From Acidiphilium sp. 37-60-79 (lineage in GTDB: Bacteria; Pseudomonadota; Alphaproteobacteria; Acetobacterales; Acetobacteraceae): a DNA stretch of 47,900 bases. The position numbers and the translations under genes are program-made. This document shows, piece by piece, positions 1-47,900 of this stretch. The notes below the pieces were generated by a model. It was not told the origin of the DNA, ran no database searches, and was given only the letters and a program-made list of their open reading frames with translations. Numbering within the stretch: position 1 is the stretch's first letter; every line of letters starts with the position of its first letter. The DNA is taken from positions 1 to 47,900 of the forward strand of contig NCBV01000029.1 in the NCBI GenBank assembly GCA_002279355.1, written 5' to 3'.

Positions 1-155
1 TTGCATACCGCAACGCGCTCCTGTCATGATGTCGCCGAGTGATTTCAGTCCAGGCCACATGATCCTCCATTGTCTTCGCAACCAATAGAGAATCATAACT
101 TACTGAAATCAATCAGCTTAATTTTCGGTCAGACACTAAAATAACACGAACGCGA

Positions 156-1163
156 CTAAGATTGGTCGGAACTCACTGCGAAATTTGGCCCCGGCATTCG
201 TCGTTGATCACGGCGAATGCCGCTTGTCAGTAGCCCGCACCGGCGTAGCCGGTGACGCAGCTGATCATAACTCAACCCCAGCGCCACCGCCGTCCGCCGT
301 TGATTGAACCGATGCGCGCGCAAAGCCGCCTCAAGATGCGTGCGTTCATCTTCCCCCGCCGGTCCCAAAGCCGCCAAGGCCCGATCCTCTAATCCGAACG
401 GATCAATCCGCAGCAGCGCCAACCGCTCGCGCCACGCTGTATGCCGATACAGGCTACGCTCCACCACATTGCGCAATTCGCGCACATTTCCCGGCCAATC
501 ATGCGCCTGCAACGCCGCCTGCGCATGATCGTCAAACCCCGCAAAAAACGCGCGCCCCAACTCTGCCGTCATTTTCTGAGCGAAATAATCGGCCAGGAGC
601 AAAATATCCTCGCCACGCTCTCGCAATGGCGGAATCCGGATCACATCAAAGGCCAGCCGATCCAGAAAATCCGCCCGAAACCGCCCAGCACGCACCAAAG
701 TCGGCAAATCCTCATGCGTGGCGGCAATCACCCGCACATCCACCCGCACCGACTCCGAACCACCGACCCGCTCAAAACTGCCATACTCGATCACCCGCAG
801 CAGCTTTTCCTGCACCGCCAGCGACGCATTGGCGATCTCATCGAGAAAAATCGTGCCCCGATCCGCCATCTCAAAGCGCGATGCGCGCCGACGCACCGCC
901 CCGGTAAACGCCCCCGCCTCATGACCGAATAACTCGGAATCAAGCAATGAGTCCGCCAGCGCCGCACAGTTCAATTTCACCAAACTCTGGCTCCAGCGCG
1001 GTGACAAATACGCCAACCGACTCGCGACCACCTCCTTGCCAGTCCCGCGCTCACCAATCACCAAAACCGGCCGGTTAATCGGCGCCAGATCCGACACATG
1101 CGCCAACATCGCCAAAAAAGCGGGGCTCTGACCAATCGGCGTCGCCGGCGTTTCCGTGCTCAT
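156..1163 (-). CDS. pspF: PspF-type sigma-54 enhancer-binding activator of the psp operon
   Basis: This is a bacterial enhancer-binding protein without a receiver domain. Its AAA+ domain hydrolyses ATP to remodel sigma-54 RNA polymerase at the psp promoter, and PspA normally inhibits it. Visible are Walker A GERGTGKE (about residues 37-44), the sigma-54 contact loop GAFTGA (84-89), Walker B GTIFLDEI (103-110) and a C-terminal Fis-type helix-turn-helix (NQRRTAVALGLSYDQLRHRL). The lack of an N-terminal sensory domain and the length (335 aa) match PspF. I chose the ATG at 1163; an in-frame ATG lies 15 nt upstream at 1178. It is divergent from pspA, with the sigma-54 promoter and a candidate enhancer repeat in the shared intergenic region. 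A Pro/Arg-containing tail of about 20 residues follows the HTH. Confident family call. Confidence 0.93.
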   Translation of the reverse strand: MSTETPATPIGQSPAFLAMLAHVSDLAPINRPVLVIGERGTGKEVVASRLAYLSPRWSQSLVKLNCAALADSLLDSELFGHEAGAFTGAVRRRASRFEMADRGTIFLDEIANASLAVQEKLLRVIEYGSFERVGGSESVRVDVRVIAATHEDLPTLVRAGRFRADFLDRLAFDVIRIPPLRERGEDILLLADYFAQKMTAELGRAFFAGFDDHAQAALQAHDWPGNVRELRNVVERSLYRHTAWRERLALLRIDPFGLEDRALAALGPAGEDERTHLEAALRAHRFNQRRTAVALGLSYDQLRHRLRRCGLLTSGIRRDQRRMPGPNFAVSSDQS

Positions 1164-1204
1164 CTGAAATCCCAACAATTAGTAGCCAACTTTTAGCATT
1201 TAGC

Positions 1205-1216
1205 GTTCTTTTGAAC
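1205..1216. promoter_or_regulatory. candidate PspF upstream activating repeat
   Basis: The inverted repeat GTTC-TTTT-GAAC lies about 56 bp upstream of the -24 element, roughly -72 to -83 from the predicted pspA start. That is the usual position of an enhancer site for a sigma-54 activator. The assignment is positional only; no PspF consensus was compared. Confidence 0.35.
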
Positions 1217-1260
1217 AAGTAAAATCTCACAACCTATTGAAAACACGCGCCCACAAGAAT

Positions 1261-1276
1261 TGGCACATCCTTTGCT
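1261..1276 (+). promoter_or_regulatory. sigma-54 (-24/-12) promoter of pspABC
   Basis: TGGCACATCCTTTGCT fits the consensus TGGCAC-N5-TTGCW exactly. The invariant GG (1262-1263) and GC (1274-1275) are separated by 10 bases. Transcription should begin about 12 bases later, near 1287, giving a short leader before the pspA ATG at 1316. Its position between pspF and pspA supports it strongly. Confidence 0.9.
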
Positions 1277-1315
1277 CAGCCATCACCATCGCCACTGCAA
1301 CCCACGGAGCCTCCG

Positions 1316-1999
1316 ATGAGTATTTTCTCCCGCCTTTCCGACATCATCAATTCCAACCTGAACGCCCTGCTCGATCATGCCGAAGACCCGCATAAGCTGG
1401 TTCGGCTGGTCATCCAGGAAATGGAAGATACGCTGGTCGAAGTCCGCTCCGCCGCCGTGCGCTTGATCGCTGAGCGGCGTGAATTGGAGCGCCGGGTCGC
1501 AAGCCTCACCCGCGATCACGATGAATGGCACCGCAAGGCCGAATTTGCCCTCGGCCGCAACCGCGAAGACCTAGCCCGCGCCGCCCTGCTCGCCAAATCC
1601 CGCGCCGCCGCCGCCATCACCGAGGCGCAAGAGCATATCGCACAGGTGCAGAGCGCCATTGCCCAGCAAAACGACGATGTCGGCAAACTCCAAGCCAAGC
1701 TCGACGACGCGAAATCACGCGAAAAATCCCTCGCCATCCGCCAGCAAAGCGCCTCCACCCGCCTGCGCCTGAAACGCAGCCTCTACGATGAGCGCGTGAC
1801 CGATGCCTTCGCCCGCTTCGAACAGGTCGAACGCAATCTCGATATGATGGAAGGCCGCGCCGAATCCTACGAGCTAGGACGCAACCCGCCAACACCCAGC
1901 CTGCATGATGAATTCGCCAGTCTCGAAGCGAATGCCAATGTCGAGGCCGAACTCGCAGCCCTCAAATCCAAAATCAATTCCAACGACCAAGCGGCCTAA
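1316..1999 (+). CDS. pspA: phage shock protein A (PspA/IM30/ESCRT-III family)
   Basis: PspA binds stressed inner membrane to limit proton leakage and, when free, inhibits PspF. The 227-aa product is the usual length. It starts with the typical amphipathic segment MSIFSRLSDIINSNLNALLD and continues with an all-helical coiled coil (about residues 25-190) rich in Ala, Glu, Arg and Gln, including EDPHKLVRLVIQEMEDTLVE, a hallmark of the family. The start has CGGAG upstream and lies about 28 nt after the predicted sigma-54 transcription start. It is the first gene of pspABC, so PspF with sigma-54 should induce it on envelope stress. Confidence 0.96.
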   Translation: MSIFSRLSDIINSNLNALLDHAEDPHKLVRLVIQEMEDTLVEVRSAAVRLIAERRELERRVASLTRDHDEWHRKAEFALGRNREDLARAALLAKSRAAAAITEAQEHIAQVQSAIAQQNDDVGKLQAKLDDAKSREKSLAIRQQSASTRLRLKRSLYDERVTDAFARFEQVERNLDMMEGRAESYELGRNPPTPSLHDEFASLEANANVEAELAALKSKINSNDQAA

Positions 2000-2023
2000 A
2001 CCCGCACCAACAGGGAGTTATCC

Positions 2024-2266
2024 ATGGTCGAGTATATGCCCTTCTTGATCCCGATTGTCGCGATCCTCTGCGTGTTCGGCTTCAAGGCCTATAAATTGCA
2101 CATCATGAGCCGTGGCGCTGGCCTCAGCAGCCAAGACCGCGCGGTGATCGATGCGCTGCAAGCCTCAGCGTCGCGCCTCGAAGCGCGCATCGCCACCCTC
2201 GAACGCGCGGTGCTCGATAACGATCAAGCCTTCAGCACCCCCCAACCGGAAAGACGCTTCCCATGA
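2024..2266 (+). CDS. pspB: phage shock protein B, envelope stress sensor subunit
   Basis: This 80-aa inner-membrane protein works with PspC to relay membrane stress and release PspF from PspA. The N-terminal transmembrane helix (about residues 5-23, FLIPIVAILCVFGFKAYKL) is followed by a cytoplasmic coiled coil (about 42-68, with IDALQASASRLEARIATLER). This is the PspB arrangement. A GGGAG ribosome-binding site lies just upstream. The gene follows pspA by 24 nt and overlaps pspC by 4 nt (ATGA), which implies translational coupling. Confidence 0.88.
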   Translation: MVEYMPFLIPIVAILCVFGFKAYKLHIMSRGAGLSSQDRAVIDALQASASRLEARIATLERAVLDNDQAFSTPQPERRFP

Positions 2267-2646
2267 GCAGTTCAACCTATTCGAGCAACCATGCTGCGCC
2301 CCGGCCCATCCTCGGCGGCGTCTGCGCCACCATCGCGGCGGCGAGCCATGTTCCCTGCTGGATCATTCGCCTCGCGACGCTGCTGCTCGCCATCAAGCTG
2401 CCGATCATCACTCTGATCATCTATCTCGTCCTCGCCGTTAGCATCCATCGGCGGCGCAACCGCCTGAGCCGCAATTTCCGAGAGCTGCATGATCAATTCG
2501 CCTTCATCACCGCGCCGCCGCCCAACCCGTTCTCCACTCTGATCAATCGCCTCGCCAATCGTTTTGCCGCCCTCGATCAGCGATTGGCCGACCTCGAACG
2601 CACCGCCGGTCAGCGCAATTTTAACGATCGCCGCCAACCATGGTAA
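2263..2646 (+). CDS. pspC: phage shock protein C (PspC domain)
   Basis: PspC is the membrane partner of PspB in sensing envelope stress. The 127-aa product has the PspC-domain pattern near its N-terminus (residues 10-35, with GGVCATIAAASHVPCWIIRL). A long hydrophobic segment follows (about 33-58), then a basic RRRNRLSRNFREL stretch and a C-terminal predicted helix (about 90-120) that could form a coiled coil. It overlaps pspB by 4 nt. The order pspA-B-C behind a sigma-54 promoter makes the assignment secure. Confidence 0.88.
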   Translation: MSSSTYSSNHAAPRPILGGVCATIAAASHVPCWIIRLATLLLAIKLPIITLIIYLVLAVSIHRRRNRLSRNFRELHDQFAFITAPPPNPFSTLINRLANRFAALDQRLADLERTAGQRNFNDRRQPW

Positions 2647-2669
2647 CCCTCACCCTCAAGGAAACCGTC

Positions 2670-2945
2670 ATGACCAAAACAGGCCAGATTGGATTTTCGC
2701 TCGCGCAATCATCATTCAACCCCGCAGACATCCGCGCAAACCGCCCAAACGCCACGATAATCGCTCACCAGCAGCGCTTGATCCGCGAAGCATACATGCG
2801 CGGCCTCTCAAGTTGGGTATCGCCCTCGCCGGACCAAGTCATGCCAACCTCGCTGCGCATGCGCCTCGGCTGCTTGGTCGGCGCCATGCTGATCACCGTC
2901 TTGACGTTCACCGGCCTGCTCTACCTCATCGGCGCCGCTCTCTAG
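2670..2945 (+). CDS. small membrane protein at the end of the psp operon, function unknown
   Basis: I do not recognise a family for this 91-aa protein. The first half is polar and contains a basic helix-like stretch (HQQRLIREAYMRGL, about residues 42-55). The C-terminal 25 residues form one transmembrane helix (LGCLVGAMLITVLTFTGLLYLIGAAL). The ATG at 2670 has a good AAGGAAA ribosome-binding site and is preferred over the ATG at 2640, which overlaps the pspC stop. It lies 23 nt after pspC, on the same strand, so it is probably the fourth gene of the psp operon. Position and size resemble extra small psp membrane proteins such as PspD, but I see no sequence match. Its stop codon TAG is the first three bases of repeat copy 1. 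Confidence 0.7.
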   Translation: MTKTGQIGFSLAQSSFNPADIRANRPNATIIAHQQRLIREAYMRGLSSWVSPSPDQVMPTSLRMRLGCLVGAMLITVLTFTGLLYLIGAAL

Positions 2946-3011
2946 TGTCCCGATTCTGAAATCCGTTGGATTTCGGAATCAGAGTGGACACTAGAAAATT
3001 CAATGATTTAG
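2943..3011 (+). repeat. MITE-like inverted-repeat element, copy 1
   Basis: This 69-bp copy is identical to 34011-34079. It begins TAGTGTCC and closes its first hairpin with GGACACTA (2986-2993); an inner stem (2952-2964 with 2968-2980) has a single mismatch. After the hairpin comes GAAAATTCAATGATTTAG, shared by all copies. The first TAG is the stop codon of the preceding gene. Compared with copy 3 the right-hand part is missing, so this copy looks truncated. It contains no ORF. Confidence 0.85.
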
Positions 3012-3022
3012 AGGAAAAATCG

Positions 3023-3667
3023 ATGCCCCATTATCTCGCCTCCGCATTCATCCTGGCGCTGATCCTCGCCCCCCATGCCGCCATGGCTGGAGCCGCCAAG
3101 CCAGTTTCTGAACAACTCCCGCCGTTCCACGCCTTATCGATCAGCCCGCTGGTCGCACTCAAATTTACCCAAGGCCCCACCCAATCCGTGAGCGTGACCG
3201 CAATACCCACCATGCGCGATCATCTGGACCTCGCCGTGCATAACGGCGTGCTCGAGGTGCATACCAAGGGCGATCTGACCAGCTTTTCGATGAACGATCA
3301 TTCAATCCTGCTCACCATCACCCTGCCGCAACTCACCCGCATCGATGATAGCGGGCTGGTTCACGGCACGCTCAGCAATCTATCCGAACCCTCACTCACA
3401 CTTGATCTCTCCGGCGCCGCTTCGCTCACCCTCACCGGCCATGTGCAAAACCTGACCACCAAAATTAGCGGCGATGCTCGCCTGCATGCGCGCCACCTCA
3501 CCATCGAAAATCTTAACGCCCAGATCAGCGGCGTTGGCAAAATCGAGGCCGACGTCACGAAAAGCGTTACCCTCGCAATCAGCGGCGTCGGCCATGTCCA
3601 CATCACCGGCAACCCGTCGGTGCGTCACGTCCACGCCAGCGGCGTCAGTTCGGTGTCGTTCAACTAA
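3023..3667 (+). CDS. exported DUF2807 (GIN-domain) protein
   Basis: This 214-aa secreted protein has a signal peptide (MPHYLASAFILALILAPHAAMAGA, cleavage after AMA). The body of repeated short beta-strand motifs (LTRIDDSGLVHGTLSNL, LDLSGAASLTLTGHV, AISGVGHVHITG) is typical of the DUF2807 head-GIN beta-helix family. The family is found on the outside or in the periplasm of many bacteria and has no established enzymatic role. The ATG at 3023 follows GAGGAAAA; a longer reading frame from 2966 would begin inside repeat copy 1 and is not credible. Its stop is 3 nt from the stop of the convergent aldo/keto reductase gene. Position after psp hints at an envelope role, which is inference. Confidence 0.85.
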   Translation: MPHYLASAFILALILAPHAAMAGAAKPVSEQLPPFHALSISPLVALKFTQGPTQSVSVTAIPTMRDHLDLAVHNGVLEVHTKGDLTSFSMNDHSILLTITLPQLTRIDDSGLVHGTLSNLSEPSLTLDLSGAASLTLTGHVQNLTTKISGDARLHARHLTIENLNAQISGVGKIEADVTKSVTLAISGVGHVHITGNPSVRHVHASGVSSVSFN

Positions 3668-3670
3668 CCC

Positions 3671-4624
3671 TCACACCGCTTGCAAAACCGGCGCTAACAA
3701 TGCCTCTGCCTGGGCAAACAGCGCCGGATCAACCCGCGCATCCGAGGCCACCACATTCTCATCGATCTGCTCAGGGCGCGATGCCCCAATAATCGCCGAG
3801 GCAACATTCTCAAGCCGCAACACCCAGGCCAGGGCAAATTGCGCCAGCGTCAACCCTGCCTGCGCCGCCAAACCCACCATCGCTTGCACGGCATCGAGCA
3901 CCGCTCGCCGCTCGCCCAAATCCTGTAAAAAATGCCCCATCGTGGCGCTCGTCGCCCGCGAGCCTGCCGGCGGCGGCGCACCCGGACGATATTTGCCGGT
4001 CAGAATGCCTTGAGCCAGCGGCGACCAAACAATTTGCGAAATCCCATGCGCCGCACAATACGGGATCACCTCCGCCTCTGGCTTGCGCCACAGCATCGAA
4101 TATTGCGGTTGGCTTGATACAAATTTCTCCACCCCCGCCATCTCGGTCGCTGCACGGATTTTCTCCACCGGCCATTCCGAAAACCCGATCGCCCTGGTTT
4201 TGCCGGACCGCAGCGCAGCACTCAACGCCTCCATCGTCTCCTCTAACGGTGCGTCATGATCATAGCGGTGACATTGATAGAGATCGACGTAATCAACCTT
4301 CAGCCGCTTGAGTGACGCCTCAAGCTGCTTCTCAATCTGCGCCCGCGATAAGCCTTTGTCGGTCTCAGTCATCGGAAAATACAGCTTGGTCGCCAGCACA
4401 AAGCTCTCACGCTTCACCCCGGCCAATGCCTCGCCCAGCACTGTCTCCGCAGCACCTTTGCCATAAATATTTGCGGTATCAATCAAGGTAATGCCCACAT
4501 CCAGTGCCCGATGCACACACGCAATCGATTGTGCCTTCTCCACCCCACCCGAATATGTCAACCACGATCCCAACGAAATATCCGACACCTCGATGCCGCT
4601 CGAACCCAATTTCCGATATTTCAT
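3671..4624 (-). CDS. aldo/keto reductase, potassium-channel beta-subunit-like
   Basis: This is an NADPH-dependent oxidoreductase of the AKR superfamily, 317 aa from the chosen start. The catalytic tetrad is complete: D49 and Y54 in DTANIYGKG, K80 in ATKLYF and H119 in DLYQCHRYD. The C-terminal cofactor signature SAIIGASRPEQIDENV is present. The N-terminus MKYRKLGSSGIEVSDISLGSW matches the AKR6/AKR11 type. The ATG at 4624 has GGGGAG upstream and is preferred over the one at 4669. The substrate cannot be inferred. It stands alone, convergent with the DUF2807 gene. Confidence 0.9.
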   Translation of the reverse strand: MKYRKLGSSGIEVSDISLGSWLTYSGGVEKAQSIACVHRALDVGITLIDTANIYGKGAAETVLGEALAGVKRESFVLATKLYFPMTETDKGLSRAQIEKQLEASLKRLKVDYVDLYQCHRYDHDAPLEETMEALSAALRSGKTRAIGFSEWPVEKIRAATEMAGVEKFVSSQPQYSMLWRKPEAEVIPYCAAHGISQIVWSPLAQGILTGKYRPGAPPPAGSRATSATMGHFLQDLGERRAVLDAVQAMVGLAAQAGLTLAQFALAWVLRLENVASAIIGASRPEQIDENVVASDARVDPALFAQAEALLAPVLQAV

Positions 4625-4730
4625 GCCGCCAATCTCCCCAATGAAAACAATCCTATCCTGCATGGACATCGTATCATAGCCCGATGGCGCAACCCTTTAC
4701 CATGCCCGGTCGGCCCGATAAGCTTGCCCC

Positions 4731-5447
4731 ATGGACGATCTCGCCGCCCGCACCGCCCTCATCGCCGCCTGCCAGAGCCTGAATGCGCTCGGCATCAACC
4801 AAGGCAATGCCGGCAATATTTCGCTGCGCAGCGGCAACACCATGCTGATTTCCCCCTCCGCCATTCCCTATGACCAACTCCGCCCGGATCTGATCGCCCA
4901 AATGACGCTCGATCCGGCGCAGCCCACCATCACCACACCCCATGATCCAACCGGCATTTGGACCAGCCCCTGGACCGGCCCGTGCAAACCCTCCAGCGAA
5001 TGGCGCTTTCACCGCGATATCCTCAGCGCCCGCCCGGACATCCATGCCATCGTGCATACCCACGCCATATTCGCCACCGGCCTCGCCATTGCGCATCGGC
5101 CAATCGAAGCCTGCCATTACATGATCGCCTGTTTCGGCGGGCATGACGTGCGCTGTGCCCCCTACGCCACCTTCGGCACCCAAGCCCTATCAAATAACGC
5201 CCTCGCCGCACTCGAAGGCCGCACCGCCTGCCTGCTGGCCAATCATGGCATGATCGCCCTCGGCGAAACGCTCGACCGTGCTTTGTGGCGCGCCGTCGAA
5301 CTCGAAACTATTTCAAAACAATATACCCACGCTCTGATGTTGGGCGATCCGCATATTCTCAGCCGCGCTGAAATTAACGAAGCCCTGGCCCAATTCGCTG
5401 TTTATGGCCATGCGGAACCACTTGCCAAAGCCGCAACGTCCCGTTAA
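4731..5447 (+). CDS. class II aldolase/adducin family protein
   Basis: This is a zinc-dependent aldolase/epimerase fold protein of the FucA/AraD type, 238 aa. Metal ligands H109 and H111 (VHTHAIF) and H172 (ANHGMIALG) and the catalytic acid E90 (PSSEWRFHRD) are all present, as is the phosphate-binding N-terminus NQGNAGNISLR. It probably cleaves or epimerises a sugar phosphate, most like L-fuculose-1-phosphate aldolase, but no sugar-catabolic genes adjoin it. Its last codons overlap an upstream in-frame extension of the next gene, whose real start lies 28 nt after this stop. Confidence 0.88.
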   Translation: MDDLAARTALIAACQSLNALGINQGNAGNISLRSGNTMLISPSAIPYDQLRPDLIAQMTLDPAQPTITTPHDPTGIWTSPWTGPCKPSSEWRFHRDILSARPDIHAIVHTHAIFATGLAIAHRPIEACHYMIACFGGHDVRCAPYATFGTQALSNNALAALEGRTACLLANHGMIALGETLDRALWRAVELETISKQYTHALMLGDPHILSRAEINEALAQFAVYGHAEPLAKAATSR

Positions 5448-5475
5448 TATTGTTAAAACTCAACGAGGTGTGGCG

Positions 5476-8400
5476 ATGCGCGAATATTTTTTTGGGCGAT
5501 TAGTTTCGCGCGTCCTGATCATCGTCGGCGCCTTGCTCGCAGCTCCCAGCGCCCCAGCTCAACCATCCCCTCCCCAAACATCCCCACCCCGGGCCGCCCC
5601 CACCACAGCGGTAGCCGCAACGCCAAAGGCCGCCAATCCGCAGGCACCGTGGAATAACCCGCGTATCCTGATTTTCATCGACCAGACTTTGCCTGGCCTC
5701 GGCAATGACGCAAATATGCTGCGTTTTAACCTGTTCCAGCCCAACATCACCCTCACCGCCAGCGCCCAAGACCACCGCGCCCACGCCGAAGCCGCCATCG
5801 CGCAAGCCGCCTTGGCCAAAAACTGGCGTGCCATGCGCGATGCCGCGATCAAGCGCATCGGCCTCGGTGCCGCCGCCAAACCCAACCTCTGGCTCCATTA
5901 CGGCACCGCCATGCTCAATCTGCGTGATGGCGAAGCACAATCCGCCCTGGAGGCTGGCTACCTGGCTTTTTCGCTCCGCAATAACAGCCCCGACCCCGCC
6001 ACCACCACCCGCGATTCCCTCGAATTGATGCGCCGCGCCCTCGCCCGGCGCGGCGATCATCTGGCCGAGATCGGCCTGCTCGGCCAAATCGTCCAAGCCT
6101 ACCCGACCGATGCCAAGGCCCGCGCCCTGCTCGACCAAAAAGTTCAGCGCTACGGCTTCACAGTTCGCAAAATCAACACAAACGCCGAAAACTTCCCCGC
6201 CAGCGCCTGCGTCGCGTTCACCATCCCGCTGCCGCGCGGGGGCGATCGTCATCCAGGCGATTACGTCACAGTCAACCCGAGCCGCCACAGTCTCGCGATC
6301 ACCGAAAACCAAGGCCAACTCTGCATCACGGGCCTGCGCCCCGGCAGCACCAGCGTGGTAACCCTCCATCCTGGCTTGCACGGCATCGCTGGCACCACCC
6401 TGACCAAGCCACTCACGATCAAAATCAGCTTGACCAATCGCCAACCGGCCTTGATCGCCGATCCCAACCACTACATCATTCCCGCAAGCAACCCGCCCGC
6501 CATCGGCTTTGCCAGCGTCAATCTCTCCAAACTCAAAGTCAAAATCACCCGCGTTCCCGAACGCAGCCTGCTGAATTTCATCAACAGCCACGCGCTTCTC
6601 AATCCCAACGGCTTTTCCTCAAGCCTCTATGGCAATAACAGCCCGATCATTTTCAACGGCACCGCCAGCATCCCGGGCTTTCGCCGCAACGCGCTGCTGC
6701 ACACCGTGCTGCCGCTCGCGAACGTCATGAAAAAGCCGGGCCTCTACGCCGTGGCACTCAGCCCCGGTGACGGCACACCAAATAACGGCTCGTTATCCCT
6801 TGTACAAATCGTGCTGCGCACCAATATCGCGCCCACCACTTGGCGAGGCCGCGATGGGCTGCATGTGCAACTCCGCCGCTACACCAACGCACGCGCCATC
6901 AGCGGCGCCACCATCAATCTGATCGCCGCCGATAATGCGATTCTCGGCACCGCCAAAACCAATGATGACGGCATCGCTTTTTTCCCGGCCCCGCTCCTCG
7001 CCGGCCCTGGCGGACAGGCCCCCTCCGCGCTGCATATCAACAGCCGCCACGGTGATTTCAGCCTGGTCGATCTCAATGCCTCACCGTTCGATCTGTCGGA
7101 TCGCGGCGTGTCGGGCCGTGCCGAACCCAAACCGATCGACCCGTATATCTATACGGATCGCGGCATCTACCGTCCTGGCGAAACCATCCATCTCACCGCC
7201 CTACTGCGCAACCCCAACGGCAAAAAGCTGAATATACCGCTGCATTTGATCGTGCGCCGCCCGGGCGGCCAGATTTTCTCCGATACCGTGCCGACATGGA
7301 GCGATGACGGCGCCTTCTCCCAGCCGATTATCCTCTCGCCCGGCGCGCAAGCGGGCACCTGGAGCATCACCCTCGCAGTCAGCGATAAGGCCAACCCGCT
7401 CGCCGAGCGCGACGTAACGGTCGCAGCCTTTGTCCCCGCACGCCTCGCCGTTGCGCTCGGCAAACCAACAGAACTCACCCCAAACGCGATCGACCCTTGG
7501 CCGGTCCATGTCCGCTTTCTCTACGGCGCCCCCGGTGCGCATCTCACCGGCACCGCCAGCGTAAAAATCACCCAAAATCCCACCCCATTCGCCGCCTTCA
7601 AAAATTATGCATTCGGCCTGCAAGGTGAAGTATTCGCCTCACCCCTGCGCACGCCGAAACTGCCAGACACCAATGCCACCGGCGCTAGTTCGGTGCCGGT
7701 CGACCTCACCCACCTACCCGACAGCACCCATGCGCTGCAGGCCAAGCTCGATGTCACCATCAACGACCCGTCCGGTCGCGCGGTCGGCAGCGCCCTCACC
7801 ATCCCGATCCGCCCGACGGCGCCGCTGCTCGGCATGAAACCCGATTTCACCGGCGGCGCGGTCGATCAAGGCACCAAACCCGCCTTCGATCTGGTCGCAG
7901 TTAACCCCGCCGGACAGCCGATCGCGATGAAGCTCGATGTTGCTCTGGTGCGCCAGGATTACGAATGGGGCGTGATCTGGGATCAATCCGTTGCCCGTTG
8001 GCGCTTCACCTATATCAATCGCCCGGTGCTCAAACAAACAATCTCGATCCGGGCGGGCAAACCCTATCATCTGGTGTTGCCCAGCCTGCCCTATGGGCGC
8101 TATCGGCTGCGGGTGATCCAGCATGAAGGCGGCCTCGCCGCCACCTCGACCATTTTCTATTCCGGTTGGGTCACCTCCTCAAATCCCGGCGTGCCCACCC
8201 GCCTCACCGTGATGCGCGATAAGCGCCGCTATCTGCCGGGTGAAACCGCGCATCTGCACATCACCGCCCCCTATGGCGGCAGCGCCACGCTGGTCATCGC
8301 CAACAACCGCGTGCTCGCCACCCGCAATTTCACCCTGCCCGCCAAGGGCCGCGATATTTCGGTGCCGATCTCCGCAAAATGGGGGGCTGGCGCCTATGCC

Positions 8401-10740
8401 ATTGTGCATGTGTTTCGCCCCGCCAGCAAAGCCCGCGCACCGGACCGCGCCATCGGCCTCACCTGGCTTGGCCTAAAACCCGGCGACCGCCAATTACCGC
8501 TCACCTTCGCAGTTAAAAAACTCTACCGCCCAGGCCGCGACGTCACCTTCACCATCAACACCAAGCCCGGCGCCTATGTCACGCTCGCCGCCGTCGATGA
8601 AGGCATTCTGCGCCTGACCAATTTCGTCAGCCCCAACCCGCTCGGCCATTATTTTGGCAAACGCACCCTCGGCGTCGACATCAACGACAGCTACGCCGCC
8701 CTGCTGCGCCTGCCCAATGGTCAATCGACCGCACTCCATGTCGGTGGCGGGGGTGATTTCGGCGCCGCCGCCGCGCCGATCCCGCAAAAAATCGTCTCGC
8801 TGTTCGCCGGACCGGTCCAAGCCAATGCCCAGGGTGTTGCAAAAATCACCCTGCATATTCCCGATTTCAACGGCCAAATCCGCCTGATGGCGGTCGGCTG
8901 GAAAGGCCGCGCGCTCGCCTCGGCCAGCACCGATATCATCACCCGCCACAAAATCATCGCCGATTTGCTGTTGCCGCGTTTCCTCAGCCCCGGCGATCAC
9001 GCCGATATCGGCATTATGCTGCAAAATCTCGATTTGCCAGCCGGTCGCTTCCACATCGCCCTGACCAGTGACGGCGCCATCTCCGGCCAAGCAAGTGCCA
9101 CCTTCGACCTCAAGCCCCAGCGCCGCCTGATCATGCCCGCCACCCTGACCGCCAATGCCATCGGCACCGGCACCGTGCATCTGCGCGTCACCGGCCCCAA
9201 CGGCTACACCCAATCACGCACCCGCCAAATCTCGGTGCATGTGGTGCGCGCACCGAACACCATCCTGACCTCGCGCATGATCGGCGGCGGCGACAGCGTA
9301 AAACTCGGCCCGGATCTAACGCCCTTCATCGCTGGTTCCGCACAAGCCGATCTCACGCTGGGCAATCACCTACCGTTCGACCCCACCGCCTATCTCCAGG
9401 CCCTGCACGCAATCACCTATCATTTCCTCGAAATCAGCGTGAGCCAAGGGATGCCACTCACCGCCCTGCACGGCAAAGCCGCCGGCCCAGAGCCAACCGG
9501 CCGTCTCGCCAAGGCCATCGAAAACGTGCTCGATGATCAACGCTATGACGGCGCCTTTGGCCTCTGGTCCTCGCAGGATGACGCGCAACCTTGGCTCACC
9601 GCCTATGCCACCGAATTTTTGCTCCGCGCCCGTCAATCCGGCGCCAATGTGCCCCAAGCGCCGCTCGCCGCAGCGCTGGATTGGCTGCGGAGCGAAGTGG
9701 TCAACAACCCCGCCCCAACCCAAGCCGATATCTACGCCGCCTATGTTCTCGCCCTGGATCACAAAGCCCCCGCTGGCGCGATCCGCGTGATGGACGACCA
9801 GCTCAGCACAGTTTCCCACCCGCTTGCCCGCGCCCAGCTCGGCGCCGCCCTCGCGTTGGTCGGCGAACCGGATGAAGCCCGCGCCGCCCTCAAAGCCGCG
9901 CTGAAAATCCATAATCGTGGCTGGGCGGTTCCCACCATCATCCGCGAAACCGGCCTCCTCCATGGCCAATACCCCGCCCTCGCCGCCAATCTGCCCGGCA
10001 AGGGCGTCGATATCACGAGCCTCAACCCGCAAGAGTTGGGCGATGCCGGTCTCGCCGCCGGGGTGTTCGCAGGCCGCCCAACCAAGCTCAACCTGACCAT
10101 CAACGGCAAAGCCATCGCCCTCACCAGCAGCCTGACGCGCCCGATCAGCGACGCCATCACCATTGCCAATGGGAGCAAAAAACCGGTTCCCGCCACCATC
10201 GCGGTCACCGGCATTCCCGCCCAATCGCCCGGCGCCACCGCCAATGGCATGTCGCTGCATGAGGCCTTCGATACGCCGGAGGGAAAACCGCTCGACATCT
10301 CAACCCTCACCCAAAACACCGTCTTCGTCATGGTCGTGAGCGGTCGCGCCACCGATTCCGCCCCCCACCACGTCATTCTCACCATCGGCCTGCCTGCCGG
10401 TTGGGAACTCGCGGGCAATATCTCAAGCGGCAAAGCATCGGTCGCCGCGATGCCCTGGCTGCATAAACTCACCCCACCTGCTGCCACCGCCGCCGAGGAT
10501 GACCGCTCGATGACCGCCTTCACCCTGTATCCGCCCTGCTCGGATAGCGCGACCTGCGAAGATAACGGCCATGATCAGGAGTTCCGCACCGCGATCATGT
10601 TGCGCGCCGTCACCCAGGGCCAATTCACCCTCCCCGGGGCCAGTCTGGTTGATTTCTATCATCCGCTGATCCGCGGCACCCTCGCCGATCAAACCGTCAC
10701 CGTGCTCGCCCCCGGTGCCGCCATCCCACCAGCCCATTAG
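5476..10740 (+). CDS. bacterial alpha-2-macroglobulin (YfhM/YfaS family), thioester residue missing
   Basis: This 1754-aa periplasmic protein is a bacterial alpha-2-macroglobulin, thought to trap proteases that enter the periplasm. The start ATG (5476, after GAGGTG) gives a signal peptide (LVSRVLIIVGALLAAPSAPAQ) with no lipobox cysteine, so it should be soluble. Typical macroglobulin landmarks are present: TDRGIYRPGETIHLTALLR (MG3/MG4), YRPGRDVTFTI, AAVDEGILRLTNF, and the alpha/alpha-toroid complement-like domain with GLWSSQDDAQPWLTAYATEFL. Where thioester-bearing relatives have CxEQ, this protein reads YHFLEISVSQGMPL (F1317-L-E-I1320). Cys and Gln are both replaced, so no thioester can form. 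It overlaps pbpC by 26 nt, the common yfhM-pbpC pairing, which suggests joint defence and repair of the cell wall. Confidence 0.93.
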   Translation: MREYFFGRLVSRVLIIVGALLAAPSAPAQPSPPQTSPPRAAPTTAVAATPKAANPQAPWNNPRILIFIDQTLPGLGNDANMLRFNLFQPNITLTASAQDHRAHAEAAIAQAALAKNWRAMRDAAIKRIGLGAAAKPNLWLHYGTAMLNLRDGEAQSALEAGYLAFSLRNNSPDPATTTRDSLELMRRALARRGDHLAEIGLLGQIVQAYPTDAKARALLDQKVQRYGFTVRKINTNAENFPASACVAFTIPLPRGGDRHPGDYVTVNPSRHSLAITENQGQLCITGLRPGSTSVVTLHPGLHGIAGTTLTKPLTIKISLTNRQPALIADPNHYIIPASNPPAIGFASVNLSKLKVKITRVPERSLLNFINSHALLNPNGFSSSLYGNNSPIIFNGTASIPGFRRNALLHTVLPLANVMKKPGLYAVALSPGDGTPNNGSLSLVQIVLRTNIAPTTWRGRDGLHVQLRRYTNARAISGATINLIAADNAILGTAKTNDDGIAFFPAPLLAGPGGQAPSALHINSRHGDFSLVDLNASPFDLSDRGVSGRAEPKPIDPYIYTDRGIYRPGETIHLTALLRNPNGKKLNIPLHLIVRRPGGQIFSDTVPTWSDDGAFSQPIILSPGAQAGTWSITLAVSDKANPLAERDVTVAAFVPARLAVALGKPTELTPNAIDPWPVHVRFLYGAPGAHLTGTASVKITQNPTPFAAFKNYAFGLQGEVFASPLRTPKLPDTNATGASSVPVDLTHLPDSTHALQAKLDVTINDPSGRAVGSALTIPIRPTAPLLGMKPDFTGGAVDQGTKPAFDLVAVNPAGQPIAMKLDVALVRQDYEWGVIWDQSVARWRFTYINRPVLKQTISIRAGKPYHLVLPSLPYGRYRLRVIQHEGGLAATSTIFYSGWVTSSNPGVPTRLTVMRDKRRYLPGETAHLHITAPYGGSATLVIANNRVLATRNFTLPAKGRDISVPISAKWGAGAYAIVHVFRPASKARAPDRAIGLTWLGLKPGDRQLPLTFAVKKLYRPGRDVTFTINTKPGAYVTLAAVDEGILRLTNFVSPNPLGHYFGKRTLGVDINDSYAALLRLPNGQSTALHVGGGGDFGAAAAPIPQKIVSLFAGPVQANAQGVAKITLHIPDFNGQIRLMAVGWKGRALASASTDIITRHKIIADLLLPRFLSPGDHADIGIMLQNLDLPAGRFHIALTSDGAISGQASATFDLKPQRRLIMPATLTANAIGTGTVHLRVTGPNGYTQSRTRQISVHVVRAPNTILTSRMIGGGDSVKLGPDLTPFIAGSAQADLTLGNHLPFDPTAYLQALHAITYHFLEISVSQGMPLTALHGKAAGPEPTGRLAKAIENVLDDQRYDGAFGLWSSQDDAQPWLTAYATEFLLRARQSGANVPQAPLAAALDWLRSEVVNNPAPTQADIYAAYVLALDHKAPAGAIRVMDDQLSTVSHPLARAQLGAALALVGEPDEARAALKAALKIHNRGWAVPTIIRETGLLHGQYPALAANLPGKGVDITSLNPQELGDAGLAAGVFAGRPTKLNLTINGKAIALTSSLTRPISDAITIANGSKKPVPATIAVTGIPAQSPGATANGMSLHEAFDTPEGKPLDISTLTQNTVFVMVVSGRATDSAPHHVILTIGLPAGWELAGNISSGKASVAAMPWLHKLTPPAATAAEDDRSMTAFTLYPPCSDSATCEDNGHDQEFRTAIMLRAVTQGQFTLPGASLVDFYHPLIRGTLADQTVTVLAPGAAIPPAH

Positions 10741-12727
10741 CCCACCCACGGTGCGCCGACGCCTCAAAACAACCCTGACCCGCCTCAGCCTGCTCGGGCT
10801 CGGCGGTCTGCTCCTGCTGCTCGTTGGTGCCTACGCCTTTCCGCCCAGCCTCAGCCGCCTTAAGGTCCAAGGCCGGATCATCAATGATCGCCACGGCCAC
10901 GCCATCGCCTACTACACGGACCCGCAAGGCGAGTGGAAATACCCAACTTCCGCCGCCTCGGTGAACAAGGTAATGATCCGCATGCTGATCGGCATCGAGG
11001 ATCACCGCTTCTACCACGACCCCGGCATCGATCCGCTGGCCATCGCTCGCGCCACCGTGCAAATGCTCGCCGCCGGTCATATCGTTTCCGGCGCGTCAAC
11101 CTTGACCATGCAAGTCACCCGCCTGCTGCATCCAGCACCGCGCACCCTCACCGTCAAAATCATCGAAGCCTTCCAAGCGATTTCGCTCACCGAACATTAT
11201 TCCAAATCCCGCATCCTCAGCATGTGGCTCTCCCTCGCCCCGTTCGGCGGTAATATCGTGGGCGTCAAAGCCGCCGCCCATCTCTGGTTCGGCGAAAACC
11301 CCGATCAACTCTCCCCCGCCCAAGCCGCTTTGCTGATCGCGCTCTGCCGCCGCCCCGAAGCCCTGCGTCCCGATCGGCATCCGCACGCCGCCACGATCGC
11401 GCGCGACAAAGTCCTCGCCGAAGCCGAACGGCTGCATTTGCTCTCGCCGCACGCCACCCGCGAAGCCTTATCCACGCCCGTTCCCCGGCACTGGCACCGC
11501 TTGCCGGCACAAACCCCGCAACTCACCGCCGCCCTGCCCAATGGCAGCACCACCAGCCTGGACGGCCCGCTCAACGCCGCTCTCACCGCCTTGGCCCATC
11601 GCGATCTCACCGCCATGCGCCCTGCCGAATCCCTCGCCATCCTGATCGTCAACGCCCACCGCCACGCCATCCGCGCCGCCTATCTCGGCGATTGGGCCAA
11701 TCCGCGCCGCGCCGGCTTTCTCGATCTCAGCCGCAGCATCCGCTCGCCCGGCTCAGCGCTCAAACCCTTTCTCTACGGCCTCGCGTTCGCCGATGGTCTG
11801 GCCGGTCCTAACACGCTCTTTCGCGATTTGCCCGCCAATTTCGGCGCCTACGGCCCGGATGATTTTACCCATAATTTCATGGGGGTGGTCACCGCCGCCA
11901 GCGCGCTGCGCCGCTCGCTTAACCTGCCCGCGGTTAAACTCATGCGGCGCTACCGGCCTGACCGCTTCGCCGCCCATCTCAAAGCCGCCGGCGCACCGCT
12001 CGCCCTGCCGCTCGGCGCCAAACCGACATTGCCGCTCGCGTTGGGCGGCGGTGGTATCAGCATGCGCCGCCTCGCCGCCCTCTATGCGGGGCTTGCCACC
12101 AATGGCAGCATCACCCGCCTGCATTGGCTCAAGGGCGTTCATCGCCCCGCCCGCCCGCTGCTCACCCCCAGCATCGCCGCTGAAATCGCCGATATCCTCA
12201 CCCGCCCCCTGCCCGGCACCCAAATCAACGGCATCGCCTGGAAAACCGGCACCAGCGCTGGCAATCGCGATGATTGGGCGGCTGGCTTTGACCAGCACAG
12301 CGTCATCATCGTCTGGGTCGGCCGCCCCGATGGCGGCGCCCTGCCCGGTGCTGCAGCCATCGACCGCGCCGTGCCAATTCTCACACAGGTCGCCGGCCTG
12401 ATTAAAATTTTCCCCCGCCAACCGCTCCCACCCCGCCGCGTCTTTACCCTCGCAGCACCGCCGAAGCTGGCCCAATTGCAGCTCGCCTACCCCCCGCCGG
12501 GTGCCGCCATCGCCGATCTCGGCCCGATCCAACTGCGCGCCACCGGCGGCCAACGCCCGCTCACCTTTTTGATTGACGGCAAACCGCTCCGCTCAGTCGC
12601 CGCCCTCAGCTCCGCCCGCTTCACCCCGAGCGCCCCCGGCTATTACCGCATCCGCATCATCGATGCGCGCGGCCATTCTATCCGCGCCGAATTTCGCGTC
12701 CTGCCCGCGCACCGCCCGCAACACTAA
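10715..12727 (+). CDS. pbpC: penicillin-binding protein 1C (bifunctional transglycosylase/transpeptidase)
   Basis: This class A PBP of the 1C subfamily polymerises and can cross-link peptidoglycan in the periplasm. It is 670 aa with one N-terminal membrane anchor (about residues 24-45). The GT51 domain shows IEDHRFYHDPGID with catalytic E95, GASTLTMQ and the downstream motif APFGGNIVGVKAAA. The transpeptidase domain has S347-A-L-K, SLN (RRSLNLP) and KTG (WKTGTSAGNRDDW). The C-terminal about 90 residues match the BiPBP_C beta domain typical of PBP1C. The start is uncertain: ATG 10715 lies inside the macroglobulin gene, and a GTG at 10751 is also possible. Co-translation with the alpha-2-macroglobulin is likely. 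Confidence 0.93.
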   Translation: MPPSHQPISPPTVRRRLKTTLTRLSLLGLGGLLLLLVGAYAFPPSLSRLKVQGRIINDRHGHAIAYYTDPQGEWKYPTSAASVNKVMIRMLIGIEDHRFYHDPGIDPLAIARATVQMLAAGHIVSGASTLTMQVTRLLHPAPRTLTVKIIEAFQAISLTEHYSKSRILSMWLSLAPFGGNIVGVKAAAHLWFGENPDQLSPAQAALLIALCRRPEALRPDRHPHAATIARDKVLAEAERLHLLSPHATREALSTPVPRHWHRLPAQTPQLTAALPNGSTTSLDGPLNAALTALAHRDLTAMRPAESLAILIVNAHRHAIRAAYLGDWANPRRAGFLDLSRSIRSPGSALKPFLYGLAFADGLAGPNTLFRDLPANFGAYGPDDFTHNFMGVVTAASALRRSLNLPAVKLMRRYRPDRFAAHLKAAGAPLALPLGAKPTLPLALGGGGISMRRLAALYAGLATNGSITRLHWLKGVHRPARPLLTPSIAAEIADILTRPLPGTQINGIAWKTGTSAGNRDDWAAGFDQHSVIIVWVGRPDGGALPGAAAIDRAVPILTQVAGLIKIFPRQPLPPRRVFTLAAPPKLAQLQLAYPPPGAAIADLGPIQLRATGGQRPLTFLIDGKPLRSVAALSSARFTPSAPGYYRIRIIDARGHSIRAEFRVLPAHRPQH

Positions 12728-12768
12728 TCACCCTTTACCCGCAGCGCCGACACCGATAAGCCCGCATC

Positions 12769-14220
12769 ATGACCGAGCCTCCAACCAGCCTCGACCCCAC
12801 CGATTGGACCAGCCTGCGCGCCCTCGGCCACCGCATGCTTGACCATGTCATCGATCGCCTAGCCCAACTGCGCCACGGCAAAGTCTGGCAACCCATGCCC
12901 GCACCGGTTCGGGCGAGTTTTTGCACCGCCCTGCCGCGCACCGGCATCGGCGCCGAAGCCGCCTATGCCGAATTTTTGCGGCGCATCGCGCCCTACGCAT
13001 CGGGTAACCCCCATCCGCGCTTCATGGGATGGGTGCAAGGCGGCGGCAACCCGGTCGCGATGCTCACCGCGCTGCTCGACGCCAGTTTGAATGAAAATTG
13101 CGGTGGCCGCGATCATGTCGGCCTCGCGGTCGAACGCCAAATCATCGCCTGGTCCGCCCATATGCTCGGCCTGCCGGAAACCACCGGCGGCCTGCTGGTC
13201 ACCGGCTCCTCAATCGCCAATTTCATCGCCCTGCTGTGCGCCAAGCGCCATCAACTCGGTGCTGACGTGCGCACCCAAGGGCTCGGCGCTCACCGCCTCA
13301 CCGGCTATGCACAAACCGGCGTGCATCGCTGCGTCCCCGGCGCGTTCGACATGGCGGGCATCGGCAGCGATGCGCTCCGCCGCATTCCCACCGACGCCGA
13401 TTACCGGATCGATCTCACCGTCTTGGAGGCGCAGATCATCGCGGATCGTGCCGCTGGCCATACCCCGTTCCTGATCGTCGCGACTGCCGGCACCGTCGAT
13501 GTCGGCGCCATCGATCCCCTACCGGCCCTCGCCGATCTCGCCGCCAAACACGGGCTATGGCTGCATGTCGATGCCGCCTTCGCCGCCCTCGCCGCCTTAT
13601 CGCCGCAGCGCGCAGCCCTGCTCGCCGGCATCGAGCGCGCCGATTCCGTTGCCTTCGATTTCCATAAATGGGCGCAAGTTCAATATGATTGCGGTTGCGT
13701 GCTGGTGCGCAAAGAGCAGCATATGCTCGATAGCTTTGCCCAAGACGCACCCTATCTCAGCGCCGCCCCCCGCGGCTTGGCAGGGGGCGCACCATGGCCC
13801 TGCGATCTCGGCCCGGACCTATCGCGCAGTTTCCGCGCCCTGAAAATCTGGATGACGCTGCAAAGCTACGGCGCGGACGCGCTCGGCGCGGTGGTCGATC
13901 AAACCTGCGCCATCGCCACCCATCTCGCCACGCTGATCGACGCCACGCCGCACTTCACGCGCCTCGCGCCAGTCGCCCTGAATATCGTCGGCTTTCGCTA
14001 TGATGATGGCGGCGACGATCTTGATGCCCTGAACGCCAACCTGGTCGCCGACATCCAAGAATCCGGCGAATTCGTCATTTCCTCAACCCTGATCGGCGGC
14101 CAGCGCGCCATCCGCGCCGCTTTCGTCAATCATCGCACCATCAAAGCCGATGCCGAGGCGCTCGTCGCCGCCTTGCTGACCGCCGCAACGGCGCGGCGTC
14201 AGCGCAACGCCGATCAATGA
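12769..14220 (+). CDS. PLP-dependent group II decarboxylase (aromatic-L-amino-acid decarboxylase type)
   Basis: This 483-aa fold-type I pyridoxal-phosphate enzyme removes CO2 from an amino acid. The Schiff-base lysine is K300 in DFHKWAQVQYDCG. The cofactor-binding Asp is in LHVDAAFAAL, and LLVTGSSIANFIAL is the phosphate-binding loop. NPHPRFMGWVQGGGNPVAML near residue 82 is typical of the aromatic amino-acid decarboxylase group. The substrate (tryptophan, tyrosine, DOPA or another) cannot be decided here. It lies 41 nt after pbpC but has no evident link with it. Its 3' end overlaps the convergent lipoprotein gene by 7 nt. Confidence 0.88.
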   Translation: MTEPPTSLDPTDWTSLRALGHRMLDHVIDRLAQLRHGKVWQPMPAPVRASFCTALPRTGIGAEAAYAEFLRRIAPYASGNPHPRFMGWVQGGGNPVAMLTALLDASLNENCGGRDHVGLAVERQIIAWSAHMLGLPETTGGLLVTGSSIANFIALLCAKRHQLGADVRTQGLGAHRLTGYAQTGVHRCVPGAFDMAGIGSDALRRIPTDADYRIDLTVLEAQIIADRAAGHTPFLIVATAGTVDVGAIDPLPALADLAAKHGLWLHVDAAFAALAALSPQRAALLAGIERADSVAFDFHKWAQVQYDCGCVLVRKEQHMLDSFAQDAPYLSAAPRGLAGGAPWPCDLGPDLSRSFRALKIWMTLQSYGADALGAVVDQTCAIATHLATLIDATPHFTRLAPVALNIVGFRYDDGGDDLDALNANLVADIQESGEFVISSTLIGGQRAIRAAFVNHRTIKADAEALVAALLTAATARRQRNADQ

Positions 14221-14477
14221 TGCTCGCCACCCCGCCAGCCATCACCGCCGCCGCGCCAGCCATCACCGCCACCCCGCCAGCCATCACCGCCGCCGCCCCA
14301 ATAGCCGCCGCCCAGCACCACGCTACCCGATACCACCGGCGGCGCGACATAGCCTTGGTAGCCATAGCCCGGATAGCCATAGCCGTATCCATAACCGGGA
14401 TAATAAGCGCATCCGCCCAATCCCAGCGCGGCCACCGCAACACCAGCCAGCAGTATCATCTTGCCAAACTTGATCAT
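14214..14477 (-). CDS. small Gly/Tyr/Trp-rich lipoprotein, function unknown
   Basis: This 87-aa predicted lipoprotein starts at the ATG at 14477, supported by AAGGAG 8 nt upstream; a longer frame to 14594 lacks such support. The signal peptide MIKFGKMILLAGVAVAALGLGGC has a usable lipobox (LGGC, Cys23). The mature part is low complexity: YPGYGYGYGYPGYGYQGY, then VSGSVVLGGGYWG, then three tandem heptads of the GGGDGWR type encoded by a 21-bp repeat near 14220-14290. Similar Gly/Tyr-rich short lipoproteins are common in alphaproteobacteria without a known role. The gene end overlaps the stop of the decarboxylase gene by 7 nt. Confidence 0.75.
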   Translation of the reverse strand: MIKFGKMILLAGVAVAALGLGGCAYYPGYGYGYGYPGYGYQGYVAPPVVSGSVVLGGGYWGGGGDGWRGGGDGWRGGGDGWRGGEHH

Positions 14478-14694
14478 TGTCTTGCTCCTTACGCGCACAA
14501 CACTCATCGCGCGATCTTTCATCTTATCAACATCGGGATGATATAGGGCAGAACTGCGGCATGACGGTGATGATTTTGTAACCTCGCGCAACACCGCGCC
14601 ATGATTTTGCCTGCTTGCCGCCTGCTTCGCGGCACATCATATCTGCATAACAATAATCGACCGCAGTTTCGCGGCCCCGCTCAGGAGAGAAACC

Positions 14695-15930
14695 ATGCGC
14701 CGCCCCCATGATCTGTTCGGTTCCGCCCTCGCCCTGACAACCGCTTTGTCGCTCACCTTGCCGCTGGCTCTGTCGCTGGCCCTGGTCGGCACCGCCCGCG
14801 CGCAAAGCGCCGATGCCCCGCCTAGCCGCGTCGGTCAGGTCGCCTTCATCAATGGCCAGGTTTCATTTGCCGATAGCAGCACCAATGGCTGGACCCAGGC
14901 CACCTTGAATTACCCCATCGTCTCTGGCGATGCGCTCTACACCCAGCCCGGCGCGCAGACGGCCGTCGCGATCGATGCAAGCCGGATCACCCTCAATAGC
15001 GGCGCTGAACTGACCTTCACCCGCATCGGCAACCGCACCGTCACCGCAGCACTCGCCCAAGGCGAGGTGTTTTTCGATCTGCGCTATCTGTCGCCCGGTA
15101 ACAGCTATAGCATCACCACGCCGCGCGGCACCGTCACGCTCAGCCAGAATGGCCGCTACGACATCATCGCGGGCGATGCCAACAGCCCCACTGAAATCTC
15201 CACCCTGCGCGGCAGCGCCGCCCTGCAAACCCAGGCTGTGGCCCTGACCATCACAGCGGGTCAAACCGCCTATCTGCAAGGCAACCAGCCCGTCACCGCC
15301 TCTCTGACCACGCTGCGCGCCGATCCCTTCATAAACAGCTTCAACCAGCGCCGCTACGTTGCTCCGCCCAGCTATGTGCCGCAATCCGTTGAGCAAATGA
15401 CCGGCACCGCCGAACTGACCTCATACGGGTCGTGGCAGCAAGCCCCGCACTATGGCGCGATCTGGTATCCCACCGTTGCCCCCGGCTGGGTGCCCTATCA
15501 TTACGGCCATTGGGCCTATGTGGCGCCGTGGGGCTGGACCTGGGTTGACAACGAACCCTGGGGCTTTGCGCCGTTCCATTATGGCCGCTGGGTGCAATAT
15601 GGTGGCCGCTGGGGCTGGGCGCCCGCTTATGAAGGTGCGCCCTATAATGCCTATCAGCCGCCGGTCTACGCACCGGCCTTGGTCAGCTTCTTCTCGGTCG
15701 GCTCGGGCGTCGCCATCTCGGTGGGCCTCGGCGTCGGCGCCTTTGCCCAAGGCAATATCGGCTGGGTGCCGCTCGGCCCGCAGGAACCCTACCTACCCTG
15801 GTATCGTTGCCGCCCGGATTACGTGCGCAATCTTAACGTCGATAACGTGCGCAATATCAATCGCGTCACCACCATCTATAATAATCGGACCACAATTATC
15901 AATAATACCCGGGTCATCAATAATTATTAG
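14695..15930 (+). CDS. FecR-domain/DUF6600 exported protein, N-terminal part of an interrupted gene
   Basis: This 411-aa exported protein has a signal peptide (LALSLALVGTARAQS). Next comes a FecR-like beta domain (about residues 40-200, with VSGDALYTQPGAQTAVAID and SITTPRGTVTLSQNGRYDI). A Trp/Tyr-rich DUF6600 region (about 240-320) carries WYPTVAPGWVPYHYGHW and WGWTWVDNEPWGFAPFHYG. The end is Asn-rich (NNTRVINNY). AGGAGAG precedes the ATG. The role is unknown; related proteins are envelope-located. The reading frame stops at TAG 15928-15930, but the same frame continues without another stop to 16926 with sequence expected in the longer family members, so this looks like the first half of a nonsense-interrupted gene. 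Confidence 0.82.
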   Translation: MRRPHDLFGSALALTTALSLTLPLALSLALVGTARAQSADAPPSRVGQVAFINGQVSFADSSTNGWTQATLNYPIVSGDALYTQPGAQTAVAIDASRITLNSGAELTFTRIGNRTVTAALAQGEVFFDLRYLSPGNSYSITTPRGTVTLSQNGRYDIIAGDANSPTEISTLRGSAALQTQAVALTITAGQTAYLQGNQPVTASLTTLRADPFINSFNQRRYVAPPSYVPQSVEQMTGTAELTSYGSWQQAPHYGAIWYPTVAPGWVPYHYGHWAYVAPWGWTWVDNEPWGFAPFHYGRWVQYGGRWGWAPAYEGAPYNAYQPPVYAPALVSFFSVGSGVAISVGLGVGAFAQGNIGWVPLGPQEPYLPWYRCRPDYVRNLNVDNVRNINRVTTIYNNRTTIINNTRVINNY

Positions 15931-15942
15931 GGCCCGACCCGC

Positions 15943-16926
15943 TTGATCAATCGCGGCGCCGCCACCGTGATCCCCGCCAGCGCGATGCGCCGGGGCCTCG
16001 CGGTCCAAAACGTCGCCCACCCCGCCCCTCAAGCAATCCTCGCCGCCGCCCATCCCATCCCGCCGGCCAGCGTACCCGGCTATCAACATCTCCGATTAAC
16101 CGCGCTGCATCCCGGTCCGAATGGGGGCCCGAATGCTGGCCCAACGGCAGGTCCAAATGCGGGTCCAAACCGGGGCGCCATGCCGCATCCAGGCCAGCCC
16201 ATCCACGCGATCCCCGCCGTGATGCATCTGCCCGCACCGCCGACCGCCGCACGCCGAATCGCCGCACCGGCGCCGCGCCCGGCACCGTTCGCCGCCGCCC
16301 GCGGCTTGCCGGTCGCCCATCCCGGTCCGGTCCAAGGCATCGCCGCCCGCCCCGTCACGCTCCAGCGCGTGCCGATGCCGGCCCACGCTATGCCCCCGCA
16401 AACCCATCCTATCCGCCCCATCAATCGGCCCGGCCCAACCCCGGCAATCGCCCGCCCTAATCTTGCCACCCCCAACCTTGCACACCCCAACCTTGCACAC
16501 CCCAACACCGTGATACATCCAGCAGCACCGCAATTTCATCCGCCCACCCAAGCATTTCACCCACCGCCGCTCCCGCACACCATGGCCCCCCACGTCCAAA
16601 CCCCGATCAACCGCGCCCCAGCCAACCAACCGCAGCACCTGCCGGTTATTCATACGCCTAACCAAACCTATCACCCTCCTGCACAAATATCCCATCCGCC
16701 TGCACAGGCCTACCATCCACCCGTGCAGGCCTATCACCCGCCCGCGCCCGCATTCCATCCGCCCGCACAGGCCTATCACCCGCCCGCGCCCGTATTCCAT
16801 CCGCCCGCACAGGCCTATCACCCGCCTGTGCAAGCATTCCATCCGCCCGTGCAGGCCTATCATCCGCCCCCGCGCCCAGCACCCGTCCGCCCCGCGGCGC
16901 CACCAAAAGATCCGCAACATCCATGA
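15943..16926 (+). pseudogene. downstream Pro/His-rich half of the interrupted FecR/DUF6600 gene
   Basis: This segment is in the same frame as the preceding gene and separated from it by one amber codon and four sense codons. It opens INRGAATVIPASAMRRG; from memory, longer FecR/DUF6600 proteins continue with a sequence of this type after the Asn-rich segment. About 300 residues of Pro/Ala/His-rich low-complexity sequence follow, ending in heptads such as HPPAQAY. The only start for separate translation is a TTG at 15943 with a poor ribosome-binding site and no signal peptide. The likeliest reading is a recent nonsense mutation; suppression or a separately translated protein remain possible. 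Confidence 0.6.
16657..16866 (+). repeat. tandem 42-bp repeats coding Pro/His heptads
   Basis: Five 42-bp units in phase (16657, 16699, 16741, 16783, 16825) encode pairs of heptads of the type HPPAQAY/HPPAPAF. Units starting at 16741 and 16783 differ by one base. The array lies inside the open frame of the Pro/His-rich segment and is a protein repeat, not a CRISPR array, since there are no unique spacers. Confidence 0.85.
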
Positions 16927-16950
16927 GCAAAACCCTGCTATAAGCGCGTC

Positions 16951-17517
16951 ATGAGCGATCAACCCACCCCGCGTCCCCCTCCGCCTGCGCGCAATCGCCG
17001 CCGCTTGGCGGAGGATCTTTTGCTCCTCCCGCTCGCCCTCATCCTGGAATTCTGGAGCCGCATCATCTGGCGCGGCTCCCTCGCCTTGCTCAATGCCCTG
17101 TCGCGCACCGCAACCCTCGCCCGCCTCCGCCGCGCTCTGCAAACCTTACCGCCCTGGATCGTGCTGCTGTTGTTCCTGATCCCCGAAGCCATGGATCATC
17201 TCAGCGGGTTCTGGGCCACGATGTTGTTTGTTCAAGGCAATCTGCTCGGCGCCACCCTGGTCGCCGTGTTCATCAAAGGCAGCGCCATCCTAATCGCGCT
17301 CTGGATCTACCAATCCTGCGAGCAAAGCCTGATGTCGGTGCGCTGGTTCGCGACCCTGCATGATCGGGTCATCGCCAGCAAAAACTGGGTGCTCGCCCGC
17401 ACCGCGCCAATCCGTGCCCGCATCACCGCCCCGCTCAACCGCTCTAGCTATCTCACCCGCCGCCTCAGCGCTTGGCGGTTTTATCTCTCCCGCCTCGTGC
17501 GCCAACGCTTCGGCTAG
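16951..17517 (+). CDS. conserved hypothetical membrane protein
   Basis: I do not recognise a named family. The 188-aa product begins with a Pro-rich polar stretch. Two clear hydrophobic segments lie at about residues 68-80 (LPPWIVLLLFLIPEAMDHL) and 90-117 (MLFVQGNLLGATLVAVFIKGSAILIALWIY), with a weaker hydrophobic stretch at about 22-35. A basic C-terminal tail of about 65 residues follows. The start ATG at 16951 lies 24 nt after the preceding frame. It is followed 20 nt later by alkA, so the two may be co-transcribed, but nothing ties their functions together. Confidence 0.7.
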   Translation: MSDQPTPRPPPPARNRRRLAEDLLLLPLALILEFWSRIIWRGSLALLNALSRTATLARLRRALQTLPPWIVLLLFLIPEAMDHLSGFWATMLFVQGNLLGATLVAVFIKGSAILIALWIYQSCEQSLMSVRWFATLHDRVIASKNWVLARTAPIRARITAPLNRSSYLTRRLSAWRFYLSRLVRQRFG

Positions 17518-17537
17518 CCCCAAGGCTTGAGCAAACC

Positions 17538-18164
17538 ATGTCCCGTCTCGCGCGCGCCCACCTCACTGTGGCCGACCCAATTCTCGGCGCCCATATCCGC
17601 ACCATCGGTCCTTGCGCCCTCAAGCCGGATCGCACCCGCGAGCCTTATGCCGCCTTGGTCTCCGCCATCGCCCACCAGCAACTCCATGGCCGCGCCGCCG
17701 AAACCATCCTCGCCCGCCTCCACGCCCATGCTGGCGGCGCCTGCCCCGACCCCGCCACCCTGCTATCGCTCCCCGAACCCGTTTTGCGCGCCTGCGGCTT
17801 CTCTGGCGCCAAAGTCGCCGCCCTGCACGACATCGCCCGCCACAGCCTCGCCGGCACCATCCCCACCCGCCGCGCCGCCACGCGCATGACCGACGAAGCC
17901 TTGATCGAACGCCTCTGCGCGGTGCGCGGCATCGGCCGCTGGACGGTCGAAATGCTGCTCATCTTCACCCTCGGTCGCCCGGACATCTTCCCCGTCGATG
18001 ATTTCGGCGTCCGCGAAGGCTACCGCCTGCTCCACGCCCTCCCCAGCCAGCCCAAACCGCGCGATTTCGTGATCATCGGCGAAGCCTACGCCCCGTACCG
18101 CAGCACCGCCGCCTGGTATCTCTGGCGCGCCGCCGACGCCGCCAAGAAAATTCCACTCCCCTGA
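17538..18164 (+). CDS. alkA: DNA-3-methyladenine glycosylase II (HhH-GPD family)
   Basis: This base-excision repair enzyme removes alkylated purines from DNA. The 208-aa product is the short AlkA form without the N-terminal domain of the E. coli enzyme. It has AIAHQQLHGRAAETILARL (residues 44-62), the helix-hairpin-helix CAVRGIGRWTVEMLLIF (127-143) and the catalytic Asp pair in FPVDDFGVREGY (D154-D155). I chose ATG 17538; the frame is open back to 17472, which would overlap the upstream membrane-protein gene. No Ada-type regulator is nearby. Confidence 0.9.
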   Translation: MSRLARAHLTVADPILGAHIRTIGPCALKPDRTREPYAALVSAIAHQQLHGRAAETILARLHAHAGGACPDPATLLSLPEPVLRACGFSGAKVAALHDIARHSLAGTIPTRRAATRMTDEALIERLCAVRGIGRWTVEMLLIFTLGRPDIFPVDDFGVREGYRLLHALPSQPKPRDFVIIGEAYAPYRSTAAWYLWRAADAAKKIPLP

Positions 18165-18178
18165 TCGATCATCGCCCA

Positions 18179-18206
18179 CTTAACCAACCGCGCTTAACCA
18201 ACCGCG
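18179..18206. repeat. tandem 14-bp direct repeat upstream of rpmE
   Basis: CTTAACCAACCGCG occurs twice in immediate succession between alkA and rpmE. It could be a regulator site or a replication slip; no function can be assigned. Confidence 0.6.
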
Positions 18207-18319
18207 CTGGTCACTCCCCGATCATCGTTTCTGGCCCCATCCTTGCCTATTCCCCCCCGACCAGCTAAATCCCGCCGCTTAAGCCCGGTCGGTATCGGGC
18301 GACCCCCCAGGAGCGACAC

Positions 18320-18547
18320 ATGAAACCCAACATCCACCCCGAATATCACGAAATCAACATCATCATGACCGACGGCACGGCGTACAAAACCCGCTCCTGC
18401 TACGGCAAGGTCGGCGATACGCTGCGCCTGGATATTGATCCGAAATCCCACCCCGCCTGGACCGGCCAGACCCGTATCGTCGATACCGGCGGTCAGGTCG
18501 CGAAGTTCAACAAGAAGTTCGCCTCGATCGGCGCCCGCACGAAATAA
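18320..18547 (+). CDS. rpmE: 50S ribosomal protein L31
   Basis: This 75-aa ribosomal protein of the large subunit begins [20 protein letters not shown] and contains [18 protein letters not shown], the core L31 signature. The paired Cys motifs of zinc-binding L31 are absent (a single Cys remains, RSCYG), so it is the zinc-independent form usual in alphaproteobacteria. AGGAG precedes the ATG by 7 nt. A GC-rich terminator hairpin follows the gene. Confidence 0.95.
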
Positions 18548-18561
18548 TTTTTGTGGCCCTC

Positions 18562-18590
18562 CGCGCCGGGCCCTTGAACCGCCCGGCGCG
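18562..18590 (+). terminator. terminator hairpin after rpmE
   Basis: CGCGCCGGGC and GCCCGGCGCG form a perfect 10-bp stem with a 9-base loop, 15 nt after the rpmE stop. The following sequence is only weakly T-rich. The loop also contains CTTGAA, which fits the -35 of a heat-shock promoter for the next gene. Confidence 0.7.
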
Positions 18591-18601
18591 ATTACCTTTA
18601 T
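18573..18601 (+). promoter_or_regulatory. candidate sigma-32 heat-shock promoter for hsp20
   Basis: CTTGAA (18573-18578) and CCTTTAT (18595-18601) fit the alphaproteobacterial sigma-32 pattern CTTG-N17/18-CYTATNT with an 18-base gap and one mismatch. Transcription would start near 18608, at the beginning of the ROSE-like leader. The -35 lies in the loop of the rpmE terminator. Confidence 0.5.
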
Positions 18602-18604
18602 GAT

Positions 18605-18699
18605 TGGATGAAGGATGCCTTCGGGGTCCTTCTCGCTTGGCGACGGGCTGGTCATCGTGACAGTCCGGATCAAAACCTTGCTACAATCAGGAGGTTGTT
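18605..18699 (+). promoter_or_regulatory. ROSE-type RNA thermometer in the hsp20 leader
   Basis: The last hairpin of the leader pairs CCUUGCU (18676-18682) with the Shine-Dalgarno AGGAGG (18689-18694) through a 6-base loop, leaving one bulged G. This UUGCU/SD pairing with a bulged G is the defining feature of ROSE elements, which block translation at normal temperature and melt on heating. Upstream, AAGGATGCC/GGGGTCCTT (18611-18631) forms another hairpin with one mismatch, and an imperfect stem lies between. It sits directly before a small heat-shock gene, as expected. Confidence 0.78.
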
Positions 18700-19167
18700 A
18701 TGACACTCGATTTCTCACCCTTGTTCCGTACCGCCATTGGCTTCGATCGCGTTGCCGCGATGCTCGATGCCCTGCCGGATGCGTCAACCAACAGCTACCC
18801 ACCTTACAATATCGAAAAACTCAGCGCCGAGGATTACCGCATCACCATGGCGGTGGCCGGTTTCCGCGCTGAAGACATCGAATTGGTGGTCAAAGAGAAC
18901 ACCCTGGTGATCAGCGGCAAACTCACCACTGAAGCCAGCCAGGGCGAAACCCTCTATCGCGGCATCGCCGCCCGCGCCTTCGAGCGCCGCTTCGTCCTCG
19001 CCGACCACATGGTCGTCGATGGCGCCTCGCTCGAAAACGGGCTGTTGCACGTGGCGCTGAAGCGGGTGATCCCGGAATCGCTCAAACCGCGCCGGATCAG
19101 CATCACCAGCACCGCCGCGCGCCCGGTAACCACCATCAGTAACGACACGACGGCGCAAGCCGCCTAA
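18700..19167 (+). CDS. small heat-shock protein, Hsp20/IbpA family
   Basis: This ATP-independent holdase chaperone binds unfolding proteins during heat stress. The 155-aa product carries an alpha-crystallin domain (about residues 30-130) from YNIEKLSAEDYRITMAVAGF through ISGKLTTEA to GLLHVALKRVIPE. The N-terminus MTLDFSPLFRTAIGFDRVAAMLD is typical of the IbpA class. Expression is probably controlled twice: by a heat-shock promoter and by the ROSE-like thermometer covering its Shine-Dalgarno. A strong terminator follows. Confidence 0.95.
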   Translation: MTLDFSPLFRTAIGFDRVAAMLDALPDASTNSYPPYNIEKLSAEDYRITMAVAGFRAEDIELVVKENTLVISGKLTTEASQGETLYRGIAARAFERRFVLADHMVVDGASLENGLLHVALKRVIPESLKPRRISITSTAARPVTTISNDTTAQAA

Positions 19168-19182
19168 TTTCTCTCCAACCGG

Positions 19183-19215
19183 CAGGCCCAGCGTCACAAG
19201 CTGGGCCTGTTTTTT
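19183..19215 (+). terminator. rho-independent terminator after hsp20
   Basis: CAGGCCCAGC and GCTGGGCCTG form a perfect 10-bp stem with a 7-base loop, followed directly by six T. It separates hsp20 from the LysR gene starting 22 nt later. Confidence 0.92.
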
Positions 19216-19236
19216 GTCTCCGACGAAGGCGCCTCG

Positions 19237-20169
19237 ATGGACCAGTTGGCTCTCTACACAACCTTCGTCCGCGTCGCCGAGCGCGGCTCCTTTTCCGCCG
19301 TCGCCCGCGACCTGAAAACCTCCCAACCGATGATCTCGCGCCATATTTCCGCTCTCGAAGATCATCTCGGCGTCCGTCTGGTTCAGCGCACCACCCGCCA
19401 TCTGCACCTCACCGAAGACGGCCAAGCGTTGCTGCCCCACGCCCGCGCCATCCTCGAATCACTCGAAGCCGCCGCCGAAAGCATCGGCAAAAGTCAAACC
19501 ATGCCCAGCGGCCGGGTCCGCGTCGGTGTGCCCACCTCGCTCGGCATTTATATGGCGCGCCGCCTGAATGCGCTGTTCGCCACCTACCCGCAGCTTTCAC
19601 TCGACCTCAAACTGCGCGACGGCACCTTCGACCTGGTCGAAGAAGCGCTCGATCTCGTCATCGCCATCACCCAATCAACCCAATCGAGCCTGATCACCCG
19701 TCGCCTCGGCCTCGTCGCCTCAGCCTTGGTCGCATCCCCCGACTATCTCGCGCGCCACGGTGCGCCACGGCAACCCGCCGACCTGCTCAACCATGAATGT
19801 ATTGTGTATAGCCGCCCCGGTGTCGAAAATAATTGGCGCTTTGCCGCGCCCGACGGTGAGCAAACCGTATCGGTGCAAGGGCGCTTTCACGTCGATAGCA
19901 GCGAAGCGGTCCGCCGCGCCGCCCGTGCCGGCTTTGGCATTGCGCTCCTGCCACGGGTCAGTGTGGTCGATGATATCGAAACCGGCTGCCTCGCACTTTT
20001 GCTCCCCGATCATGAGCCCGCCCGCGTGCCGCTCTACGCGGTGATGCCCTCGCGCCGTCATGTCGCCCCGCGCACCCGCGCCGTGCTCGATTTCCTGATC
20101 AATGAGCTGGAAACCACGCCGTTCACCAAGCCAAGTGGCGAAATCGACAGCCTAAACGGTAAACCCTAA
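19237..20169 (+). CDS. LysR-family transcriptional regulator
   Basis: The 310-aa protein has the LysR layout. An N-terminal winged helix-turn-helix (about residues 1-62, with [36 protein letters not shown]) is followed by a linker helix and a two-lobed periplasmic-binding-protein-like effector domain (about 90-295). The pattern of the effector domain ([27 protein letters not shown]) resembles the DmlR/PgrR/AaeR group. The target and ligand are unknown. It is not divergent from a metabolic gene; its 3' end overlaps that of murA by 4 nt. Confidence 0.9.
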
Positions 20170-21416
20170 AACCGCTCAATCACCGCGCCACAGCCCGCGA
20201 GCTTGGCCTCCACCGCCTCATAACCGCGATCAAGATGATACACCCGGTTCACCACCGTCTCGCCCTTCGCCGCCAACCCGGCCAACACCAGCGAAAACGA
20301 GGCGCGCAAATCCGTCGCCATCACCGGTGCGCCTGATAGGCTTGGCACCCCGCGCACGATCGCCGATGCCCCATGCACATTAATCCGCGCCCCCATCCGG
20401 TTCAGTTCCGGCACATGCATGAAGCGGTTTTCGAAAATGGTCTCGGTAATCATCGACGCCCCATCCGCCACCGCCATCAGCGTCATGAATTGCGCCTGCA
20501 TATCCGTGGCAAAACCCGGAAACGGCTCGGTCATCGCATCCGTGCCATGCAACCCATTGCGTCGGCTGACCCGGATGCCCTCAGCCTGCTCCTCAATCAC
20601 CACGCCCGCCTGCGCCAGCGCCGCCAACACCGCGCCCAAATCCACCGCCCGCGCCCCGCGCAGCAACACCGAACCACCGGTAATCGCCGCCGCACAGGCA
20701 TAGGTCCCGGTCTCGATCCGGTCCGGCAAAATCCGGTGCCGCGCCCCATGCAGCGCCCCCACACCATTCACCACCAGCCGATCCGTGCCCACCCCGGCAA
20801 TATCCGCGCCCATCGCGGTCAAACACGCGATCAAATCGCTAATCTCCGGCTCGCGCGCCGCATTCACCAACACGGTTTGCCCCTCGGCCAAACTCGCCGC
20901 CAGCAACAAATTCTCTGTCGCCCCCACCGAGACGAACGGGAACATAATTTCTGCGCCCTGCAAGCCGTTCGGCGCCTCGGCCTGGATATACCCGCCATCG
21001 AGGCTGATCCGCGCGCCCATCGCCTCGAAACCCTTCAAATGCAAATCCACCGGCCGCGTGCCAATCGCACAGCCACCGGGCAACGACACCCGCGCCACCC
21101 GCTTGCGCGCCAGCAACGGCCCGAGCACCAAAATCGAGGCCCGCATCTTACGCACAATATCATACGGCGCCTCGGTATTGGTGATCGCCCCGCCGAGCGA
21201 CAAACATCGTTTCTGCTCAGGCTCCACCGCAATCCCGTGCTGCGTCAGCAGCGCCGCCATCGTCGTCAAATCGGCCAGATCCGCGACATTCTCCAACACC
21301 AGCCGCTCATCCGTCAGCAACCCCGCCGCCATCAAGGGCAGCGCCGCATTTTTCGCCCCCGAAATATCGATCACCCCCTCAAGCGGATGACCCCCCTCAA
21401 TCCGAATCCGATCCAT
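20166..21416 (-). CDS. murA: UDP-N-acetylglucosamine 1-carboxyvinyltransferase
   Basis: MurA transfers enolpyruvate from PEP to UDP-GlcNAc, the first committed step of peptidoglycan synthesis in the cytoplasm. It is 416 aa, the usual size, with the N-terminal [16 protein letters not shown] (K22, N23) and the fosfomycin-reactive Cys C116 in [24 protein letters not shown]. Other conserved parts are [15 protein letters not shown] and [16 protein letters not shown]. It is downstream of dcd by 16 nt on the same strand, so the two are probably co-transcribed. Confidence 0.97.
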
Positions 21417-21432
21417 AAAACCCGTCCTAATC

Positions 21433-21987
21433 CTATAGTTTCGGCAGCGCCACGCCGCGCTGGCGCATATATTTGCCGGCCTTATCGGCGTAACTCACCT
21501 CGCACGGCCCCGCCCCCTGCAAAAACAGGAACTGGCAAATCCCCTCATGCGCATAAATTTTCGCGGGGAGCGGCGTGGTGTTTGAAATCTCAATCGTCAC
21601 TTGCCCCTCCCATTCCGGCTCGAGCGGCGTGACATTCACAATAATGCCGCAGCGCGCATAGGTCGATTTCCCAAGGCAAATCACCAGCACATCACGCGGC
21701 ACCCGGAAATACTCAACCGTATGCGCGAGTGCGAACGAGTTGGGTGGAATAATGCAAACCGGCCCGCTGCGATCAACAAAGCTCGATGGCGCAAAATCCT
21801 TGGGGTCCACCACCGCCGAATCCACATTGGTGAAAATCTTGAACTCATCGGCAACCCGCGCGTCATAACCATAGGACGACAGGCCGTAGGAAATCACCCC
21901 ATCGCGCTTCTGCGTCTCTACGAACGGCTCAATCATCCCCCGCGTGAGCGCCTGCTCGCGGATCCACACGTCAGGCATTACCGGCAT
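21433..21987 (-). CDS. dcd: dCTP deaminase
   Basis: This enzyme deaminates dCTP to dUTP in pyrimidine deoxynucleotide synthesis. The 184-aa product has [13 protein letters not shown] near the N-terminus, the substrate-binding [10 protein letters not shown] and the catalytic segment [19 protein letters not shown]. The C-terminal tail [12 protein letters not shown] is typical. It lies between a small upstream gene, which it overlaps by 10 nt, and murA. Confidence 0.96.
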
Positions 21988-22175
21988 GGCTGCCCCGCGC
22001 CATTTTCCCGAACATCGCCGCTCCCGGCCGCGGGCTGCACCACCGGCCCCTCATCGCGGGCGCGCAGCTGCGCCTTGCGCCGCGCCAAATTCGCCCGCAA
22101 CGCCTGCGCCTCGCGCTCGCGCCGCGCCGCCGCAGCCGCCTCGGCCGCCGTTTTCATCGATTGATCCGATTCCAT
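21978..22175 (-). CDS. small Ala/Arg-rich protein upstream of dcd, function unknown
   Basis: This product of about 65 aa has a strongly helical, charged central stretch ([20 protein letters not shown]) and no membrane segment or signal peptide. The frame is open back to 22265, but that would run into the tRNA gene. Starts at 22196, 22175 and 22157 are possible and no ribosome-binding site is decisive; I chose 22175. It overlaps the dcd start by 10 nt, which argues for a real, coupled gene. I do not assign a function. Confidence 0.55.
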
Positions 22176-22219
22176 CGCCGGACAAAGCCGCGCCATCAGG
22201 CCGCCGTCAAGAGCCCCGC

Positions 22220-22248
22220 TTGCACAGCCCAACCCCGTTCGATATACC
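22220..22248 (+). promoter_or_regulatory. sigma-70-type promoter of tRNA-Thr
   Basis: TTGCAC (22220-22225) and TATACC (22243-22248) are separated by 17 bp and place the transcription start around 22255, just before the mature tRNA 5' end at 22258. Confidence 0.6.
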
Positions 22249-22257
22249 GCCCGCATC

Positions 22258-22332
22258 GCTGTCATAGCTCAGGGGTAGAGCACCTCATTGGTAATGAGGA
22301 GGTCGAGGGTTCAATTCCCTCTGACAGCACCA
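22258..22332 (+). tRNA. tRNA-Thr (anticodon GGT)
   Basis: This is a complete cloverleaf of 75 nt including encoded CCA. The acceptor pairs GCTGTCA (22258-22264) with TGACAGC (22322-22328). The anticodon stem CCTCA/TGAGG encloses the loop TTGGTAA with anticodon GGT at 22290-22292. The T arm has GGTTCAATTCC. It reads ACC/ACT codons. Confidence 0.97.
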
Positions 22333-22419
22333 TAGAAATCAATCGGTTATCCCGTCGTAAGCGCCACGGCGTGAAGCCGAAATCTCGTCAAAGCAGAATT
22401 AAATCCGGGGGTAAACAAA

Positions 22420-23919
22420 ATGGCTCGAATTCTCACCCATTTCATCGGCGGCGTCGCGGTCGAAGGAAGTTCTGGCCGGTTCGATGACGTGTTCGACCCC
22501 AATACCGGCGCCGTGCAGGCCAAAGTCCCCCTGGCCAGCCAAGCCGAGGTCGAAGCCGCGATCGCCAATGCCGCCGCCGCTCAACCCGCCTGGGCCGCCA
22601 CCAACCCGCAGCGCCGCGCCCGCGTGTTGATGAAATTCCTCGATTTGATCAATCAAAATATGGAACCGCTGGCGAAACTCCTCTCATCCGAGCACGGCAA
22701 AACCGTCCCAGACGCCAAAGGCGACATCCAGCGCGGCATCGAAGTGCTCGAATTCGCCATCGGCATCCCGCATTTGTTGAAGGGCGAATTCACCGAAAAT
22801 GCCGGCACCGGCATCGATGTCTATTCGCTGCGCCAACCGCTCGGCGTGGTCGCGGGCATCACCCCGTTCAACTTCCCAGCCATGATCCCGCTCTGGAAAC
22901 TCGCCCCCGCCATCGCCTGCGGCAATGCCTTCGTGCTCAAACCCTCGGAGCGCGATCCCTCGGTGCCGCTGCGCCTCGCCGAGCTTTTCGTCCAAGCTGG
23001 CGGCCCGCCGGGCATTCTCAATGTCGTCAATGGTGACAAAGTCGCAGTCGACGCCCTGCTCCATGATCCGCGCATCGCCGCTGTCGGCTTTGTCGGCTCA
23101 TCCTCGATCGCGAATTATATCTACGCAACCGCCGCGCAAAACGGCAAACGCGCCCAGTGTTTCGGCGGCGCGAAAAACCATATGATCATCATGCCCGATG
23201 CGGATATGGATCAAGCGGTCGATGCGCTGATCGGTGCCGGTTACGGTTCGGCCGGCGAGCGCTGCATGGCGATCTCGGTCGCCGTGCCGGTTGGCCAAGG
23301 CACCGCCGATGCGCTGGTGAAAAAACTGATCCCCCGGGTCGAAGCCCTGAAAATCGGCCTATCGTCGGATGCCGGCGCTGATTACGGCCCGCTGGTCACC
23401 AAAGCCGCTCTCGAGCGGGTGAAGCATTACGTCGATACCGGCGTGCAGGAAGGCGCTAAACTCCTGGTCGATGGCCGCAACTTCAAAATGCAAGGCTATG
23501 AGGGCGGCTATTTCATCGGCGGCTGCCTGTTCGATCACGTCACCCCCGACATGGCGATCTACAAAGACGAAATTTTCGGCCCGGTGCTCAGCATCGTGCG
23601 CGCCAAAAACTACGAAGACGCGATCCGCCTGCCCACCGAGCATGAATATGGCAACGGCGTCGCCATCTTCACCCGCGACGGCGATGCCGCGCGCGATTTC
23701 GTCTCGCGCGTGCAGGTCGGCATGGTCGGCGTCAATGTGCCGATCCCGGTGCCGATCGCCTATCACACATTCGGCGGCTGGAAACGGTCCGGCTTTGGCG
23801 ATTTGAACCAGCACGGCCCGGATTCGATTCGTTTTTATACCAAAACCAAAACCGTCACCTCGCGCTGGCCCTCCGGCGTCAAAGACGGCGCGGAATTCGT
23901 CATCCCCACCATGGGTTGA
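22420..23919 (+). CDS. mmsA: CoA-acylating methylmalonate-semialdehyde dehydrogenase
   Basis: MmsA oxidises (methyl)malonate semialdehyde to propionyl-CoA or acetyl-CoA with NAD+ in valine and inositol catabolism. The 499-aa product has the ALDH fold: FNFPAMIPLWKLAPAIACGNAFVLKPSE for NAD binding, VGFVGSSSIANYIY, and the nucleophile C282 in GERCMAISVAVPVG. FGGAKNHMIIMPDADMDQ, in place of the usual ALDH Glu region, is typical of the MmsA branch. It is followed by mmsB after 39 nt; the pair forms the end of the valine pathway. It begins 87 nt after tRNA-Thr. Confidence 0.96.
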   Translation: MARILTHFIGGVAVEGSSGRFDDVFDPNTGAVQAKVPLASQAEVEAAIANAAAAQPAWAATNPQRRARVLMKFLDLINQNMEPLAKLLSSEHGKTVPDAKGDIQRGIEVLEFAIGIPHLLKGEFTENAGTGIDVYSLRQPLGVVAGITPFNFPAMIPLWKLAPAIACGNAFVLKPSERDPSVPLRLAELFVQAGGPPGILNVVNGDKVAVDALLHDPRIAAVGFVGSSSIANYIYATAAQNGKRAQCFGGAKNHMIIMPDADMDQAVDALIGAGYGSAGERCMAISVAVPVGQGTADALVKKLIPRVEALKIGLSSDAGADYGPLVTKAALERVKHYVDTGVQEGAKLLVDGRNFKMQGYEGGYFIGGCLFDHVTPDMAIYKDEIFGPVLSIVRAKNYEDAIRLPTEHEYGNGVAIFTRDGDAARDFVSRVQVGMVGVNVPIPVPIAYHTFGGWKRSGFGDLNQHGPDSIRFYTKTKTVTSRWPSGVKDGAEFVIPTMG

Positions 23920-23958
23920 CGCGCCACCCAAGCCAAACCCGCAAACCGGAGCACACGC

Positions 23959-24852
23959 ATGGCAAAAATCGGGTTCATCGGCCTCGGCAATATGGGCCTG
24001 CCCATGGCCGCGAACCTGCTGAAAGCCGGCCATGCGCTCACCGGCCACGATGTCTCTGCTCAGGCGCGCGCCAACGCGCAAGGGGCGACCATCCCCCTCG
24101 CCGACACGCCCGATCAAGCCGTTCGCGATGCCGAGATTATCATCACCATGCTGCCCAACGGCGCCTTGGTGCTCGATGTCTTCCAAACCATCCTCGCCAC
24201 CGCCACCCCCGGCACCTTACTGATCGATTGCTCAACCATCGATGTCGCGAGCGCCCGCCTCGCCCATCAGCGCGCCGATGCGGCGGGTTGCCCCGCGCTC
24301 GATGCCCCGGTGTCAGGCGGCGTCGGCGGAGCCATCGCCGGCAGCCTCACCTTCATGGTCGGCGGGACCGAACGCGCCTTCGCCAGCGCCGAGCCGATCC
24401 TCGGCGCGATGGGCAAAAAAATCGTCCATTGCGGCCCCGCCGGTTCCGGCCAAGCCGCCAAAATTTGCAATAACTTGATCCTCGGCATCTCCATGATCGG
24501 CGTCAGCGAAGCCTTCGTGCTCGCCGAGAAGCTCGGTCTCGATGCGAGCGCCTTGTTTGATGTCGCCTCCACCTCCTCAGGCCAATGCTGGGCCCTGACC
24601 AGCTATTGCCCAGTTCCCGGTCCGGTGCCGTCCAGCCCGGCCAATCACGGCTACAAGCCCGGTTTCGCCGCCGCCTTGATGCTCAAAGATCTCGCCCTCA
24701 GCCAAGACGCCGCAACCAGCGCCGGTGCGCAAACCGCCCTCGGCGCGCACGCCGCCGAGATCTATCGCCGCTTCGTCGAAAACGGTGGTGGCAGCGATGA
24801 TTTTTCCGCGATCATCAACGCCATCCGCCGACCAAACCCAGCAGCGCAATAG
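23959..24852 (+). CDS. mmsB: 3-hydroxyisobutyrate dehydrogenase
   Basis: MmsB oxidises 3-hydroxyisobutyrate to methylmalonate semialdehyde, the substrate of the upstream MmsA. It is 297 aa with the N-terminal Rossmann signature IGFIGLGNMGLPMAANL, the substrate motif DAPVSGGVGGAIAGSLTFMVGG and the catalytic lysine in GSGQAAKICNNLILG. The family is the beta-hydroxyacid dehydrogenases. A C-terminal all-helical domain completes the usual length. It is co-directional with mmsA; an FNR-type box lies in the 95-nt gap to the next operon. Confidence 0.95.
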   Translation: MAKIGFIGLGNMGLPMAANLLKAGHALTGHDVSAQARANAQGATIPLADTPDQAVRDAEIIITMLPNGALVLDVFQTILATATPGTLLIDCSTIDVASARLAHQRADAAGCPALDAPVSGGVGGAIAGSLTFMVGGTERAFASAEPILGAMGKKIVHCGPAGSGQAAKICNNLILGISMIGVSEAFVLAEKLGLDASALFDVASTSSGQCWALTSYCPVPGPVPSSPANHGYKPGFAAALMLKDLALSQDAATSAGAQTALGAHAAEIYRRFVENGGGSDDFSAIINAIRRPNPAAQ

Positions 24853-24876
24853 CCCAACGCCGCACCACCGCGCCGC

Positions 24877-24890
24877 TTGATCTCGATCAA
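24877..24890. promoter_or_regulatory. FNR/FixK-type binding site before the PHA-acetate operon
   Basis: TTGATCTCGATCAA is a perfect match to the dyad TTGAT-N4-ATCAA bound by FNR, ANR and FixK regulators. If it acts as a class II activator site centred at -41.5, transcription would begin near 24925, and TAGCCT (24913-24918) would be the -10. It stands alone in the 95-nt gap before five co-directional genes. The proposed anaerobic or low-oxygen control is inference from the site. Confidence 0.72.
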
Positions 24891-24919
24891 TGACGCGAGG
24901 AAACGGGCCATTTAGCCTG

Positions 24920-24942
24920 TCCTGGTTCCCCAAACCAGGAGG
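24920..24942 (+). promoter_or_regulatory. hairpin overlapping the Shine-Dalgarno of the first gene of the PHA operon
   Basis: TCCTGGTT (24920-24927) and AACCAGGA (24933-24940) form a perfect 8-bp stem with a 5-base loop that takes in most of the AGGAGG ribosome-binding site (24937-24942). It could reduce translation, but if transcription starts near 24925 the stem would be incomplete. Confidence 0.4.
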
Positions 24943-24947
24943 TCGCT

Positions 24948-25259
24948 ATGACCAACCCATCCAGCCCGCAACCCTTCACCGATCTCGCACGTAATTTTGT
25001 CGGCATCGGCTTCTCGCCGGTTCTGTTCGAACAAATGACCGGCGGCATGATGCGTATGGTCGAAGCGCAATTCGCGCTCGCCCAATCCATCGCCCAGGCC
25101 CAGTTCGGCCTGCTCGACGCCATGATGCGCGCAAGCAATTTCGCCGAAACCACCCGCCCCGCACCCCGCCCCGCACCCCGCCCCGCACCCCGCGCCGATG
25201 CACACCCCATTGCCGCACCGCATATCGACATCAAACGCCCCGAGCCGGTGACGCGTTGA
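24948..25259 (+). CDS. small phasin-like protein of the PHA cluster
   Basis: The 103-aa protein has a helical, Met/Gln-rich middle (about residues 25-66, VLFEQMTGGMMRMVEAQFAL followed by AQSIAQAQFGLLDAMM) resembling the amphipathic helices of phasins, which coat PHA granules. The tail carries a PAPR tandem repeat (RPAPRPAPRPAPR). AGGAGG precedes the start. It lies 4 nt before fabI and in the same run as a PHA synthase. The phasin assignment rests on context and helix character, not on a firm family match. Confidence 0.6.
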   Translation: MTNPSSPQPFTDLARNFVGIGFSPVLFEQMTGGMMRMVEAQFALAQSIAQAQFGLLDAMMRASNFAETTRPAPRPAPRPAPRADAHPIAAPHIDIKRPEPVTR

Positions 25260-25263
25260 TCGG

Positions 25264-26052
25264 ATGGCCACCCCAACAGCCAAACCGATCATCGACCTGT
25301 CTGGCAAAATCGGGCTGGTCCTCGGCATCGCCAATGAACATTCCATCGCCACCGGCTGCGCACAGCGTTTCGCGGATGCGGGCGCGCATCTGGTGGCGAC
25401 CTACTTAAACGACGCCGCACGGCCCTTCGTCGAACCCGTCACCCGCGCTCTGCCGTGCGATTTGGTGTTACCCTGCGATGTCCGGGTCGATGGCGCGCTG
25501 GAATCAGTGTTTGCCGCGATCACCTCGCGCTATGGGCGGCTCGATTTCCTGCTGCACGCCGTGGCCTTTGCCCCCCGCGACGACCTCCATGCGCGCGTCA
25601 CCGATTGTTCGGCAGCCGGTTTTGCTTTGGCCATGGATGTCTCCTGCCATTCCTTCATCCGCTGCGCACGCCTCGCCGAACCCTTGATGACGCAAGGCGG
25701 AGCATTACTCAGCGTGAGCTTTTACGGCGCCGAACGGGTGGTCGCGCATTATAATATGATGGGCCCGGTCAAAGCCGCGCTCGAATCCAGCGTGCGCTAC
25801 CTCGCCGCCGAGCTCGGCCCCCGCCATATCCGGGTCAACGCCCTATCCCCCGGCCCGATCGCCACCCGCGCCGCCAGCGGCATCGATCAGTTCGACGAAT
25901 TGCTCGAACGCGCCGCCCGCGCCGCCCCCGAACATCAACGCGTCAGCATCGAGGATGTCGGGACACTAGCCGCCTTTCTCGCCAGCGACGCCGGTGCGCG
26001 CATCACCGGCACCATCATTCCCGTCGATGGCGGGCAGCATATCATGGCGTAA
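25264..26052 (+). CDS. fabI: enoyl-[acyl-carrier-protein] reductase, FabI family
   Basis: This NAD(P)H-dependent short-chain reductase of the FabI type has 262 aa. It has the FabI-type nucleotide signature LSGKIGLVLGIANEHSIATGCAQRF in place of the usual SDR TGxxxGxG. The active site Y-x6-K is present in HYNMMGPVKAALE, followed by LGPRHIRVNALSPGPIATRAASGI. FabI reduces trans-2-enoyl-ACP in fatty acid synthesis. Its place between a phasin-like gene and phaC suggests a specialised copy linked to PHA or acyl-CoA flux, possibly as a NADH sink at low oxygen; that is inference. Confidence 0.88.
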   Translation: MATPTAKPIIDLSGKIGLVLGIANEHSIATGCAQRFADAGAHLVATYLNDAARPFVEPVTRALPCDLVLPCDVRVDGALESVFAAITSRYGRLDFLLHAVAFAPRDDLHARVTDCSAAGFALAMDVSCHSFIRCARLAEPLMTQGGALLSVSFYGAERVVAHYNMMGPVKAALESSVRYLAAELGPRHIRVNALSPGPIATRAASGIDQFDELLERAARAAPEHQRVSIEDVGTLAAFLASDAGARITGTIIPVDGGQHIMA

Positions 26053-26077
26053 TGCGCGCAAATCAGGAGCATCCGCG

Positions 26078-27847
26078 ATGAGCACGGACACCAAACCCAT
26101 CCGCAAACCCACTCAAGCCACACCAGCCAACCCCCCCATCACCGGCGAGCGCGTCTCGACAACCGATGCCATCGATCGCGCCTTGCACGCCGCGCAAGCC
26201 AAATTCACCGCCGGCCTGTCCCCCGCCGGTCTCGCCCTCGCCTGGCGCGACTGGGCGGTGCATCTGGCCAATCAACCGGCCCGCCGGATGGACCTCACCC
26301 GTCAAATGTTCGAGGACGCCGCCGCGATCAGCCGGATCGCCCTCGGCCTTGATCAACCAAGCACCGAACCCTGCCCCGATGATCGGCGCTTCACCCACCC
26401 GCGCTGGCAGGACATGCCCTACAGCCTATACAAGGAGCAATTCCTGCGCAGCGAACGCTGGTGGCACGATGCAACCACCGCCATCGCCGGGGTCGATCCC
26501 GCGCATGAGCGCATCGTCAGCTTCATCACAAGGCAAGCGCTGGATGCCATTGCGCCCACCAATTTTCCGCTCCTCAACCCCGAAGTCACGCAAGCCGCCC
26601 GCGACAGCGCGGGCCAATCAGTGCGCGCGGGTTTCAAAAATCTGCTGCAAGACAGCGCCATCGCGCTGCGCCATCATACCGAACTCCCGCTGCAACCCGG
26701 CAAAGACGTCGCCGTTACGCCCGGCACCGTCATCTATCGCAACGCGCTGATCGAACTCATCCAATACACCCCCACCACCGCAACCGTTCGGCCCGAACCG
26801 TTGCTGATCGTGCCTGCCTGGATCATGAAATATTACATTCTCGACCTCTCGCCACAAAACTCCCTGGTCCGCTATCTCACCGAGCACGGCTACACCGTCT
26901 TCATGATCTCCTGGCACAACCCCACCGCCGCAGATCGCGATCTCGGGCTCGATGATTATCGCACCGTCGGCATTATGGCCGCGATGGATGCGGTCAGCGC
27001 CATCACCGGCGCCGCCAAAATCCACGCCGTCGGCTATTGCCTCGGCGGCACGCTGCTCTCCATGGCCGCCGCCGCCATGGCCCGCGATCATGATGAGCGC
27101 CTCGCCTCGCTCTCGCTGTTCGCCGCCCAAACCGATTTCACCGAAGCGGGCGAATTGCAACTCTTCATCACCGAATCCCAGCTCGCCTTTCTTGACGATA
27201 TCATGTGGCACCAAGGCTATCTCGATACCACCCAAATGGCCGGCGCGTTCCAAATGCTGCGCTCGAACGACCTAATCTGGTCGCGCATGATCCGCCGTTA
27301 TTTCATCGGCGATCCGGAAAATCCGAACGATCTGATGTCCTGGAACCAGGACGCCACCCGCATGCCCTATCGCATGCATGCCGAATATCTACGCCATCTA
27401 TTCTTGCATAATGATCTGGCCGAAGGTCGGCTCAACGCGGGCGATCATCCTGTGGCCATCGGCGACATCACCGCCCCCTTTTTCGTCGTCGGCACCGAAC
27501 GCGATCATATCGCCCCCTGGCGCTCGGTCTATAAGCTGCATCTACTCAATCACGGCCCCCTCACATTCGTGCTCACCTCCGGCGGCCATAATGCCGGCAT
27601 TGTCAGCGAACCCGGCCATCCGCACCGGCATTTTGCCCTGATGACCCGCCCCACCGGCGCCCCTTATCGCGCCCCAGACGAATGGCAACGCACCGCGCCG
27701 GTGCATGAGGGTTCCTGGTGGCCCGAATGGGTCAAATTCCTCGCCGCCCATTCCGGTGCGCCGATAGCCCCACCCGCCATCGGCCGCGCCGATGCGGGCT
27801 ATCATGCCCTCGGCGCCGCACCCGGGCGCTATATCCACGAAATGTAA
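26078..27847 (+). CDS. phaC: class I polyhydroxyalkanoate synthase
   Basis: PhaC polymerises (R)-3-hydroxyacyl-CoA into PHA granules. The 589-aa product has the PhaC N-terminal domain (about residues 70-240), followed by the alpha/beta-hydrolase core. The nucleophile is C321 in the lipase-like box GYCLGG; the Asp is in VVGTERDHIAPW and the His in SGGHNAGIVSEPG. WIMKYYILDLSPQNSLVRYL and MISWHNP are characteristic. ATG 26078 follows CAGGAG; a longer frame begins inside fabI. It is 25 nt downstream of fabI and 10 nt upstream of the MaoC-Pta gene. Confidence 0.93.
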   Translation: MSTDTKPIRKPTQATPANPPITGERVSTTDAIDRALHAAQAKFTAGLSPAGLALAWRDWAVHLANQPARRMDLTRQMFEDAAAISRIALGLDQPSTEPCPDDRRFTHPRWQDMPYSLYKEQFLRSERWWHDATTAIAGVDPAHERIVSFITRQALDAIAPTNFPLLNPEVTQAARDSAGQSVRAGFKNLLQDSAIALRHHTELPLQPGKDVAVTPGTVIYRNALIELIQYTPTTATVRPEPLLIVPAWIMKYYILDLSPQNSLVRYLTEHGYTVFMISWHNPTAADRDLGLDDYRTVGIMAAMDAVSAITGAAKIHAVGYCLGGTLLSMAAAAMARDHDERLASLSLFAAQTDFTEAGELQLFITESQLAFLDDIMWHQGYLDTTQMAGAFQMLRSNDLIWSRMIRRYFIGDPENPNDLMSWNQDATRMPYRMHAEYLRHLFLHNDLAEGRLNAGDHPVAIGDITAPFFVVGTERDHIAPWRSVYKLHLLNHGPLTFVLTSGGHNAGIVSEPGHPHRHFALMTRPTGAPYRAPDEWQRTAPVHEGSWWPEWVKFLAAHSGAPIAPPAIGRADAGYHALGAAPGRYIHEM

Positions 27848-27857
27848 GGCTCCCATC

Positions 27858-29279
27858 ATGGACAATCCACCCCAGCCAGCCACAGCCGTCGCCATGCTCG
27901 AAAACCGCGTGTTCGATGAAATTGCCATTGGTGACACCGCCTCGATCAGCCGCACCTTGAACCGCGATGACATCGCGTTATTCGCCTATCTCTCCGGCGA
28001 CATCAATCCCGCGCATCTCGATGCCGATTACGCCCGCACCGATATGTTTCATCACATCATCGTCCACGGGCTGTGGACCGCCGGGTTGATCTCCGCCATC
28101 CTCGGCACCAAACTCCCTGGTCCCGGCACCATTTATCTCGATCAATCCTTGCAATTTCGCGCCCCCGTCGCCCCCGGTGACACCATCACCGCCACAATCA
28201 CCGTCAGCGAACGCATCCCCGAAAAACACCGGCTGAGCCTCGATTGTCAGGCCGTTAATCAAAACGGCGTGCTGGTGCTCAAAGGCACCGCCATCGTGCA
28301 AGCCCCCACCGAAAAAATCCGCCGCCCCGCGATGGCCCTGCCCGATATCCGGCTGAGCCGCCATGAACGCTTCAACGACCTGCTCAGCGCCGCCAAAGCC
28401 CAGGGCCCTTTGGTCACCGCCATCGCGCATCCGTGTGACGCGCTCTCGCTTACCGGCGCGCTGGATGCCGCCGTCGCCGGGCTGATCATCCCGATCCTGG
28501 TGGGGCCTGAGCAAAAAATCCGCGCCGCCGCCGCCGCCGCCGGGCTCGACATCACCGGCCTGCGGATCGAAGCAGCGCCGCACAGCCACGCCGCCGCCAC
28601 CCGCGCCGTGGAATTGGTCAGCACCGGTGCCGCCCAGCTCCTGATGAAAGGTGCACTGCACACCGATGAGCTGCTCGAAGCCGTGTTGCGCCCCGCAAGC
28701 GGCCTGTGCACCGAGCGCCGCCTGTCGCATGTCTATGTTATGGACGTGCCCAGCTACCCGCGCCCCCTGCTAATCACCGACGCCGCGATCAACATCGCCC
28801 CGGACCTCGCCGCCAAGCGCGATATCGCCCAAAACGCGATCGATCTCGCCCACGCGCTCGGCATCGAAACCCCCAAACTCGCCGTGCTGGCGGCTATCGA
28901 AACCATCGATCCCGCGATGAGCGCCACACTCGATGCCGCCGCCCTGTGCAAAATGAGCGAACGCGGCCAAATCACCGGCGGCATTATTGATGGCCCCCTC
29001 GCCCTCGACAACGCCATCAGCCCTGGGGCCGCCGCCGAAAAACACATTACCTCGCCCGTCGCAGGCCAAGCCGATATTCTGCTGGTGCCCAATCTCGAAG
29101 CCGGCAACATGATCGCCAAACAACTCACCTTCCTCGCCGGCGCCGACGCCGCCGGTGTGGTCGTCGGCGCACGCATCCCAATCATCCTGACCAGCCGGGC
29201 CGATAATGCCCGCACCCGCCTCGCCTCCTGCGCCGTTGCCCTATTAATGGCAGCCCATAACCGGCGGTCCAACCGATGA
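27858..29279 (+). CDS. MaoC enoyl-CoA hydratase fused to phosphate acetyl/butyryltransferase
   Basis: This is a two-domain enzyme of 473 aa. Residues about 12-140 form a MaoC hot-dog domain (DDIALFAYLSGDINPAHLDADYA, with D and H of the hydratase motif, and HGLWTAGLISAILGTKLPGPGT), expected to hydrate enoyl-CoA to (R)-3-hydroxyacyl-CoA. Residues about 165-470 form a Pta/Ptb domain (LIIPILVGPEQKIRAAA, LLMKGALHTDELLEAVL, VLAAIETIDPAMSATLDAA, DILLVPNLEAGNMIAKQL) that makes acyl-phosphate from acyl-CoA. It overlaps ackA by 4 nt (ATGA), so acyl-phosphate is probably passed to acetate kinase. The fusion links PHA monomer supply and acetate formation in one protein. Confidence 0.92.
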   Translation: MDNPPQPATAVAMLENRVFDEIAIGDTASISRTLNRDDIALFAYLSGDINPAHLDADYARTDMFHHIIVHGLWTAGLISAILGTKLPGPGTIYLDQSLQFRAPVAPGDTITATITVSERIPEKHRLSLDCQAVNQNGVLVLKGTAIVQAPTEKIRRPAMALPDIRLSRHERFNDLLSAAKAQGPLVTAIAHPCDALSLTGALDAAVAGLIIPILVGPEQKIRAAAAAAGLDITGLRIEAAPHSHAAATRAVELVSTGAAQLLMKGALHTDELLEAVLRPASGLCTERRLSHVYVMDVPSYPRPLLITDAAINIAPDLAAKRDIAQNAIDLAHALGIETPKLAVLAAIETIDPAMSATLDAAALCKMSERGQITGGIIDGPLALDNAISPGAAAEKHITSPVAGQADILLVPNLEAGNMIAKQLTFLAGADAAGVVVGARIPIILTSRADNARTRLASCAVALLMAAHNRRSNR

Positions 29280-30478
29280 CCGCCGCCATCTTGGTGGTCA
29301 ACGCTGGCTCCTCCAGCCTGAAATTCGCCCTTATCGAAACCACCGGCAAACGTCTCGCCGTCGGCGAAATCGAGCGCATCGGCGAAGCGCCACATCTATC
29401 CGCCAAAGATCACACCAACCAGCCAATCATCGAACGAGATTGGCCCGCTGGCGCCACTCTCAGCCATGAAGATTTGCTCGAGCCGCTGCTCAACTGGGCC
29501 GAAACCCACCTGCAAGGCGATCGCCTGATCGGCGTCGGGCACCGGATCGTCCATGGCGGCACTCGGTACGCCGCACCGGTGCGGCTCACCCACGCCATCC
29601 TGACGGCGTTAGACGCGTTAGTGCCGTTCGCGCCCTTGCACCAACCCCACAATCTCGCCGCCATCCGCGCCATCGCGGCCCTCCGGCCCGACCTGCCGCA
29701 AATCGGCTGCTTTGACACCAGCTTTCATCACACCATGCCCGACATCGCCACCCGCCTACCCCTCCCCGCATCCTATCACCGCGCCGGCGTGCGCCGTTAC
29801 GGCTTTCACGGGCTTTCTTATGAATATATTGCCAAACAATTCGCCAAACTCGATCCGCAACGCGCCGCCGGACGCGTGATCGCCGCCCATCTCGGCAACG
29901 GCGCGAGCGTTTGCGCCCTGCGCGCCGGACAATCAATCGAAACCAGCATGGGCTTCACCGCCCTTGATGGCCTGATGATGGGCACGCGCACCGGCAGCCT
30001 TGATCCCGGCGTAGTGCTCCATATGCTCGAACAAGAACAGCGCAGCGCCAGCGCCATCAGCCATCTGCTCTATAACCGCTCCGGCCTGCTCGGCGTGTCC
30101 GAAGAATCATCGGATATGCGCGTCCTGCTCGCCAGCACCCGCCCGCAAGCCAAGCGCGCCGTCGCCCTATTCTGCCACATCGCCGCCCGCGAAATCGCTG
30201 CCCTCACCACCAGCCTCGGCGGCCTCGATGCGCTGATCTTCACCGCCGGCATCGGCGAACACGCCGCCCCCGTGCGCGCCGCCATCTGCGCAAATCTCGC
30301 CCATTTCGGCATCACCCTCGATGCCACAGCAAACAATCACAACACCCTCCTGATCAGCCGCCCCACCACGCCCGTCTCCGTCTGGGTCATCCCCACCAAC
30401 GAAGAAGCGATGATCGCCCAGCACACCACCACGCTCTTGATCCCAGAAGGTGCGAAACAATCACAGATCAGTCCCTAA
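29276..30478 (+). CDS. ackA: acetate kinase
   Basis: AckA converts acetyl-phosphate and ADP to acetate and ATP (reversible). It is 400 aa with the N-terminal VVNAGSSSLKFALIE, GVGHRIVHGG, the catalytic core CFDTSFHHTMPD, RRYGFHGLSYEYIA, AHLGNGASVCAL and the C-terminal LIFTAGIGEHAAPVRAAIC. All are acetate/propionate kinase signatures. It is the last gene of the operon starting at 24948 and is translationally coupled to the MaoC-Pta gene. A 104-nt gap separates it from rnpB. Confidence 0.95.
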   Translation: MTAAILVVNAGSSSLKFALIETTGKRLAVGEIERIGEAPHLSAKDHTNQPIIERDWPAGATLSHEDLLEPLLNWAETHLQGDRLIGVGHRIVHGGTRYAAPVRLTHAILTALDALVPFAPLHQPHNLAAIRAIAALRPDLPQIGCFDTSFHHTMPDIATRLPLPASYHRAGVRRYGFHGLSYEYIAKQFAKLDPQRAAGRVIAAHLGNGASVCALRAGQSIETSMGFTALDGLMMGTRTGSLDPGVVLHMLEQEQRSASAISHLLYNRSGLLGVSEESSDMRVLLASTRPQAKRAVALFCHIAAREIAALTTSLGGLDALIFTAGIGEHAAPVRAAICANLAHFGITLDATANNHNTLLISRPTTPVSVWVIPTNEEAMIAQHTTTLLIPEGAKQSQISP

Positions 30479-30546
30479 TCAATCGGCGAACACATCGATG
30501 AATGACCCGTTCTGCCGCAAACCACCGCCATCGCGGTACGAGGCAT

Positions 30547-30575
30547 TTGACGGAGGCGCCCGCCTGCGCCATGAC
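30547..30575 (+). promoter_or_regulatory. candidate sigma-70 promoter of rnpB
   Basis: TTGACG (30547-30552) is followed after 17 bp by CATGAC (30570-30575), placing initiation near 30582, exactly where the predicted RNA begins. The -10 is weak. Confidence 0.5.
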
Positions 30576-30582
30576 CCTTTCA

Positions 30583-30971
30583 CCAGACGGCCGGGCAGCC
30601 GCTGTCGTGATCCAATCACGATGGAGGAAAGTCCGGGCTCCACGGAACAACGGTGCCGGCTAACGGCCGGCGGGGGCGACCCCAGGGATAGTGCCACAGA
30701 AAACAAACCGCCCGCGCGCGCAAGCCCGCAGGCAAGGGTGAAACGGTGCGGTAAGAGCGCACCGCGCGACCGGTAACGGTCGCGGCAGGGTAAACCCCAC
30801 CGGGAGCAAGACCGAATAGGGGTGGCCGGCGGCGTGAGCAATCATGGCCGCAGGGATGTTTCGGCCCGCCGCCCGGGTTGGTCGCGCGAGGTGCGCAGCA
30901 ATGCGCATCCCAGAGGAATGGCTGCCCCGTGCGGCAACGCACGGACAAAACCCGGCTTACAGGCCGTCTGG
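30583..30971 (+). ncRNA. rnpB: RNase P RNA, bacterial type A
   Basis: This is the catalytic RNA that matures the 5' ends of tRNAs, about 389 nt. The ends pair perfectly as helix P1 (CCAGACGGCC at 30583-30592 with GGCCGTCTGG at 30962-30971). Universal core segments are present: GGAGGAAAGTCCGGGCTCC, CAGGGTAAACCCCACC, AGAGGAATGGCTGCC and AAACCCGGCTTACAGGCC. Lengths of the variable helices fit alphaproteobacteria. No protein is encoded here; the open frame that runs into the next gene from 30878 starts inside this RNA. Confidence 0.95.
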
Positions 30972-31024
30972 TATTTTGCGCCCTTGCCCCGCGCACCCGG
31001 CATCCCCAACTGTCGAACATCATC

Positions 31025-31666
31025 ATGAAACGAATCCTGATCCTCCCCATGCTCACCACCCTATTCCTCTCCGGCTGCTCGGTGTTCGGCATTCGCTCGA
31101 GCACGCCTGAGCCGAAATTCAGCGTCATCGCCCAGCTCGGCCCGGTCGAAATCCGCCAATACGCGCCGCGCATCGCCGCCGAAACAACGGTCGATGCCAG
31201 CGCCGAAGCCGCCCGCAACCAAGGCTTCCGCCGCCTCGCCGGCTATATTTTCGGCGCCAACCATGGCGGCCACTCGATCGCCATGACCGCACCGGTCGCA
31301 CAATCACAATCAAACAGCGGCAAAATCGCCATGACCGCCCCCGTCGCCCAATCGAAATCGGCCCAAGGCTGGACCATCAGCTTTTACATGCCCGCGCAGT
31401 ATACGCTGGAAACCCTGCCCATCCCCAACAATCCGCAAGTGCGTCTGGTCACCATTCCCGCCGCCACCATCGCGGTGCTGCGCTTCACCGGCAGCCGCAG
31501 CCCCAGCGCCATCGCCCGCGAACAGGCCAAACTGACCCACATCCTCGCCACCAGCCCCTGGCACGCGGACGGCCCGCCCGATGCCTGGTTCTACGATCCA
31601 CCCTGGACGCTGCCCTTCCTGCGCCGCAACGAAGTCGCCATCCCGGTCGCCAAAACCGCCCCGTAA
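31025..31666 (+). CDS. SOUL-family haem-binding lipoprotein
   Basis: This 213-aa protein has a lipoprotein signal peptide (MKRILILPMLTTLFLSGC, lipobox LSGC, Cys18). A SOUL/HBP domain follows, with VEIRQYAPRIAAETTVDA, FRRLAGYIFGANHGGHSIAMTAPV, VRLVTIPAATIAVLRFTG and a C-terminal AWFYDPPWTLPFLRRNEVAIPV. Proteins of this family bind haem or porphyrin, though their bacterial role is not settled. The AMTAPVAQS segment occurs twice in close succession, a small internal duplication. It lies between rnpB and the SRP RNA. Confidence 0.87.
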   Translation: MKRILILPMLTTLFLSGCSVFGIRSSTPEPKFSVIAQLGPVEIRQYAPRIAAETTVDASAEAARNQGFRRLAGYIFGANHGGHSIAMTAPVAQSQSNSGKIAMTAPVAQSKSAQGWTISFYMPAQYTLETLPIPNNPQVRLVTIPAATIAVLRFTGSRSPSAIAREQAKLTHILATSPWHADGPPDAWFYDPPWTLPFLRRNEVAIPVAKTAP

Positions 31667-31677
31667 CCACGCGAGCC

Positions 31678-31706
31678 TTGCCAATCGCCGCCAAACATCG
31701 GATACC
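31678..31706 (+). promoter_or_regulatory. candidate promoter of the SRP RNA gene
   Basis: TTGCCA (31678-31683) and GATACC (31701-31706) are spaced by 17 bp and lead to initiation near 31712, the predicted 5' end of the SRP RNA. Confidence 0.45.
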
Positions 31707-31710
31707 ACCC

Positions 31711-31811
31711 CCGGGAGATCGGTCGCGGACGGGCGTCTCGCCAACCCGGTCAGGGCCGGAAGGCAGCAGCCGCAACGAGTTTCCGCACGGGTCGCTGATC
31801 CGGTCTCCCAC
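31711..31811 (+). ncRNA. ffs: signal recognition particle RNA, small bacterial (4.5S) type
   Basis: The RNA pairs with Ffh to target nascent membrane proteins. The conserved domain IV tip is visible as GGTCAGGGCCGGAAGGCAGCAGCC (split around 31748-31771: loop GGAA and the symmetric AGCAGCC side). The ends GGGAGA (31713-31718) and TCTCCC (31804-31809) close the long hairpin. The length of about 100 nt is usual. It lies directly before dnaX, a common arrangement in alphaproteobacteria. Confidence 0.93.
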
Positions 31812-31866
31812 CTCCAGCCGATCTTTCCAACCCAATATCTTTCCAACCCAATAGCGTTCGGAGCCC

Positions 31867-33693
31867 ATGGCCGGTTTATTCGACGATGATCCGCCGCCGC
31901 CGCCCCCAGGACCCTCCCTGTTCGGCGATGACCCCGCGCCCGAGCCAAACCCCGAATCCGCCCCCGCCTATCGCGTCCTCGCCCGCAAATACCGCCCCAC
32001 CCATTTCGATGATCTGATCGGCCAAGACGGCCTGGTCCGCACCCTGCGCAACGCCTTCGCGATGAACCGCATCGCCCATGGCTTCATGTTCACCGGCGTG
32101 CGCGGCGTCGGCAAAACCACCACCGCGCGCATCATCGCCCGCGCCCTCAACTGCATCGGTCCCGATGGCACCGGCAACGCCACCGCCGATCCCTGCGGCG
32201 TCTGCGCCAATTGCCGCTCAATCCTCGAAGACCGCCACCCCGACGTGATCGAGATGGACGCCGCCTCCAATACCGGCGTCGATGATGTGCGCGCGATCAT
32301 CGATGCCACCCAGTTCAAACCGATGATGGCGCGCACCAAAGTCTTCATCATCGATGAAGTCCACATGCTCTCGCGCAACGCCTTCAACGCCCTGCTCAAA
32401 ACCCTCGAAGAGCCACCCCCGCACGTCAAATTCATCTTCGCCACCACCGAAATCCGCAAAGTCCCGATCACCATCCTTTCGCGCTGCCAGCGCTTCGACC
32501 TCAAGCGCGTGCCCATCGAAACCCTCGCCGCCCATTTCGCGCGGGTCGCCGCCGCCGAAGCGATCACGATCGACCCCGGCGCGCTCGAGGCCATCGCCCG
32601 CGCCGCCGATGGCTCGGTGCGCGATGGCCTGTCGCTGCTCGACCAAGCCATCGCCCTTGGCCCCGATGCCACCACCATCACCAGCGACGCCGTCGCCACC
32701 ATGCTTGGCCTCGCGGATCGCTCCATCGTGTTCGACCTGATGGACGCCCTCGCCGCCGGCAACATTGCCCAAGCCCTCGGCGTGCTCGATCACGCCCATG
32801 ATAACGGCGCCGAACCTGGCCAGGTGATGCAGGATTTGCTCGGCCTGACCCATACGCTCTCACGGCTGAAATCGATCCCCGATCTCGCCACCAGCACCGC
32901 CCTGCCCGAACTCGAACGCACCCGTGGCCGCGCGCTCGCCGAGCAACTCTCGATCCCCTGGCTCGGTCGCCTTTGGCAAATGCTGCAAAAAGGCCTCGCC
33001 GACATCGATCAAGCGACCGACCGCCGCGCGTGCGCCGACATGGTGCTCATCCGCCTCTGCTTCGTCGCCGACGCCCCCACCCCCGGCGATCTGCTCCGCC
33101 ACCTGCGCGACTCCGCGCCCGCGCCCGCATCCACTCCATCCGCGCCCAGCCCCAACCCCGGCGGCAGCATGCTGCGCGCGGTAGCCAATGGCGCCCCGAT
33201 CATCAGCGCCGCACCCAACGCCCCACCCGCACCCGCTCCCCGCCCAATGCCCACCAGCTTCGAGCAAGTCGTCGCCCTCGCCCATGACCGGCGCGATATC
33301 CGCCTGCACGCCCATCTACGCCACGATGCCGGCCTGGTCCGTTTTGCGCCGCCCATCATCGAGCTAAACCTCGCCCCATCCGCCCCGCGTGACCTCGCCG
33401 CCCGGCTCGGCGCGATGCTGGAGCAGGAAACCGGCCGCCGCTGGACCATTGCCCTCTCCGCCGAAAAATCCGCCCTCAGCCTCGCCGCCGCCGAGGAGCA
33501 GGAAGCCACCAACGCCCATCAGCGTGCGAGCCAGCACCCGCTGGTCCAAGCCGTGCTCGCCGCCTTCCCCGGCGCGCGCATCGAAGCCCTGCACCGCCCA
33601 GATCCACCACAAGCCCTGGGGGCAGCACCCGTCCCCGGCGCCGATGACGAACCACCCACCGATGAGTCCACCCTCGATCAGGAGTATTCATGA
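31867..33693 (+). CDS. dnaX: DNA polymerase III subunit gamma/tau
   Basis: DnaX is the motor of the clamp loader of the replisome. The 608-aa product has the AAA+ region with Walker A GVRGVGKT (residues 77-84), a zinc-module cysteine cluster (C96, and C110/C113/C116 in CGVCANC), Walker [10 protein letters not shown], and sensor 1 with the arginine finger in [11 protein letters not shown] Pro/Ala-rich linker (about 415-460) and a C-terminal tau-like domain follow. The N-terminus carries an unusual acidic, Pro-rich extension ([17 protein letters not shown]). It overlaps ybaB by 4 nt. I see no obvious slippery heptamer for gamma synthesis. Confidence 0.96.
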
Positions 33694-34013
33694 AAAATCT
33701 CGCCGGCCTGATGAAGCAAGCCCAGCAAATGCAGCAAAAAATGCAGGATATGCAGGCCATGCTGGAAACGCTCGAAATTGAGGGCCAATCCGGCGCCGGC
33801 CTCGTGCGCCTAACGCTCTCCGGCAAAGGCGCGCTCAAACGCGTCGCCATCGACCCGAAATTGCTCGCCCCCGAGGAAGCCGAAACCCTGCAAGACCTGC
33901 TGATCGCCGCCCATAGCGACGCCCGCACCAAGCTCGATGCCGTCTCCGCCGCCGAAATGCAAAAAGCCACCGGCGGCATTTCGCTCCCCGAGGGCATGAA
34001 ACTCCCCTTCTAG
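33690..34013 (+). CDS. ybaB: YbaB/EbfC nucleoid-associated protein
   Basis: This 107-aa DNA-binding protein has the helical [20 protein letters not shown] start and the core [28 protein letters not shown], diagnostic for the family. It is translationally coupled to dnaX (4-nt overlap). In most bacteria recR comes next, but here the gene ends in repeat copy 2 (its TAG stop is the first three bases of the element), followed by a palindrome and a convergent operon. AGGAG precedes the start. Confidence 0.95.
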
Positions 34014-34121
34014 TGTCCCGATTCTGAAATCCGTTGGATTTCGGAATCAGAGTGGACACTAGAAAATTCAATGATTTAGTGGCCTGCTTATCCCTGAAAT
34101 TCATCTCAGAAAATTCAATGA
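34011..34121 (+). repeat. MITE-like inverted-repeat element, copy 2
   Basis: The first 69 bp are identical to copy 1. It then continues with TGGCCTGCTTATCCCTGAAA and TTCATCTCA, matching the right-hand half of copy 3, and ends with a second GAAAATTCAATGA in place of the right terminus. The opening TAG is the ybaB stop. There is no coding capacity. Confidence 0.85.
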
Positions 34122-34134
34122 CCCTTTGTTTGCC

Positions 34135-34188
34135 GATCAATATTCGTTTAGGTCGAATCGATCGATTCGACCTAAACGAATATTGATC
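34135..34188. repeat. perfect 54-bp palindrome between convergent operons
   Basis: The arms of 27 bp are exact reverse complements with no spacer, centred between 34161 and 34162; the arm begins GATCAATATTCGTTTAGGTC. It is AT-richer than its surroundings. It lies between ybaB/repeat copy 2 and the stop of the DUF4175 gene (34192). As RNA it would fold into a long hairpin from either strand, so a bidirectional terminator is possible, but no T tract follows. Confidence 0.9.
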
Positions 34189-34191
34189 TAA

Positions 34192-36618
34192 TCAGGGTTT
34201 GCCGAGCAGCCGCCGATAATAATCATGCGCCTGCGCGGGCAGTCCCGGCCGCGCATCGCGCTTGATCAAGGATCGCTCAATCCGGCGCGCCGCATTGCCC
34301 TGCCCAGCGCGCTTGAGCGGCAATGCCCCGCCACCCCCAACACCGTTCGGCCCCGGCGGGCCACCGTGCGACCCCGCACCCGCTGCATCGCTGCCCGGCG
34401 CCGATCCGGACTGTTGACCCTGCGCCCCCGCCTGCTGTTGCACCCCCGCCTGCTGCTGTGCCGTCGCTTGCGCCGCTTGCTGCAAAGCGGCAATCGCCGC
34501 GCGCTGCGCCGGCGCCGCCCCCGCCGGATCACCCGCCTGCAATTGTGCCTGCGCCTGCGCCATCGCCTGCGCCGCCGCCCCTAGCCGCGCCACCCCCGCT
34601 AAATGCGCCGCCCCCATCCGCTGCGCCAACGCCGCAGCCTGTTGCTGCAACCCCGCTTGCGCCCCCGCCAAATTCTGCGGCCCCGCACCACCCGCTGTCG
34701 GCGCACCCGCTTTAGGTCCCAAAGGCACCTGACCCGGGGGCGTCATCCCCGAAAACACCGGATGCGCCATCGCTGTACTCTGATCCAGCAACGCCGATTG
34801 CGCCCGAATCATCTGTGCCAATTGCCGCCCCGCCGCCTGCGCGGCCTGTTCACGCGCCTGCGCCTGCGCCGCCTGCGCCGCACTCATCGGCCGCGCATGT
34901 TGCAAGCCGCTTAACATCCGGTCCAATCTGCGCAAATCCGCCGCCGCCCGCTTGGTCTCGCCCGCCTGCGCTTCCCGCGCGATCCGCCGCGCCAATTTTT
35001 CCACCGCCCGATTAACCTGCGCCTGCAAGGCCGCACTCTGCGCCGCCTGCGCACCACCTACCGCCGCCAAATGCGCCGCAGACGCCTGCTCCAAACGCCG
35101 CACTAAACGCCGCAACGCCGCCTGATCAACCGCACCGTTGGCAATATCGCGCCGCAACGCCCGCTCCAACGCCGCCCGCGACGCGGCCAAACGCTGCGCC
35201 GTGCGAAACCCCTTGCCCTGCTCGGCTTGCTGCATCAATCGCCATAACAGCGCGAACGGATGCCCAACCGCCCCATGGGCAAAGCGCTGCGCCGCCACCC
35301 CGATCGCCAAATCCGTCGCCGCCGTCACCTTGCCCGGCGGTTGCACCCCCAGCCGCGCCAACCCCGCCCCAACCGCCAAGCCCGCGCTCGGATGCAGCGC
35401 CAACGACTGACGGAGCAAAAATATCTGCGCCGCCGTCGCATTGCGCAAAACCGGCGCTGGCAGCCGAAACCGCACCGGCGCCGAAACCCCCACCATCCCG
35501 CGCTGATTGGTCGCTGACAGCACCGCGCGCACCGGCAACCCGGCATAGCGGCTCGCCGCCAGCGACACCCGCTCACGCCCCACCCCCGCCGCCCGCGCCC
35601 CCAACGGCACAATTTGCTCCGGCAGAGGCACCGCCAATTTTTGCCGCGGCACTGGCTGGTTCACTGGCCGCAGCCGGAGCGAAAAATCTTTCACCCCGTA
35701 CGGGCTATCAATCCGCCAGCCAATTTGCTCGCGCCCATCGCGATCGCGCATCGGCATCCCGGCAAACGCGACCACCGGCGCACGCGGCACGCGAACCATC
35801 ACCCGCAGCCGCACCAAACGCCGCCAAAACGGCCCCACCTGCAACTCACCGCTCCGCTCAATCGCCAAGCGCGCCCGAAAACTGCCGCCACCCAGCGGGC
35901 CCGACGGCAAGCCCACCCCGGCAAACCGCACGGGAGGCCCCGCATCGCCGCGCCCCACCCCGGTAATAATCAACGAGAGCGAACTCCCCGCGAGCACCCG
36001 CACCTGCTTGACCGCCCCCAGCACCCTCGGCGCCCGACCGGTCCAAACCGGCGGCGTCAGCCAAAGCTGCAGCTGTGGCCGTGGCCCCAGCAGGCTTGGC
36101 GGCAAAAAACCACGCGCCAAACGCGGCCCCGCCTGCGGCCCCGCCAGCACCGCCAGCACCACAACCCCCAGCAACAGCAATGCCCGCAGCCCAAACCGGT
36201 CGCGGCTAAACAGATCAAGCTCCGGCGCACCCACCCGCGCCCGCGCCACCTCGCGGGCCAACCGCGCCCGATGCGCGGCGAAAAGCTGCACCGTCCCCGC
36301 TGGCAGCGCCGTCCCCGGCGCACCCACCAGCCGATCCTCGATCATCGCCAAATTCCACCGCGCCAGCCCGGAATCTCGCTCAATCCGCCGATCCGCCTCC
36401 GCCAGCCCTGGCCGCCGCACCATCCGCGCCGCCCAAAACAACGAGCCCGCCATCGCCACCAGCCCGGCAATTTGCAGCCACCCGCCCGAGAAACCCGCCA
36501 GCAGCAACATCACATAGCCAAGCAGTACCGCCATCGGCACCATCGCGACCGAGGCCAGCCTCTCGCTCCACAGCACCAGCAGCGCCCGCCGCCGTACCGC
36601 GTCGAGCTGCTCGCGCAT
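34192..36618 (-). CDS. DUF4175 (TIGR02302-type) large membrane protein
   Basis: This 808-aa protein has hydrophobic segments near the N-terminus (LASVAMVPMAVLLGYVMLLL, then LQIAGLVAMAGSLFWA, about residues 18-60) and another at about 135-155 (LRALLLLGVVVLAVLAG). A periplasmic beta-rich region (about 200-420) is followed by a very long Ala/Gln-rich helical region (about 480-760; motifs such as QAAQAQAREQAAQAAGRQ). It ends with the conserved AHDYYRRLLGKP. The layout and its place after lysA match the alphaproteobacterial DUF4175/TIGR02302 family, of unknown function. ATG 36618 overlaps the lysA stop by one base (TGATG). Gln/Ala repeats make the middle low complexity. Confidence 0.85.
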   Translation of the reverse strand: MREQLDAVRRRALLVLWSERLASVAMVPMAVLLGYVMLLLAGFSGGWLQIAGLVAMAGSLFWAARMVRRPGLAEADRRIERDSGLARWNLAMIEDRLVGAPGTALPAGTVQLFAAHRARLAREVARARVGAPELDLFSRDRFGLRALLLLGVVVLAVLAGPQAGPRLARGFLPPSLLGPRPQLQLWLTPPVWTGRAPRVLGAVKQVRVLAGSSLSLIITGVGRGDAGPPVRFAGVGLPSGPLGGGSFRARLAIERSGELQVGPFWRRLVRLRVMVRVPRAPVVAFAGMPMRDRDGREQIGWRIDSPYGVKDFSLRLRPVNQPVPRQKLAVPLPEQIVPLGARAAGVGRERVSLAASRYAGLPVRAVLSATNQRGMVGVSAPVRFRLPAPVLRNATAAQIFLLRQSLALHPSAGLAVGAGLARLGVQPPGKVTAATDLAIGVAAQRFAHGAVGHPFALLWRLMQQAEQGKGFRTAQRLAASRAALERALRRDIANGAVDQAALRRLVRRLEQASAAHLAAVGGAQAAQSAALQAQVNRAVEKLARRIAREAQAGETKRAAADLRRLDRMLSGLQHARPMSAAQAAQAQAREQAAQAAGRQLAQMIRAQSALLDQSTAMAHPVFSGMTPPGQVPLGPKAGAPTAGGAGPQNLAGAQAGLQQQAAALAQRMGAAHLAGVARLGAAAQAMAQAQAQLQAGDPAGAAPAQRAAIAALQQAAQATAQQQAGVQQQAGAQGQQSGSAPGSDAAGAGSHGGPPGPNGVGGGGALPLKRAGQGNAARRIERSLIKRDARPGLPAQAHDYYRRLLGKP

Positions 36619-37937
36619 CAGCCAAGCCCGTCCGGCACAATCTCGCCCTGCCACAAATCCGGCACGCTCTGGCGCGCCCGGATCACATGATCGCGCCCGC
36701 CATCCAGCAATATCTGCGCCGCCAGCGGTCGGCCATTATAGACGCTACTCATCACCGCCCCGTAGGCGCCCGTATCCAAAATCGCGATCGCCGCACCAGC
36801 GCCAAGCTCCGGCAACGCATAAATGCCGAACCGATCACTACTCTCGCACACCGGCCCCACCAGCGTCGCCGAGGCGCCAATGCCCGCCGCCGCCGCCGAC
36901 GACACCGGCACCGCGCCATGATGCGCGTCATACAAAGCCGGGCGCAGCAAATCATTCATCCCCGCATCCAGCACCACGAACCGCCCCTGCGCTGTCCGCT
37001 TCACCCGCGTCACGCCCGTCAGCAAAATCCCCGCAGGCCCCGCGAGCCAGCGCCCCGGCTCGATCAATAATTCCAAATCCCGCCCCGCCATCAGCCGCGC
37101 GACCATCGCCGCATACGCCTCCAGCGCAAATCCCGGCCCATCATCATAGGGAATGCCAAACCCCCCGCCCAAATCCAGCCGCCGGAGCGAAAACCCCTCC
37201 TGCGCCAGCCCATCCACCAACGCCAACACCCGCCGATACGCCGCCTCAAACGGCGCAGGCGCAAAAATCTGGCTGCCAATATGGGTGGAAAACCCCACCG
37301 CCACGATCCCGTCTAACGACGCCGCATGGCGAAACAGCGCCGCCGCCTGATCATAATCAATCCCGAACTTGTCCGCCGCCCGGCCGGTGCTGATCTTGTC
37401 ATGCCCGCCCGCCGCAATATCCGGGTTCACCCGCAGCGCCACCGGCGCGACCACCCCGAGCCTGCGCGCAATCGCCGCAATCACCGGCAATTCCTCGGCA
37501 CTCTCCACATTAATCTGGCCAATCTCCGCCGCCAGCGCCTGCTCGATCTCATCATCACGCTTGCCCACACCGGAATAAACCATTTGCGCCGGCGCGATCC
37601 CCGCCGCCCGCGCCCTGCCAAACTCGCCCGCGCTGGTCACATCCGCACCCGCCCCGCCTGCGCGCAGGATCGTCAGCACCGCCAAATGATCATTCGCCTT
37701 CACCGCATAGCGAATATCCGCCCGCACCCCCCCCGCCGCCAACGCCCCCTGCAAAGTCGCCAGCCGCCCGCGCAGCAATGATGCGCTATAAACCCAAGCG
37801 GGCGTGCCATGCGCGCGCGCCAGCCGCGCCAGCGGCGCGCCATCGAAACACAGTCCCTCTGTTGCATCCATGCGCAGCCAAGGCCGCGCCGCCACCAGCC
37901 GATGCCAAGGCTGATCGCGCCCCAAATCCACCTTCAT
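36618..37937 (-). CDS. lysA: diaminopimelate decarboxylase
   Basis: LysA makes L-lysine from meso-diaminopimelate by PLP-dependent decarboxylation. The 439-aa fold-type III enzyme has the Schiff-base lysine K80 in RYAVKANDHLAVL, GADVTSAGEF, VGFSTHIGSQI, LDLGGGFGIPY and the phosphate-binding LIEPGRWLAGPAGILL. The C-terminal CESSDRFG has the Cys contributed to the partner active site. The protein begins with about 25 residues before the core. It sits in argH-lptM-lysA-DUF4175. Confidence 0.96.
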   Translation of the reverse strand: MKVDLGRDQPWHRLVAARPWLRMDATEGLCFDGAPLARLARAHGTPAWVYSASLLRGRLATLQGALAAGGVRADIRYAVKANDHLAVLTILRAGGAGADVTSAGEFGRARAAGIAPAQMVYSGVGKRDDEIEQALAAEIGQINVESAEELPVIAAIARRLGVVAPVALRVNPDIAAGGHDKISTGRAADKFGIDYDQAAALFRHAASLDGIVAVGFSTHIGSQIFAPAPFEAAYRRVLALVDGLAQEGFSLRRLDLGGGFGIPYDDGPGFALEAYAAMVARLMAGRDLELLIEPGRWLAGPAGILLTGVTRVKRTAQGRFVVLDAGMNDLLRPALYDAHHGAVPVSSAAAAGIGASATLVGPVCESSDRFGIYALPELGAGAAIAILDTGAYGAVMSSVYNGRPLAAQILLDGGRDHVIRARQSVPDLWQGEIVPDGLG

Positions 37938-37940
37938 CGC

Positions 37941-38087
37941 CTATTGCCGCGACGGATATTGATGCGGATAGGTCAGCGCACTGGTTGGCCCCGGCGCTGT
38001 CGGCGCCCCCGCCCGTCCGCAGCCGCTTAACGCCGCACAGACCCCGAGCGCCGCGATCACCAACGCGATTTGTGTCACTCGCCTCAA
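37941..38087 (-). CDS. lptM: LptM-type small lipoprotein between argH and lysA
   Basis: This 48-aa lipoprotein starts at a TTG (38087) that overlaps the argH stop and has GGAGG 7 nt upstream; a GTG at 38078 is the alternative. The signal peptide [17 protein letters not shown] has a lipobox (LSGC, Cys23), followed by [11 protein letters not shown] and a Tyr/Pro-rich end. Position directly upstream of lysA and the short SGCGRxG start of the mature protein match LptM (YifL), which assists maturation of the LPS translocon LptDE. It is too short and too unusual in start codon to be caught by many gene finders. Confidence 0.75.
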
Positions 38088-39517
38088 CTTAACGCCTCCA
38101 ACCATTGCGACGCCGCCGCCCGCACCAGCGCGGGCGCCGTTCCGCCATAACTCCGGCGCGACGCGACGGAGGCCTCCACGCTCAACACCGCAAACACCGC
38201 CTCGGTCAGCCTCGGTTCGATGGCCTGCATCGCGGCGAGCGGCAATTCGGTCAAATCCACCCCGGCCTGCTCTGCCGCCGCCACAATCCGCCCGGTCACA
38301 TGATGGGCGGTGCGAAACGGTAAGCCCAATTCGCGCACCAAATAATCCGCCAAATCGGTCGCGGTGGCAAAATCCGCCCCCGCCGCCGCCCGCAACCGCG
38401 CGCCATCGGGCTGCATATCGCGCACCATCCCGGCCATCGCGGCAATCACCAATTCCGCCGCATCAAACCCGGCAAACGTGGCTTCTTTATCGTCTTGCAT
38501 ATCCTTGGCATAGGCCAAAGGAAGCCCTTTCATAATCGTCAGCAGCCCGATCAACGCGCCAAAAATCCGCCCGGTCTTCGCCCGCGCCAATTCCGCCGCA
38601 TCCGGATTGCGCTTTTGCGGCATAATCGACGAGCCGGTGGAATAGGCATCCGATAAGCGAATGAAGCGAAACGGCGCGCTGGTCCAAATCACAATCTCTT
38701 CGGCAAAGCGCGATAAATGCATCGCGAGCAGCGACAAGGCCGCCAAAAACTCAATGGCAAAATCCCGGTCCGACACCGCATCGAGCGAATTGCCGCACGG
38801 CGCGTCAAATCCCAGCGCCGCCGCCGTCATCTGCCGGTCAATCGGAAAACTGGTCCCCGCCAACGCCGCCGCCCCCAGCGGGGACTGGTTGAGCCGCTTG
38901 CGCGCATCCGCCAACCGGCCCCGATCGCGCGCCAACATCTCCACATAAGCCAGCAAATGATGCCCAAACGTCACCGGCTGGGCCGACTGCAAATGGGTGA
39001 ATCCCGGCATAATCATCGACGCATGCTCGGTCGCACGCTGCGCCAAGGCCCGCATCAAATCCACCAGCCCGGCATCGAGCGCATCAATCGCCGCGCGCAC
39101 CCACAGCCGAAAATCCGTTGCCACCTGATCATTGCGGCTGCGGGCGGTATGCAACCGCCGTCCCGCCTCACCAATGCGGGCGACCAACGCCGCCTCGATA
39201 TTGGTGTGAATATCCTCAAGCGCCGGATCGAACTGAAAATCCCCCGCCGCAATCTGCGCCGCGATGGCACTCAACCCCTCGGCAATCGCCGCACCATCTT
39301 CTTGGGTAATAATCCCCTGCGCCGCCAGCATCGCCGCATGCGCCCGGCTACCCGCAATATCCTCGCGCCACAGCCGCTGATCCACCCCAATCGAGGCGTT
39401 GATCGCCTGCATCACAGCATCGGGACCGGCGGCAAAGCGCCCGCCCCATTGCAGTTTTGCGCCCGACGCGCCACCATTATATTCTAGTTTTGCCGATTTC
39501 GAGGATTCGCTACTCAT
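38084..39517 (-). CDS. argH: argininosuccinate lyase
   Basis: ArgH cleaves argininosuccinate to arginine and fumarate, the last step of arginine synthesis. It is 477 aa, with [21 protein letters not shown] at the start, [36 protein letters not shown] and the fumarase-superfamily signature [15 protein letters not shown] with the catalytic Ser loop. ATG 39517 lies about 20 codons before the conserved WGGRF and is the only ATG in that stretch; the frame upstream to 39730 lies over the divergent gene. Start codons of argH and the divergent tlpA-like gene share two bases (CATG). Confidence 0.95.
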
Positions 39518-40145
39518 GAAACTCTCGCTTTCCAGACGATCTTTCTCGCGCCGCTCGCTGGCCATGCTGGCCGCCGGCGCCACCGCCCCTGATCTAGCGG
39601 CGCTGGCCGGGTTCAGCAAATCGGCGCACGCCGCCATCCACCTTCCGGACGCCTCATCCGGCTGGAACCAAACCATGCCGATCCCGGCACCCGAATTCCA
39701 TTTCATGGACCAAGAGGGTCGGCGTCTCACCCTCGCCCATTACCACGGCACCGGCCTGATCGTGAATTTCTGGGCCACCTGGTGCCCGCCCTGCCGCGCC
39801 GAACTACCCACCCTGCTCGCCTTGAACAAATCCCTCCACGGCACCGGCATCCGCGTCCTGCTGATCTCGGTGGATTCCTCCGGCGCCCAAGTGGTGCGCC
39901 CATTTTTCGAGCGCCACCACATTACCGGCATGCCCATGCTGATCGACCCCAATTCCAGCGCCCTCACCGCGTTCGACACCAGCGGCATCCCCTTTACCGC
40001 CGTGGTCAACCGTAACGGCCTCATCGCCGCCACCCTGGAAGGCGCAGGCGACTGGAACACCCCCACCACCATCGCCGCGATTAAACACATCATGGGCCCC
40101 ACCCAGCCGAAACCGAAACCCAAACCCAAACTCACCGCCACCTGA
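39516..40145 (+). CDS. TlpA-like thioredoxin-fold protein with Tat-type signal
   Basis: This 209-aa exported thiol-disulphide protein has an N-terminus carrying twin arginines ([13 protein letters not shown]) before a hydrophobic segment, suggesting Tat export; the mature part starts near residue 38. The redox centre is C90-P-P-C93 in [19 protein letters not shown]. The TlpA/ResE-like fold continues through STDSSGAQ-type strands to [12 protein letters not shown] Lys/Pro tail (KPKPKPK) ends it. TlpA proteins reduce apo-cytochrome or copper-protein thiols in the periplasm; the actual partner is unknown. It is followed by a GNAT gene after 5 nt and is divergent from argH with overlapping starts. 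Confidence 0.85.
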
Positions 40146-40150
40146 TCGTC

Positions 40151-40657
40151 ATGACGCCAACCCTCACGATTCGCGCGGCCCACGCCAACGACGCGCCCGC
40201 CCTGGCCGCCATCCGCAACCTGCCCAAAGTCCGCCACGGCACCCTGGCCATCCCGTTCAGCCGCCTCGCTGACACCGAATCCTACATCGCCAAACTCGGC
40301 GCCAATAGCCATCTGCTGGTCGCCGAGCAAAACGCCATCATCACCGGCTCCGCCTCGCTCGATCGCTATACGGGTCGCCGCGCCCATGTCGGCCATATCG
40401 GCGTTATGGTGGCCGATGCGCATCACGGCCAAGGCATCGGCACCGCCCTGCTCACCGCCCTGCTCGACCTCGCAGATCATTGGCTCGGGCTCACCCGCCT
40501 CGAACTCACCGTGTTTGCCGATAACAGCCGCGCCATCGCCCTCTATCACCGGCTCGGCTTCGTCCAAGAAGGCCATCTGCGCGACTATGCCCTGCGCGAC
40601 GGCGCCCTAGCCGACAGCCTCTCGATGGCCCGCCTGCGCCCGCCAATCACCCGCTAG
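40151..40657 (+). CDS. GNAT-family N-acetyltransferase
   Basis: This 168-aa acetyl-CoA-dependent acetyltransferase has the acetyl-CoA loop HHGQGIGTALLTALLDLAD and the C-terminal LELTVFADNSRAIALYHRLGFVQEGHLRDYALRDG, resembling the RimJ/RimL and putative diamine/amino-acid acetyltransferase groups. The substrate is unknown. It lies 5 nt after the tlpA-like gene. Its stop TAG is made by the left end of repeat copy 3; without the element the stop would be TAA. Confidence 0.88.
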   Translation: MTPTLTIRAAHANDAPALAAIRNLPKVRHGTLAIPFSRLADTESYIAKLGANSHLLVAEQNAIITGSASLDRYTGRRAHVGHIGVMVADAHHGQGIGTALLTALLDLADHWLGLTRLELTVFADNSRAIALYHRLGFVQEGHLRDYALRDGALADSLSMARLRPPITR

Positions 40658-40775
40658 TGTTCTGCCCCTGAAATTCATGAGATGAATTTCAGGGATAAGC
40701 AGGCCACTAAATCATTGAATTTTCTAGTGTCCACTCTGATTCCGAAATCCAACGAATTTCAGGGGCAGGACACTA
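40655..40775 (-). repeat. MITE-like inverted-repeat element, copy 3 (full length)
   Basis: This is a 121-bp element including flanking TA on both sides, inverted with respect to copies 1 and 2. The terminal inverted repeats are about 22 bp and imperfect: GTGTTCTGCCCCTGAAATTC and GAATTTCAGGGGCAGGACAC. Internal sequence matches copies 1 and 2 (GAAAATTCAATGATTTAG on the minus strand). The TA duplication and short GTGTYC ends resemble Tc1/mariner-IS630-type non-autonomous elements. Both ends provide TAG stops: for the GNAT gene on the plus strand and envZ on the minus strand. Confidence 0.85.
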
Positions 40776-41864
40776 AACCGGCAGCCCGATCCGCGCGCGC
40801 AGCCCGCCCAGCGGACTATCCTCCAACACCAGCTCGCCGCCATGCGCGGTGATAATATCCAGCGCAATCGCCAACCCCAGCCCCGTCCCCGCCGCCGAGC
40901 CGCTCTCGAACGGCCGCATCATCCGCGCCCGCCGATCCGCCGGAATCCCCGGCCCATCATCATCCACCACAATCCGCACCGCCCGCTCACCATCGCGCAT
41001 CGCCGCAATCCGCACCAAGCGCGCATGGCGCATCGCATTATCAAGCAAATTGCTCAGCACCCGCCGCATGCCCTCCGGTCGCAACAACACCATCGGCAAC
41101 GCGTCCACATCACTGACCACCCGCGCCCCGCCCTGCGCCTCACGCCGACGCCCCTGCGCCACCACCTCGCCAATCAGCATCGACAAATCAGTCGCCACCG
41201 GCTGCTCCTCCCCCTCGCCGCGCGCAAACTCCAAATAGAGCCGGATTAGCCGCTCCATCTCCTCAATATCGCGCTCCATCTCGGCGCGATCCGGCAATTC
41301 CTCCGGCAGCATCGCCAGCGCCAGCCGCAAACGCGTCAGCGGCGTGCGCAAATCATGCGAAACCCCGGCCAGCATCGCCGTGCGCTGCGCCAAAAACCGC
41401 CGCACCCGATCGCGCATCCGGTTAAACGCCGCCCCCGCACGCCGAATTTCCGCCGCACCCTCCGGGCGGATCGGCCCGGCATCGCGCCCCATCCCGAACG
41501 CCTCCGCCGCTCCCGCCAACCGCTTGATCCCGCGCACCTGATTGCGCAAAAACAGCGTCGCCAGCCCCAGCAGCAACATCGTCGTCCCCGCCAGCCAGGC
41601 AAAGAAAATGTAAAGCTGCCCCACGTAAAGCCGCTTGCGCGGCACATCCACCGTCAACACCCCGCCCGGCTCGGCAATATCCACCCGGATCATCCCCGGC
41701 GGCCCATGCCATACCAGCGCGAAGGGCCGCCCCAACCCGGTGCGCAGCGCCGCAATCAAATCCTGATCCACCGGCCCGAACGCATGCGGCGGCAATTGCG
41801 CCACAAATGGCCTCCCCGGATGCTCATGAAACGCAAACTCAAAGCGCATCCAAATGACTGCCAT
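40773..41864 (-). CDS. envZ: EnvZ-type sensor histidine kinase, main part of a frameshifted gene
   Basis: The open frame (363 aa) carries the end of a periplasmic sensor, TM2 (LYIFFAWLAGTTMLLLGLATLFL), a HAMP linker, the dimerisation helix with phospho-acceptor His (AMLAGVSHDLRTPLTRLRL), the N box (VLSNLLDNAMRHA), and the G boxes (VVDDDGPGIP; GTGLGLAIALDII). The kinase is intact. The beginning is not: TM1 and the start of the sensor are in another frame (41839-42006), and roughly 40 residues usual in this family between TM1 and TM2 appear to be missing. The ATG at 41864 has no clear ribosome-binding site. Without TM1 the kinase may be mis-inserted or not made. Operon marR-ompR-envZ. The stop TAG is formed by repeat copy 3. 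Confidence 0.75.
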   Translation of the reverse strand: MAVIWMRFEFAFHEHPGRPFVAQLPPHAFGPVDQDLIAALRTGLGRPFALVWHGPPGMIRVDIAEPGGVLTVDVPRKRLYVGQLYIFFAWLAGTTMLLLGLATLFLRNQVRGIKRLAGAAEAFGMGRDAGPIRPEGAAEIRRAGAAFNRMRDRVRRFLAQRTAMLAGVSHDLRTPLTRLRLALAMLPEELPDRAEMERDIEEMERLIRLYLEFARGEGEEQPVATDLSMLIGEVVAQGRRREAQGGARVVSDVDALPMVLLRPEGMRRVLSNLLDNAMRHARLVRIAAMRDGERAVRIVVDDDGPGIPADRRARMMRPFESGSAAGTGLGLAIALDIITAHGGELVLEDSPLGGLRARIGLPV

Positions 41865-42006
41865 AAAAAATCTGCAACGCCACCGCTTCGGATAAAATCA
41901 GCGGCACCAGCACAATCAACAAAGTCCGCCCAAACAGGCTGCGCGGCAGCACCCGCCGCAAAAATCGCTCCGGATCAACCCGCTCGGTGCGCAGCCGCAC
42001 CCTCAC
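41839..42006 (-). pseudogene. envZ: N-terminal fragment of envZ (TM1), out of frame with the kinase
   Basis: A GTG at 42006, overlapping the ompR stop (GTGA), opens a 55-codon frame. It begins VRVRLRTERVDPERFLRRVL, followed by PRSLFGRTLLIVLVPLILSE and AVALQIFYGSHLDAL, the usual N-terminus and first transmembrane helix of EnvZ-type kinases in this group. The frame ends at TGA (41841-41839), just past the start of the kinase frame. The two frames overlap between 41839 and 41864, which points to a deletion not divisible by three. Confidence 0.72.
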
Positions 42007-42713
42007 GCCCCCGGCTTCAAAATATACCCCCGCCCGCGCACCGTCTGCAAAAATCGCGGCTCACGCGGATCAACCTCAATCTTGCGCCGCAACCGCGTCA
42101 CCTGCACATCAATCGCCCGCTCCCCGGTCTCATCCATCGCCAATAAATCCGCCAACGCCTCGCGCGACAAAATCTGATTCGGTCGCGCCGCCAACGCCGC
42201 CAACAACCCCGCCTCCGCCCCCGTCAACCGCACCCGCCCGCGCGGCGTCACCAACTCGCCCCGCTCCGCGTCAAATTGCGCCGCCCCCAACTGCACCGGC
42301 CCCGCCAACACGCTCGGCATCACCCGCCGCCGCAACAACGCCCTAATCCGCAGCAACAATTCACGCGGGTCAAACGGCTTGGCCAAATAATCATCCGCCC
42401 CCGCCTCAAACCCGGCAATCCGATCCTCCGGCGCGCCCCGCGCCGTCAGCAGCAAAATCGGCAGCGACGGCGCCCGATCCGCACGCAACCGCTCGGTCAA
42501 TTCCAACCCGGTCTCATCGGCCATCATCACATCCAACACCAGCAAATCCGGATCAATACTGCGCAATAAATCCCGCGCCTGCGCCGCACTCGCCGCCGTG
42601 GTCACCGCAAACCCATTCTCAGTCAAATACCGCGCCATCAATTTGCGCAGCCGCTCATCATCATCCACCAGCAACACATGCCCCTGCTCAGGCACTCCCG
42701 GCTGGATCGCCAT
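42003..42713 (-). CDS. ompR: OmpR-family response regulator
   Basis: This 236-aa two-component regulator has an N-terminal receiver domain with acidic pocket VLLVDDDERL, phospho-acceptor Asp in LLVLDVMMADETG, and Lys in YLAKPFDPREL. The usual LTAK is LTAR here. The C-terminal winged helix includes LTGAEAGLLAALAARPNQILSREAL and RAIDVQVTRLRRKIE, followed by VRGRGYIL. It is preceded by marR (TGATG overlap) and followed by envZ (GTGA overlap). The marR-ompR pair resembles PetP-PetR of Rhodobacter capsulatus, so a PetR-like role is possible. If envZ is dead, it may be an orphan regulator or take phosphate from elsewhere. Confidence 0.92.
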   Translation of the reverse strand: MAIQPGVPEQGHVLLVDDDERLRKLMARYLTENGFAVTTAASAAQARDLLRSIDPDLLVLDVMMADETGLELTERLRADRAPSLPILLLTARGAPEDRIAGFEAGADDYLAKPFDPRELLLRIRALLRRRVMPSVLAGPVQLGAAQFDAERGELVTPRGRVRLTGAEAGLLAALAARPNQILSREALADLLAMDETGERAIDVQVTRLRRKIEVDPREPRFLQTVRGRGYILKPGA

Positions 42714-43273
42714 CAGCGCGGCCCCTGCATCCCGTCTCGAAGCATCCCGTCTCGACGCACCCCATCGCGCCGCGCCAATTCCCGCCGCTCCAAATAATCC
42801 CGCGCCGGCGCCTTCATCATCCCCAGCAACACCCGCCGAAACCCCTCCACCGCCGGCCCGCCCGCCTCGCGAAACGCCACCACCAACCGCTCGCGCTGCG
42901 CCTCGAACAACCGCCGCTCCAACGCCACCCCCGCCTCAGTCAAACTCAACAGACGCTGCCGCCGATCCACCCGCCCCGGCACCTGGCTCACATAACCCTG
43001 CTCGATCAACGGCCCCAGCACCCGCGCCAAACTCTGCTTGGCAATCCCCAAAATCTCCAACAACTCCCCCACCTTCATCCCCGGATTACGCCCAATGAAA
43101 TGCAACGTCCGATGATGCGCCCGCCCCATATCCATGCCCGCCAAAATGATATCCGGCGCCGCCACCAAATCGCGCTGCGCAAAAAACAGCATGTCCTGCG
43201 CCAAACGCAACTCTTCCTCGCGCAAAAACAACAGCCCCGCGGGCAAACCGGCTTGAGCAGACTTGTCTTGCAT
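42713..43273 (-). CDS. MarR-family regulator (PetP-like)
   Basis: The 186-aa protein has a winged helix-turn-helix of the MarR type (about residues 55-125: FIGRNPGMKVGELLEILGIA, followed by KQSLARVLGPLIEQGYV and RVDRRQRLLSLTEAG). The start at 43273 is chosen because GGAGG stands 5 nt upstream; ATGs at 43285 and 43306 lack one. The C-terminus carries a short repeat (RRDGVRRDGMLRDGM) encoded by duplicated sequence near 42725-42760. It is the first gene of marR-ompR-envZ and is divergent from ilvE. Gene order suggests a PetP-type partner of the response regulator. Confidence 0.87.
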   Translation of the reverse strand: MQDKSAQAGLPAGLLFLREEELRLAQDMLFFAQRDLVAAPDIILAGMDMGRAHHRTLHFIGRNPGMKVGELLEILGIAKQSLARVLGPLIEQGYVSQVPGRVDRRQRLLSLTEAGVALERRLFEAQRERLVVAFREAGGPAVEGFRRVLLGMMKAPARDYLERRELARRDGVRRDGMLRDGMQGPR

Positions 43274-43290
43274 GGCATCCTCCATTCCCA

Positions 43291-43306
43291 TTGGTCCGAT
43301 TACCAA
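43291..43306. promoter_or_regulatory. candidate MarR operator
   Basis: TTGGTCCGATTACCAA is an inverted repeat (TTGGT-N6-ACCAA) in the AT-richer gap between marR and ilvE, just upstream of the marR ribosome-binding site. MarR proteins commonly bind such dyads near their own start. Evidence is position and symmetry only. Confidence 0.4.
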
Positions 43307-43410
43307 CCAATCCCGACCCGTGATAAGACAGTATATACGTCCTTTTGCCGACCAAAATCAATCAGATCGATCTAAATACGCAACGACGTCCCAACGATAA
43401 GGAACCTCCG

Positions 43411-44310
43411 ATGAGCCTAATCCCCTTCGATGACCGCGACGGCACCATTTGGTGGGATGGCCAGCTGATCCCCTGGCGGGACGCCAAGCTGCACGTCCTC
43501 TCCCACGGCCTGCATTACGCCTCCGCCGTGTTCGAGGGTGAACGCGCCTATTCAGGCAACATCTTCCGCCTGCGCGACCACACCAACCGGCTGATCCATT
43601 CCGGCAAAATCCTCGGCTTTGACATCCCCTACACCGCCGATGAAATCGATGCCGCCTGCAACGCCGTCCTCAAAGCCAACAACCTGACCGACGCCTATAT
43701 CCGCCCCCTCGCGTGGCGCGGCTCCGAACAGCTCGCCGTCTCCGCCCAAAAAACCAAAATCCACTTGGCCATCGCCGCATGGCCCTGGCCCAATCTGTTC
43801 GGCGCTGACCGCATGAAAGGGGTCCGCCTCGGCATGGCCCAATGGCGCCGCCCCGACCCACGCACCGCCCCCACCGCCTCCAAAGCCGCCGGCCTCTACA
43901 TGATCGGCACCCTCTCCAAACACGCCGCCGAAGCCGAAGGCTTCGATGACGCCCTGATGCTCACCATCGAAGGCCACATCGCCGAAGCCACCGGCGCCAA
44001 CATCTTCCTCACCATCGATGGCGCACTCCACACCCCCACCCCCGAAAGCTTCCTCGATGGCATCACCCGCCGCACCGTCATGGCCCTGGCCCGCGCCCGC
44101 CAAATCCCCGTGATCGAACGCCGCATCCCGCTCGATGATCTCGACCGCGCCACCGAAGTGTTCCTCGCCGGCACCGCCGCCGAAGTCACCCCCGTCCGCG
44201 CCATCGGCACCCACAGCTTCACCCCCGGCGCCATCACCGAAGCCCTCATCGCCGACTACACCGCCCTCATCCACATGTCCCCGGAGGAAGTCGCCAAACG
44301 CGCCGCATAA
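43411..44310 (+). CDS. ilvE: branched-chain amino acid aminotransferase
   Basis: This fold-type IV PLP enzyme transfers amino groups between glutamate and leucine, isoleucine or valine. The 299-aa product has WWDGQLIPWRDAKLHVLSHGLHYASAVFEGERAY at the start (in two conserved blocks), the Schiff-base lysine K158 in PTASKAAGLYMIG, and IAEATGANIFLTIDG with the conserved Glu. The residue after the lysine motif is GLY where many IlvE have GNY. AAGGAA precedes ATG 43411. It is divergent from the marR-ompR-envZ operon. Confidence 0.94.
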   Translation: MSLIPFDDRDGTIWWDGQLIPWRDAKLHVLSHGLHYASAVFEGERAYSGNIFRLRDHTNRLIHSGKILGFDIPYTADEIDAACNAVLKANNLTDAYIRPLAWRGSEQLAVSAQKTKIHLAIAAWPWPNLFGADRMKGVRLGMAQWRRPDPRTAPTASKAAGLYMIGTLSKHAAEAEGFDDALMLTIEGHIAEATGANIFLTIDGALHTPTPESFLDGITRRTVMALARARQIPVIERRIPLDDLDRATEVFLAGTAAEVTPVRAIGTHSFTPGAITEALIADYTALIHMSPEEVAKRAA

Positions 44311-44349
44311 CGGCGCGCCCCTCCCCCAAACGCGCCGCCAGGACACCAA

Positions 44350-44742
44350 ATGACCATCCCCCACTTCACCGACCACGCGGCGAACGAACGCACCTTCCTC
44401 GCCTGGGTGCGCACCGCCATCGCCGTGATGGCCTTCGGCTTCCTGGTCGAACGCTTCGACATCTTCCTGAAAATCGCCGGCCAATCGCTCCATAAATCCA
44501 TCAACCTCTCCGGCCAGGTCGCCTCCGCCCTGGTCGGCGTCAGCCTCATCATCGCCGGCGCCCTCATGGTCGCCGCCGCCATGCTCCGCTTCGCCCATAA
44601 CCGCAAAGCCATCGAAAACCCCACTCCCCAACCCATCCAATCCGGCCGCCTCGACCTCGCCCTCGCCGCCCTCATCTCGCTCCTCGGCATCGGCCTCGCC
44701 GCCTATCTCAGCATCACCATGCTGCAAGGAAGCCACCCGTAA
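44350..44742 (+). CDS. DUF202 (YidH-type) small membrane protein
   Basis: This 130-aa inner-membrane protein begins with the DUF202 signature DHAANERTFLAWVRTAIAVMAFGFLVERFD. It has three hydrophobic segments, at about residues 24-40, 60-80 and 100-120. The family has no established biochemical role. It lies 39 nt after ilvE on the same strand and may share its transcript. AGGACA upstream is a modest ribosome-binding site. Confidence 0.85.
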   Translation: MTIPHFTDHAANERTFLAWVRTAIAVMAFGFLVERFDIFLKIAGQSLHKSINLSGQVASALVGVSLIIAGALMVAAAMLRFAHNRKAIENPTPQPIQSGRLDLALAALISLLGIGLAAYLSITMLQGSHP

Positions 44743-44827
44743 CCGGCGCCCGCGCCCAACCTTGCCATCGCTCCCAGCCTCGGCCAAACTTCGCCCCGGC
44801 CAAAATGCGCCAAAACAGGGACTATTC

Positions 44828-46555
44828 ATGGCAAGCTCATCTCAGCAGCAAAAATTTCTCGAAACCCTCGCCGCACTCGGCGGCACCGCCGGTAACGGCA
44901 AACTCCAAACCGAACTCGGCTGGCAGGATGACACCTACGCCCGCATTCAAGCCGCCCTGATCGACGAGGGAAAAATCGCCAAAGGCCGAGGCCGGGGCGG
45001 TTCCGTCGCCCTCGCCGATCACACCGACGACACCGCAAAAATCCCCACAGCCCAGCCCAAGCCCGCCGCCCGGCCCACATCCCGCGCCGCCAACGCCACC
45101 ACCAGCTTCGAGCAAATTTTCAAAAACATCGATGACGTCCTCTGGAAAGAAGCCGGTTGCACCACCGAGCTGGACTACACCGAGCAAACCTCCTGGATGC
45201 TGTTCCTCAAATACCTGGACGATCTGGAATACACCCGCACCACCGAAGCGGACCTACACGGCCAGCCCTACACCCGCATCATCGACACGCCACATAACTG
45301 GGCCTCCTGGGCCGCGCCGAAAAAGCCAGACGGCTCCTTCGACCATGACCGCGCCCTCACCGGCCCCGACCTCATCGACTACGTGAACCGCGATCTCTTC
45401 CCATACCTCCAAGGCTTCAAGGCCCGCGCGGCAGGCCCCGACACCATCGAATATAAAATCGGCGAAATCTTCTCCGAAATCCGCAGCAAATTCCAAAGCG
45501 GCTATTCGCTCCGCGACGCCCTGGAACTCATCGACGGCCTACATTTCCGCTCCCAAGCCGAAAAACACGAACTTTCACACCTCTACGAAGCCAAAATCAA
45601 AAACATGGGCAATGCGGGCCGCAACGGCGGCGAATATTATACGCCCCGCCCACTCATCCGCGCCATGATCGCCGTGACAAAACCCCAAATCGGCGAACGC
45701 ATCTATGACGGCGCAGCCGGCTCCGCCGGGTTCCTCTGCGAAGCCTTCGACTATCTCAACGCCCGCGCCCAAACCACCGCCGAGCGCGACACCCTGCAAA
45801 AACGCACCTTCTACGCCAAGGAGAAAAAAAGCCTCGCCTACGTCATCGCCATCATGAACATGATCCTGCACGGCATCGAAGCGCCCAACGTCATCCACAC
45901 CAACACCCTGGCCGAGAACATCGCCGACATTCAAGACAAAGACCGCTTCGACATCATCCTCGCCAACCCGCCCTTCGGCGGCAAAGAACGGCCAGAGGTG
46001 CAGCAGAATTTCCCCATCAAAACCGGCGAAACCGCCTTCCTGTTCCTCCAACATTTCATCAAATACCTGCGCCCCGGCGGCCGCGCCGCCATAATCATCA
46101 AGAACACCTTTCTCTCCAATTCCGACAACGCCTCCCGCGCCCTGCGCCAGGAACTGCTCGAAAACTGCAATCTGCACACGGTGCTGGACTGCCCCGGCGG
46201 CACCTTCCAAGGCGCAGGCGTGAAAACCGTCGTGCTGTTCTTCGAGAAGGGCGCACCCACCCGAAAAATCTGGTATTACCAACTCGACCCAGGCCGCAGC
46301 CTGGGCAAAACCAGCGCCCTCAACGACGCCGACCTCACCGAATTTTTGCGCCTCCAGGCCAGCTTCGCGGACTCCGAAAAATCCTGGACCATCGACGCCA
46401 CCACCATCGATCCCACCAGCTTTGACCTCTCAGTAAAAAACCCCAACAAAACCATCGAAACTTCGCGCCGCGACCCGCAACACATCATCGCCGAGATTCT
46501 GCGCCTGGATGCGGAGAGCGCGGGAATCCTTGAAGGCATCCGGGGGCTGCTGTGA
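44828..46555 (+). CDS. hsdM: type I restriction-modification DNA methyltransferase subunit M
   Basis: HsdM transfers methyl groups from AdoMet to adenine within the site chosen by HsdS. The 575-aa protein has an additional N-terminal winged-helix-like domain (residues about 5-62, LETLAALGGTAGNGKLQTEL and IQAALIDEGKIAKGRGRGG). The HsdM_N helical domain follows (SFEQIFKNIDDVLWKEAG), then the methylase with NGGEYYTPRPLIRAM, motif I DGAAGSAGF and motif IV NPPF (residues 380-383). Base composition is like the host genes. It overlaps hsdS by 4 nt. HsdR is not in the window. Confidence 0.93.
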   Translation: MASSSQQQKFLETLAALGGTAGNGKLQTELGWQDDTYARIQAALIDEGKIAKGRGRGGSVALADHTDDTAKIPTAQPKPAARPTSRAANATTSFEQIFKNIDDVLWKEAGCTTELDYTEQTSWMLFLKYLDDLEYTRTTEADLHGQPYTRIIDTPHNWASWAAPKKPDGSFDHDRALTGPDLIDYVNRDLFPYLQGFKARAAGPDTIEYKIGEIFSEIRSKFQSGYSLRDALELIDGLHFRSQAEKHELSHLYEAKIKNMGNAGRNGGEYYTPRPLIRAMIAVTKPQIGERIYDGAAGSAGFLCEAFDYLNARAQTTAERDTLQKRTFYAKEKKSLAYVIAIMNMILHGIEAPNVIHTNTLAENIADIQDKDRFDIILANPPFGGKERPEVQQNFPIKTGETAFLFLQHFIKYLRPGGRAAIIIKNTFLSNSDNASRALRQELLENCNLHTVLDCPGGTFQGAGVKTVVLFFEKGAPTRKIWYYQLDPGRSLGKTSALNDADLTEFLRLQASFADSEKSWTIDATTIDPTSFDLSVKNPNKTIETSRRDPQHIIAEILRLDAESAGILEGIRGLL

Positions 46556-47778
46556 GCGAGGATTGGACAGTAGAGCGCCTGGGCGACGTCATAGTTCCGT
46601 GCGGAACGATTGACCCTACGAAGGAGCCTGACAGGCTATTTCGTTACATTGATGTTTCGAGCGTCTCTAATGAGACATTTGAGATTGTTGAGGCCCAAAC
46701 GATCCAAGGCCGTGAGGCGCCAAGCCGGGCGAGAAGGTTGGTTAGGTCCGGCGATGTTATCTTTGCAACCATTCGCCCCACTCTAAAACGCATTGCAGTT
46801 GTTCCCCCAGAACTCGATGGAGAAGTATGCAGCACCGGCTATTTCGTGTTTCGTCCGCACAGACATTTAGACGGTAAGTTTCTGTACTACTATTTATTTA
46901 CCGATGGATTTTTGGGGGCAATGGAAGCCCTTCAGACTGGAGCAAGCTACCCAGCCGTCAATGACGCACAGGTCAAAGATCAAAAGATCGTCTTTCCATC
47001 GCTTCCCGAGCAGAAGCGCATTGTCGCCATTCTCGATGAAGCCTTTGCGGGCATCGCAGCCGCAACCGCCAACGCCGAGAAGAACCTCGCCAACGCCCGC
47101 GAGCTGTTTAATGGCGGCCTCGAAGATGCCTTTTCGGAGACCAAAGCGGGCAGGAAGCTGGTCACACTGACCGAGCTTACCACTGACATCACTGACGGCG
47201 ATCACATGCCTCCGCCAAAATCCCCAACGGGCGTTCCATTTATTACAATATCAAACATTCACAAAGGAACGAATACGATCGATTTTTCGGATACATTCAA
47301 GGTTCCGAGGGTTTATTTTGATAATCTAAAGCCAAACAAGAAGCCGCAATTAGGTGACGTGCTGTACACTGTCACGGGCTCATTCGGTATTCCGGTTATT
47401 GTCCAGGACAGCACAGAATTTTGTTTTCAACGTCATATCGGCTTGGTTCGTCCGAAGAGAGGCGTTGACAGCAAATGGCTCTATTACGCCTTGCTCTCGC
47501 CGCCAGCATTCAAGCAGGCCGCAGACGGCGCTACCGGAACGGCTCAGAAGACAGTCTCACTTAAGGTTCTGCGCAGTCTACAGCTCCCTGACATTCCTCT
47601 TGCTGAGCAAGTGGCCATGACCTCCAGGCTAGATGCGCTCTACGCACGCACCAAATCCCTTGAGTCTGTTTACACAGAAAAACTAGCAAGCATCCTAGAC
47701 CTTAAGCAGACCCTCCTCCAAAAAGCCTTCACCGGCGAACTCACCGGCGCAAAAAACCGTCATAGCGAGGCGGCATAA
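46552..47778 (+). CDS. hsdS: type I restriction-modification specificity subunit S
   Basis: HsdS holds the two target-recognition domains that define the methylated/cleaved sequence. The 408-aa protein starts with GTG (46552) overlapping the hsdM stop. TRD1 covers about residues 1-145, the central conserved helices about 150-190 (LPEQKRIVAILDEAFAGIAAA), TRD2 about 200-355, and the terminal helices about 356-400 (LAEQVAMTSRLDALYARTKSL, DLKQTLLQKAFTGEL). TRD sequence is lower in GC and differs in codon use from hsdM, while the helices are host-like. The last residues and the stop fall in a dispersed repeat (47758-47795). Confidence 0.93.
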   Translation: MSEDWTVERLGDVIVPCGTIDPTKEPDRLFRYIDVSSVSNETFEIVEAQTIQGREAPSRARRLVRSGDVIFATIRPTLKRIAVVPPELDGEVCSTGYFVFRPHRHLDGKFLYYYLFTDGFLGAMEALQTGASYPAVNDAQVKDQKIVFPSLPEQKRIVAILDEAFAGIAAATANAEKNLANARELFNGGLEDAFSETKAGRKLVTLTELTTDITDGDHMPPPKSPTGVPFITISNIHKGTNTIDFSDTFKVPRVYFDNLKPNKKPQLGDVLYTVTGSFGIPVIVQDSTEFCFQRHIGLVRPKRGVDSKWLYYALLSPPAFKQAADGATGTAQKTVSLKVLRSLQLPDIPLAEQVAMTSRLDALYARTKSLESVYTEKLASILDLKQTLLQKAFTGELTGAKNRHSEAA

Positions 47779-47866
47779 CAGCCATGGCAATCCATCGCCC
47801 CGCAACCCACCCCCACGCCCACGCCCCCGCCCTCGCCCCGTCATTGCGAGCGTAGCGAAGCAACCC
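47758..47866. repeat. two copies of a dispersed GTCATTGCGAGC-type repeat
   Basis: CGTCATTGCGAGCGTAGCGA (47837-47856) and the variant CGTCATAGCGAGGCGGCATA (47758-47777), followed by AACAGCCATGGCAATCCA, are related. The motif is like the short GTCATTGCGAGC...GAAGCAATC repeats seen in many bacterial genomes. The first copy encodes the last residues and stop of hsdS. The rest of the stretch to 47900 has no gene I can support. Confidence 0.65.
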
Positions 47867-47900
47867 ACCCCTGACCCATGAAACAACCCGCAGTTTACAT

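Follow-up and report, generated by a model that had tools for sequence, protein, structure and literature searches.

A modular palindromic repeat family of the Acetobacteraceae, probably MITE-like, whose ends serve as stop codons of neighbouring genes

A short element without genes lies between two convergent genes in the window, the whole stretch of 47,900 nucleotides of Acidiphilium sp. 37-60-79 (contig NCBV01000029.1) analysed here, and its two ends supply the stop codons of both (Table 1). It belongs to a repeat family that is dispersed in the genome, whose copies have common ends and a TA target, are missing from some of the corresponding sites in a sister species, and occur in excess at stop codons. 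We consider it probable that this is a non-autonomous, MITE-like element from a modular, palindromic family of the Acetobacteraceae, which inserts at TA, is harmless at stop codons and accumulates there for that reason. Placement at stop codons characterises the family as a whole, beyond the single copy between these two genes.

Table 1. Coordinates of the element, its parts, the flanking genes and the other copies in the window
Feature	Position	Strand	Remarks
Gene-less element, 121 bp	40655..40775	.	Both outer TAs counted in
Unit A', 55 bp, imperfect palindrome	40655..40709	.	Asymmetric part GGGATAAGCAGGCCACTA
15-bp linker AATCATTGAATTTTC, joins unit A' to unit B	40710..40724	.	
Unit B, 51 bp	40725..40775	.	
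TAG at left element end, stop codon of GNAT gene	40655..40657	+	
TAG at right element end, stop codon of histidine kinase gene (envZ)	40773..40775	-	
GNAT acetyltransferase gene	40151..40657	+	PF00583, 6.7e-19
Sensor histidine kinase gene (envZ)	40773..41864	-	HAMP, HisKA, HATPase_c
Second window copy: B unit, linker, broken A unit	34011..34117	.	
Third window copy: B unit and linker	2943..3014	.	

The element starts with TAGTGTTC and finishes with GGACACTA, its 29-nt arms have a complementarity of 86%, and the GTGTYC termini described in an earlier, sequence-only reading of this DNA are confirmed. The asymmetric part of unit A' is seen again across genera. The right arm of unit B is of the A type (TTTCAGGGGCAGGACACTA) in this copy, and of the B type (TTTCAGAATCGGGACACTA) in nearly all other composite copies listed. 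This is not a chance repeat: a blast search of the source genome gave 73 rows, palindrome self-matches counted, or 57 copy intervals after de-duplication, and the other copies are likewise flanked by TA. Among them are A-linker-B composites of 117–121 bp, lone A units, lone B units and broken copies. The TAG of the second window copy is the stop of a YbaB/EbfC gene (33690-34013), and that of the third is the stop of an ORF (2640-2945) without a Pfam family. Elsewhere in the genome, copy L220 (C59:90874-90924) also stops both genes of a convergent pair. The family thus has the short length, lack of genes, inverted ends and high copy number of a MITE. Six loci (L028, L216, L220, L386-L388) show ends of the form TAATGTCC in place of TAGTGTCC.

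Removing the 121-bp element and one TA in silico gives the junction ATCACCCGC-TA-AACCGGCAGC, and, as the sequence-only reading had stated, both stops stay intact: the GNAT protein still ends in LRPPITR, and EnvZ, with 363 aa, in RARIGLPV. A natural counterpart of this junction exists in the sister species G009, the nearest relative, whose EnvZ protein is 96% and GNAT protein 84% identical. There, the two genes meet at GAC CCC TAA ACC, with a single TA and no element, and blast among the relatives found no copy of the element in the G009 genome. The GNAT gene of G009 stops at the same codon as in the source genome, which supports the view that the element entered the TA of this stop. The earlier proposal that this TA was common to both stops fares less well on its other half, as envZ of G009 stops 15 nt earlier; for this reason, the present envZ stop could predate or postdate the insertion. 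Two further clean empty sites were found in G009 (L005/L313 and L219/L316), so that TA duplication and empty sites, which are also MITE features, are seen at three loci.

The element would insert at TA, mostly within CTAG, and duplicate the TA. We take CTAG as the usual target because 23 of the 28 two-ended copies in the source genome are flanked by C and G. Outside the source genome, 30 of 40 two-ended copies have CTAG on both sides, and ten are uneven. Copies at CTAG cannot separate a 2-bp duplication of TA from a 4-bp duplication of CTAG, so the uneven copies are the informative ones. In all ten from other genomes the left 4-mer differs from the right one, as a 2-bp TA duplication predicts. 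The same applies to the window copy (CTAG/CTAA), L223 and L043, so that 13 of 15 uneven two-ended copies are unequal (3/5 in the source genome, 10/10 elsewhere), as expected for the TA duplication of IS630/Tc1-mariner elements. The two equal cases, L220 (CTAA/CTAA) and L028 (TTAG/TTAG), look like 4-bp duplications and raised the idea of an IS5-family transposase that duplicates CTAG or YTAA, with TGTCC...GGACA as the element proper. MITEPsy1 is reported to duplicate just these sequences (PMC3189936), and the source genome has DDE_Tnp_1 genes, two of them beside element copies (C30:23585 and C68:40815). With equal 4-mers in only two of the 15 uneven copies, however, a 4-bp duplication was set aside. 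Moreover, among eight DDE_Tnp_1 loci the motif GTGTCC occurs only at L393 and L394, both of which contain neighbouring element copies. An origin of the IS5 type is therefore decidedly unlikely.

In 22 of the 57 source-genome intervals an element end is the exact stop codon of a flanking gene, and in two of these, the window copy and L220, both ends are. In a sample of 848 kb picked by contig, 15 of 26 elements lie at a stop, compared with 7 of the 102 noncoding CTAG sites that are free of an element (p 5e-8). This count varies with strictness, the stricter one giving 12 of 26 (p 8.8e-6), and it rests on gene calls from a custom codon-model script, not a published gene finder, trained on the source genome only. 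The excess is strong between tandem genes (8/9 elements vs 3/56 free sites, p 2.8e-7) and not significant between convergent ones (7/14 vs 4/18, p 0.14). Occupancy of sites in relation to the stop is 12/19 at the stop itself, 5/16 at 1–30 nt, 3/15 at 31–100 nt, 1/21 at 101–300 nt and 5/57 beyond. Seen from the genes, element ends form 13 of the 103 TAG stops in the sample, and 11 of the 20 stops of the form C-TAG.

The same placement is found by a frame test that is independent of gene calls and in which inner units were dropped by their linker words. Of 73 coding frames entering an element end, 63 are stopped by the end's own TAG; at free CTAG sites, counted in the source genome only, this is true for 27 of 205 (Fisher 4.8e-30). 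By group, the numbers are 22/23 in the source genome, 8/9 in other Acidiphilium-type genomes and 33/41 in other genera. A further 108 ends have no incoming coding frame, and the ends that lack a gene still include a few inner units. The frame test also bears on the idea that the genes came to the element: copies would have landed near gene ends, old stops would have been lost, and the frames would have extended to the first TAG. Such run-on may apply to the envZ side of the 121-bp element, given the earlier envZ stop in G009. It predicts, however, that frames 1 and 2 are as frequent as frame 0, against the 63 in frame 0 and 10 in the others that were observed. Furthermore, of the 24 element ends that are stops, 22 were compared with G009 (L191 and L227 were left out), and in 17 of these the sister gene stops at the same codon position. 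As a general rule run-on is thus unlikely, and as the explanation of the family it is very improbable.

The 17 matching stops of G009 are TAG in eight cases, TAA in four and TGA in five. Since TGA holds no TA, the last five imply either a later change of the stop in the sister species or a more complex history. The five ends without a match are L193, L047, the right end of L220, the window copy at 2943 and envZ. We infer that the excess at stops comes from the survival of harmless insertions and not from aimed insertion. The first letter of the element is G and the last is C, so that a copy landing in the TA of a TAG or TAA would leave TAG on both strands. Within a coding frame, a stop would be the only place where an insertion costs the gene nothing, and copies would thus accumulate at stops and just past gene ends. 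Survival is the simplest reason for the excess.

Insertion could instead be aimed at stops or at the 3' ends of genes, for example through hairpin DNA or stalled complexes at the end of transcription, with several palindromic families competing for the same sites. Three signs point in this direction: the high share of C-TAG stops that are taken; the sites without the C, ten of twelve of which are at stops outside the Acidiphilium-type group (p 0.003); and the L220 locus, where G009 carries an unrelated palindromic repeat (TA-GAGCAAAATCC...) in that very stop. We nevertheless regard aiming as unlikely.

Other repeats were encountered at comparable places. At L054, G009 has a third kind (TAGATCAATATTGG...); the two G009 loci at which a different repeat occupies the stop codon that holds the element in the source genome are L301 and L310. 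In the 848-kb sample, palindromic repeats starting with AGAGC, GAGCG or ACCAATATTGG directly follow TAG stops (C8 24332, C59 8158, C75 21264, C33 108008, C59 5132 and C8 20521). A long palindrome of a different kind (gatcaatattcgtttaggtcgaat...) adjoins the second window copy at 34118-34180. One composite copy (L229 1617-1722; G000:C8 ~91617-91722) carries, nested in a TA of its linker, a repeat of a second palindromic family (GAGCAAC...AATGCTC), which also seems to duplicate TA, with G first and C last.

As RNA, the element is predicted to fold strongly, with -51.4 kcal/mol (z -7.46) for the plus strand and -56.6 kcal/mol (z -8.46) for the minus strand. When unit A sequences from 15 sources are aligned, they show a hairpin with an asymmetric inner loop and 19 predicted pairs, in six of which both partners have changed. 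The hairpin is thus kept across genera, and occupancy declines with distance from the stop. These properties would suit a co-opted element, whose hairpins end or protect transcripts and which selection holds directly 3' of the stops. Symmetric transposon ends also change pairwise, however, so that the covariation is no proof of a role as RNA. No canonical terminator or promoter was found at the site of the element, and an Rfam search of six loci returned nine weak matches, every one below the gathering score. In addition, the element is absent from G009 in all 17 matching cases, and is therefore dispensable there. Taken together, co-option is rather unlikely in our view, and we continue with a MITE-like element that is tolerated at stops.

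The family extends well beyond the source genome. The 20-nt element end, with up to two mismatches, is present in 28 of 200 Acetobacteraceae genomes, some of whose single matches may be due to chance, and the reversed pattern used as control in 1 of 200. A blast match was obtained in eight of 60 relatives, the source genome included in the eight. One plasmid record among 72,556 carries a relative, A. cryptum JF-5 pACRY01 (76.9%), and the exact 20-nt end is absent from the viral contigs searched. Two genomes (G093 and G103) contain tandem units with a common GCAGGCCACTGAAAACAAAG, and in G103 two copies stand 0.6 kb apart (L255, G103:C12), with genes ending at 744, 1430 and 1553 that stop inside element ends. 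The stretches from other genera cover part of the available material; in G093, for example, 20 of 53 end matches were used. A literature search, which largely lacked subscription journals, found no publication on this repeat family.

The element has no genes, and we infer that it is moved in trans by a transposase of the DDE type, for which an IS630-like enzyme would be the first guess. The sequence-only reading had likened the element to non-autonomous IS630/Tc1-mariner elements, and such a parentage was not borne out in the genomes searched, where neither DDE_3 genes, DDE_Tnp_1 genes nor pairs of ends led to a transposase with the element ends. The source genome has four DDE_3 hits, one of them above the cut-off, and none is bracketed by element ends. 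It has nine DDE_Tnp_1 hits, and at the eight loci checked (L399 was left out) no element ends surround the transposase. The two transposase genes beside element copies (G000:C30:23585-24037 and C68:40815-41345) are of the IS4/IS5 type; their distances to the copies are 131 and 534 bp, and the element ends do not bracket them. Y1_Tnp gave no hit in the source genome, with a control that was positive in 10 of 14 genomes; a Y1 transposase as in REP/RAYT systems was thus not found there.

Pairs of ends at the distance of an insertion sequence were also considered. Among 260 loci only L255 has such a pair (814 bp), and it was rejected as transposase-bearing because the genes within look ordinary by eye and not transposase-like. 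Another pair, on C26 (8094/9990), was likewise rejected as an insertion sequence; between its ends lie an NrsF gene and one that resembles a sigma-factor gene. The nearly closed genome G007 has no pair at this distance, so that a parental insertion sequence with the same ends was found neither there nor in the source genome. This absence is not final, because the source genome is a draft of 98 contigs from which a collapsed insertion sequence could be missing. The parent may also reside in another species.

A target that overlaps the stop codon, together with ends that rebuild the codon on both strands, would offer a mobile repeat a nearly cost-free route to colonise a dense genome. With 13 of the 103 TAG stops of the 848-kb sample formed by an element, the family influences the 3' ends of genes, the usage of stop codons and also annotation. 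The empty sites in G009 make it possible to separate aimed insertion from the survival of harmless insertions by experiment.

Several known systems share part of these properties. REPs are 20–40 bp long and have a GTAG head, and their associated transposases are Y1 enzymes. The Acetobacteraceae family differs from REPs in that it duplicates TA, and in that its source genome is without a Y1_Tnp hit. Repeat-supplied TAG stops are already in print for GTAG REPs, whose termini are reported to often give flanking ORFs a TAG stop (PMC3733652). Like our element, these are described as short palindromes that occur singly or as dimers, for the most part where neighbouring genes are convergent or co-directional (PMC3733652). 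RUP of Streptococcus pneumoniae is reported as a 107-bp gene-less repeat with a TA target, for which IS630-Spn1 is the proposed mover (PMC2229807). Lack of genes and the TA target are common to both families, whereas the Acetobacteraceae family has a modular build of two palindromic units, and no insertion sequence with matching ends was found for it; the available part of the RUP report (PMC2229807) does not mention stop codons supplied by the repeat. MITEPsy1 of Pseudomonas syringae, according to its report, is a 100-nt MITE with a CTAG or YTAA target, a 4-nt duplication and an IS5-type relative (PMC3189936). It resembles our element as a MITE with a CTAG target, and differs in its duplication, as the Acetobacteraceae flanks mostly fit 2 bp. 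Finally, the target of IS630 is given as the TA in 5'-CTAG-3' (Tenzen and Ohtsubo 1991, cited in PMC2170065). The element described here shares this target sequence and the TA duplication, but encodes nothing, whereas IS630 encodes its transposase.
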